Notes under the pieces: generated by a model
What the model saw: the letters and a program-made list of their open reading frames with translations, nothing else
Databases searched by the model: none
What the model was told of the DNA's origin: nothing
Assembly (NCBI GenBank): GCA_029934065.1
Contig: JAOZMX010000005.1
Location: forward strand, 1-40,567
Length of the DNA stretch: 40,567 nucleotides
Reading direction: 5' to 3'
Origin: Bacteroidales bacterium
GTDB taxonomy: Bacteria; Bacteroidota; Bacteroidia; Bacteroidales; 4484-276
Part shown: positions 1 to 40,567 of the stretch, one piece after another
Position numbering within the stretch: position 1 is the first letter of the stretch
Layout: every line of letters starts with the position of its first letter
Program-made: the position numbers and the translations under genes

Positions 1-478
1 GGGTAACGGTATTTCCCGTTTTTGTGATCGTCTGCAATTCGTTGGTAGGGTCGGCATCGGCATCATCCTTGTTTTCCACATTTTCAGCATACAAAGCATA
101 AGGCACACTGAACAATTGCGCCGTTCCCATGGAAGTATAGTTGCTCCCCCCTGTCGGATCAATTTCAATCTCCAGATATTTGAGTCCGTTGCCCCAATCG
201 ATGGTTGAAAAATCTCCGGTAACGGGAGTTCCGTTGCCTATTTCCAGATTGATCAGCCCCATTTGATTTGTGGTTGCCGCATGCGTTTCCTTGTAAACCA
301 CAGTGCCACCCGCAGTTGCATTGTGAATGCTAATGCGAATGCTCACATTTTGATTCGGTAAAACATTTCCGTTTGCATCCCTCACCACCGACTGGTATTT
401 GAAAGCTTGTGGCGACTGGGCAACAATGGTCAAAGCCATTGCTACGACCATCAAAAGTGTCATCGTAATTCTTTTCAT
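1..478 (-). CDS. Secreted protein, N-terminal part only (runs off window edge)
   Basis: An open frame runs from ATG at 478 to the window edge, giving 159 residues without a stop. It begins with a signal peptide (MKRITMTLLMVVAMALTIVAQ) cut after the Ala-Gln region. The mature start contains FKYQSVVRDANGNVL, then RISIHN, YKETHAATTNQMGLINLEIG, TIDWGNGLKYLEIEID and FSVPYALYAENV. From memory this block is a common N-terminal module of Bacteroidetes surface proteins, whose C-terminal parts vary (tail-fibre-like, collagen-like, or with a sorting domain). That variable part is outside the window, so the function is unknown. The gene points away from the phosphate operon, from which 168 AT-rich bases separate it. 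Export is near certain; identity beyond that is open. Confidence 0.8.
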   Translation of the reverse strand, partial: MKRITMTLLMVVAMALTIVAQSPQAFKYQSVVRDANGNVLPNQNVSIRISIHNATAGGTVVYKETHAATTNQMGLINLEIGNGTPVTGDFSTIDWGNGLKYLEIEIDPTGGSNYTSMGTAQLFSVPYALYAENVENKDDADADPTNELQTITKTGNTVT

Positions 479-562
479 TTTTTTGGATTTTTATTATGTT
501 AATGAACTTAATTAATTCATTTACTGATGCAACCACCTAATAATGAACCTAAATCAGCGACA

Positions 563-570
563 CAAATATA
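563..570 (-). promoter_or_regulatory. Putative -7 box (TATATTTG) for the gene at 1-478
   Basis: Read on the minus strand this is TATATTTG, a full match to the Bacteroidetes -7 consensus TAnnTTTG. It lies about 85 bases before the start codon at 478, implying a leader of roughly 75-80 bases. No clear -33 TTTG at 19-21 bases upstream was found, so the call is tentative. Confidence 0.35.
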
Positions 571-646
571 AAAATTTATTGAAAACAATAAAAAGAACAT
601 TTTTGTTAAAAAAAGTTTTTAACCTGCACCGAAAATATAATCGCTT

Positions 647-2491
647 TTACAATTCCCTGATAAAATCGCTCAGGTTTACCCTGGGTGATACTTTCAGTTT
701 TTTGCGCAGGCGATAGCGGTTCATCTCCACACTTTTAGGCGAAATATTGAGAATGGAAGCAATTTCCTTGGAGGAAAGATTCAGCCGCAACAACACGGCA
801 AGCCGCTTTTCATTTTCCGTAATGGACGGGTATTTTTCAGACAACTTTCTCAAAAAATTGCTGTTTTGCTCGGTAAGATGCATCTGGAATTTTTCCCGGT
901 CGCGGTCAATGGAAAGGTTTTGGCTGATCATCAGCAAAAGTTTGGTGAATGCCTCTCTGGCCTCCGGATCTTTTACCGTTGACTTGACGCCGATGATCTC
1001 TTTTTTGAGCTTGCTCAAAAATTCATTTTTCTGAATGATGTTCATGGCCATGGTCACCATTTCGTTTTGCCGGAATTTCAGCTCCTTGTTCAGATCGTGC
1101 TGTTTTGTTTCGTACGCTTTCAGTGTGTTTTCCAGATGCTCGATCTTCAACAAATATTTCTTCTCCAGTTCATCAATGTTTCTGTGGTGTTTTACCTTTT
1201 GTTTCTGCAATTTGATGGTAAGCCAGATGACGAGAAGTAACAGCAAAAACGAGAGTGAGGCAAAGACAATCATGGGGAGTTCATCGGAGCATTTTTCCGT
1301 TAACATATTTTTCGTTTCAGGGATGAGTGTGCTGTCGGCCACCGGAACCGGTTTGCTTTCCATGAACGATACGGTGTCGTTTTCAAGCATTTGCGCAGCC
1401 ATGCTGTCCACTTTTTGCACATATTCGGCGATGGGACCCGGCGGCTGCGACGAGCCCACATCTTTTTTAAACACGTTGTTGACAAAGAAGAGCAAAAAGA
1501 AACTTACAAGTCCCGCAACGATAGGTGTGGCAATCCACCCGAGACTGATACTGCCGAGAATGTTGAATTTGATTTCTTTTCCTCCCTTGTAAAGACCAAT
1601 GCCGATGATGGCTCCGATGACCACCTGCGAGCTGGAAACCGGCACCAGCGGAATGGCCGGCAACCCGATGGATTGTACAGCGTCGGATAGCGCTTGTGAA
1701 GAAAAGATAAAAAGTACCAGCGCCTGTGCGAGCACCACCACGATGGCCGCTTCAGGGGTCAGCGGCATCAGTGTGTTGCCAACGGTTTCCATCACTCGTT
1801 TCGAATAGGTGATTACACCAACGGCAATGGCCACACCGCCGATAAAAAACAGTTGTTGGGTGCTGTCGAAGGCAACAAAACCAAGATCGATCAAAGGAAG
1901 GTTGATGGCTCCCGTAAAGACACCCATTACATTGGCAATGTTGTTGGCTCCGAGGCTGTAAGCACCGAAAGCTCCCACTACAACCAGCCCGAGCCTGATG
2001 TAGGCATCCCTGTAAAGCAGATGCAGCGAGATGTTTTTCAAAACCTTTTTCACCAGCATGAACAGCAAAACCGCAAAAAGTCCGCCGAGCAACGGACCGG
2101 ATATCCAGGTAGTAACGATTTTGGTCAGTGTGGATATGTCGGTGGGATTGTCGGTATAGAAATTCCACCCGATGATGGCCCCGACAATGGCTTGTGAAGT
2201 TGAAACGGGAAGTTTCAGCCGGGTCATCCAGTACACCGACAGCGCTGCAGCCAACGCAACCGTAAAAGCCGCCGCCAGTGTGGAGACGTTCCCCAGTTTT
2301 CCTAAAGTTTCGCTGGCTCCGGCACCCTGTACCACAGCGCCGATAATCACAAAAATGCTGGCGATGATTGCAGCTTTTTTGAACCTGACCATGCGCGAGC
2401 CCACTGCCGTCCCGAAAACATTGGCAGCATCGTTGGCCCCAAGCGACCAACCCAAAAACAACCCACTGGACAGATAAAAAAGTACAATCAT
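647..2491 (-). CDS. pit: Pit-family phosphate permease fused to a membrane-anchored LuxR-type DNA-binding domain
   Basis: The 614-residue protein has two parts. Residues 1-340 are a PHO4/Pit inorganic phosphate permease: the duplicated signature appears as LGANDAANVFGTAVGSR (18-33) and LGANNIANVMGVFTGA (180-195), with the paired motifs PVSTSQAIVGAIIG and PVSSSQVVIGAIIG. Residues 341-404 form a hydrophilic linker, 405-427 an additional membrane helix (VFASLSFLLLLLVIWLTIKL), and 428-500 a charged coiled coil. Residues 555-614 are a LuxR/GerE helix-turn-helix (ITENEKRLAVLLRLNLSSKE, then IASILNISPKSVEMNRYRLR). The C-terminal half matches the layout of Bacteroidetes TPR-TM-coiled-coil-LuxR regulators, with the permease in place of the TPR sensor. 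Normal Pit proteins end after the permease. The start ATG overlaps the stop of the DUF47 gene by 4 nt (ATGA). A phosphate-sensing transporter-regulator is inferred, not shown. Confidence 0.9.
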   Translation of the reverse strand: MIVLFYLSSGLFLGWSLGANDAANVFGTAVGSRMVRFKKAAIIASIFVIIGAVVQGAGASETLGKLGNVSTLAAAFTVALAAALSVYWMTRLKLPVSTSQAIVGAIIGWNFYTDNPTDISTLTKIVTTWISGPLLGGLFAVLLFMLVKKVLKNISLHLLYRDAYIRLGLVVVGAFGAYSLGANNIANVMGVFTGAINLPLIDLGFVAFDSTQQLFFIGGVAIAVGVITYSKRVMETVGNTLMPLTPEAAIVVVLAQALVLFIFSSQALSDAVQSIGLPAIPLVPVSSSQVVIGAIIGIGLYKGGKEIKFNILGSISLGWIATPIVAGLVSFFLLFFVNNVFKKDVGSSQPPGPIAEYVQKVDSMAAQMLENDTVSFMESKPVPVADSTLIPETKNMLTEKCSDELPMIVFASLSFLLLLLVIWLTIKLQKQKVKHHRNIDELEKKYLLKIEHLENTLKAYETKQHDLNKELKFRQNEMVTMAMNIIQKNEFLSKLKKEIIGVKSTVKDPEAREAFTKLLLMISQNLSIDRDREKFQMHLTEQNSNFLRKLSEKYPSITENEKRLAVLLRLNLSSKEIASILNISPKSVEMNRYRLRKKLKVSPRVNLSDFIREL

Positions 2492-3138
2492 AAATTGATC
2501 TTCATTGAAATGATGGACAACATATCGGCAAGCGTTTCGGCTTTGTCGGAAATGGTCTCGATGTGCAACGCAAAATAACGCAGGTGGATTTTCTGACTCA
2601 AATGCAGATCATCCATCTGATGAAACAATTTTCTTTTGATGTCCCTTGCAATCCTGTCGGCCTCTTTTTCGTAAAAATAAACCTTTGTCAAAATGTCTTT
2701 TACCTTGAGCGGTTCCCTGAAGAATGTCCTGACGGCGGGAAAAGTCTGTAATGCCGCCTCCACCGAAGCATTGGTAAGCCGGACGTATTCCTGCCGCAAC
2801 GATTCGGGAAAGTAGGGGATCTCCACTTCAAACTGGTAAAGGTTGTCTTTGGAAATGTCGATGATCTCATCAATTTTATCAAGCATCGCCTCGATGTTGC
2901 TGAAATTCTGCGGCAGTATGGAATGCATCAGAAACTTGTCGTCAATCTTTCGCTGCAGCTTATCGGCATTGGCTTCAAGGTATTCAATCCGTTCCAGTTT
3001 CTGGGCAAAACTCTCTTTTTCATCATTCAAATAATTGATCACGCCTTCTTTGAAAACAAGCACACCCTGTTCCACCGTGTTGATAAACTCATCAATGTCA
3101 CTGACGAGCTCTTTTACATTTTTGAAAAGCAACGACAT
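2488..3138 (-). CDS. DUF47 (PhoU-like, TIGR00153-type) protein
   Basis: This 216-residue, almost wholly helical protein matches the DUF47/PhoU-related family by length and pattern. It has long amphipathic helices, with acidic clusters such as EANADKLQRKIDDKF and YFYEKEADRIARDIKRKLF that resemble the metal-binding E/D-rich repeats of PhoU folds. Members are cytosolic, often sit beside Pit permeases and are thought to modulate them. That arrangement is seen here: it is the first gene of a two-gene operon, and its stop overlaps the permease start by 4 nt, suggesting translational coupling. A -7 box lies about 26 bases upstream of the start. The family assignment is strong; the regulatory role is inferred from neighbourhood and family. 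Confidence 0.88.
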   Translation of the reverse strand: MSLLFKNVKELVSDIDEFINTVEQGVLVFKEGVINYLNDEKESFAQKLERIEYLEANADKLQRKIDDKFLMHSILPQNFSNIEAMLDKIDEIIDISKDNLYQFEVEIPYFPESLRQEYVRLTNASVEAALQTFPAVRTFFREPLKVKDILTKVYFYEKEADRIARDIKRKLFHQMDDLHLSQKIHLRYFALHIETISDKAETLADMLSIISMKINL

Positions 3139-3163
3139 AATTTCAGAATTATAGATTTTGCCA

Positions 3164-3171
3164 CAAAGATA
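3164..3171 (-). promoter_or_regulatory. Putative -7 box (TATCTTTG) of the DUF47-pit operon
   Basis: On the minus strand the sequence is TATCTTTG, a full TAnnTTTG match, ending 26 bases before the DUF47 start codon. It implies a very short leader of about 20 bases. No convincing -33 TTTG was found at the usual distance. Confidence 0.45.
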
Positions 3172-3363
3172 ACCGATATTTGGCTACGTGATTGATGTGC
3201 AGTATGTAAGTAAAGGCAAAACCGATTTCTGTAGGGTTGATTGAGAACGTCAACGTACTGAAATCCCATAAGATAGAAACAGGTTGTAGAGGAAAGCAAG
3301 GAAGGTTTATCTGCCGGGCGACAGATTAATCCTCTTTATGTCGTAAAACAATAGAGGCGTGAT

Positions 3364-3396
3364 TTTGCTTCCGGGGTAAGATGTGTTTTAGCTTTG
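3364..3396 (+). promoter_or_regulatory. Putative promoter TTTG-N21-TAGCTTTG; decides the start of the next gene
   Basis: A -33-like TTTG (3364-3367), a 21-base spacer and a full -7 match TAGCTTTG (3389-3396) precede the gene by about 34 bases. A TTG codon at 3394 would extend the reading frame upstream, but it lies inside this -7 box and so would not be in the transcript. This favours ATG 3430 as the true start. Confidence 0.5.
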
Positions 3397-3429
3397 CAGC
3401 GATTCAAAAAAAAAATATTCTGTTCGATT

Positions 3430-4896
3430 ATGGTAAAAGAGTACATCAAAAAACATGATCAGTTGTCGCTGGAGGTCAAACTGGAGTTTCCCGTTGATAA
3501 AAAGTCGGGAAGGCAGGATGACAGCAACATCAATATGTATTTTTTTTTACCGTCGGGACTTGACATCAACAAACACAATTTCACAAAAGGGGATTTTTAC
3601 AATTCCCTGAAAACCAATATCCGGTTAACCACACCATTTTATCGGCTTCAAAACATCATTCCGGGCGATAAGAGCCCTTTCAGAAAACTTGCAAAAAGTA
3701 TCAATACGCTTTTAACATCGCCCGACAACAAAACAGTAGCCGAATACGAAATTCAGATCAAGCGCTTTTGTTCTATTTTCGGAGTTGCATTGCGCCATGC
3801 GGTCAACGAAATCATCCACGTAAAAAATGAGAATGACCGAAAAACGTTGATTGAAAATTTCACCGGGTTAATAAAAGAAATCCGCAACAGCTATCAGGAT
3901 TTGGAAAACAAAATCCATGTTAAGGATACCGAAAACAAGGTTTATTCGATTTTCAGGTCGGCTGATGAATACCAAAGTCTGTTGGTTGAAAAACATATTT
4001 TTGTCCTGGCAACCGAGCTGCAGACAACACCGGATGAAAACCGGGAAGCGCGTGCGTTGCTCGACCGGCTTGTGTTGGATGAAATGGATTACAGAACAAA
4101 AAAAGGGTATCCGTCGGTGGCCAAACCTCACCGTTCCAACGAAGATGTACTGCACCGTTCGAGCAGGTTGAAAAAATTTATCGAGAGCAACCTGTTCCTG
4201 AATACCGACACAAAAAAGGAAGGCGTTCTCGTGGAGCAGGTACTCTTTAGCATCGCTGCCGGCATCGCCATGGTCTTCGCTACGGGGGTGGCATTTGCAT
4301 CGCAACTGATCTACGGCAATCTTACGCTTCCGTTTTTTATCGCATTGGTCATCAGCTATATGTTCAAAGACCGCATCAAAGAACTCATCAGGATCTACCT
4401 CGACAAGAAACATCAAAAAATATTTTACGATTTTAAAACCAAAATTTACAACCAAAAACAAAAAAAGATCGGCTACCTGAAAGAGAGTTTTAATTTTGAA
4501 AAACATCAATTTCTGCCCGAAGAAATATTATCGGCGCGAAATAAAATGCGTGTCACCGAAATTACCGAGGAGTCGTTGGGTGAAAAGATCATTCATTATC
4601 GTACCAAGGTCAGTATTTTGAACCGCCGGAAAGATAGCGGCGATTTTACGGGAATTACCCAGATCCTTCGGTTCAACATTTTGGATTTTACCCGGAAAAT
4701 GGACGACCCCGAAAAAGAGGTTTTCATCCGGACAAGGAAAGGTTTCAAACGTGCGTTTGCCGACCGGGTTTATCATATCAATCTCATATTAACTTATTCG
4801 GACAACCGTAACACCGAACTGAAAACTTATAAATTGATCGTAAACAGAAAGGGGATCAAAAGGATTGAAAAAATAAATCCTCACGAAAAAAATTAA
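3430..4896 (+). CDS. Conserved-looking membrane protein of unknown function, two central TM helices
   Basis: I do not recognise this 488-residue protein. It has a hydrophilic N-terminal half of about 265 residues, rich in charged helices and including RFCSIFGVALRHAVNEIIHV. Two hydrophobic segments follow at roughly 270-290 (FSIAAGIAMVFATGVAFASQ) and 297-314 (LTLPFFIALVISYMF). A basic C-terminal half of about 170 residues ends in strand-like sequence. There is no signal peptide, so both soluble halves are probably cytosolic with a short hairpin in the membrane. No catalytic motif was seen. ATG 3430 is preferred over the in-frame TTG at 3394 because the latter falls in the -7 box. The gene stands alone between the divergent phosphate operon and a T9SS cargo gene. 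Confidence 0.75.
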   Translation: MVKEYIKKHDQLSLEVKLEFPVDKKSGRQDDSNINMYFFLPSGLDINKHNFTKGDFYNSLKTNIRLTTPFYRLQNIIPGDKSPFRKLAKSINTLLTSPDNKTVAEYEIQIKRFCSIFGVALRHAVNEIIHVKNENDRKTLIENFTGLIKEIRNSYQDLENKIHVKDTENKVYSIFRSADEYQSLLVEKHIFVLATELQTTPDENREARALLDRLVLDEMDYRTKKGYPSVAKPHRSNEDVLHRSSRLKKFIESNLFLNTDTKKEGVLVEQVLFSIAAGIAMVFATGVAFASQLIYGNLTLPFFIALVISYMFKDRIKELIRIYLDKKHQKIFYDFKTKIYNQKQKKIGYLKESFNFEKHQFLPEEILSARNKMRVTEITEESLGEKIIHYRTKVSILNRRKDSGDFTGITQILRFNILDFTRKMDDPEKEVFIRTRKGFKRAFADRVYHINLILTYSDNRNTELKTYKLIVNRKGIKRIEKINPHEKN

Positions 4897-4915
4897 AAAA
4901 AATTAAGGCAGGAAA

Positions 4916-4944
4916 TTTGTATATGATTTATTTTCGTACTTTTA
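4916..4944 (+). promoter_or_regulatory. Weak promoter candidate upstream of lamin-tail protein
   Basis: TTTG (4916-4919), 17 bases, then TACTTTTA (4937-4944), which matches TAnnTTTG at all but the last position. The spacer is shorter than usual. The predicted leader to ATG 4993 is about 40 bases and AT-rich. Confidence 0.3.
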
Positions 4945-4992
4945 TTGCAAATAAATTTTTATTTACCATTTACACACTAAAAACAATTACAA

Positions 4993-6258
4993 ATGAAGAA
5001 ACATTACTTTTTAATCAATGGATTATTAACAGTCGCATTGTCGTTATTTATGATGACAACGCAGGTTAACGGCCAACTTTACATCAACGAGTTCATGGCC
5101 AGCAATGATTTTGCCGTTCCCGGCCCGCAGGGTGATTTTCCCGACTGGATTGAGATTTACAATGCAGGAACGGAAGATGTCATGTTGGGAGGATATTATA
5201 TGGCTGACGATCTTACCGACCCCACTGCCATGTATCAGATTCCCGATACTTATCCCGATTCGGTAACGGTTCCAGCCGGCGGTTACATTATTTTTTATGC
5301 CAACAAAGACGAAGAAATCAGTGTATTGAACCTTGACTTCAAATTGAGTGGCAACGGTGAACAAATCGGTTTGTGGGATCCTAATCAACAGTTTCTCGAC
5401 AGCCTAACCTATCCTGCTCAATATGCCGACACATCCTACGGCCGTTATCCCGATGCCACCGACTCATGGTATTTTATGAGCGATTTCACGCCCGGCGCAC
5501 CCAACACCGATCCTAATTCCGGCCCCGGAGAAGTATCATTATTTATCAATGAGTTCATGGCCAGCAACGATTTTGCCGTTCCCGGCCCGCAGGGCGATTT
5601 TCCCGACTGGATTGAGATTTACAACGCAGGCACCGAAGATGTTATGCTGGGCGGTTATTATATGGCAGACGATCTTACCGACCCCACTGCCATGTATCAG
5701 ATTCCCGATACCTATCCCGATTCGGTTACGGTTCCTGCAGGCGGTTACATTTTGTTTTATGCCAACAAGAATGAGGAGACCAGCGTGCTGAATCTTGATT
5801 TCAAATTGAGCGGCGACGGTGAACAGATCGGTTTGTGGAGCCCCGATGAACAATTTCTCGACAGCATCACTTATCCTGCACAATACGCCGACACTTCCTA
5901 CGGCCGTTATCCCGACGCCACCGACGATTGGTTTTACATGGTGGAATATACACCGGGTGCAACCAACATTTATGTGGGCATCGAAGAAAAAGAGATGAAT
6001 GTTGCATCGGTACAGAACTTCCCGAATCCCTTCACAGGAAAAACCACCATCGGCTTCTCACTTACCGGGCCCGATCAGGTAACTATTACCGTATTTGATG
6101 TTACAGGCGCCAAAGTTGCTGTTGTGGCCAACAATCATTTTTCTGCCGGAAACCATAACATCCAGTGGGATGCCTCCGGTCTTGAAGCAGGTTACTATTT
6201 CTACCAGATAAAAACATCAACCGGTACCATTGCACGCAAATTAACGGTGATCAAATAA
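4993..6258 (+). CDS. T9SS-exported protein with two lamin-tail (LTD) domains
   Basis: A 421-residue secreted protein. A signal peptide occupies residues 1-27 (cut near VNG/Q). Two lamin-tail-like domains follow, at about 28-175 and 183-330, each starting INEFMASNDFAVPGPQGDFP and containing WIEIYNAG, the typical beginning of bacterial LTD domains. The C-terminal ~85 residues are a type A T9SS sorting domain: NFPNPFTGKTTIGFSL, then VFDVTGAKV, GLEAGYYFYQIKT and a final RKLTVIK. It should cross the outer membrane through type IX secretion, with the tail removed and the protein surface-anchored or released. LTD modules in bacteria are thought to act in binding or adhesion; the ligand is unknown. 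The two domains are almost the same at DNA level (see repeat entry). A terminator follows. Confidence 0.9.
   Translation: MKKHYFLINGLLTVALSLFMMTTQVNGQLYINEFMASNDFAVPGPQGDFPDWIEIYNAGTEDVMLGGYYMADDLTDPTAMYQIPDTYPDSVTVPAGGYIIFYANKDEEISVLNLDFKLSGNGEQIGLWDPNQQFLDSLTYPAQYADTSYGRYPDATDSWYFMSDFTPGAPNTDPNSGPGEVSLFINEFMASNDFAVPGPQGDFPDWIEIYNAGTEDVMLGGYYMADDLTDPTAMYQIPDTYPDSVTVPAGGYILFYANKNEETSVLNLDFKLSGDGEQIGLWSPDEQFLDSITYPAQYADTSYGRYPDATDDWFYMVEYTPGATNIYVGIEEKEMNVASVQNFPNPFTGKTTIGFSLTGPDQVTITVFDVTGAKVAVVANNHFSAGNHNIQWDASGLEAGYYFYQIKTSTGTIARKLTVIK
5083..5969 (+). repeat. Intragenic tandem duplication, unit 462 bp
   Basis: Copy 1 (about 5083-5507) and copy 2 (about 5545-5969) are offset by exactly 462 bases (154 codons) and align without gaps by eye. 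Roughly nine bases in ten are identical, and most differences are at third codon positions. They encode the two lamin-tail domains; a short linker (DPNSGPGEVSLF) separates them. Confidence 0.92.
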
Positions 6259-6290
6259 ACTTTTTTAAAGGAAATTTTATAAAATTAAAG

Positions 6291-6326
6291 CCATTAGGGG
6301 ATTAAGCTCTCCTAATGGTTTTTTTT
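6291..6326 (+). terminator. Rho-independent terminator of the lamin-tail gene
   Basis: An 11-bp stem, CCATTAGGGGA pairing with TCTCCTAATGG (one G-T pair), encloses a 6-base loop and runs directly into eight T residues (6319-6326). It sits 33 bases after the stop codon at 6258. Confidence 0.85.
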
Positions 6327-6337
6327 ATTACGAAAGA

Positions 6338-6393
6338 TTCGTTACGAAAAGTTCGTTACATAATATTCGTAACGAAACATTCGTTATGATCAT
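6338..6393 (+). repeat. Four-unit array with exact 14-bp period (TTCGTTAC family)
   Basis: Units begin at 6338, 6352, 6366 and 6380: TTCGTTACGAAAAG, TTCGTTACATAATA, TTCGTAACGAAACA and TTCGTTATGATCAT. A degraded unit (TTTATTACGAAAGA) at 6324-6337 may be a fifth. The core TTCGTTACGAA is itself close to palindromic. The array lies between a terminator and the ATPase start at 6411, where an operator would be expected. Function is not known. Confidence 0.75.
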
Positions 6394-6410
6394 AAAATAA
6401 TAAACGAAGC

Positions 6411-7541
6411 ATGAAATTAAATCCGTTTTTAATCAAAGGTTACGTTTCGCCCGAATATTTTTGCGACAGAAAATCAGAAACGAATAAAATCATATCAGCC
6501 ATAAAAAACGGCAGGGATTTAACATTGATCTCGCTTCGACGCATCGGAAAAACAGGCCTGATTCATCATGTGATCAATCAAAATGAGATCAAAAAAAATT
6601 ACAATGTGGTTTATTGTGACATTTATCAGGCAACCAACCTGGCAGAGATGACCCGGATATTCGGAAATGCCGTTTTTAACCAACTTGAAAAAACTTCCGA
6701 TAAAATTTTAAAAAAACTCGGGAGATTTTTTGCGGGGATTACACCTTCAATTACCATCAATCCTATTACGCTGCAAACGGATATTGACTTTAAAATTGAA
6801 AATTCCCAACAGGCAGAAACAACCATTCAACAGATTTTTTCGATGATCAGTAAGTCGGCAAAACCAACCGTGCTGATCTTCGATGAATTTCAACAAATTG
6901 AGAAATTTCCCGAAAAAAATACCGAAGCCGTGTTGCGAACGCATATCCAGCAATTGAACAACATTCATCTGATATATTCCGGAAGTAGTAAACATTTATT
7001 ATCTGCCATGTTTTCCGACCGGGACAGGCCGTTTTATCAAAGTACGCAATTGATGGAATTGGGGAAAATCGACAAAGCTGAATATTGTTCGTTTATCAGG
7101 GAGAAATTTTTGTCGGGGCATATTAATATTGATGAAAAAACGACGGAAAAAATTCTTGAGCTTACCCGGAGTCATACGTATTATGTTCAATATTTGTGCA
7201 ACAGATTATATGAAATCAATGCGGGTACAGGAAACCGGATTGATGATAAAAAGGTAACGGAAGTGTTGATTACCATTCTCCGGGAAAACGAATCCTATTA
7301 TTACGGATACCGTAATTTACTTACCGAACAACAATACACACTTTTAAAAGCCATTGGAAAACAGGATGGCGTATCACAACCGTCGTCAAAAGAATTTATC
7401 ACAAAATACAAGCTGGGCACCACCAGCACCGTTAGCGCGGCAATAAAAAGTCTCTTGAACAAAGAGCTGATATTTCGTGAAAACGGGACCTATCAAGTTT
7501 ATGATGTCTTTTTCAGCTTATGGCTTAAATTACTGAATTAG
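6411..7541 (+). CDS. AAA/STAND-like ATPase (ATPase_2 type) with C-terminal winged helix
   Basis: This 376-residue cytosolic protein has a P-loop SLRRIGKTGL (41-50), a Walker B VLIFDEF (154-160) and a sensor-like IYSGSSKH (189-195). This is the pattern of the archaeal-type ATPase_2 family (RRxGKT variant). The last ~70 residues look like a winged helix (QQYTLLKAIGKQDGVS, then STVSAAIKSLLNKELI). Such proteins are numerous and paralogous in Bacteroidetes; their targets are mostly unknown. Many relatives carry or neighbour a DUF234 nuclease-like domain, which is not seen here. The gene is alone, behind a terminator and the 14-bp repeat array, and ends 22 bases from the convergent peptidase gene. 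Family assignment is good; role unknown. Confidence 0.8.
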   Translation: MKLNPFLIKGYVSPEYFCDRKSETNKIISAIKNGRDLTLISLRRIGKTGLIHHVINQNEIKKNYNVVYCDIYQATNLAEMTRIFGNAVFNQLEKTSDKILKKLGRFFAGITPSITINPITLQTDIDFKIENSQQAETTIQQIFSMISKSAKPTVLIFDEFQQIEKFPEKNTEAVLRTHIQQLNNIHLIYSGSSKHLLSAMFSDRDRPFYQSTQLMELGKIDKAEYCSFIREKFLSGHINIDEKTTEKILELTRSHTYYVQYLCNRLYEINAGTGNRIDDKKVTEVLITILRENESYYYGYRNLLTEQQYTLLKAIGKQDGVSQPSSKEFITKYKLGTTSTVSAAIKSLLNKELIFRENGTYQVYDVFFSLWLKLLN

Positions 7542-7563
7542 ACACCGGCAAGTCCGATTATTT

Positions 7564-10497
7564 TTAATAATTAAAAATTTCTTCCAGCGTAAGTTCTTTT
7601 ACTTTACCGATCTTTTTCAATGCGGCCGTATTGACCAGTCCTTTTTTGCCCTGAACGAGGAAAGTAAATTTCCTGCCGCTGATGTAACGGTTGAAGAAAT
7701 CGTTTTCAAATTCGTTCAATGTGATGGTTTGAGCCGTTTTGTAAACATCGCGCCGGATGTCGTAATCAATGCCTCTGTCTCTGTTGGTGAGATATGTCCA
7801 GAAAATATTGTCTTTGATGATTCGTTCGGTATTGATCTTTTTGATAATGGAAGCTTTGGCCAGCTCAAACTGTTTTTCCGCCGCCGGCATTTTGTTCATC
7901 AGCTCCAGCATGGCGTTGGTGGCATCGAGCAGCTTATCGGCCTGGGTTCCCACATATCCGAACAGAATATTGTTCCTGTCTTTTTTCCCGGGTATGGAAT
8001 AGCTGGCAAAGGCTGAATAGGCCAGCGCCCGCGATTCCCTGATCTCCTGAAAAAGAATGGAGGATAAGCCGCTGCCGAAATACTCGCCGAACAATTTGGC
8101 ATACGGGATCAATTCGGCATTAAAAGGAGCTCCTTTCGATACCATAACGATGTTGGCCTGCATAATGTCGTAATCCACAAAATAAACCTTATTGTTCAGG
8201 TTATCCAACTGTTTGTAAACAACAGGCTGTGGAATGGGTTGAAGTTCACCGGGGATAAAATGATCGGCTTCGAGCTGCTGTTTTGCCGCCTGCATGGATG
8301 CCGGGCCGTAATAAAAGACCATGTGTTCGTACGAAGTCATCTCTTTCAACAAATTCGTGAGTTCCTCCGGTTTAATGCTTTTCAGTTCTTTTTCGGAAAG
8401 AATGTCCCTGAAAGCGGAATGTTCTCCGTAAATCCCGTAATTCAGCATACCTCCCCAAAGGATCGCATTTTTGTTGTGTTTGCTGTCGGCACGTTCTTTC
8501 AGAATCCCGTCAACATAATCGTCGTATGCTTTTTGATCGGCCCTGGCATGAGCAAGCACGTGTTCCAGCAGTTTTACAGCCTTTTCGTACGATTTGCTCA
8601 ATCCGCTGATGTAAACATACGAACGCTCGTTCCCGGCATTTACTCCAAAGGTCAGCCCCAGCCTGAAAAATTCCTGTTGCAACTCTGCCGGCGAATATTT
8701 GTCGGTGCCGAGATAGGGCAGGTAATCAACCGCCAGCGGGAATTTTTTGTTGTTATTCTTGCCCATATCAATGATATAATTGAGCCGGAAAATTTCATTC
8801 GATTTGTTTTTAATGTAATACAGTTCAACGCCTTTTGCCAGCGCTTCTTTTTGTATCTCCTTATCAAAATCGATAAACACGGGTTTGATGGGCTCGGATT
8901 TGACAGCTTCAAATGCCTTGTAATAATCCGACTGATATTCCCTGTTGATGGGTACCGGTGTGATGGGAGGTTTTTCCACTTTTCTCGCCGTTTTGTTTTC
9001 ACCCATTCTTTTATAAACCACCACATAATTATTCGTGTATTTTTCGTTGGCAAACTTCACAATTTCGTCTTTTGTAATGGATTCCAGATCGTCAATAAAC
9101 TTCAGTTTTTCGGCCCATGGAATTTGTTTCACAAAAGCATCGGTAAACTCTCCCACCCTGCTGGAATTGCTTTCTTCACTTTTGGTCTCCTGCAGTCTCA
9201 ACTGATTGATAATGGCTTGCAGCATCCAATCTTCAAATTCACCCCTTTTGATCTTTTCGATCTGTTCGAGCAACAGGTTTTTCACCTCCTCCAATGTCTG
9301 TCCTTCGCGCGGGGAACCGTAAAATCCGTGGATGCCGTAATCTTTCAGGAAATAGGAATAACTGCCCGCCCGCAGCACTTTTTGCTGTTGTACAAGGTTA
9401 AGGTCGATCAACCCCGCCTGACTGTTGCTCAACAGCATATCGATCATCGTTACCATCTTGTGATCCGTTGAGTTGTCGCCGTTAAACCTGTAAGCCATGA
9501 TCATGTTTTCGGCATCGGGACCGAAAATCTCTTTCACTACGGGACCCTGAACGGGAGGCTCCTCGGGATGTTTGATTTCAGGAACATCTTTCGGTTGATA
9601 GCTTCCGAAATATTGGTCGATAAGTTGAATGGTTTTTTCAAAATCCAGATCGCCCGAAAGCGCAATGGACATATTGTTGGGAACATAAAATTTGTGAGCA
9701 AATTCATAGATGTTTTTCATCGAAGGATTTTTGATGTGTTCGGCAAGGCCGATGACCTGACGGCCATAGGGATGATGGGGAAACAAAGCGGCCATCAACG
9801 CAGTTTGTTCACGGCTGCGGTCCATGTCCTGATACATGTTGTATTCTTCGTAAACTGTCTCCAGCTCGGTGTGAAACAGCCGCAATACCATATCGCTGAA
9901 ACGTTCGCTTTCCAGCATCAGCCATTTGTTCAGTTCGTTTTTGGGAATGTCGTTGACAAAAGTTGTAAAATCATAACTCGTGGCGGCATTGGTGCCCTTC
10001 GCTCCCAGGCTCGACACCATCTTGTCGTACTCGTTGGCGGCAACATACCCGGCGGCAAGGTACGACAGGCTGTCTATTTTCCGGTAAATCTTCAGTTTTT
10101 CCTGCGGGTCTTTGGCGGCACGATGCTGTTCGAACAGGTCGGAAATCTCGTCCAGCAGTGGTTTTTCCGCTTCCCAGTTCACCGTTCCGATATGGCTGGT
10201 GCCTTTGAACATCATGTGCTCGAAATAGTGTGCCAGCCCCGTGGTTTCGGCAGGGTCGGAGGTTGAACCCGCCCTGACGGTAATTCTTGTGGAAATACGC
10301 GGGTCATCCCTGTTGGCGGAAAGGTAAACTTTCAACCCGTTGTCAAGCGTATAGATGCGCGTGCCCATGGGGTCGTTGGTGACGTATTCGTACCGGTAAC
10401 CATTGGCATCGGTGGCAGTTTTGGTTTGGTAAGTCTCGTGAGTGCAGGATGCCAGTGCAATTAATGCAATGAGTAGCGTAACAAATTGTTTTTTCAT
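7564..10497 (-). CDS. M16 family zinc metallopeptidase, lipoprotein
   Basis: A 977-residue protein of pitrilysin/insulinase size, holding two M16 halves in one chain. A lipoprotein signal ends in ALASC (Cys18), so the enzyme is predicted to be membrane-anchored outside the cytoplasm. The inverted zinc motif HxxEH is present as H90-YF-E93-H94 within TGLAHYFEHMMFKG. The third ligand is a Glu in ETVYEEYN (214-218). The C-terminal half carries the inactive-domain features, including IRESRALAYSAFASY, close to the family's substrate-binding R/Y motif. It probably degrades peptides in the periplasm or at the outer membrane. It is monocistronic, with a perfect -7 box 24 bases upstream, and converges on the ATPase gene. 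Confidence 0.93.
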   Translation of the reverse strand: MKKQFVTLLIALIALASCTHETYQTKTATDANGYRYEYVTNDPMGTRIYTLDNGLKVYLSANRDDPRISTRITVRAGSTSDPAETTGLAHYFEHMMFKGTSHIGTVNWEAEKPLLDEISDLFEQHRAAKDPQEKLKIYRKIDSLSYLAAGYVAANEYDKMVSSLGAKGTNAATSYDFTTFVNDIPKNELNKWLMLESERFSDMVLRLFHTELETVYEEYNMYQDMDRSREQTALMAALFPHHPYGRQVIGLAEHIKNPSMKNIYEFAHKFYVPNNMSIALSGDLDFEKTIQLIDQYFGSYQPKDVPEIKHPEEPPVQGPVVKEIFGPDAENMIMAYRFNGDNSTDHKMVTMIDMLLSNSQAGLIDLNLVQQQKVLRAGSYSYFLKDYGIHGFYGSPREGQTLEEVKNLLLEQIEKIKRGEFEDWMLQAIINQLRLQETKSEESNSSRVGEFTDAFVKQIPWAEKLKFIDDLESITKDEIVKFANEKYTNNYVVVYKRMGENKTARKVEKPPITPVPINREYQSDYYKAFEAVKSEPIKPVFIDFDKEIQKEALAKGVELYYIKNKSNEIFRLNYIIDMGKNNNKKFPLAVDYLPYLGTDKYSPAELQQEFFRLGLTFGVNAGNERSYVYISGLSKSYEKAVKLLEHVLAHARADQKAYDDYVDGILKERADSKHNKNAILWGGMLNYGIYGEHSAFRDILSEKELKSIKPEELTNLLKEMTSYEHMVFYYGPASMQAAKQQLEADHFIPGELQPIPQPVVYKQLDNLNNKVYFVDYDIMQANIVMVSKGAPFNAELIPYAKLFGEYFGSGLSSILFQEIRESRALAYSAFASYSIPGKKDRNNILFGYVGTQADKLLDATNAMLELMNKMPAAEKQFELAKASIIKKINTERIIKDNIFWTYLTNRDRGIDYDIRRDVYKTAQTITLNEFENDFFNRYISGRKFTFLVQGKKGLVNTAALKKIGKVKELTLEEIFNY

Positions 10498-10520
10498 TTG
10501 ATATGTTTTTAGAATTTGGT

Positions 10521-10528
10521 CAAATGTA
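10521..10528 (-). promoter_or_regulatory. Putative -7 box (TACATTTG) of the M16 peptidase gene
   Basis: The minus-strand reading TACATTTG is a full TAnnTTTG match ending 24 bases before the start codon at 10497. No good -33 element was seen. Confidence 0.4.
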
Positions 10529-10676
10529 CATTAAATTTTATTTTGCACATGATTCGGGAAATTTTTTTTCGGTTTTCGGTTTTTAATTGATTAATTTGCA
10601 GGATTAAATGCTTAAAAGGTAGGGTTGACAATATATCGGACTAAAGATTCAATGAAACAAATTTTGAATATCAACA

Positions 10677-11318
10677 TTGGATAAATTTAAAAACAAATAT
10701 AGAGGCCAATCACACAGAATGCCCGGATGGGATTATTCCGGCAATGGATTTTATTTTATTACCATTGTTACAACGAACAGGGAATGTAATTTGGGGAAAA
10801 TAACCGATGGGAAAATGGTTTTATCCGATTGGGGAAAAATTGTTGAAAATGAATTTTTAAAATCATTTGAAATACGAAATGAATTGTTTTTGGATGAATA
10901 CATTATAATGCCTAACCATTTGCATGCCATTGTTGTGTTGAATAAAAATAAAACGGTTGATCATAATAAATCGAATATTGATGATTCGCATGACCTGCGC
11001 AACGTAGGGACGCACGGCCGTGCGTCCCTACGATCCGTCCAACAACCCAACCAACAATCCGACCGACCTACGAAACAATTAACCCGTTTACCCAAATCCA
11101 TATCGTCATTTTTGGCGGGGTTCAAATCGGCAATTAACACAAAAATTGATGATTACATTGACGAACATAAAATGAATATTCCAAAATACAATCACAACAA
11201 CCATTTTTTTCAACCTAATTATTATGACCATATTATCCGTAATAAAAATGACTATTGGCGGATAAAAAATTATATCAAACAAAATCCTGCAAATTGGAAT
11301 GATGATAAATTTAATTAA
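10677..11318 (+). CDS. REP-associated tyrosine transposase (RAYT, IS200-like Y1 family)
   Basis: The 213-residue protein has the RAYT layout: KYRGQSHRMPGWDYSGNGFYF at the start, the HUH metal site MPNHLHAIVV (His81, His83), and near the end NYYDHIIRN, which should hold the catalytic tyrosine (Tyr182 or Tyr183), followed by IKQNPANW. These enzymes cut and join single-stranded DNA at REP hairpins and are normally single-copy, domesticated genes. The only upstream in-frame start is TTG 10677, since a stop lies at 10665. Residues 108-119 (RNVGTHGRASLR) are coded by a perfect palindrome and appear as an insertion between the HUH site and the C-terminal helices. No terminal inverted repeats or target duplications of an IS were seen, so this is not called a complete mobile element. 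Confidence 0.9.
   Translation: MDKFKNKYRGQSHRMPGWDYSGNGFYFITIVTTNRECNLGKITDGKMVLSDWGKIVENEFLKSFEIRNELFLDEYIIMPNHLHAIVVLNKNKTVDHNKSNIDDSHDLRNVGTHGRASLRSVQQPNQQSDRPTKQLTRLPKSISSFLAGFKSAINTKIDDYIDEHKMNIPKYNHNNHFFQPNYYDHIIRNKNDYWRIKNYIKQNPANWNDDKFN
11003..11032 (+). repeat. Perfect 30-bp palindrome (REP-like) inside the transposase gene
   Basis: The 15-base arm CGTAGGGACGCACGG at 11003-11017 is followed immediately by its exact reverse complement at 11018-11032, with no loop. It is far richer in G+C than the surrounding AT-rich gene. It stays in frame and encodes VGTHGRASLR. Its form is that of a REP/hairpin substrate of RAYT enzymes. No second copy was seen in this window. Confidence 0.9.
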
Positions 11319-11377
11319 ATGCAGGATTATTCTAATATTACCCAAAATTTGGGCCATCGGGTGTATTGAAAAATTAG

Positions 11378-12760
11378 ATGAATTTTGAGGAAAGAATCAT
11401 GATCAACAAATTATTTAAAAACCGTTATTTCTTGATCTCCTTACAGTTCCTGACGCTGTTGGGTTTTGTATTGCTGGTTTACGGGGGAATAGGAATAACC
11501 ACCAATGACAAGGATTTTGCAAAAATTTTGCGCAACACCAATCTGGCCAATCTTATCGTATGGTCGTACTGGTGGCCGCTGATCATCGCCACGGCCGTTC
11601 TTTTCGGCAGGTTTTGGTGCAGCATTTGCCCCATGGAACTCGTCACCTCGTTTTTCGGAAAAACAGGATTCCGCAAAAAGCCGGGCATCATCCTGAAATC
11701 GGGTTGGGTAATCACGTTGTTTTATCTTGTGATTCTTGTCATCGGCATCCACACGCTGGCCATCCACCGCATACCGCAATACATGGCCGTTTATATGCTA
11801 ACCCTGCTTATGGTTGCCGTCGTTTCAGGGCTGATATGGGAAAAACGGACTTTTTGCACGCACATTTGCCCGGTGGGGCATTTGCTCGGCTTGTACTCGA
11901 TGGTTGCTTCCAAAGGATTGAGGGTGAAAGATACCGCCGTGTGCCGGGATTGCAAAACAAAAGATTGCATCAGCAAATCCAATCATTACAAATTGATCGG
12001 ACGGTCGTGCACTTCGGAACTTTTCCCTCCCAAAATCACCGACAACCGGTCTTGTATTCTTTGCGGCCAGTGCCATAAATCCTGCACCAAAGACAACATT
12101 GTGATCAGGAAACGGAAAATTGCCGCCGATTTGTTTTCAGGTGTCAGATTAAGTTGGGCCGAAATGGGGTTTTTTGTCATGGTCAGCGGATTTGTCATTT
12201 ATGAGGTGCTCTCGGAATGGAAGGTCAGCAAAAAGTTTGTGATGGCCGTACCCGACTGGGTCAACCACTCGCTGAACATTACAGGGAGTGTGGAGGGAAC
12301 CGTCAAAGCTTTGGTTCTGTTCATCATCCTGCCTGGTGTTTTTTATTCGCTGTTTGCAATCCTGAAACGGATTCTGGCCAAAGAAGACTGGAAAACATCT
12401 TTTAACCAACTGGTGTTGGCCATTCTACCCGTTACGGCAAGCATGCATCTGCTGAAGGCGTTGCTGAAAACCACTTCACGGATTCCTTACTGGGATTTCG
12501 TTTTTGGCGACCCGAACGGAGTGACCACCGCACAAATGCTGACGGAGCATCCCGAAATGCTGAACAAAGGAATCTTAACCGTTTTGTGGCCGTACATCGG
12601 AATCATTGCCGTTCTGTTGTCCGCCGGCGGATTGGTTTTGTCATTTCTGATCATCAGAAAACAACAACAAAGCAACGTTTCGAAACTCATTTCAGCAGTG
12701 GCCGTGTTACTCTACGGAGGGCTTTTTCTGGTATCGCTGACGATGTGGCGGTTGTTCTGA
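11378..12760 (+). CDS. Membrane polyferredoxin (NapH/NosR/YccM-like 4Fe-4S protein)
   Basis: The 460-residue protein combines about four membrane helices (near 18-38, 58-77, 109-128, 135-155), a cysteine-rich cytosolic region and four or five further helices. Cysteine motifs are WCSICP (Cys81, Cys84), CTHICP (Cys160, Cys164), CRDCKTKDC (189, 192, 197), Cys211, and a full ferredoxin motif CILCGQCHKSC (226, 229, 232, 236). Paired C-x(2-3)-CP motifs near membrane helices are a hallmark of NapH/NosR-type electron-transfer proteins, which pass electrons from the quinone side to periplasmic reductases. No reductase or cytochrome partner is nearby, so the substrate is unknown. The start could be ATG 11378 or ATG 11399. 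A near-perfect dyad CCCAAAATTTGGG lies at 11341-11353. The gene ends 17 bases from convergent tamL. Confidence 0.85.
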   Translation: MNFEERIMINKLFKNRYFLISLQFLTLLGFVLLVYGGIGITTNDKDFAKILRNTNLANLIVWSYWWPLIIATAVLFGRFWCSICPMELVTSFFGKTGFRKKPGIILKSGWVITLFYLVILVIGIHTLAIHRIPQYMAVYMLTLLMVAVVSGLIWEKRTFCTHICPVGHLLGLYSMVASKGLRVKDTAVCRDCKTKDCISKSNHYKLIGRSCTSELFPPKITDNRSCILCGQCHKSCTKDNIVIRKRKIAADLFSGVRLSWAEMGFFVMVSGFVIYEVLSEWKVSKKFVMAVPDWVNHSLNITGSVEGTVKALVLFIILPGVFYSLFAILKRILAKEDWKTSFNQLVLAILPVTASMHLLKALLKTTSRIPYWDFVFGDPNGVTTAQMLTEHPEMLNKGILTVLWPYIGIIAVLLSAGGLVLSFLIIRKQQQSNVSKLISAVAVLLYGGLFLVSLTMWRLF

Positions 12761-12777
12761 CCGGGATTTGCATTATT

Positions 12778-15084
12778 TTAGAACGGATAGCCGATGGCAA
12801 GGTTAAACAAGAGATTTTGCTTTCGCCAGCTTTTGCTGCCGAAATCCATTTTGTCGATCACCCATCGCTGACCTTCCGGAAGATACGGTTTGTGCATGGG
12901 CGTGGCAAAATCAAACCGGAGGACCAGAAATGAAAAGTCGAACCGCAGGCCCAGTCCCCATCCAATGGCAAATTCATTGTAAAAGGTTTTGAAATCGAAC
13001 TTTCCCCCCGGCCGGTTTTCATCTTCGGAAGCAAGCCAGATGTTACCGGCATCAACAAAAAAAGCTCCCTTAAAAAAACGGATGATGGTAAAACGGTATT
13101 CGATACTTGACTCCAGCTTGATGTCGCCCGACTGGTCAACGTAGAGATTGTAGAGGCTGTCGGGAGGATTATACGATCCCGGCCCTACGGTGCGTGCCCT
13201 GAATGCCCTTACACTGTTGGTCCCGCCAACATAGAACTGCTTGACATAAGGCAGCGTTAAAGAATTGCCGAAAGGAAATCCGTTCCCGGCAATCACCCTG
13301 AAGCCAATTTGGTGTCGCTTGCTCATATTGATGAAAAAACGGAACTCATTGCGCAGACGCACAAATTGCGAATAGGCTACATTCAATAGTTTGTGCGGGT
13401 CTTCGGGTGTAGGCCGCGAGCCCTTTGTTGCCGAAGTGATAAGACTTAACAAATTGCCCGCCAGCCCCAGCGAACCGGAATAATAAAAAGTTGTGGGCTT
13501 TTTGCGCTGAAACAATGTGCTGTAAACAAAATTGTAACTTGTCCCTACGACAAACTGCTCTTCAAAACTCTTTTTGATGGTCGGGTTTTCTTCCAGGTAT
13601 TTTTCAAATTCTTCGGAGCTTTTGGCCAGGTCGGTATAAGTAATGTCAATGGGTTTCAGCTCCTGTGATATCTTCTTATTTGACCTCCAGTGGTATCCCA
13701 GCGAAGTGTAAAACGTATGCAACTCATAAAGGTTAACCCTTGAAAACAATCCGCCACCGGCGGTAATAACCGAAGTGGGTACATACTCTCTTACGGTTTT
13801 TTTTCTGAATTTGATGGGTACAAAGCGGGGGATGCGTAAACTGGCATCAAGTGATATTTCATAATTTGTGCCACCCTCCTGGTCTCCGCCAATTTGTGTT
13901 TCGAATCTTCCCCGCAGGTTAACGGAAAACATTTCGGCGCCGTGAAAAATATTCCGGTTCTTAAAACTGAGTTTCACCCCGGGACCGGCGTAGTTGTTGG
14001 TGTTCATTTCGGCACTCACCTCCGCACCCAGCGACATTTTTTTTCTCGGCGTCATCAAAATTTCGGCGTTCAGCTTATCGGTTATCGAATCAACATCCGT
14101 AAAACGCGCATTGACATATTTATAAATCCCCAATCCCAGCAAATGTTTCAATGTGCTGTAATGTTTTATGCGCGAGTACAAACTGTCTTTGCGGAGGAAT
14201 ATCGCATCCAGAATGGTGGGTGGTTTGAACTGGTGCTTCTCGCTCAGGTAAACAAAATTGTCGATGTATGCCGTGTCGGGCCGGTAATTTGGTAATGAAT
14301 AATCGTCAAGCACGGTCACCTGCCCCAACGTGTAAGCATTCACGGCTTTCCCGGGGATATCATTTTTGACCTTAAGCAGGACATCAACCCGGCGGTTGCC
14401 AAGGGTCGTATCGGCATCAAAAACCAAAAAATCAGGACTGAAATAGTAATAGCCTTTGTTTCGGAGAAAGTCGGTGATGCGTTTTTTTTCTTCCTGAAAA
14501 TCCGCAAGATTGTAACTCTTTCCCGGTTGAATGACCGAGCTGTTTTTCAAACCGGAAATCTGTTGCAGCAATTCCGAACCACCCCGGGGATATTCGACGG
14601 AACGAATGATGTACGGCTTGTTGATATGACCGTAAAAAATGATTTTCGCGGTTTTGCGTTTTTTCACCACTTCATATTCCACTTCGGCATCAAAATGTCC
14701 TCTGTTTTCGAGCCGGTTGACCATGGCGGCAGCTATGCGGCGGGCTTCAATGTTGCTTAATTTTACCGGTGGCCGTCCCACTTTGTATTTCACCCAATAT
14801 CTGAAACCTTTCTCTTTTTTGGTTTTTTTCACCATATTGTGAATGCTCAATGCCGGACGCATCCATAAAAACTTCCGGTTGGGGTCGGGTTTGATAACAC
14901 TTTTCAATTCCCGTAGTGAAGCATGCTCGTCAGCGAGGAACCGTGAAGAATCAATCACGATCTTCGATCCGGAATAAAGCCATTCTCCCTCCTTAAGTTT
15001 TCGCAACCCGGTACAACTTCCCATCAGGACAGCTAATACCGAAATCAACAAAAGATACTTTATGTGATTGATAAAACGGGTCAT
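12778..15084 (-). CDS. tamL: TamL, outer-membrane BamA/Omp85-family lipoprotein
   Basis: A 768-residue protein beginning with a lipoprotein signal (LLLISVLAVLMGSC, Cys24). It has POTRA-like repeats in the first half and a 16-strand type Omp85 barrel in the second (for example FRFFINMSKRHQIGFRVIAG and QFYVGGTNSVRAFRARTVGP, the latter being the conserved GG.xS.RG-like loop). The last residue is Phe (NLAIGYPF), as expected of a BAM beta-signal. TamL is the lipidated Bacteroidetes form of TamA and works with TamB to carry lipids or outer-membrane proteins between the membranes. It is translated 7 bases after the tamB stop, which supports one operon and one complex. Confidence 0.92.
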   Translation of the reverse strand: MTRFINHIKYLLLISVLAVLMGSCTGLRKLKEGEWLYSGSKIVIDSSRFLADEHASLRELKSVIKPDPNRKFLWMRPALSIHNMVKKTKKEKGFRYWVKYKVGRPPVKLSNIEARRIAAAMVNRLENRGHFDAEVEYEVVKKRKTAKIIFYGHINKPYIIRSVEYPRGGSELLQQISGLKNSSVIQPGKSYNLADFQEEKKRITDFLRNKGYYYFSPDFLVFDADTTLGNRRVDVLLKVKNDIPGKAVNAYTLGQVTVLDDYSLPNYRPDTAYIDNFVYLSEKHQFKPPTILDAIFLRKDSLYSRIKHYSTLKHLLGLGIYKYVNARFTDVDSITDKLNAEILMTPRKKMSLGAEVSAEMNTNNYAGPGVKLSFKNRNIFHGAEMFSVNLRGRFETQIGGDQEGGTNYEISLDASLRIPRFVPIKFRKKTVREYVPTSVITAGGGLFSRVNLYELHTFYTSLGYHWRSNKKISQELKPIDITYTDLAKSSEEFEKYLEENPTIKKSFEEQFVVGTSYNFVYSTLFQRKKPTTFYYSGSLGLAGNLLSLITSATKGSRPTPEDPHKLLNVAYSQFVRLRNEFRFFINMSKRHQIGFRVIAGNGFPFGNSLTLPYVKQFYVGGTNSVRAFRARTVGPGSYNPPDSLYNLYVDQSGDIKLESSIEYRFTIIRFFKGAFFVDAGNIWLASEDENRPGGKFDFKTFYNEFAIGWGLGLRFDFSFLVLRFDFATPMHKPYLPEGQRWVIDKMDFGSKSWRKQNLLFNLAIGYPF

Positions 15085-15091
15085 TGAAATT

Positions 15092-18000
15092 TTATTTTTC
15101 CCGCAAACCGGGTTGAGTGCTTTTTTGATTTATTTTTTCCTCGCCTGTTTTTGTCGCTTTTTTGTTTTCCTGTTGTTGGTTTTTCTTGTTTTTCTTTTTA
15201 GGCTTTCGCAACCTGTCGAAACTTTTTTCGAAAATAAATGCCAGACCGCTGTATGCCACATCACCATCAAAATAATCGTAAACGTTTTCGCGAAAAACCT
15301 GTAATTTGTAAACTCCGTCGGGCCTGAGGTCGTACGTAACGGCAAACTCTCCGTACATGTGCTGCGACGTCATCCCCGTATATTGTTTGTCTTTTCCCTC
15401 AAGGTCAAATGTGCCGGTGGCCTCCACTTTGAGCCGGTCGTTAAAAAGCCGTTTTGAAACCTGAACGTTCAACTCGGTGTTGAGTTGGTTTGAGTTTTCT
15501 TCAAAGTCGTCGTACGTGGTGAGCCCGAAACTGATGTCAACGTATTTGATGTATTGTGAAGAGATTCTGTTGAGCTGATCGGTCAGAATACCGTTAAGGC
15601 TGTTGCGGGCCGCCGTGGTAACAATGCTGCTGGAAGAGTTGTTGGTTGAAGTAAGCGGATTGTCGGCAATAAAACTGCCCGTTACCAGCAGGGCAAAAAC
15701 CTGCTTGTTCAGTTCCGATGTCATATCCGGAGCGTTCAGCCGTTCAAGTTTACCGGCAATCAACGGATAATTGACAAGGTCGTTTTGCGGAAGGTTGATA
15801 TTGAAACTAACCTGCGGATCAGACAGGAACCCGCCGATATTGAGGATCACTTCATAGGGAAGCGGTTTTTTGAAGATGTTCATTTCATTTTCGCTGATGC
15901 TTGTGGCATCATTGGCAACAAGCGCCGTCGAAGAGGTTCTGATGATGTATGTTGCCCTCAGGTTGACGGCGGCATCCATCACACCGCCCGACCATGATAA
16001 GGTACTACCCGGCTCGATGGTAAACTTTTTCTTCACCAGTCCGTAAAACGAAACCTGGTATAATCCCTCTTCAACTTCGAAGACCCCGCTTACGGTCTGG
16101 TTGCCGTCTTCATCCATCAGGATGCTCAAATCCGCTTTTCCGGCCACCGTCAGGTAGTCACCAGATGCCGGATCAATAAACAAGGTGAATTTTGCTTCCG
16201 GCGATAAACTCATATTGGCCGACAAATTCAGATGACTGAAAACGGACAGAACGGAATCTTTCAGGTAACTGCCTTTTTCTTTCTTAAAGAGGGTATCCAG
16301 TTTCACTTCGGGATCGATAAAATTTACGGTTCCTTCGGGAGAGACGATTGAGATTTCGCTTCCGGGCAAAACATAGGTCAGGTCTGTTCCGTGTTCGATG
16401 GTAATGTCGGCATCAACTTCCGGGGCTTCAAGGTCTCCTTTGATTTTTATACCCGTGTTGAGAAAAAGATCCCCGAAAAAGTGCGGATTGTCTTTGGCCG
16501 TGCTGTTAACCAACTGAAATCTTTCGGAATTGATCTGCAGATCGGCGGAAAATGTTTTGTAATCGGATGTCAGCAGCGATCCGTCAATCAATAGTTTTTC
16601 CCCGTTGATATCCAAAACGGTAAAATGATCGAAATGGAGGCCGTTGTTATCGAAAGTCATTTTTTCATGTTCCAGATCAACCGAAAAGTTGAGCTTTGCT
16701 ATCTTGAAATGCGTTGTGTCGAAACTGATGTCTCCCTGCAGGACAGGTTTGTCGAAACGGCCTGTCAGCGAAAGTTCACCGTCAACCGATCCGCTCATGT
16801 CGGAAATTTCTCCCTGCGTCAGTTTTTCGATAAGGCTCAATTCCGTCAGACTCATCAAGGCTTTCAGATTCAGCGACCGGTTGTTCCGGTCTATATTTCC
16901 GGTCATCGTTAGTTTATCTTTGTTTTCCCTGTTCACGGCAAAGTCAACATTCAGCACTCCGTTGTTGTCGTCAGCCTTCAGGTGCATCGCCCCCAGCAGG
17001 ACATTCAGCAAACGGATCTCATCGGTTTGGATATCGGCAGAAGGAATCTGACCACTGTCCGAAACCGGCAAACTCAAGTTGCCGTTAAGATTCCCGCGTA
17101 ATATTTTATTCTGATCTCCAAACCAGATAAACCCGGTCAAATTGTTGATATCAAAACGGTTGAGCTGCACTTTGACAAATCTGTTGTTAAGGGAAAATAC
17201 TATTTTTCGATCGTCAAGGGAAAAGTCCAACTTTTCGGCACTCACATCTCCATTTTCCATCAAAAGATAATTATCGTCAGGGACTTTCCATTTTTGTCCG
17301 TCGAGGATCAATCCGCCGGGAAAGATACTCATGCGAACACTGTTTTTACGCACTTGCATATTGCCGTCCACCATAAACAGCGGAGTGTTTTTACTGCCGC
17401 CGATTGAAACTTTTGCATTAACCGCTCCGTTGTTTATTTCGCTTTGCGCTCTGAACGACCTTATCATCAACGAATCGTAAATCAGTCGTTGGATTGCCGC
17501 TTCGAACGTAAGCGTATCTTCCACCCCGTCAATTTGAATGTCAATGCTGTCGATCTCAATGTTGTTGTAAGTGATCTGCGGAATGTTGATGCTGGTAAGC
17601 AATCGGTTATTGTTGCTGGCATAAGATCCCGAGAAATTTTCTATCGTCAGCTTTTTGAGCCCGGGCAAAAACGGCATCCCGATTTTTTTGTTCGATGCAA
17701 AATCAAAAGTATATTCCAGTGTCTTATCGGGTGGCAATACAATGGTATCGCCAAGGCCAAGGTATTTTCGTGTGGCTGATCGCAACAACGGTTCCAATTC
17801 AACGGAAGGGATGTTGCCTTTGACAAAAGCATTGAAAACGTCCGAACGGAAGTTGAAAAAACTGCTGTCGGCAGTAAACCTGACCAAAACGGAAAATTCT
17901 TCCGTCGGGAGTAAAGCACCGTTTTGATAGATGTTGGTATTGGAAAAATTCAGGTCTGCTTCGAGGTTTTCATTGTCGGTATAGCTGAAAGTTGTCTTCA

Positions 18001-20227
18001 AACGTGTTCCAAAGGCGATTTCCTCTCCGGAAAAATGAAGCGCATACAAATTGACCTTTGTCAGATCAAGATCAAAATCAAGGTGTTTTTTCCCTTCGGG
18101 AAATCCGCCGGAAAAACCGAGATCAAAGGTGGCGTTGGGATCGTTGAGTGTGATCTTTCCGTTGACATTCGTTTGATGCAATAAAGCTTCGAGTTGCAGA
18201 TCCTTGTAGCGATAGCCGTTGAAGTACAGATTGCTGACTGTAGTCTTTAATCCGGCCGACAGCGAATCGGAGAGTATCCCGGCACCCGCCACATGCACTA
18301 CGGCATCGACCGGCATCAAAGCCGTATTTTTCATCCATTCGTTCAGCTTCACATCCGTCAGCGACAGTTGAATGTTAAACGTATCGCGCGGATTTCCCGT
18401 CGGACGGTGGTATGAAGCCTCGGCCGTAAGATTTCCAAAAGACGAACAAAGCGAAACCGTTGCCGTGAGCGAATCACGGTTGCCGTTGCCGGAGGCCTTC
18501 ATGCCCAATGTGTCGGGTAAGGCAAGATTGCCAAACATGGCCGAATCGGCCAGTGCATAAAGATCGCTTTTGGTAGTGTACAACGTGTCGAGATTCAGCA
18601 AAAAACCGAGGCTGTCGGTATGGGGCAAACCACTTACCATTCCCGAAAATTCAATTCCCGTATGGCCTGTCGGATTTATAACCGCCTTGTGTACCGACAA
18701 ACTGTCAATCCTGCCGCTGATGCTTACATCGAATGCGGGATGCAACCGCCGTAAATTTTCAGGCAAGGTCAGCCCGGGAATGAGCGGGCTCATCCATGCC
18801 AGATCGCCGGCATTTTTTAATTTCCCTTCGATGTGCGCAGAAATCCCGGTGTTTTTCAACGCTTCCGGAAAATATCCTTTGGCAGGGAGGGTAACCGCCA
18901 GCTCTGATTTCAAAGTAGCTGAAGGAGTCGTAAAAGAAAATCCGCCGACCTCAACCCTTCGACGGTCAGCAAAAACTTTGCAGGCAAACTGTTCAACATT
19001 GAGTCCCGATTGTTCCCTGAATCCGAATTTCCGCACTTCCACCAGCAAAGAATCGGGAGTGAGCAAGGCATTTTGAAGTTCGAAACCAAGATCAGCTACC
19101 TGTATATGCGAAAGGTCCAATGTGTCCCTTTTTGCCGGTGCATTGATGTCGTCGTACCTTGCGGTGATGTTTTTAAAATTTACATTTCCGGCGGCAATAT
19201 TCCAGTCGGGGAAAAAACCCAAAATTTCAGAAACCGCTATCGAATCACCGGTGGCATAAACTTTTGAAGTGTCGTTGGGAAGTTTGTCGTTTGATGTTAC
19301 GGGCAGCGAAGCCAGCAACCCGGCGTCCTGCAGCGACAGTTGTTCAACACCGATTTGATTGGTATTGAGGTCAACGCGGCCTTTGGTAAAGTCCAGGGTT
19401 CCGATGTCGGCGGCAAAATGTTGTTTGAAATCACGATAGCGAAATTCAAGCGCAGCATTTTCCATCAACAACCGGTCAAGTGCAGCAACGACCTGCGATC
19501 TGACGGTTGAATCGGAAATCTCACTTGTCGTAACGGCATTTTCACTTTTACCTTCCACCTTCCACATGGTAACATCGCCGGTCATATTCCGCAGAATGAG
19601 TTCCCGTGCTTTGAAAACCAGACCCGGAATGTCGAGGGTTTTCACTTTCAGGTTCAGTTCACCAAGATTAAGCCGGGCATCAATGCCCACCACATCGTCA
19701 AAATAACGCGCATCAATATTTTGTAAAACGATTTTCCTTGCTGAAATCTCCCATGGTTTTCCTTCTTTGGTTCCGTTGCTTTCGGGGATGGAATCCTTTT
19801 GCGCAAAAGCATCCGCAATAAATTGAAAGTTGAACCGGTTGCCGGGCAGCTTGCGAAAGACCTGTCCCTTCAGGCCTTCGAGCGTCAGGTTTTCAACATC
19901 CACCTGATGACGCATCAGCTTAAACAACGAGACGTTAATGTGCAAAGCATCGAGATAAAGCAAAGTGTCTTCGTTTTGATCTTCAACATAAATCCCTTTG
20001 ATGACCACCGTTTTGGGAAGGGCAATTTTTACGGAGCGAACGTTGATCTCCGTGTTGAGTTTTTTTTCGAGATAGGTGCCGATACGTCCGGTCAGATAAG
20101 TTTGTACGGCGGGGATATTGAGCAGGAGCGAAAGGACAATCAACAAGCCGAAGATCGCCATCACTATTCTGAAAATAAATCTGATGACCCGTTTGATCCG
20201 ATATTTTGTTTTTCCGTTTTCCGGCAT
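15092..20227 (-). CDS. tamB: TamB, AsmA-like/DUF490 translocation and assembly protein
   Basis: About 1711 residues from the first ATG at 20227; an upstream in-frame TTG at 20245 is less likely. A single N-terminal membrane helix (VIRFIFRIVMAIFGLLIVLSLLL) anchors it in the inner membrane. The rest is a very long beta-rich periplasmic region with AsmA-like repeats, expected to fold as a hydrophobic-groove beta-taco spanning the periplasm. The conserved DUF490 domain sits at the C-terminal end (about 15350-16700), with NRISSQYIKYVDISFGLTTY near its close. The extreme C-terminus is an unusual Lys/Gln/Asn-rich tail of about 40 residues (KPKKKNKKNQQQENKKATKT). Its length is typical for Bacteroidetes TamB. 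It sits directly upstream of tamL in one operon, and a possible promoter lies just upstream at 20260. Confidence 0.93.
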   Translation of the reverse strand: MPENGKTKYRIKRVIRFIFRIVMAIFGLLIVLSLLLNIPAVQTYLTGRIGTYLEKKLNTEINVRSVKIALPKTVVIKGIYVEDQNEDTLLYLDALHINVSLFKLMRHQVDVENLTLEGLKGQVFRKLPGNRFNFQFIADAFAQKDSIPESNGTKEGKPWEISARKIVLQNIDARYFDDVVGIDARLNLGELNLKVKTLDIPGLVFKARELILRNMTGDVTMWKVEGKSENAVTTSEISDSTVRSQVVAALDRLLMENAALEFRYRDFKQHFAADIGTLDFTKGRVDLNTNQIGVEQLSLQDAGLLASLPVTSNDKLPNDTSKVYATGDSIAVSEILGFFPDWNIAAGNVNFKNITARYDDINAPAKRDTLDLSHIQVADLGFELQNALLTPDSLLVEVRKFGFREQSGLNVEQFACKVFADRRRVEVGGFSFTTPSATLKSELAVTLPAKGYFPEALKNTGISAHIEGKLKNAGDLAWMSPLIPGLTLPENLRRLHPAFDVSISGRIDSLSVHKAVINPTGHTGIEFSGMVSGLPHTDSLGFLLNLDTLYTTKSDLYALADSAMFGNLALPDTLGMKASGNGNRDSLTATVSLCSSFGNLTAEASYHRPTGNPRDTFNIQLSLTDVKLNEWMKNTALMPVDAVVHVAGAGILSDSLSAGLKTTVSNLYFNGYRYKDLQLEALLHQTNVNGKITLNDPNATFDLGFSGGFPEGKKHLDFDLDLTKVNLYALHFSGEEIAFGTRLKTTFSYTDNENLEADLNFSNTNIYQNGALLPTEEFSVLVRFTADSSFFNFRSDVFNAFVKGNIPSVELEPLLRSATRKYLGLGDTIVLPPDKTLEYTFDFASNKKIGMPFLPGLKKLTIENFSGSYASNNNRLLTSINIPQITYNNIEIDSIDIQIDGVEDTLTFEAAIQRLIYDSLMIRSFRAQSEINNGAVNAKVSIGGSKNTPLFMVDGNMQVRKNSVRMSIFPGGLILDGQKWKVPDDNYLLMENGDVSAEKLDFSLDDRKIVFSLNNRFVKVQLNRFDINNLTGFIWFGDQNKILRGNLNGNLSLPVSDSGQIPSADIQTDEIRLLNVLLGAMHLKADDNNGVLNVDFAVNRENKDKLTMTGNIDRNNRSLNLKALMSLTELSLIEKLTQGEISDMSGSVDGELSLTGRFDKPVLQGDISFDTTHFKIAKLNFSVDLEHEKMTFDNNGLHFDHFTVLDINGEKLLIDGSLLTSDYKTFSADLQINSERFQLVNSTAKDNPHFFGDLFLNTGIKIKGDLEAPEVDADITIEHGTDLTYVLPGSEISIVSPEGTVNFIDPEVKLDTLFKKEKGSYLKDSVLSVFSHLNLSANMSLSPEAKFTLFIDPASGDYLTVAGKADLSILMDEDGNQTVSGVFEVEEGLYQVSFYGLVKKKFTIEPGSTLSWSGGVMDAAVNLRATYIIRTSSTALVANDATSISENEMNIFKKPLPYEVILNIGGFLSDPQVSFNINLPQNDLVNYPLIAGKLERLNAPDMTSELNKQVFALLVTGSFIADNPLTSTNNSSSSIVTTAARNSLNGILTDQLNRISSQYIKYVDISFGLTTYDDFEENSNQLNTELNVQVSKRLFNDRLKVEATGTFDLEGKDKQYTGMTSQHMYGEFAVTYDLRPDGVYKLQVFRENVYDYFDGDVAYSGLAFIFEKSFDRLRKPKKKNKKNQQQENKKATKTGEEKINQKSTQPGLREK

Positions 20228-20259
20228 TTTCGCTTGCAAAATCAATGATTAATTCCGAC

Positions 20260-20267
20260 CAAAGATA
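20260..20267 (-). promoter_or_regulatory. Putative internal -7 box (TATCTTTG) for tamB-tamL
   Basis: The minus-strand reading TATCTTTG is a full TAnnTTTG match in the ~90-base gap between the helix-hairpin-helix gene and tamB, 32 bases before ATG 20227. It would allow tamBL to be expressed apart from the two barrel genes upstream. No clear -33 element. Confidence 0.4.
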
Positions 20268-20316
20268 GCAAATGAAAATAAAACACGGCCTTTGAAACAA
20301 AAATCCACGCTTTATC

Positions 20317-22452
20317 TTAAAATTTTAGCCGCGCTTGTATTTTCACGTCCGTCCGGTTGTTACCGTCAATTTCGTCCAGGCCGCTGCCGATGGTGCGGCG
20401 GTTGTCGTACCGAGTGTTGGCAATGCGAAGCCACAAATCGAGCCAGCGCGAAACCTTGTATTTCAGCATCACATAAAAACGGCTCCCGCGGTAATAATAA
20501 GCCGGAATGGAAAAGGCATATAAAACGTCGTTCTCGTAGGCATAAATGCGCTCGTCATAAGTGTCGGTGTCGAAAACGGCATAGCGGAACGAGACATCAA
20601 AAGGTTTTTGCGGCGGGCGTATCAGCACATCCTGATACAGCAGGAAACCGTAATCGAAGGGGTGGTCGCCAACCTTAAAACGCATGATTTCAAGCCTGTT
20701 TTTCAGGATGATAAATTGCAGTACGGCGTAGGAAACGTGCAATCGGAAACTCTGGCGCAATGTCTCATCTATTTTCGGGACGACGGTTTCATCCGCAGCG
20801 TTGATGCTTTTGCGTTCGGAGCGAAACCGCAAATAGGCTTCAACATCGCGTTGCACCTGATAGTTCAACTGGGCGAGGTATTCGTGTCCTTTTGAGGGGG
20901 CATCCACCCGGTACTTCAACCAGGGGAAAGCAAAAAGATCGGCATAACCTGTAAAAGTCCACCGTTTGTGCAGACGCAGCAATATTCCGCTGTAAAACCC
21001 GGTTTCGTTCCTGTTGTGTCCCGATTCGCCGAAAGCCATTCCGTAAAGGTTCTGAAAGTCGGTTCCGTAATTGCGGTAAAGCAACGAAAGATAGACCCGC
21101 GGGCTCAACGCAGCCTGCATCCCTGCAAGATAAGCCGTGCCGCCGTTTTGGCTCATCGAAAATTCGCCGAAAAAATTGAACTTGCCCACCAGTAATGTGG
21201 CATCAAGGCCATAGTTCAGATTCTCTTTTCCGCTGAAATAAAACTGTTTGTACTGTTGCCCGTCGTTTTCCAGCGGTGCTGCAAAATTGGTCTGAAATCC
21301 GGTTGCCCCGATCCTTAAGAAATTATTTCGGTATTCCACATGACCACCCAAAAGTGTTTCTCCCAGCACATTTTTATTTGCCAGTTCCGAATTGATCCGG
21401 TGATAGCCCGACTGCTGAAGCGAAGTAACAAAATCAATTTGCCGGTCGGAAGTGTCAACGAGAACGGCATTGGCATCGATTTTTTTGTGCGAATAAAAAC
21501 CGGTAAACTCAAACTTTCCGAGTTCGATAGTTGCAGCCCCGCCACGCAGGAAGAGGTTTTCATTTACCGACGTATTGGGGCGGATACCGCGTGCATTTCT
21601 TTTGATGTTCACCGCATCGGGCGATTTGCCGAATGCCAGCCCCGTCCACAGGGTCAACCCCTGGCCGAACTCAGCATGGAAGTCGCCCACAACAATTTTT
21701 TTCACCACGCCTAAATCAGCAATCCAGCCGTAGGCCGAATAGAAATCGAAACCGTTGGGCTGGCTGGAGTTGAAAAATCCTTCGCCCGGGTCTTTGTCAC
21801 CAAGCAACCCGAAACGTACCCTGTTGTTGTAATTGAACCCGTACCTGAAATAAAGTTTGTCGGGAGTGCCGAGATAAAAACTGTTGGGTTTGATCCCTTT
21901 GAGCGAATCCGGAAGGTGTTGATATCCTTTTTGTTCCTGCAACACCCTCCCCCAACGGATAAAAAGATTGTTTCGGCCGTATTTGAAAATATTTTTCGGT
22001 TTTAATGAGTAGGAGGGCTTTGATGAACTCACCGTAATAAAAGGGAGCAAAAGATTGATGGTTTCCGGGTCGAGTCCTTCAATAGCCTGCAATTCGTTGA
22101 CCGACAAAAAATCACCGTATGTGTTGCGGTATTCGATGATCTTATTGATTTGAAAATCGCTTAAAAAAAGCAATTGCTTGAAATCGTCAAACCGGGCGTA
22201 ATTGATATTGAGCGGATGTTCGAGGTAAAAATAAAGTCCGTCCAACAGGTCGGAATAATCGAGTTCGCGTTCCGAACGCTCGGCAATGTTTTCGATACGG
22301 CTGATGATGGTTTCACGCTGTTTCAGGTCGAGTTGCGGCTGCTGCGCATCCAGCCTGCCGGCAGTGAGCAGCGTCAGCATTAACAAAAGCAACAAAATCG
22401 AAGGTTGCATGTTGCCGGATAACTTGCAGTGATATGACCATTTCCGGTTCAT
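20317..22452 (-). CDS. Outer-membrane barrel protein with N-terminal ComEA-like helix-hairpin-helix domain
   Basis: A 711-residue exported protein. A hydrophobic signal lies at residues 15-36 (MQPSILLLLLMLTLLTAGRL), so translation may begin at Met1 (22452) or at Met15 (22410). Residues 82-140 hold a tandem helix-hairpin-helix of the ComEA type: IIEYRNTYGDFLSVNELQAI then EGLDPETINLLLPFI. ComEA-type modules bind double-stranded DNA or act as protein hinges. The remaining ~550 residues are alternating aromatic beta-strands (for example FYLGTPDKLYFRYGFNYNNR), ending in the Phe-terminated strand VKIQARLKF, typical of an outer-membrane barrel. It starts 3 bases after the PorV-like gene ends, so the two are surely co-transcribed. 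The function has not been established to my knowledge; DNA binding is only one possibility. Confidence 0.8.
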   Translation of the reverse strand: MNRKWSYHCKLSGNMQPSILLLLLMLTLLTAGRLDAQQPQLDLKQRETIISRIENIAERSERELDYSDLLDGLYFYLEHPLNINYARFDDFKQLLFLSDFQINKIIEYRNTYGDFLSVNELQAIEGLDPETINLLLPFITVSSSKPSYSLKPKNIFKYGRNNLFIRWGRVLQEQKGYQHLPDSLKGIKPNSFYLGTPDKLYFRYGFNYNNRVRFGLLGDKDPGEGFFNSSQPNGFDFYSAYGWIADLGVVKKIVVGDFHAEFGQGLTLWTGLAFGKSPDAVNIKRNARGIRPNTSVNENLFLRGGAATIELGKFEFTGFYSHKKIDANAVLVDTSDRQIDFVTSLQQSGYHRINSELANKNVLGETLLGGHVEYRNNFLRIGATGFQTNFAAPLENDGQQYKQFYFSGKENLNYGLDATLLVGKFNFFGEFSMSQNGGTAYLAGMQAALSPRVYLSLLYRNYGTDFQNLYGMAFGESGHNRNETGFYSGILLRLHKRWTFTGYADLFAFPWLKYRVDAPSKGHEYLAQLNYQVQRDVEAYLRFRSERKSINAADETVVPKIDETLRQSFRLHVSYAVLQFIILKNRLEIMRFKVGDHPFDYGFLLYQDVLIRPPQKPFDVSFRYAVFDTDTYDERIYAYENDVLYAFSIPAYYYRGSRFYVMLKYKVSRWLDLWLRIANTRYDNRRTIGSGLDEIDGNNRTDVKIQARLKF

Positions 22453-22455
22453 TTT

Positions 22456-23274
22456 TTACTTGAAATTGTAGATCACGGATACCTGGGGTGAATAACCGAG
22501 TACCTGATGCACGGAGGATGAAAAATCAATTTTCAGTTTGTCGAAATCCAGACCGAAACCGAAAGAATAGGTAAACGGCCCGCCGGCAACGCCACCTCGC
22601 AGGTAAACCTGTTTCACGATCCGGTATTCCAGACCCATCTTCACTACGGGATCAAACTCCGTATCTTTCTCCACTTCCACACTTACAAGAATGTTTTCAT
22701 CAAAAACATAGGATGCTCCGATCCTTAATTCGGCCGGGATGCGTTCGTCGGCATATTCGGAAAGCTTAACATTGACCGGATTGAAAACATGAGCCCCGAT
22801 GGTGAGGTGCTTGTTGATCTTCGAAAGCAAACCGAGCTCGAAAGTCACCAGTCCTTTTTTTCCGTAACCCTCGGCAATGGATGTCCCGAGGTAATCCAAC
22901 TGGAGGCCCACAGCCAGCACTTTTCCAAAACTGCGGGCATAGGCAATGCCGATTTTGCTCTCGTTGTATTTGGAATAGCCGAAATAGGAGATGTTCAGGG
23001 CAAATGCGCCTGCTCCGGCAGGGATCACAACCCCACCGGCATTCAGACTTAAGTTTTTGACAAGATACCGGTTTTCGTAATAAAATCCCGCCGCAAAATG
23101 ATCGTAGTACGCCAGGCCTGCCTGATTGTTTTGCAACGACCAAAAATCGGTAAGAGCCACCGATGCGTGCGCCATTGCCGCCGAACGCCCTCCCTCGGAA
23201 ACGTTGTTGTGGGCCGCCGTCAGGCTTAACGAGCAAAAACACCAAAACAATACCGGGTATATCTTCGGTTTCAT
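22456..23274 (-). CDS. PorV/PorQ-like outer-membrane beta-barrel protein
   Basis: A 272-residue protein with a signal peptide (MKPKIYPVLFWCFCSLSLTA) followed by GGRSAAMAHASVALTDFWSLQNNQAGLAYY. That is the characteristic N-terminus of PorV/PorQ and other FadL-like Bacteroidetes barrels (small residues, then D-x-W-x-x-x-N/Q-N-x-A-G-L). The remainder is alternating beta-strands and glycines. PorQ and PorV serve in T9SS attachment, but many paralogues have no known part in secretion, and this short one cannot be assigned to either. It is the first gene of the minus-strand outer-membrane block, with a well-formed promoter 16 bases upstream. Confidence 0.75.
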   Translation of the reverse strand: MKPKIYPVLFWCFCSLSLTAAHNNVSEGGRSAAMAHASVALTDFWSLQNNQAGLAYYDHFAAGFYYENRYLVKNLSLNAGGVVIPAGAGAFALNISYFGYSKYNESKIGIAYARSFGKVLAVGLQLDYLGTSIAEGYGKKGLVTFELGLLSKINKHLTIGAHVFNPVNVKLSEYADERIPAELRIGASYVFDENILVSVEVEKDTEFDPVVKMGLEYRIVKQVYLRGGVAGGPFTYSFGFGLDFDKLKIDFSSSVHQVLGYSPQVSVIYNFK

Positions 23275-23289
23275 CTCGGAAAATTTGTC

Positions 23290-23320
23290 CGAAAATACAA
23301 AATTTTTGAGAATCTACAAA
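23290..23320 (-). promoter_or_regulatory. Promoter of the outer-membrane gene block (TTTG-N19-TATTTTCG)
   Basis: On the minus strand a -33 TTTG (23320-23317) is followed after exactly 19 bases by TATTTTCG (23297-23290), one mismatch from TAnnTTTG. The start codon at 23274 follows 15 bases later, so the leader would be very short. Confidence 0.5.
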
Positions 23321-23384
23321 GTGGGGATTTATTTTTTGATGAAATTATTTCTGCTTCTTAAATTCGCAAGGGAACCCACAGCGA

Positions 23385-25592
23385 TCAAAACACCATTATC
23401 TCCGGTTGGTTTCCTTCCGAAACATTCCCGATCACCGTTCCTTTCACTTGATGCTCCTTCCACAAAACATCCACCAGTTTACCGGCTTGTTTTTCGGGGA
23501 GAGCGATCAGCAGGCCGCCGGATGTTTGTGCATCGCAAAGCAGGTACCGCATCGTTTCCGGTATTTCGGGGCCCCATGTTACAATTCCATCAACAAAATC
23601 CAGATTGTTTTTCGTACCACCGGGGATTGCGCCGGCAACGGCAAGATCGTAAACTCCCTCAATGAGCGGCACACGTTCCGAAAAAATATCGGCTTTTATC
23701 TCCGATCCTTCCACCATCTCTTTCAGGTGGCCCAGCAACCCGAATCCGGTGATGTCGGTACAGGCATGAACTTCGAATTGTTCCATTGCCGAAGCGGCGT
23801 CGGCATTCAGCGCAGCCATAACATCGCGGGCCGTTTCAGCGGTCTTTTGGTCGGCAAGGCCGTTTTTTACCGCCGTGGAGATGATGCCCGTGCCGATGGG
23901 TTTGGTGAGTACCAGCACATCGCCGGGTTTTGCCCCGACATTCGAAATAGCTTTGTCGGGGTGCACAACACCCGTTACCACCATCCCGAATTTAGGCTCG
24001 GTATCTTCCACGGTATGGCCGCCCAGCACCGGTATGCCCGCCTCGGCAGCCTTGTCGGAAGCCCCTTTGAGAATATCTTTAAGCACCTGCATGGGCAAAC
24101 GGTTGTCGGGAAATCCTACAATGTTCAGTGCGAACAACGGCTTTGCCCCCATGGCATAGATGTCGCTCAATGCATTGGCGGCGGCAATGGCTCCGAAATA
24201 ATAGGGATCGTCAACCACGGGCGTGAAAAAATCAACCGTTTGCACAATGGCTGTTTCGGGATTGATATAATAAACCGCAGCATCGTCGGAGGTGTTGGCG
24301 CCGATGAGCACGTTTTTATCAAAAACCACCGGAAGGTCTTTCAACACCTTTTCGAGGTATTGAGGCCTTATTTTACAGGCACAACCCATTCCGTGCGTAA
24401 AGTGTGTGAGCTTGATTTCTCCGGCAGGTACCACATTTTTAACTGTTGTTTCCGGCTCGGGCCGCAGTCTTCTGACGGCATCCACAACAATATGTGCGGC
24501 CTCTTCGATGTCCTTCTCATTAAGAAATTTGCCGGTTGAAAAACGAATGGTTCCCATGGCATACTCCACCGGCAGGCGGATGGCCTCCAGCACGGGAGAG
24601 ACATCAATATTTTCGGAATGGCAGGCAGCACCGGCAGAAGCGGCAACCCCTTTCAGTTCGGACAACAGCGTGTTGGCTTCCACTTTGGGGAAACTTACGT
24701 TCAGCGTATTGGGCAAACGCAACCCGGGATGTCCGTTCAGCCTGATGTCGGGCAATTCTGTTTTGAGTTTTTCATAAAGCAGATCGCGCAGCTTTTTTGA
24801 ATGTGCCATGTTTTTTTTCAAATCGCGTTTGGCAATTTCGGCTGCTTTGCCCAGGCCGGCAATTTCCAGCACATTTTCGGTGCCGGCACGCAGGTTCCGT
24901 TCGTGGTCGGCACCGTGGATCAATTTTTCCAGTTCGACACCGCGCCTGATGAACAACGCCCCGATGCCTTTGGGAGCATACAGTTTGTGTCCGGCCACCG
25001 AAAACAGGTCAACACCCATCTTGCGAACATCGGTTTCGATCTTACCCACCGACTGTGCTCCGTCGGAGTGAAAAACGATCCCGTGTTTCTTGGCTATCAA
25101 CCCGATCTTTTCGACGGGCTGAATGGTCCCCACCTCATTGTTGGCATGCATCACGGTGATGAGGATCGTGGCCGGCGTAACGGCCTTTTCAACGTCGTCA
25201 GGGTCAACCATGCCGTACTCATCCACATCGAGATAAGTAACTTTAAAGCCCTCTTTTTCAAGGTAACGGCACACCTCGCTCACGGCAGGATGTTCCACCG
25301 TGGAGGTGATGATGTGATTTCCCTTGTCACGCAACCTGTAAGCGGTTCCTTTAATGGCATAATTGTTCGACTCCGACCCGCCGCTGGTAAAGATGATCTC
25401 GTCCGGGTAACAATTGAGTAATCCGGCCAGTTGCTTTCGCGCGTTTTCAACCGCCTTTTTGGTTTCGGTGCCGTAAATGTGTGAACTCGAAGGATTCCCG
25501 AAATATTCATCAAGATAGGGACGCATTGCTGCCGCCACTTCCGGGTCAATGGGTGTGGTGGCATTGTAATCCAGATAAATGGGCTTGTTCAT
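23385..25592 (-). CDS. selD: Selenocysteine lyase/cysteine desulfurase fused to selenide, water dikinase (SelD)
   Basis: A 735-residue two-enzyme chain. The N-terminal ~385 residues are a PLP-dependent NifS-type enzyme: YLDYNATTPIDP at the start, the PLP lysine in SVAGHKLYAPKG (Lys203) and a loop cysteine in SAGAACHSE (Cys324). The strings AACHSE and HERNLRAGTENVLEIAGLGK resemble eukaryotic selenocysteine lyase (SCLY). The C-terminal ~345 residues are SelD: THGMGCACKIRP holds the active pair (Cys404, with Cys406 and Lys407), then DDAAVY, DITGFGLLGHL and LLCDAQTSGGLL. SelD makes selenophosphate from selenide and ATP, so the fusion could pass selenide straight from lyase to dikinase. ATG 25592 is chosen because it overlaps the selU stop by 4 nt (ATGA); an in-frame codon at 25616 would overlap by 28 nt. 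The active residue is Cys, not Sec. Confidence 0.93.
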   Translation of the reverse strand: MNKPIYLDYNATTPIDPEVAAAMRPYLDEYFGNPSSSHIYGTETKKAVENARKQLAGLLNCYPDEIIFTSGGSESNNYAIKGTAYRLRDKGNHIITSTVEHPAVSEVCRYLEKEGFKVTYLDVDEYGMVDPDDVEKAVTPATILITVMHANNEVGTIQPVEKIGLIAKKHGIVFHSDGAQSVGKIETDVRKMGVDLFSVAGHKLYAPKGIGALFIRRGVELEKLIHGADHERNLRAGTENVLEIAGLGKAAEIAKRDLKKNMAHSKKLRDLLYEKLKTELPDIRLNGHPGLRLPNTLNVSFPKVEANTLLSELKGVAASAGAACHSENIDVSPVLEAIRLPVEYAMGTIRFSTGKFLNEKDIEEAAHIVVDAVRRLRPEPETTVKNVVPAGEIKLTHFTHGMGCACKIRPQYLEKVLKDLPVVFDKNVLIGANTSDDAAVYYINPETAIVQTVDFFTPVVDDPYYFGAIAAANALSDIYAMGAKPLFALNIVGFPDNRLPMQVLKDILKGASDKAAEAGIPVLGGHTVEDTEPKFGMVVTGVVHPDKAISNVGAKPGDVLVLTKPIGTGIISTAVKNGLADQKTAETARDVMAALNADAASAMEQFEVHACTDITGFGLLGHLKEMVEGSEIKADIFSERVPLIEGVYDLAVAGAIPGGTKNNLDFVDGIVTWGPEIPETMRYLLCDAQTSGGLLIALPEKQAGKLVDVLWKEHQVKGTVIGNVSEGNQPEIMVF

Positions 25593-26638
25593 TGTCGGTT
25601 CGTTTTTTTGTTCCAAAATCCGATCACCAGCCCGGCATTTTCTTTTGCATCGGGGGTGCCGGTTTTCAATATGTGGATTTTTTTTTGGTCTCTTTTCTCC
25701 AATCCGTAGTTGTAAGTTTTGTCATAATAAACCAGCACTTTGTCAATGGCTGTTTCATAATCATCGTTTTTTATGGCGTTGATGATTGCCCGGGCATTCT
25801 GTCCGCCGAGTTTTCTTTCGATCTTCATCACGCTTTCGATAAGCTGATCTTTGGGAAATTTCGCATAATCCTTTACCAGACGCAGGATACGCAGATTTTT
25901 TTCCATCTCGAGCCTGACAACGGGTGCCGATCTCATTTTTGCAAAAAAGACTTCGGGGATGACCACCTTGCCCACCGAGCGGCTTTCGTCTTCAAGAAAG
26001 ACCGGTTTTTGCAAATCGAGCTTCGACAACTCACCGTAAAGGTCGTTTTCAAACTGTTCGCTGGTGGGCTGTGGTGCTTCACCGAGGGCACCAAAAGCAG
26101 AACCCTTGTGATTGGCCAGACCTTCGAGGTCAACAACCTGCTGACCCGATTTTTTCATGGCGAGCAATATTTCGGTCTTTCCCGTCCCGGTGGCTCCCGA
26201 AAGTACGACCAATTCCATGATGCCGCCCAGTTGCTCTCTGATGAACCTCCTGTAAGCGGTATATCCGCCTGTCAGCACCTGCACATCGAAACCCGCCGTT
26301 GCCAGCAGCCACGCCATACTTTCCGAACGCATGCCTCCGCGCCAGCAGTGCATCAGGAGTTTCCGTCCGGGAGCGTTCTTTTTGGCTTGCTTGACAAAAC
26401 CCGACATCTTCGGCCCTACGATATCCAATCCTTTCAAAATGGCTGCTTCCCTGCCCGACTTTTTATACAAAGTGCCCACCACTGCCCGCTCGTCGTTGGT
26501 AAACAACGGCAAATTGAAAGCCCCGGGAATGTGGCCGTGCTCAAACTCGGCCGGTGAGCGCACATCCGCCACAGGCAACCGTTCGGCCAAACCGAGAAAT
26601 GTCTTTATATCAATTTTTTCAGTCATTTTTTGTGTCAA
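25589..26638 (-). CDS. selU: tRNA 2-selenouridine synthase (SelU/MnmH)
   Basis: A 349-residue protein with the two SelU domains. Residues 1-133 are a rhodanese domain with PVADVRSPAEFEHGHIPGAFNL and the active cysteine in LMHCWRGGMRSESMAWL (Cys98). The second is a P-loop domain with SGATGTGKTEIL (148-155) and DLEGLANHKGSAFG. The enzyme replaces the sulfur of 2-thiouridine at the wobble position of Lys, Glu and Gln tRNAs with selenium from selenophosphate, through a geranylated intermediate. It is the first gene of a two-gene operon and overlaps the SelD fusion by 4 nt, so the maker and user of selenophosphate are translated together. Start is Met1 (26638) or Met5 (26626). A perfect -7 box lies just upstream. 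Confidence 0.95.
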   Translation of the reverse strand: MTQKMTEKIDIKTFLGLAERLPVADVRSPAEFEHGHIPGAFNLPLFTNDERAVVGTLYKKSGREAAILKGLDIVGPKMSGFVKQAKKNAPGRKLLMHCWRGGMRSESMAWLLATAGFDVQVLTGGYTAYRRFIREQLGGIMELVVLSGATGTGKTEILLAMKKSGQQVVDLEGLANHKGSAFGALGEAPQPTSEQFENDLYGELSKLDLQKPVFLEDESRSVGKVVIPEVFFAKMRSAPVVRLEMEKNLRILRLVKDYAKFPKDQLIESVMKIERKLGGQNARAIINAIKNDDYETAIDKVLVYYDKTYNYGLEKRDQKKIHILKTGTPDAKENAGLVIGFWNKKTNRQ

Positions 26639-26649
26639 AAACTCCGGTT

Positions 26650-26657
26650 CAAAAGTA
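26650..26657 (-). promoter_or_regulatory. Putative -7 box (TACTTTTG) of the selU-selD operon
   Basis: The minus-strand reading TACTTTTG is a full TAnnTTTG match 11 bases before the selU start at 26638, so the transcript would be nearly leaderless from Met1 or have a ~15-base leader from Met5. It lies back to back with the mazG-like promoter. Confidence 0.4.
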
Positions 26658-26686
26658 GTTGAAATTTTTTTTGTTAAGGATTAAAC

Positions 26687-26694
26687 TATTTTTG
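26687..26694 (+). promoter_or_regulatory. Putative -7 box (TATTTTTG) of the MazG-like gene
   Basis: A full TAnnTTTG match 37 bases before ATG 26732. TTTG at 26671-26674 is too close (12 bases) to be an ideal -33; a T-run occupies the usual place. Confidence 0.45.
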
Positions 26695-26731
26695 CAACAA
26701 ATTGAATCATTGTAAGCATACAAAATAAAAA

Positions 26732-27070
26732 ATGGCAAATACCGAAACCCTTATCAAAGCACTGGTGGATTTTCGCAACGAACGCAACTGGGCGCAGTTC
26801 CATAATCCCAAAGACCTGGCCCTGGCCCTCTCCATTGAGGCTGCCGAGCTCAACGAACTGTTCCTGTGGAAAAATGCCGATGAGGTGAAAAAGATCAGCC
26901 GTGAACGCATCGGGGAGGAACTGGCCGATGTTTTTGCCTATGCCCTGATGCTTGCCGAAAAATACCAATTTGATGTTGGCGAGATCGTTATGAAAAAAAT
27001 GGCCCTTAATGCTAAAAAATATCCGGTTGAAAAATCGAAGAATCTTGCAAAAAAATATACCGACCTGTAA
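26732..27070 (+). CDS. MazG-like nucleotide pyrophosphohydrolase (dCTPase type)
   Basis: A 112-residue, single-domain all-alpha NTP pyrophosphatase. The metal-binding pattern is present as SIEAAELNELFLW (the ExxE helix) and, about 25 residues later, GEELADVFAYALM (the ExxD helix). The conserved RNERNWAQFHNPKDLALAL start matches the short MazG/dCTPP1-like group, which hydrolyses non-canonical or excess dNTPs to the monophosphate and pyrophosphate. It would act in the cytoplasm as a house-cleaning enzyme. It is 42 bases upstream of the CPBP protease gene and divergent from the selenium operon. Substrate cannot be told from sequence. Confidence 0.9.
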   Translation: MANTETLIKALVDFRNERNWAQFHNPKDLALALSIEAAELNELFLWKNADEVKKISRERIGEELADVFAYALMLAEKYQFDVGEIVMKKMALNAKKYPVEKSKNLAKKYTDL

Positions 27071-27112
27071 CATTTTTTTCGGGGATATTGAACCGCCGGA
27101 ACTTGTAATTTT

Positions 27113-28087
27113 GTGATTAAATTAAAAGAACAGTTTTTGAACAAATATTTAAAAATAGAGCCGCTACTTGCACACCGGTCGCCATGGGTGAGCTTACTGG
27201 CACTGATCATGCTCATTTTAGTCTCCACACTGATCACCTTTTTTGTGGGGCTGTTGCTGGTTGTTCCCATTTACGGTTCCGATGTATTGGAGATGCTGGT
27301 CAATGCCGGTCAGTCGTTCCGGCAGGAAAATATTGCGCTGCTGAAGTACTTTCAGATCGTCAATCAAATCGGTGTGTTTTTTATTCCGGTATTTCTTTTT
27401 TCATTTTTAAAAACGGGAAGTCCCGGCGGCTACCTGCAGATGAACCGTTTCCCGACGGTTTTTTCCCTGTTTGCCGTAATCTTTCTTACTTTCTCCATTT
27501 TGCCGGTCATTCATTGGCTTTCCGGAATCAACGAAGGAATGCGCCTGCCCGGTTTTTTAAGGGGAGTGGAAGAATGGATGCAACAAGCCGAAGAGAAAAA
27601 TCAACGCCTCACCGAAGCATTTTTAAGTACCACAACAATCGGAGGACTGCTTTTGAATATTCTGATGATCGGTGTATTGGCAGCCATCGGTGAAGAGCTG
27701 TTGTTCAGATCGGTTTTGATCAGGCTTTTCAGAAACTGGTTCGGCAATGTGCATTTTGCCGTTATCATCTCGTCGGTGATTTTCAGCGCTTTTCATCTGC
27801 AGTTTTACGGATTTTTACCCAGGCTGGTTTTGGGTTTGATGTTCGGCTATATGTTTGTCTGGTCGGGTTCGGTGTGGCTGCCGGTGGCAGCACATTTTTT
27901 AAATAATACCTCGGCTGTGGTGGTCTATTATCTGGTCAATACCGGATATGTAGAAACACCGGCTGATGATTTCGGTGCAACGGATAGCAACATGCTGATC
28001 TTTATGAGTTTTTCTCTTTCCGCGGCGATGCTGATCCTGGTCTATCTTGCTGAGAAGAAAAAACAGCAGAATTGGAACATCAATTAA
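27113..28087 (+). CDS. CPBP-family intramembrane metalloprotease (Abi/CAAX-like)
   Basis: A 324-residue membrane protein with about eight hydrophobic segments. The CPBP motifs are clear: GEELLFRSVLIR (Glu194, Glu195, Arg199), SAFHLQFYG (His228) and AAHFLNNTSA (His261, Asn265). These make up the glutamate-type active site of Rce1-like membrane proteases. Bacterial members process membrane peptides or act in bacteriocin immunity; many have no known substrate. The start is uncertain: the frame opens at GTG 27113, and TTG 27137 is an alternative. TAATTTTG at 27106-27113 would be a -7 box overlapping the GTG, in which case the later start would be needed. It may instead be read through from the MazG-like gene 42 bases upstream. 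Confidence 0.88.
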   Translation: MIKLKEQFLNKYLKIEPLLAHRSPWVSLLALIMLILVSTLITFFVGLLLVVPIYGSDVLEMLVNAGQSFRQENIALLKYFQIVNQIGVFFIPVFLFSFLKTGSPGGYLQMNRFPTVFSLFAVIFLTFSILPVIHWLSGINEGMRLPGFLRGVEEWMQQAEEKNQRLTEAFLSTTTIGGLLLNILMIGVLAAIGEELLFRSVLIRLFRNWFGNVHFAVIISSVIFSAFHLQFYGFLPRLVLGLMFGYMFVWSGSVWLPVAAHFLNNTSAVVVYYLVNTGYVETPADDFGATDSNMLIFMSFSLSAAMLILVYLAEKKKQQNWNIN

Positions 28088-28193
28088 ATTTAAAAAAAAT
28101 ATTGTATTTTTAGCAACGTGAGAACCGGTGTATTTTTATTACAATCGTAAGAGCTAATGAAGAAATAAAGAAAATAATTAAAATTTGAATCGC

Positions 28194-31100
28194 ATGAATA
28201 TTTTTACACTCCATTTATCAAAAATCAAAGTCATTTTTTTATTGCAGGTTTTTACATTCCTGATCCTGAATCAGTCCGTTATTGTTGCACAAATTGCCGC
28301 TTCGGAAGAAAAAACGGATGAAAAGGTCAAATCAACCATGCAGGGACGGGACGAAAATCCGCTGCCGCCCGGATGGGACACCTATACCGTTCAGGGCAAT
28401 CCGCACGGCATCATTGTGATGTTGAGCGCCAACCCCAGGATCAATGACATTCCCATTCAGCCGGGAGATTACATCGGCGCATTTTACGTTGACGATTACG
28501 GCGAATTAAAATGTGGCGGCACCGATTTCTGGCTCGGTGATGATAACATTATTTTCGGGGCTTTCGGTGACGACCCCGACACACCGGAAAAAGACGGTTT
28601 CGGTTACAACGAGGTGATGCACTTTAAAGTCTATTCTTATGTAACTCATAAAGAGTATGATGTTGACCTGATTGCCTGGGATCCTTCTTATGCATCGTCC
28701 GACCATTGGGGCCCTCTCGGGTTATCAAGTATTATCAATCTGGCCTGTTTTGTTGATTTCGATGCCTATGCCACGGCAACGCCCAATCCCGTTTGTCTGG
28801 GTAATACGGTGCTGCTCGAAGCACATATTTTTGTGGGCACTAACGGCAATTACACCTATTCGTGGACTTCCGATCCTCCGGGGTTTACTTCATCACAACA
28901 AAGTGTAACGGTTCTTCCCGACAATGACATCACCTATTTTCTCGAAGTTTCGGACGGGACATTTTTTTCGAATCATCAGGTGGATATTGTCGTAAATCAG
29001 GAGGCCGCCGTCTCGGCAGGAGAAGATGTGCTGATCTGCGAAGATGAAGCGGCACATCTAACCGCCACGGCGACCAATTACAGCAGTATTTTGTGGACCA
29101 CATCGGGAGACGGGACTTTTGATGATCCCGAAATCCCGGATCCGTTTTACACTCCCGGCCCGCTGGATGCCGAAAACGACTCGGCCATACTTACCGTGAC
29201 GGCTTTTCCACTGGACGATTGCACATACACACCCACAGATCAGGTGGTAGTGAATGTAGGCCGGTTGCCGGAGGTCAGCCTTCCCGAAACAGCCGGTTTT
29301 TGCCAAACACAGGAGATTTGGGTTACGGCTGATGCCCACGATTACACCTCATTGGTCTGGAGCACCGGCGGCGACGGCACCTTTAGTGATTCAACCGCCG
29401 AAACAACACAATATTTCCCCGGGGAATTCGACCTGAACCTCGGCGAATTTACCCTTACCTGTTGTGTTGATGCCACCAATCCCTGCTCGGGCAGTGATTG
29501 CGCGGAGATGGATTGTACCATTTCCGAATCCGCAACGGTGAATGCTCCGGGGTCGAGGACCAAATGTGAAAACCTTCCCGTTCCGCTGGTCAGCGTGGCC
29601 TTCAATTACAGCTCCGTTCTGTGGACCACGGCAGGAGACGGCACTTTTGAAAATCCAAATGCATTGAGTACAAAATATTATGCCGGCGAGCAGGATAAAA
29701 TCAACGGAGGAACGGTAGTCACCATCAATGCTTTCGGTGTGGATGCCTGTGAGGCGTTCCCTGCCACCAAAGATGTTCAGATCATCCTTCTGCCGATACC
29801 GAAAGTAGATGCCGGAGATGTTGAGGTGGTCTGTTCGGGCTATCCCATGCAACTGAATGCTACCGTTGAAGACCAGGCATCGTTTGCATGGTCAACGTCG
29901 GGTGACGGTTATTTCAACAACACGACAATTCTCAACCCCATTTACTATCCGGGGGGCAATGACATTGCCACAGGCGGTTTTACCCTGACACTCACGGCAC
30001 AACCTCTTTCGCCTTGTACCGAAGTTGTTTCGGACATGCTGGATGTGGAGATCGTTGACCAGCCCCAGGTTGAAATACTGACCCCGTCGGGGCAGAATCT
30101 TTGCGAAGGTCTTGCGCTTCAACTCGAAACAGATGCCTCGGATTATATGAATCTTTTATGGGAAACTACGGGTGACGGTTATTTTGACGATCCCACGATT
30201 TTGAATCCCGTCTATTACCATGGCCCCGAAACAGACCTTTCGGGCTCACCCATCATCCTGAAAGTTACTGCTTTTGCAGCACCCAATTGTAATCCGGATG
30301 TTTATGACCAAATTACCGTTTCATTTTTTCACGGCCCTTATGCCGATGCGGGAAATGATGTTACTGCCTGTGGGGACGCTATTTTTCTTTCCGGGGATGC
30401 CGGAAACTATTCTTCCGTTGATTGGCAAACCGGTGGAGACGGATATTTTGCCGACCATCAGGCACTCAACACACAATACTTCCCGGGAGAGGATGATATG
30501 GCTGCAGGCGCCGTAGAACTTTGCCTTTGGGCAAACGGTATCGGCAACTGCCCTGCAACCGAAGATTGCCTCAATGTTTCGCTAACACCTATCCCCATTG
30601 CGGAAATTGGTGTTGACACTGCCTCTGTGTGTTACGAAGAAAATTATTCTTTCGATCAGGCTGTGATTTCTTATTACTCATCCGTCAACTGGTTTACTCC
30701 CGACGGTGGCGGAACATTCTCCGATCCAGGCAGCACAAACCCTGTGTACACTCCCGATCCCGTGACCGATTATCCGCTGGGTTGCATCACCATCGGCGTT
30801 ACCGCACAGCCTTTGTCTCCCTGTACATTATCCGTTGACGACCTGATGACGCTTTGCTTTCAGGCTCCTCCCCAGGTGGAGATCGGAATGGACGAAGCAA
30901 CCATTTGTTTTGGTGAAAACTATCAGTTTTTCACAACTGAAGCTTATGATTTTTCAGGCATATTATGGTCCACAACAAATGGCGGAGGTTCGTTCGACAA
31001 CGCCACCATTCTCAATCCGGTTTATTACCCTAACCCTTCGATCGATTATCCTGAAGGATGCATTGAAATGACTGTTACCGTTGATCCCGTTTCGCCGTGC

Positions 31101-31895
31101 ACGGTGTCCGACGAAGATACTTTCACCCTCTGTTTCCAGGCTCCGCCTTCGGCAGATGCCGGCGAGGATGCCACCATCTTTTCGGATGAGACTTTCCTGA
31201 CCGATGCCACGGCTGATCAATACAGTACGCTCATGTGGTCCACTTCAGGCGACGGAAATTTCACCGATCCGGCATTGCTAAACACTGTATATTCGCCCGG
31301 AACCGGTGACATTGAAAACGGAACGGTTGAGTTGACCCTCACGGCTTTTCCGATGGAAGAATGCACTGTTCCGGCTGTTGATGAAATGACCTTAACGATC
31401 TATGGTCGTCAGACAATTCTTCTGCCGGCAGGCTGGAGCGGCTTTTCCTCGTTCATCCAACCCGGCGATCCCGCCTTTGAAGAAGTGATGGCTCCCATTG
31501 CAAGCCAACTGGTCATTGCCCAAAACATGGCCAGCCTTTACTGGCCGGAATACGGCATCAACACCATTGGTGATCTTGACAATTACAAAGGTTACCAAAT
31601 CAAGCTGAACGCACCGGCAACCCTGACCATCACAGGTTCTTCGGTAACAGACAAAACCTTGACCATCCCCACAGGGTGGAGTATTCTTCCGGTATTGTCC
31701 GAATGTTTTGTGTCCAGAAACGTAATCCTTTCACAACTGGCGGGCAAATTGATCCTCCTGACCGAAATCGGCGGAAACGGGATACTGTGGCCGGAGCAAG
31801 AAATATTTACCCTTACCGGTTTACAGCCCGGGAAAGCATACATGATCAAGCTTTCGGAGGAAGCAGTGCTTGTTTTCCCGGATTGTCAGAAATAG
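28194..31895 (+). CDS. Large secreted protein with nine tandem ~89-residue Ig/PKD-like repeats
   Basis: A 1233-residue exported protein. A signal-anchor-like leader ends near VIVAQ. An N-terminal module (about 60-180; PPGWDTYTVQGNPHGIIVML, then PGDYIGAFYVDD) resembles one found in other Bacteroidetes cell-surface proteins. An Ig-like segment follows, then nine tandem repeats (29001-31412) and a two-part C-terminal region (LLPAGWSGFSSFIQPGDP, then IPTGWSILPV). Most repeats contain a W-x-T-x-G-D-G-x-F core, a YYPG-like turn and two cysteines. I see no T9SS sorting tail, so export to the surface may need a partner or another signal. ATG 28194 is preferred to the in-frame TTG 28185. A weak -7 box (TATTTTTA) lies at 28105. 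Structural or adhesive role is inferred only from the repeat architecture. Confidence 0.85.
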   Translation: MNIFTLHLSKIKVIFLLQVFTFLILNQSVIVAQIAASEEKTDEKVKSTMQGRDENPLPPGWDTYTVQGNPHGIIVMLSANPRINDIPIQPGDYIGAFYVDDYGELKCGGTDFWLGDDNIIFGAFGDDPDTPEKDGFGYNEVMHFKVYSYVTHKEYDVDLIAWDPSYASSDHWGPLGLSSIINLACFVDFDAYATATPNPVCLGNTVLLEAHIFVGTNGNYTYSWTSDPPGFTSSQQSVTVLPDNDITYFLEVSDGTFFSNHQVDIVVNQEAAVSAGEDVLICEDEAAHLTATATNYSSILWTTSGDGTFDDPEIPDPFYTPGPLDAENDSAILTVTAFPLDDCTYTPTDQVVVNVGRLPEVSLPETAGFCQTQEIWVTADAHDYTSLVWSTGGDGTFSDSTAETTQYFPGEFDLNLGEFTLTCCVDATNPCSGSDCAEMDCTISESATVNAPGSRTKCENLPVPLVSVAFNYSSVLWTTAGDGTFENPNALSTKYYAGEQDKINGGTVVTINAFGVDACEAFPATKDVQIILLPIPKVDAGDVEVVCSGYPMQLNATVEDQASFAWSTSGDGYFNNTTILNPIYYPGGNDIATGGFTLTLTAQPLSPCTEVVSDMLDVEIVDQPQVEILTPSGQNLCEGLALQLETDASDYMNLLWETTGDGYFDDPTILNPVYYHGPETDLSGSPIILKVTAFAAPNCNPDVYDQITVSFFHGPYADAGNDVTACGDAIFLSGDAGNYSSVDWQTGGDGYFADHQALNTQYFPGEDDMAAGAVELCLWANGIGNCPATEDCLNVSLTPIPIAEIGVDTASVCYEENYSFDQAVISYYSSVNWFTPDGGGTFSDPGSTNPVYTPDPVTDYPLGCITIGVTAQPLSPCTLSVDDLMTLCFQAPPQVEIGMDEATICFGENYQFFTTEAYDFSGILWSTTNGGGSFDNATILNPVYYPNPSIDYPEGCIEMTVTVDPVSPCTVSDEDTFTLCFQAPPSADAGEDATIFSDETFLTDATADQYSTLMWSTSGDGNFTDPALLNTVYSPGTGDIENGTVELTLTAFPMEECTVPAVDEMTLTIYGRQTILLPAGWSGFSSFIQPGDPAFEEVMAPIASQLVIAQNMASLYWPEYGINTIGDLDNYKGYQIKLNAPATLTITGSSVTDKTLTIPTGWSILPVLSECFVSRNVILSQLAGKLILLTEIGGNGILWPEQEIFTLTGLQPGKAYMIKLSEEAVLVFPDCQK
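29001..31412 (+). repeat. Nine tandem protein repeats of about 89 residues (268 bp)
   Basis: Units begin roughly at EAAVSAGED, EVSLPETAG, ATVNAPGSR, KVDAGDVEV, QVEILTPSG, YADAGNDVT, IAEIGVDTA, QVEIGMDEA and SADAGEDAT. Each carries a tryptophan strand followed by GDGxF or GGGxF, and a Y-x-P/x-G turn. Divergence between units is large at DNA level, so the array is old. Units 7 and 8 are the most alike (both end TLCFQAPP), which suggests the latest duplication. Confidence 0.88.
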
Positions 31896-31934
31896 TGCAT
31901 CAAATAAGTTTACACGGGAAAAAACGTGACTGTA

Positions 31935-34670
31935 TTATTCCAGTATGATTTTTTTACTTCCCACTTTGCTTTCCGAAGTAACTTTCAGAATATAATTTCC
32001 CTTGGGCAGAGCGGAAAGATCAAAACGTTGATGTGCTGCGGTCAGGACACTTTCCAAAACGACTTTACCGGATAGATCGTAAATCTTCACTCCGGCCCGG
32101 TTACCTTCAAAGCTATTACATTTCAGGTTGATCATGCCTCCGGTCGGGTTCGGATAAATCTCAAAACCAATATCCTTTTGACCCTTCTCGGACACGCCGA
32201 GATAAGGCATCCACGAAGCGGTAAAGAAACCGCGGCCGTGAGTGGCGGCAAGTACCGTCCGGTCGGATTCGCGCAATTTCAGCATATCCACTCTGACATT
32301 GGCCAACCCTTCTACATCGGGGGCCCATGTAACATCAGCGGTGTTCAGGTCGGTGGTTGACCACACTCCGATCTCGGTTGCCAGCAAGGCCGTGCCGTCG
32401 TCGGCAGGATGATAAAGTGCCCAGCGGACCGGCATGTCGGGCAGGTTGCCTTCAACCATCTCCCAGGTGTTGCCCCCGTCGGTTGTTTGCCAAACCGACT
32501 CCACTCCATAGTTGGAAAATGTGACCAACAGCCGATCTTCCGTTGAACCCACAGCAATGCACGAAACATATGCCGTGGGAAACGCATCGGCAGTGATCTC
32601 GGTAACCTGCGGCGAATAACTTTGCGCATTTTCAACTTTATACACCCTTCCGGTTTGCGTACCGATGAAAAGGTTTGTGATTCCTTCGGGAGATTGCGGC
32701 GATACTTTGATGTGTGAGAAATAAACGTTCGTAGCGGTTTGCAGCGACACAAAATCGGCGTCCGGATTGTTGGGAATGCCGTCAATGCGAAGTAACGTAT
32801 TGGACTGGTTTCCGAAAAAACTCACTGCGTTGGCATAAAGCGTATTCATTTTAGAATCGTAATCGGCAGGATTGATAAATACTCCGCAATCGTAGTTATT
32901 GTAAAATACCTGATTGGAATTCAACCAGAAACTATAACGGTTGTAATAAACGGAAGTGATCCAAAGAGTGGATTCATTATCATCCATAAAACAATAGGCG
33001 CCGTCACCTCCGTCAATCATATCGTTGATGTCGAGTGCCGCATTCTGATACAAAAGTGTCCCGTTGTCCTGCAATCCACCGACAAACTGCGGAGCACCTG
33101 CCTGCGGGTTGATGTCACAGGAGTAAAATTGCAAAGTATTGTATCCCTGATTTTTTTCTTCAAAGACGGGGTAAGTTGCCGTTGCCGATGAGGTATAGAA
33201 CACTCCGCCGTCGTTGCTGCAAATAAACTCGGTGGATGAGCCGGGTTTAAATTCAATGGCATGTTGGTCGGCATGCAAATAATCGTCGCCGCCACCGTAG
33301 TACATCAACGACCAGTCAGAGATATGGTTCCAGTTGTTGCCTCCGTTGGATGTTTTCCACATGTCAAGGCCTCCGGTGTAGATCATGTTGGAATACTCGG
33401 GATGAACTTTGATGACCAGGGCATGCCATCCCAGAGTTGACCAATCGTTGTCCGGCTTGTTGATCTCACTCCATGTCTCCCCTTTGTCGGTTGATTTGAT
33501 GATATACCGGCCACGGTAATAGGTAAATCCGCTGTTTTTACCCGCAACAACAGCAGCATAAACGATGTTTTCGTCCGAAGGAGCACAGGCCAGCATGATA
33601 CGACCGGGGATGTTGTAAGTCGGACTGCTTTGGATAATGGCCACATAATCGTCGTAAACCTCCCATGTACCATACGATCCGTCGTCGGAATAAAAGATCG
33701 TGGCGCCGCCTTTCAGTTCCACATTTTGCATCGAAGAGGCATAGATGCGGTTGTCGGCACCAATTTCAATATCGGCAATGGCATAGGGCTCGTCATATCC
33801 GGGAATATCAGGCAGTACCTGTTCCCAGGTTTCCCCGCCATCGTCGGAACGGAAAAGACCGTTGGAGGGTTCGCTCTGATGTACCTCGCCCCGATAAATG
33901 CCCGAAGCCACGCCGGCATAGATCACGCTTTCCCCGTCTTCAACCCTCACCTTCACATCGGTAACATATTCGAAACCCAATGTTGATTCCATTAAGGTCC
34001 AGGTCTGGCCGCCGTCTTCCGATTTCCAGATACCCTGCCCCACACCGCTTGATTCACGATAGATGATCAGCGCCGTTTGAGCTTCTCCCGTTCCCACATA
34101 AAACGTCATCGGATTGTTGGGATCGTAAGTCATGCAACTTATGCTGAGGGTACTCCAGAAATCATCCACCGGGTGCCACTTCGACTGGTTGTCGGTAATG
34201 TCATCACGGTACCATAAACCGCCTGTAACACCTCCTGCCCAGACTTTATTTCCCGCCGCATCGTTCGGGTCCCACATGATGGTTCTTGTACGGCCGCCCA
34301 TGTTGGCATCGGTACCTTCCCATTCCAGTGCATCTGTTGACTTCAACCCTGATTGTTGCTCCAGTGCCCTGGTTTGTTGGTAAGCAGCAAGAAGTCTTTC
34401 ACGCGGCACAACACCCGTTTCGGGGTCAAGTGTCATAAAATAATCCTGTATGGCAGCCTTGTCGGGATAAGTGGCTTCGGCAGCCTCTTCAGCCCCACCC
34501 GTCTTTAAATCCGGCAAAAGAGCCATCTTTTGCTGAAGAAATTGTTCATATTTTGTTCTCTTGTCGTTGTTGTTTGCCTTATCCAAAAAGAATGTCCCCA
34601 ACAGGGACACTATGATAAAAAGCAAAGCAAATGATTTGGTTTTGAGTGAAAACGAGTTTAATTGTTTCAT
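31935..34670 (-). CDS. T9SS-exported sortilin/BNR-type beta-propeller protein
   Basis: A 911-residue protein with a hydrophobic N-terminal segment (FALLFIIVSLLGTFFL) and a pro-like region to about residue 115. A long series of BNR/Asp-box and VPS10-like propeller blades follows (for example SEDGGQTWTLMES, RSDDGGETWEQVLP, STDKGETWSEINK, TTDGGNTWEMVEG). The C-terminal ~75 residues are a type A T9SS sorting domain: FEIYPNPTGGMINLKCN, then VKIYDLSGKVVLES, LPKGNYILKV and a last KKIILE. Such propellers occur in secreted glycan-binding or glycosidase-like proteins, but no catalytic residues can be named. It converges on the repeat-protein gene with a 39-base gap. Confidence 0.88.
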   Translation of the reverse strand: MKQLNSFSLKTKSFALLFIIVSLLGTFFLDKANNNDKRTKYEQFLQQKMALLPDLKTGGAEEAAEATYPDKAAIQDYFMTLDPETGVVPRERLLAAYQQTRALEQQSGLKSTDALEWEGTDANMGGRTRTIMWDPNDAAGNKVWAGGVTGGLWYRDDITDNQSKWHPVDDFWSTLSISCMTYDPNNPMTFYVGTGEAQTALIIYRESSGVGQGIWKSEDGGQTWTLMESTLGFEYVTDVKVRVEDGESVIYAGVASGIYRGEVHQSEPSNGLFRSDDGGETWEQVLPDIPGYDEPYAIADIEIGADNRIYASSMQNVELKGGATIFYSDDGSYGTWEVYDDYVAIIQSSPTYNIPGRIMLACAPSDENIVYAAVVAGKNSGFTYYRGRYIIKSTDKGETWSEINKPDNDWSTLGWHALVIKVHPEYSNMIYTGGLDMWKTSNGGNNWNHISDWSLMYYGGGDDYLHADQHAIEFKPGSSTEFICSNDGGVFYTSSATATYPVFEEKNQGYNTLQFYSCDINPQAGAPQFVGGLQDNGTLLYQNAALDINDMIDGGDGAYCFMDDNESTLWITSVYYNRYSFWLNSNQVFYNNYDCGVFINPADYDSKMNTLYANAVSFFGNQSNTLLRIDGIPNNPDADFVSLQTATNVYFSHIKVSPQSPEGITNLFIGTQTGRVYKVENAQSYSPQVTEITADAFPTAYVSCIAVGSTEDRLLVTFSNYGVESVWQTTDGGNTWEMVEGNLPDMPVRWALYHPADDGTALLATEIGVWSTTDLNTADVTWAPDVEGLANVRVDMLKLRESDRTVLAATHGRGFFTASWMPYLGVSEKGQKDIGFEIYPNPTGGMINLKCNSFEGNRAGVKIYDLSGKVVLESVLTAAHQRFDLSALPKGNYILKVTSESKVGSKKIILE

Positions 34671-34743
34671 GTTAGTTAATTTTAGATTTATCTGATATTA
34701 CTGTTTTTCAATATTCCGAAAGTTAAACACCGTCAAGCCCGGC

Positions 34744-35625
34744 CTAATTACAATAATTATCCAAGGCATAAACCGCCTTTTCGTTGCCGTAATATTTGGC
34801 CATTTGCCAGTCTTCACAGGCTGCTTTGTGGTCACCCGAAAAATAATAGGCCAGTCCCCTGTTGTAAAATGCATCGGCATAATCGGATTTCAGGGCAATG
34901 GCCTGATTGAAATCGGCAATGGCTTTGTCATACTCCTTCAACAAGCCGTAAGATACCCCCCTGTTATAATAACCTTTGGCTTTACGGGGAGCGAGAATGA
35001 TTACTTCGGTATTAATATCAACGGCATCGCGGTATTTTCCCAGTTTATAATACGCCATCCCGAGGTAAAGGTATCCGGTGGTATCCTGCGGTTCCAGGTT
35101 CACGGCCTGTTCAAAATCGCGACGTGCCGCCTCATACTGCTTGAGTTCAAGCAATCCTTTTCCCCTGTTAATGTACGAATCGGCCATTTCCGGGTCCATG
35201 CGAATGGCGGTATCAAACTCCCGCACACCCTCTTCGTATTTGTTGATCTTGAACAGAACCAACCCCCGTTTATAATGGTACTCAACTGTGTTCTTAATTT
35301 TTTCATCCTTTTTTTTAGCATCCAGCTTCGGCACAAATTCCTTTTTTACCGTCGATTGTTTTTTATCCTTACCCTTACGGCCGGTGGAATCTTTTTTGAT
35401 TACCTTTTTTGTTTGCTTGATTGTTTCTTGCCGCAAACCAACAGTATCAGCAGACGGGTCCGGGTTTTGTGCTACCGAAGAGCTGTCTTTCAAAGTATCG
35501 GAAACAAGCGTTTCGGATTGTCCGTCGCATACGCCTTCAGCGTTGTTCTTCTCCGTTGCATTGTCGTTCCCCGAACAGGACGCCAAAAAGAATGCAAGTA
35601 TGATTGGTAAAACAAATGATCTCAT
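34744..35625 (-). CDS. TPR-repeat lipoprotein
   Basis: A 293-residue lipoprotein (signal ending LASCSG, Cys17). A low-complexity Ser/Thr/Lys-rich linker (about 20-105, including KDSTGRKGKDKKQSTVKK) leads to five consecutive TPR units from about residue 108, with typical A-x-x-x-Y/F-N-R-G patterns (SYINRGKGLLELKQY, GYYNRGVSYGLLKEY, AFYNRGLAYYFSGDH). TPRs form protein-binding superhelices; the partner is unknown. It is membrane-tethered outside the cytoplasm, the basic linker perhaps contacting the cell wall (inference). The propeller gene begins 73 bases downstream on the same strand. Upstream is a perfect -7 box, divergent from leuS. Confidence 0.85.
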   Translation of the reverse strand: MRSFVLPIILAFFLASCSGNDNATEKNNAEGVCDGQSETLVSDTLKDSSSVAQNPDPSADTVGLRQETIKQTKKVIKKDSTGRKGKDKKQSTVKKEFVPKLDAKKKDEKIKNTVEYHYKRGLVLFKINKYEEGVREFDTAIRMDPEMADSYINRGKGLLELKQYEAARRDFEQAVNLEPQDTTGYLYLGMAYYKLGKYRDAVDINTEVIILAPRKAKGYYNRGVSYGLLKEYDKAIADFNQAIALKSDYADAFYNRGLAYYFSGDHKAACEDWQMAKYYGNEKAVYALDNYCN

Positions 35626-35639
35626 TGTTATTTTTTCTG

Positions 35640-35647
35640 CAAAAGTA
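35640..35647 (-). promoter_or_regulatory. Putative -7 box (TACTTTTG) of the TPR lipoprotein gene
   Basis: The minus-strand reading TACTTTTG is a full TAnnTTTG match, 14 bases before the start codon at 35625. The region upstream is extremely AT-rich, and no clear -33 TTTG is present. Confidence 0.4.
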
Positions 35648-35773
35648 AAATAAATTAATTTTGAAAATAACCCTTCCGAAAATGCAATTATTATTCAACC
35701 AAACAGTTTTTTAAGATAGTTTTTCTAATTTCGCACACTTAAAAAAATTCACACTTAAAATATTATTTGAACG

Positions 35774-38560
35774 ATGGAATATAATTTTCGGGAAATAGAA
35801 AAAAAATGGCAGGAATACTGGAGTAAGAATAAAACTTTCAAGGCATACAATCATTCGGACAAGCCTAAATTTTACGTGCTCGACATGTTTCCCTACCCTT
35901 CGGGAGCAGGATTGCATGTGGGGCATCCGCTGGGATACATTGCCTCGGACATCTACGCACGATACAAAAAACTGAACGGATACAACGTATTGCATCCCAT
36001 GGGCTACGATGCTTTCGGGCTTCCTGCCGAGCAATATGCCATCCAAACCGGAACCCATCCCGAAGTGACCACCAACAAAAACATTGAACGTTACCGCGAG
36101 CAGATGGATAAGATCGGGTTTTCGTACGATTGGGATCGTGAAGTGAGAACCTGCGACCCGAAATACTATAAATGGACGCAATGGACTTTTATTCAGCTTT
36201 TCAAGCACTGGTACGATAATAAAAGCGGCAAAGCCCGGCCCATAGAAGAGTTGACCGGACATTTCGAAAAGCACGGAAACGAAGGGATAAATGCGGCCTG
36301 TACCGAAGAACTGACTTTTAGCGCCGACGAATGGAACGCCATGACAGAAAAAGAACAGCAGGAGATGTTGATGAATTATCGCCTGGCTTACCGTGCCGAC
36401 ACGATGGTCAACTGGTGTCCCGAACTGGGAACCGTACTGGCCAACGACGAGGTGAGCGACGGTGTTTCGGTACGCGGTGGTCACCCGGTGGAGCGCAAGA
36501 TGATGAAACAATGGTTGCTTCGAATCTCGGCCTACGCCGAGCGCTTACTGGAAGGGCTCAACCGTGTTGACTGGTTCGACTCGGTGAAAGAGATCCAACG
36601 CAACTGGATTGGACGTTCGGAGGGTGCATCGGTAAAATTTAAGGTGGAAGACCACCCGGTGGAGATCGAAGTTTTTACCACACGCCCCGATACATTGTAC
36701 GGCGCCACTTTTATGGTGCTGGCTCCCGAGCACGAATTGGCGCTGGAGATCACCACACCTCAAAACAGAGGTCCGGTAAGCGAATACATTCAAAAAGCCA
36801 AAAACCGTTCGGAGCGGGAACGCATGGCCGAAGTCAAAAACGTTACGGGAGTGTTTACCGGCTCCTATGCCGTCAACCCCCTCAATGGCGAGCGCCTCAA
36901 GATCTACATTGCCGACTATGTGCTTGCCGGTTACGGAACGGGTGCCATCATGGCTGTGCCGGCACACGACAGCAGAGACTTTGCTTTTGCCAAACATTTT
37001 ATGCTCCCGATCATTCAGGTTGTAAAACGCAAAAACGAAACCCTGACCCATCCCGGTCAATGGGCCGAATCGTATGATGCCAAAGAGGGGATCATGGTCA
37101 ATTCGGGTGTTATTACCGGACTGGAAGTCAACAAAGCCATCTCCAGGATCATCGAATACCTTGAAGAAAAAGGCATCGGGAAATATGAGGTGCATTACCG
37201 GCTGCGCGACGCCATCTTTAGCCGTCAGCGTTACTGGGGCGAACCTTTTCCCGTTTATTACAAAGATGAAATCCCTTATGTGTTCGACGAGGATCAACTA
37301 CCGCTCGAACTGCCCGAGGTGGACAAGTACCTTCCGACAAAAGAGGGAAAACCGCCGCTTGCCAGGGCCAAAAACTGGAAAACCAAAGAGGGCTATCCCA
37401 TCGAAACCAATACCATGCCGGGGTTTGCAGGTTCCAGCGGATATTATTTAAGATATATGGACCCGCATAACGACAAGGATTATTTTTCGAAGGAAGCCAA
37501 TGAATACTGGAGAGATGTTGATCTGTATCTCGGTGGTGACGAGCATGCCACGGGACACCTGATTTACGCCCGCTTCTGGAACAAATTCCTCTTTGATATC
37601 GGATTGGCATGCGAAGACGAACCGTTCAAAAAACTCATTAACCAGGGAAAAATTCAGGGTCGTTCGAGCATCGTTTACAGGATCAAAAACACCAACACTT
37701 TCGTTTCCAAAGGATTGAAGGATAAATATGACGTCACACCCATTCATGTGGATATCAACATGGTTGAAAATGATGTGCTGGATACCGAAGCATTTAAAAA
37801 ATGGCGCCCCGAACTGGCCGATGCACAATTCGAACTGGAAGACGGCAAATACATTTGCGGCTGGGAGATCGAAAAAATGTCGAAATCGCTTTACAACGTC
37901 CAGAATCCCGATGACCTGATTGAGAAATACGGTGCGGATACTTTCAGGCTTTACGAGATGTTTCTCGGCCCGTTGGAACACCATAAGCCATGGGACACCA
38001 ACGGTATCGAAGGGGTTTTCAGATTTATCAAAAAACTCTGGAGACTGTTTTTCGACGAACGGAAGAACTTTATCGTAACCGATGATGAGCCAACACCGGA
38101 AGAGTTGAAAGTGATCCATCAAACCATCAAAAAAATAAAAGACGATATCGAAAAATTCTCGTTCAACACGGGTGTGAGCAATTTTATGATCTGCGTCAAC
38201 CGCCTGCATGAGCTGAAGTGCCATAAAAGATCCGTGTTGCGCGACCTTGTGGTTCTCATCTCCCCCTACGCCCCGCACATTGCCGAAGAGCTGTGGCATA
38301 AACTGGGAGAGACCGAAAGTGTGGCTTTTGCCGAATTCCCGAAATTTGATGAAAAATACCTCATCGAAAATACCTTTGAATATCCGGTTTCATTCAACGG
38401 GAAACTGCGATTTAAACTTGAACTGCCGGTGGATATGACGAAACAAGAGATCGAAAAACAGGTGCTGGAAGCAAAAGCGGCACAAAAATGGATTGAAGGC
38501 AAACAAATCAAAAAGGTTATTGTCGTACCCAAAAAGATTGTTAATGTGGTGGTAGGATAA
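35774..38560 (+). CDS. leuS: Leucyl-tRNA synthetase
   Basis: A 928-residue class I aminoacyl-tRNA synthetase. The HIGH motif appears as HVGH (48-51) in [15 protein letters not shown], and KMSKS is exact at 701-705. The bacterial LeuRS strings [19 protein letters not shown] and [18 protein letters not shown] (the editing CP1 domain, with the T-rich [20 protein letters not shown]) are present. Residues about 160-200 contain an insertion ([20 protein letters not shown]), usual in Bacteroidetes LeuRS as far as I recall. It charges tRNA-Leu in the cytoplasm and removes misacylated products. TAATTTCG at 35726 is a near -7 match. The DUF3108 gene follows after 25 bases and may be co-transcribed. Confidence 0.98.
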
Positions 38561-38585
38561 ATGAACCGGCTTTTTCAAAGATAAT

Positions 38586-39395
38586 ATGATGTTCAGGGCG
38601 CTAAAATATGTTTTGGTTCTGATGGCATTGTGGATAAGCGACAAGGCCGTTTGCCAGGAATTTACCTACCGGAAAATTGACAACGGAGCCTTTGATGTTG
38701 GTGAAAAATTAAAATTTAAAGTTTATTATCAATCATTCATTACCGGAAAAGTAAATGCGGGAACAGCTACCCTGGAAGTGGAAAATACCGCACGGCAATT
38801 TCATCACCGGAAAGTTTATCACATTATCGGCAACGGCAAGTCCAATCCTGCTTTCGACATGTTCTTCAAGGTGCGCGACCGTTTTGAATCTTACATGGAT
38901 AAAGATGCCCTTATCCCGCATTTGTTCATCCGAAGAACACGGGAAGGCGGATACATCAGAGATGATGATGTGTATTTCTACCATAAAGAAGGGCTGGCCA
39001 AAAGCAGCCGTACTACAAAACCCATCACGCCCAATATACAGGACATCATTTCTGCGGTTTATTACATGCGAACCATCAATTTCGACGATGCTGCCGTAGG
39101 ACAAAACTATTCCATTGATTTTTTTCTTGACGATTCGGCTTATGTTTCCGTGGTTCAGTTTGTGGGTCGCGAAATCGTTGAAACCGAACTCGGGATATTC
39201 CGTTGTCTTACTTTCAAACCGATGGTAGCTACCGGAGAGGTATTCAGCAACCCTTACCCGATGAAGTTGTGGGTTACGGATGATCAAAACAAACTACCCG
39301 TCCTGGCCAAATCGGAAGTGATCGTCGGCTCGGTGGTCATGGAACTAACAGGATTTTCGGGATTGCGTAATCCTTTGGAATCAAAGGTAAAATAA
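38586..39395 (+). CDS. DUF3108 domain protein, exported
   Basis: A 269-residue protein with a signal peptide (MMFRALKYVLVLMALWISDKAVC) and one full DUF3108 domain: GEKLKFKVYYQSFITGKVNAG near its start, then FFKVRDRFESYMDKDALIPH and DIISAVYYMRTINF. It is expected in the periplasm or at the outer membrane, where the beta-rich fold is similar to lipocalin/LolA-like carriers according to the pattern; no reaction is known. Start may be either of two adjacent ATG codons (38586 or 38589). It lies 25 bases after leuS, a chance or conserved pairing I cannot judge. Confidence 0.85.
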   Translation: MMFRALKYVLVLMALWISDKAVCQEFTYRKIDNGAFDVGEKLKFKVYYQSFITGKVNAGTATLEVENTARQFHHRKVYHIIGNGKSNPAFDMFFKVRDRFESYMDKDALIPHLFIRRTREGGYIRDDDVYFYHKEGLAKSSRTTKPITPNIQDIISAVYYMRTINFDDAAVGQNYSIDFFLDDSAYVSVVQFVGREIVETELGIFRCLTFKPMVATGEVFSNPYPMKLWVTDDQNKLPVLAKSEVIVGSVVMELTGFSGLRNPLESKVK

Positions 39396-39447
39396 TTTCA
39401 GCGAACGATCGGGAAGAACGCAGCTTAATCCTGCTGCCGGCAATATT

Positions 39448-39479
39448 TTTGGATGATCGCCGAAAGAATCATATTTTTG
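39448..39479 (+). promoter_or_regulatory. Promoter of the ferritin gene (TTTG-N20-TATTTTTG)
   Basis: A -33 TTTG (39448-39451), a 20-base spacer and a perfect -7 box TATTTTTG (39472-39479) predict a start of transcription near 39486 and a leader of about 50 bases before ATG 39536. This is the best-formed promoter in the window, and it excludes the in-frame TTG at 39449 as a start. Confidence 0.6.
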
Positions 39480-39535
39480 TTGGCCCGAAAGCGGGAAAAT
39501 TATTTGAAAACTTAATCAAAGAAAGGGAATATAAA

Positions 39536-40048
39536 ATGATTTCGAAAAATCTTGAAACGGCACTCAACGAACAGATCAAGATCGAAGAACATTCATCACG
39601 GCTCTATATGGCCATGGCATCATGGTGCGAAACAAACGGCTTTCCGGGCGCAGCACGGTTTCTTTACGAGCACAGTGATGAAGAACGGATGCACATGTTG
39701 AAATTCGTTCATTTTTTGAACGACCGAAACGGAAAATCGGTTTTACAGGCGCTGGATGAATTGCCTTCGGAATACAATTCGCTCGAAGAGCTTTTCGACA
39801 AAGTCCTTGCACATGAACAATACGTTACCCGAAGCATCAATAACCTCGTTGACCTTTGCTTACAGGAAAAAGATCACACCACCAACAATTTCCTGCAATG
39901 GTTTGTAATGGAGCAAATTGAAGAGGAAAGTCTGGTGCAGGGCATCGTGGATAAGATCAAACTGATCGGTGCTTCCAAAGGGGGGTATTTCCATCTGGAC
40001 AATTACCTTGATGGTCTTGCCGCAGGCGAAACCGCCGAAGGGGAATAA
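39536..40048 (+). CDS. ftnA: Bacterial ferritin (FtnA type)
   Basis: A 170-residue non-haem ferritin. All ferroxidase ligands of E. coli FtnA are conserved at the same numbers when counted from ATG 39536: Glu17, Tyr24, Glu50, His53, Glu94, Gln127 and Glu130. Family strings are ALNEQIKIEEHSSRLYMAMA, HSDEERMHMLKF and NFLQWFVMEQIEEESLV. It oxidises Fe(II) and stores iron as ferrihydrite in a 24-mer cage in the cytoplasm. The open frame extends 29 codons further up, but family length and the promoter at 39448-39479 fix the start at 39536. No Fur-like box was identified with confidence. Confidence 0.97.
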   Translation: MISKNLETALNEQIKIEEHSSRLYMAMASWCETNGFPGAARFLYEHSDEERMHMLKFVHFLNDRNGKSVLQALDELPSEYNSLEELFDKVLAHEQYVTRSINNLVDLCLQEKDHTTNNFLQWFVMEQIEEESLVQGIVDKIKLIGASKGGYFHLDNYLDGLAAGETAEGE

Positions 40049-40222
40049 ACCGGGGAGGATTTCAGATTGAAGATTAACGATTTTAGATTTTAGATGTGGC
40101 CCGTTGACGGTTGCACTGCAAAGCCAAGAGAGATTGCTTCACCCGATAAACCGGGCTGGCAAAGTCCGTTTTTCGGTTTAGCTTTTTAGAAAACGAAGTG
40201 TCTTTATTTCCCGTTTTTTATT

Positions 40223-40301
40223 AGCCACAAAGGCCCGAAGGCTCAAAGGTTCACTAAGATTTTTCCTTTGTATTTCTTGGTGTCTTGGTGTCTTTGTGGC
40301 T
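40223..40301. repeat. 79-bp element with 10-bp inverted ends
   Basis: The ends AGCCACAAAG (40223-40232) and CTTTGTGGCT (40292-40301) are exact inverted repeats. Inside are AAGGCCCGAAGGCTCAAAGG and TCTTGGTGTCTTGGTGTCTT. A run of T follows (40303-40310). It resembles the non-autonomous palindromic repeats spread through some Bacteroidetes genomes; only one copy is in this window. Confidence 0.6.
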
Positions 40302-40475
40302 CTTTTTTTTGATCATTGATCATTGAATGTTGAGTATTGAATATTTCTTATTTCTACCACACCTACTTTCCCCTACCAACCACTTTCCACCCTTAATTTC
40401 CGACTTCCAACTTCAGTCGTTTAGCATTTTGTCATCTCTTCAGTCTCTTCTGTCCCTTCAGTCCCAGTTCCTCCT

Positions 40476-40505
40476 CCTTTTGCCTTTTGCCCTTTTGCCT
40501 TTTGC
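40476..40505. repeat. Two perfect 15-bp direct repeats (CCTTTTGCCTTTTGC)
   Basis: Two tandem copies of CCTTTTGCCTTTTGC, each itself made of two TTTTGCC words, continue into CCCTTTTCC. They lie within a longer pyrimidine-rich tract (about 40430-40520). Confidence 0.8.
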
Positions 40506-40567
40506 CCTTTTCCTTTTTACTTAATCAACATATTGGTTAGCTTTGCTTCCCCAGAGGCTAAATACCG

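Follow-up and report, generated by a model that had tools for sequence, protein, structure and literature searches.

A PiT-type carrier joined to a LuxR-type helix-turn-helix: a candidate membrane-bound regulator of its own operon and a porin in Bacteroidota

A stretch of 40,567 nucleotides from a Bacteroidales bacterium (the window) was analyzed, which encodes a PiT-type carrier continuing in the same reading frame into a LuxR-type helix-turn-helix (HTH) domain. Comparison with related loci makes it rather likely that this protein is a membrane-anchored one-component regulator, with a PiT-type anion carrier as its sensory part and with its own operon and a porin under its control. No description of a PiT carrier joined to an HTH domain was found in the openly licensed literature.

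Architecture and topology of the fusion protein

The open reading frame at 647-2491 on the minus strand starts with ATG and encodes 614 amino acids in a single frame without internal stop. Pfam searches detected PHO4 at residues 18-330 (E 1.3e-63, 215.6 bits, curated cut-off 33.7) and GerE at residues 570-608 (E 1.2e-7, 31.6 bits, curated cut-off 23.5). An earlier note on this DNA had described a permease, a linker, a membrane helix, a coiled coil and an HTH in one protein; the 614-residue frame and the two domain matches bear this out, and the coordinates given there are correct. The features are as follows.

2488..3138, minus strand: DUF47 (PhoU_div) protein, 216 aa (PF01865, E 2.5e-17)
1457..2491, minus strand: PiT/PHO4 carrier domain, residues 1-345, ten predicted crossings, N-out and C-out (PHO4 match, Foldseek, loop charges)
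1280..1456, minus strand: predicted periplasmic linker, residues 346-404, disordered and fast-evolving (pLDDT < 50 over 349-404; low identity)
1208..1279, minus strand: predicted eleventh membrane helix, residues 405-428 (hydropathy, AlphaFold helix, basic residues after it)
977..1207, minus strand: predicted cytoplasmic coiled-coil helix, residues 429-505 (single helix 405-505 in the AlphaFold model)
650..856, minus strand: LuxR/GerE-type HTH, residues 546-614 (GerE match, near-invariance, lowest dN)

An AlphaFold model based on an alignment of 35 fusion proteins (mean pLDDT 81) shows the linker disordered over 349-404, the membrane helix and coiled coil as one continuous helix (405-505) and the HTH helices at residues 559-599. 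Foldseek returned TmPiT (6L85, E 2.6e-13) as the sole significant match in the PDB. The carrier contains the PiT signatures GANDAAN (18-24) and GANNIAN (181-187, with D replaced by N in this second copy), and its PxS motifs read PVSTSQ and PVSSSQ.

The K+R counts of the carrier loops alternate according to the positive-inside rule, giving an outside N-terminus, ten crossings and an outside C-terminus. Extracellular C-terminal ends have been reported from tags for human PiT1 and PiT2 (PMC3126765). After the PiT domain, residues 408-426 form the sole strong hydropathy peak; the linker before it has 6 K+R and 11 D+E, and 7 K+R directly follow helix 11, which places the HTH in the cytoplasm. The loop charges thus agree with the earlier argument that the PiT domain ends outside and that one more crossing brings the HTH inside.

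The sequence ATGA at 2488-2491 forms a 4-nt overlap of the DUF47 gene with the start of the carrier gene, as had been noted before, and the two genes would be translationally coupled. DUF47 adjoins the carrier gene in essentially all homologous loci. In fusion loci the upstream gene is DUF47 wherever that flank can be read.

Conservation of the fusion

Relatives were scanned with one genome per species, and the best 80 loci were compared (PiT identity 59-90%). Among these, about 40 further genome contigs encode PiT, linker, helix, coiled coil and HTH in one frame, showing that the fusion is conserved and not confined to a single genome. A family genome contains a full-length homologue in one open frame with 66% identity. 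The window comes from a fragmented genome (95% complete, 297 contigs), which could point to an assembly or frameshift artefact; the same joined frame in about 40 independent assemblies rules this out, and an artefact is next to inconceivable.

Unfused relatives are of three kinds: some end without a tail, some in a short membrane tail with a SEEKFWKNIK-like end, and some in a globular tail of 136-153 aa. In the sister clade L056-L064 and related loci, the extra membrane helix is followed by a short, conserved SEEKFWKNIK-like cytoplasmic end, and neither the HTH nor the operator repeats described below were found. The 136-153 aa tails follow PiT residue 345 in L068, L090, L099, L100 and L104, whose hosts are Calditrichota, Acidobacteriota and one unclassified MAG; the one tail searched had no Pfam match. 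On the tree, the HTH label requires 8 gains or losses, and the fusion is retained across several families. The contigs of L038 and L040 are labelled Melioribacteraceae and Chlorobiota, yet fall within the Bacteroidales fusion clade, reflecting either mis-binning or recent transfer.

Selection was compared along the protein with the nearest homologue. The PiT domain is 90% identical, the linker only 29%; the strongest constraint is on the HTH (dN 0.05), with the carrier at dN 0.07. HTH residues 571-599 are invariant except for P585 in 11 close homologues. These values bear on the reading that the protein is a Pit permease of the usual kind whose tail, acquired by neutral fusion, has no function. 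Three lineages (L051, L081 and L093) lack the tail and keep the carrier, which speaks for this reading; however, a dN of the HTH below that of the carrier, a nearly invariant recognition helix and the retention of the tail over large divergence, together with the linked candidate operators, make it very improbable.

A candidate operator repeat accompanies the HTH

Upstream of the DUF47 gene we found a short repeat, CYYTACA (in reverse TGTARRG), which in close relatives occurs on the coding strand only and in a phase of about 11 bp. The window contains these elements:

3285..3291, minus strand: candidate operator repeat CTCTACA, at -153 from the DUF47 ATG
3230..3236, minus strand: candidate operator repeat CCCTACA, at -98 from the DUF47 ATG
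3209..3215, minus strand: weaker candidate repeat CTTTACT, at -77 from the DUF47 ATG, 21 bp from CCCTACA
3164..3171, minus strand: putative Bacteroidota-type -7 promoter element TATCTTTG (matching element in 11/11 close loci)

The last element is one that we take to be the -7 promoter by the Bacteroidota consensus. TAnnTTTG occurs at -31 to -37 from the DUF47 ATG in all 11 close loci, which places the repeats upstream of the promoter core.

The motif was defined on the DNA before DUF47 in close relatives, and counts were made over 300 bp. The 11 close fusion operons contain 27 forward and no reverse copies (1.6 expected). In the distant fusions, which lay outside the motif definition, 27 forward and 4 reverse copies were found (2.9 expected), whereas 38 DUF47-PiT operons without HTH contain 2 (2.1 expected). 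Of the 36 fusion operons, 31 have at least one CYYTACA, compared with 2 of the 38 operons without HTH (Fisher 3e-13), two truncated fusions at contig ends that carry the motif having been moved from the controls to the fusions. TCTACA was the top enriched 6-mer in fusion operons, with 22 occurrences versus none in operons without HTH. Base composition differs between the groups (G 0.11 versus 0.21), but shuffles were made per sequence, and composition cannot produce the strand bias.

Three sister pairs with support 100 (L050/L051, L073/L093 and L075/L081) differ in the HTH. L050, L073 and L075 have both HTH and motif, and their HTH-less partners L051, L093 and L081 also lack the repeat. Taken together, the sequence comparisons show that the CYYTACA repeat follows the HTH through evolution. 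The spacings between repeats (21, 33, 55, 77, 98 and 110) are multiples of about 10.95 bp; this phasing has p < 0.0005 over all loci (2000 random placements) and p 0.0085 in the distant group alone, the latter being the fairer value since the close loci have common ancestry.

Two relatives carry natural deletions. In G007, PiT and DUF47 are lost and an intact 233-aa protein remains that consists of membrane helix, coiled coil and HTH; CCCTACA is present at -158 of its gene, and a reversed pair lies before the porin gene. G011 has lost large parts of DUF47 and PiT and has an intact HTH; strict repeats were not found before DUF47, and three are present before the porin gene. Both genomes are drafts and the deletions may be assembly errors. 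As they stand, the two cases connect the repeat with the HTH rather than with the carrier, and the retention of the HTH after loss of all or most of the carrier indicates that, at least there, its function is separable from the carrier.

In the window, the candidate operators lie between the DUF47-PiT operon and a divergent ORF (3430-4896, plus strand) for a 488-aa predicted membrane protein without Pfam or NCBIfam match, which is kept beside the fusion operon in L038, L039, L041, L045, L046, L050 and L169. The ORF at 4993-6258 (plus strand) encodes a secreted protein in which two near-identical lamin-tail domains are combined with a type 9 secretion tail, and homologues of it adjoin the fusion operon in many close relatives. 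Rfam gave no match in window positions 1-5200.

The porin as a second candidate target

In both the close and the distant group, the gene after the fusion gene, where present, encodes a phosphate-selective porin O/P (PF07396, E 6e-34 and 4e-46). In the loci examined, it is followed by the gene for a lamin-tail lipoprotein and variably by those for an SdiA-regulated/phytase-like propeller and a CYTH protein. The porin gene of distant fusions usually starts within tens of bases of the fusion gene, which fits a single operon. A separate upstream region precedes the porin gene in close relatives and holds the reversed repeat TGTAGGG-n4-TGTAGWG. Reversed repeats were found at about -90 to -117 of the porin gene, with 15 sites in 9/9 aligned loci (0.5 expected), and form the sole well-conserved block in a region that otherwise aligns poorly; the repeat is absent upstream of the L040 porin, so that 9/10 close relatives have it overall. 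These counts come from relatives, the porin gene of the window's genome lying at the edge of contig C55 with its promoter off the contig.

The distribution of sites in whole genomes was determined as well. The strict 11-bp form occurs in G010 and G011 at the porin promoter only and in G007 at the porin promoter and one further place. The only strict TGTARRG-n4-TGTARRG in the window's genome is at L201 7798-7815 (G000:C274:15797-15814), near a SusR-like gene; this site is upstream of a gene run with type 9 secretion tails, beside a TPR-LuxR gene. The strict 21-bp pair has three matches in this genome (its own promoter, a kdtA-like frame and another long frame), which is not above the control pattern (1+2 versus 5+0), and we therefore do not extend the regulon past the protein's own operon. 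Matches to a 38-40 bp spacing pattern lay mostly in repetitive or unexamined sequence.

Together, the repeats at the two promoters and their co-occurrence with the HTH strongly suggest that the HTH reads the repeat and controls both the DUF47-PiT operon and the porin gene. The fusion protein would thus probably be an autoregulator with a porin as a further target.

Phosphate regulators in the window's genome and the reader of the repeat

No PstS was found in the window's genome, and PstA gave only a weak ModB-like match. PstA is present at curated level in 9/10 family genomes of other genera, the tenth falling just short. The best PhoB score in the window's genome is 158 bits versus 200-251 in most relatives, and no PhoB-grade response regulator was found there. 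Pst and a clear PhoB thus seem to be missing from the genome; a second, diverged PHO4 protein (C68) is encoded there. In relatives, a gene for a NarL-type response regulator precedes the pst operon in L155, L157, L160, L162 and L165, and some pst loci have a further conserved gene before it, which may encode the kinase of that regulator.

Regulators of the OmpR/PhoB type typically bind direct repeats at 11 bp, and dimers of the LuxR type more often bind inverted repeats, which counts against the LuxR-type HTH as the reader. The repeats could instead be sites of a PhoB-like regulator or of a SusR-like TPR-LuxR protein, with the carrier's HTH acting elsewhere or nowhere. The layout of 7+4 bp direct repeats resembles the Pho box, and similar pairs of TGTARRG, 32-33 bp apart, lie between a TPR-LuxR (SusR-like) gene and the next gene in a few cases (L202 1188/1220, L203 1800/1833, L204 2308/2341 and L230 73/106), where they may be operators of the adjoining regulators. 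However, in the three sister contrasts the repeat tracks the HTH, and it is retained where PiT and DUF47 have been lost. Control through a Pho box has no support either, given the low PhoB score in the window's genome and the lack of repeat clusters at the pst promoters of relatives. That the repeat is a general TPR-LuxR operator is no more than a lead: downstream of 39 TPR-LuxR genes 7 repeats were found versus 4.0 expected, which is no enrichment, nor was there any overall when 20 longer LuxR proteins were included. We therefore judge another reader of the repeat to be quite unlikely.

Carrier chemistry and the role of the carrier

At the positions matching D28, E55, D506 and E575 of human PiT2, D21 is kept and V48, N184 and V253 are found instead of the other three (E, D and E/D), which are critical in human PiT2. 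The protein belongs to the PiT/PHO4 family by sequence and fold and lacks three of the acidic residues of Na+-coupled PiT carriers. D21, S97 and S286 are kept throughout the carrier clade, and V48, N184 and V253 are common to its fused and unfused members, so that loss of carrier function as a special event upon fusion can be rejected. The sole NCBIfam match of the carrier was sulfate permease, far under the cut-off. This match and the three substitutions weaken the case for phosphate as the substrate; the DUF47, porin and phytase-like neighbours favour it. The substrate is most likely phosphate, with another anion, or no transport, also possible.

These observations bear on whether the carrier takes part in sensing. 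The HTH could autoregulate through the repeats with the carrier as a mere anchor or passenger, the signal coming from the linker, from DUF47 alone or from the protein level. The variable but retained linker fits this, as do the lack of the usual ion-site acids in the clade and the HTH kept without a working carrier in G007 and G011. However, the carrier is strongly constrained (in the nearest pair, identity is 90% and dN 0.07). Its signature motifs do not vary among 40 fusions, and the fusion has been kept in several families. An anchor without sensory role is thus unlikely, although it deserves consideration.

Proposed mechanism

In the regulator with a sensory carrier that we favour, the coiled coil would dimerize the HTH, and the dimer would bind the CYYTACA repeats before its own DUF47-PiT operon and before the porin operon. 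The position of the repeats upstream of the -7 element suggests activation, and transcription would be activated at low phosphate. With less certainty, helix 11 would pass the conformation or occupancy of the carrier on to the HTH, and DUF47 would probably take part in this reading on the cytoplasmic side. Phosphate flux or DUF47 binding may be the signal, as the earlier note had suggested. The uptake capacity of both membranes would then follow the phosphate supply, and in the window's genome the system may stand in for Pst/PhoBR. We give slightly less than an even chance to a tentative proposal in which the inner-membrane carrier, through its state, would govern transcription directly, both of the operon that encodes it and of an outer-membrane phosphate porin, with no kinase or response regulator in between, and in which this would replace Pst/PhoBR in some genomes.

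Comparison with known systems

The C-terminal half of the fusion protein had been likened to the TPR-TM-coiled-coil-LuxR regulators of Bacteroidota, and it is indeed homologous to such proteins from the same bacterial family (28-41% identity). Two such homologues with TPR repeats were identified, one of which matches the SusR and BT3442 models. Membrane helix, coiled coil and LuxR-type HTH are homologous to those of SusR-like regulators (NF058541, NF053779), but the ten-helix PiT carrier stands in place of their N-terminal TPR sensor. Pfam detected no TPR in the fusion protein, and NF053779 scored 24.9 bits versus 940; lacking the TPR sensor, the protein is not a SusR-family member. With TmPiT (6L85) and the Pit-DUF47 operons it has fold, family match and DUF47 partner in common, and it adds the membrane helix, the coiled coil and the HTH.

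CadC and ToxR are membrane-bound one-component regulators with a winged-helix DNA-binding domain and a soluble periplasmic sensor, and CadC uses a separate carrier, LysP. They likewise combine a cytoplasmic DNA-binding domain, a membrane helix and an extracytoplasmic sensor in one protein; they differ in the winged helix, the reversed domain order and the soluble nature of the sensor.

How phosphate is sensed through a transporter is a long-standing question for PhoU/Pst, where several proteins take part. The PhoR/PhoB/PhoU-Pst system resembles the one proposed here in transporter-linked control of phosphate genes, a PhoU-like partner and direct repeats at about 11 bp, whereas the fusion system has neither kinase nor response regulator and a different repeat sequence. 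With carrier, membrane signal path and DNA-binding output apparently in one polypeptide, and with a predicted DNA site, the question becomes testable. For uncultured Bacteroidota without Pst/PhoB, the fusion would offer a plausible means of phosphate control, and it would tie phosphate entry at the inner membrane to that at the outer membrane.

In CbrA and other SLC5-histidine kinase transceptors of Pseudomonas, a carrier and a signalling output are combined in one polypeptide (PMC7096432, PMC13022988). The fusion protein likewise joins a secondary carrier and a signalling domain, here an HTH, for which a link to gene expression is proposed; on domain content we class it as a form of transceptor, or membrane-bound one-component regulator. 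CbrA belongs to another carrier family and acts by a kinase through a response regulator, whereas the DNA-binding domain is here attached to the carrier itself. By analogy, we propose that the fusion protein works like a transceptor of the CbrA kind with the output module of SusR-like regulators, so that a single molecule may combine nutrient uptake with gene control in many Bacteroidota.
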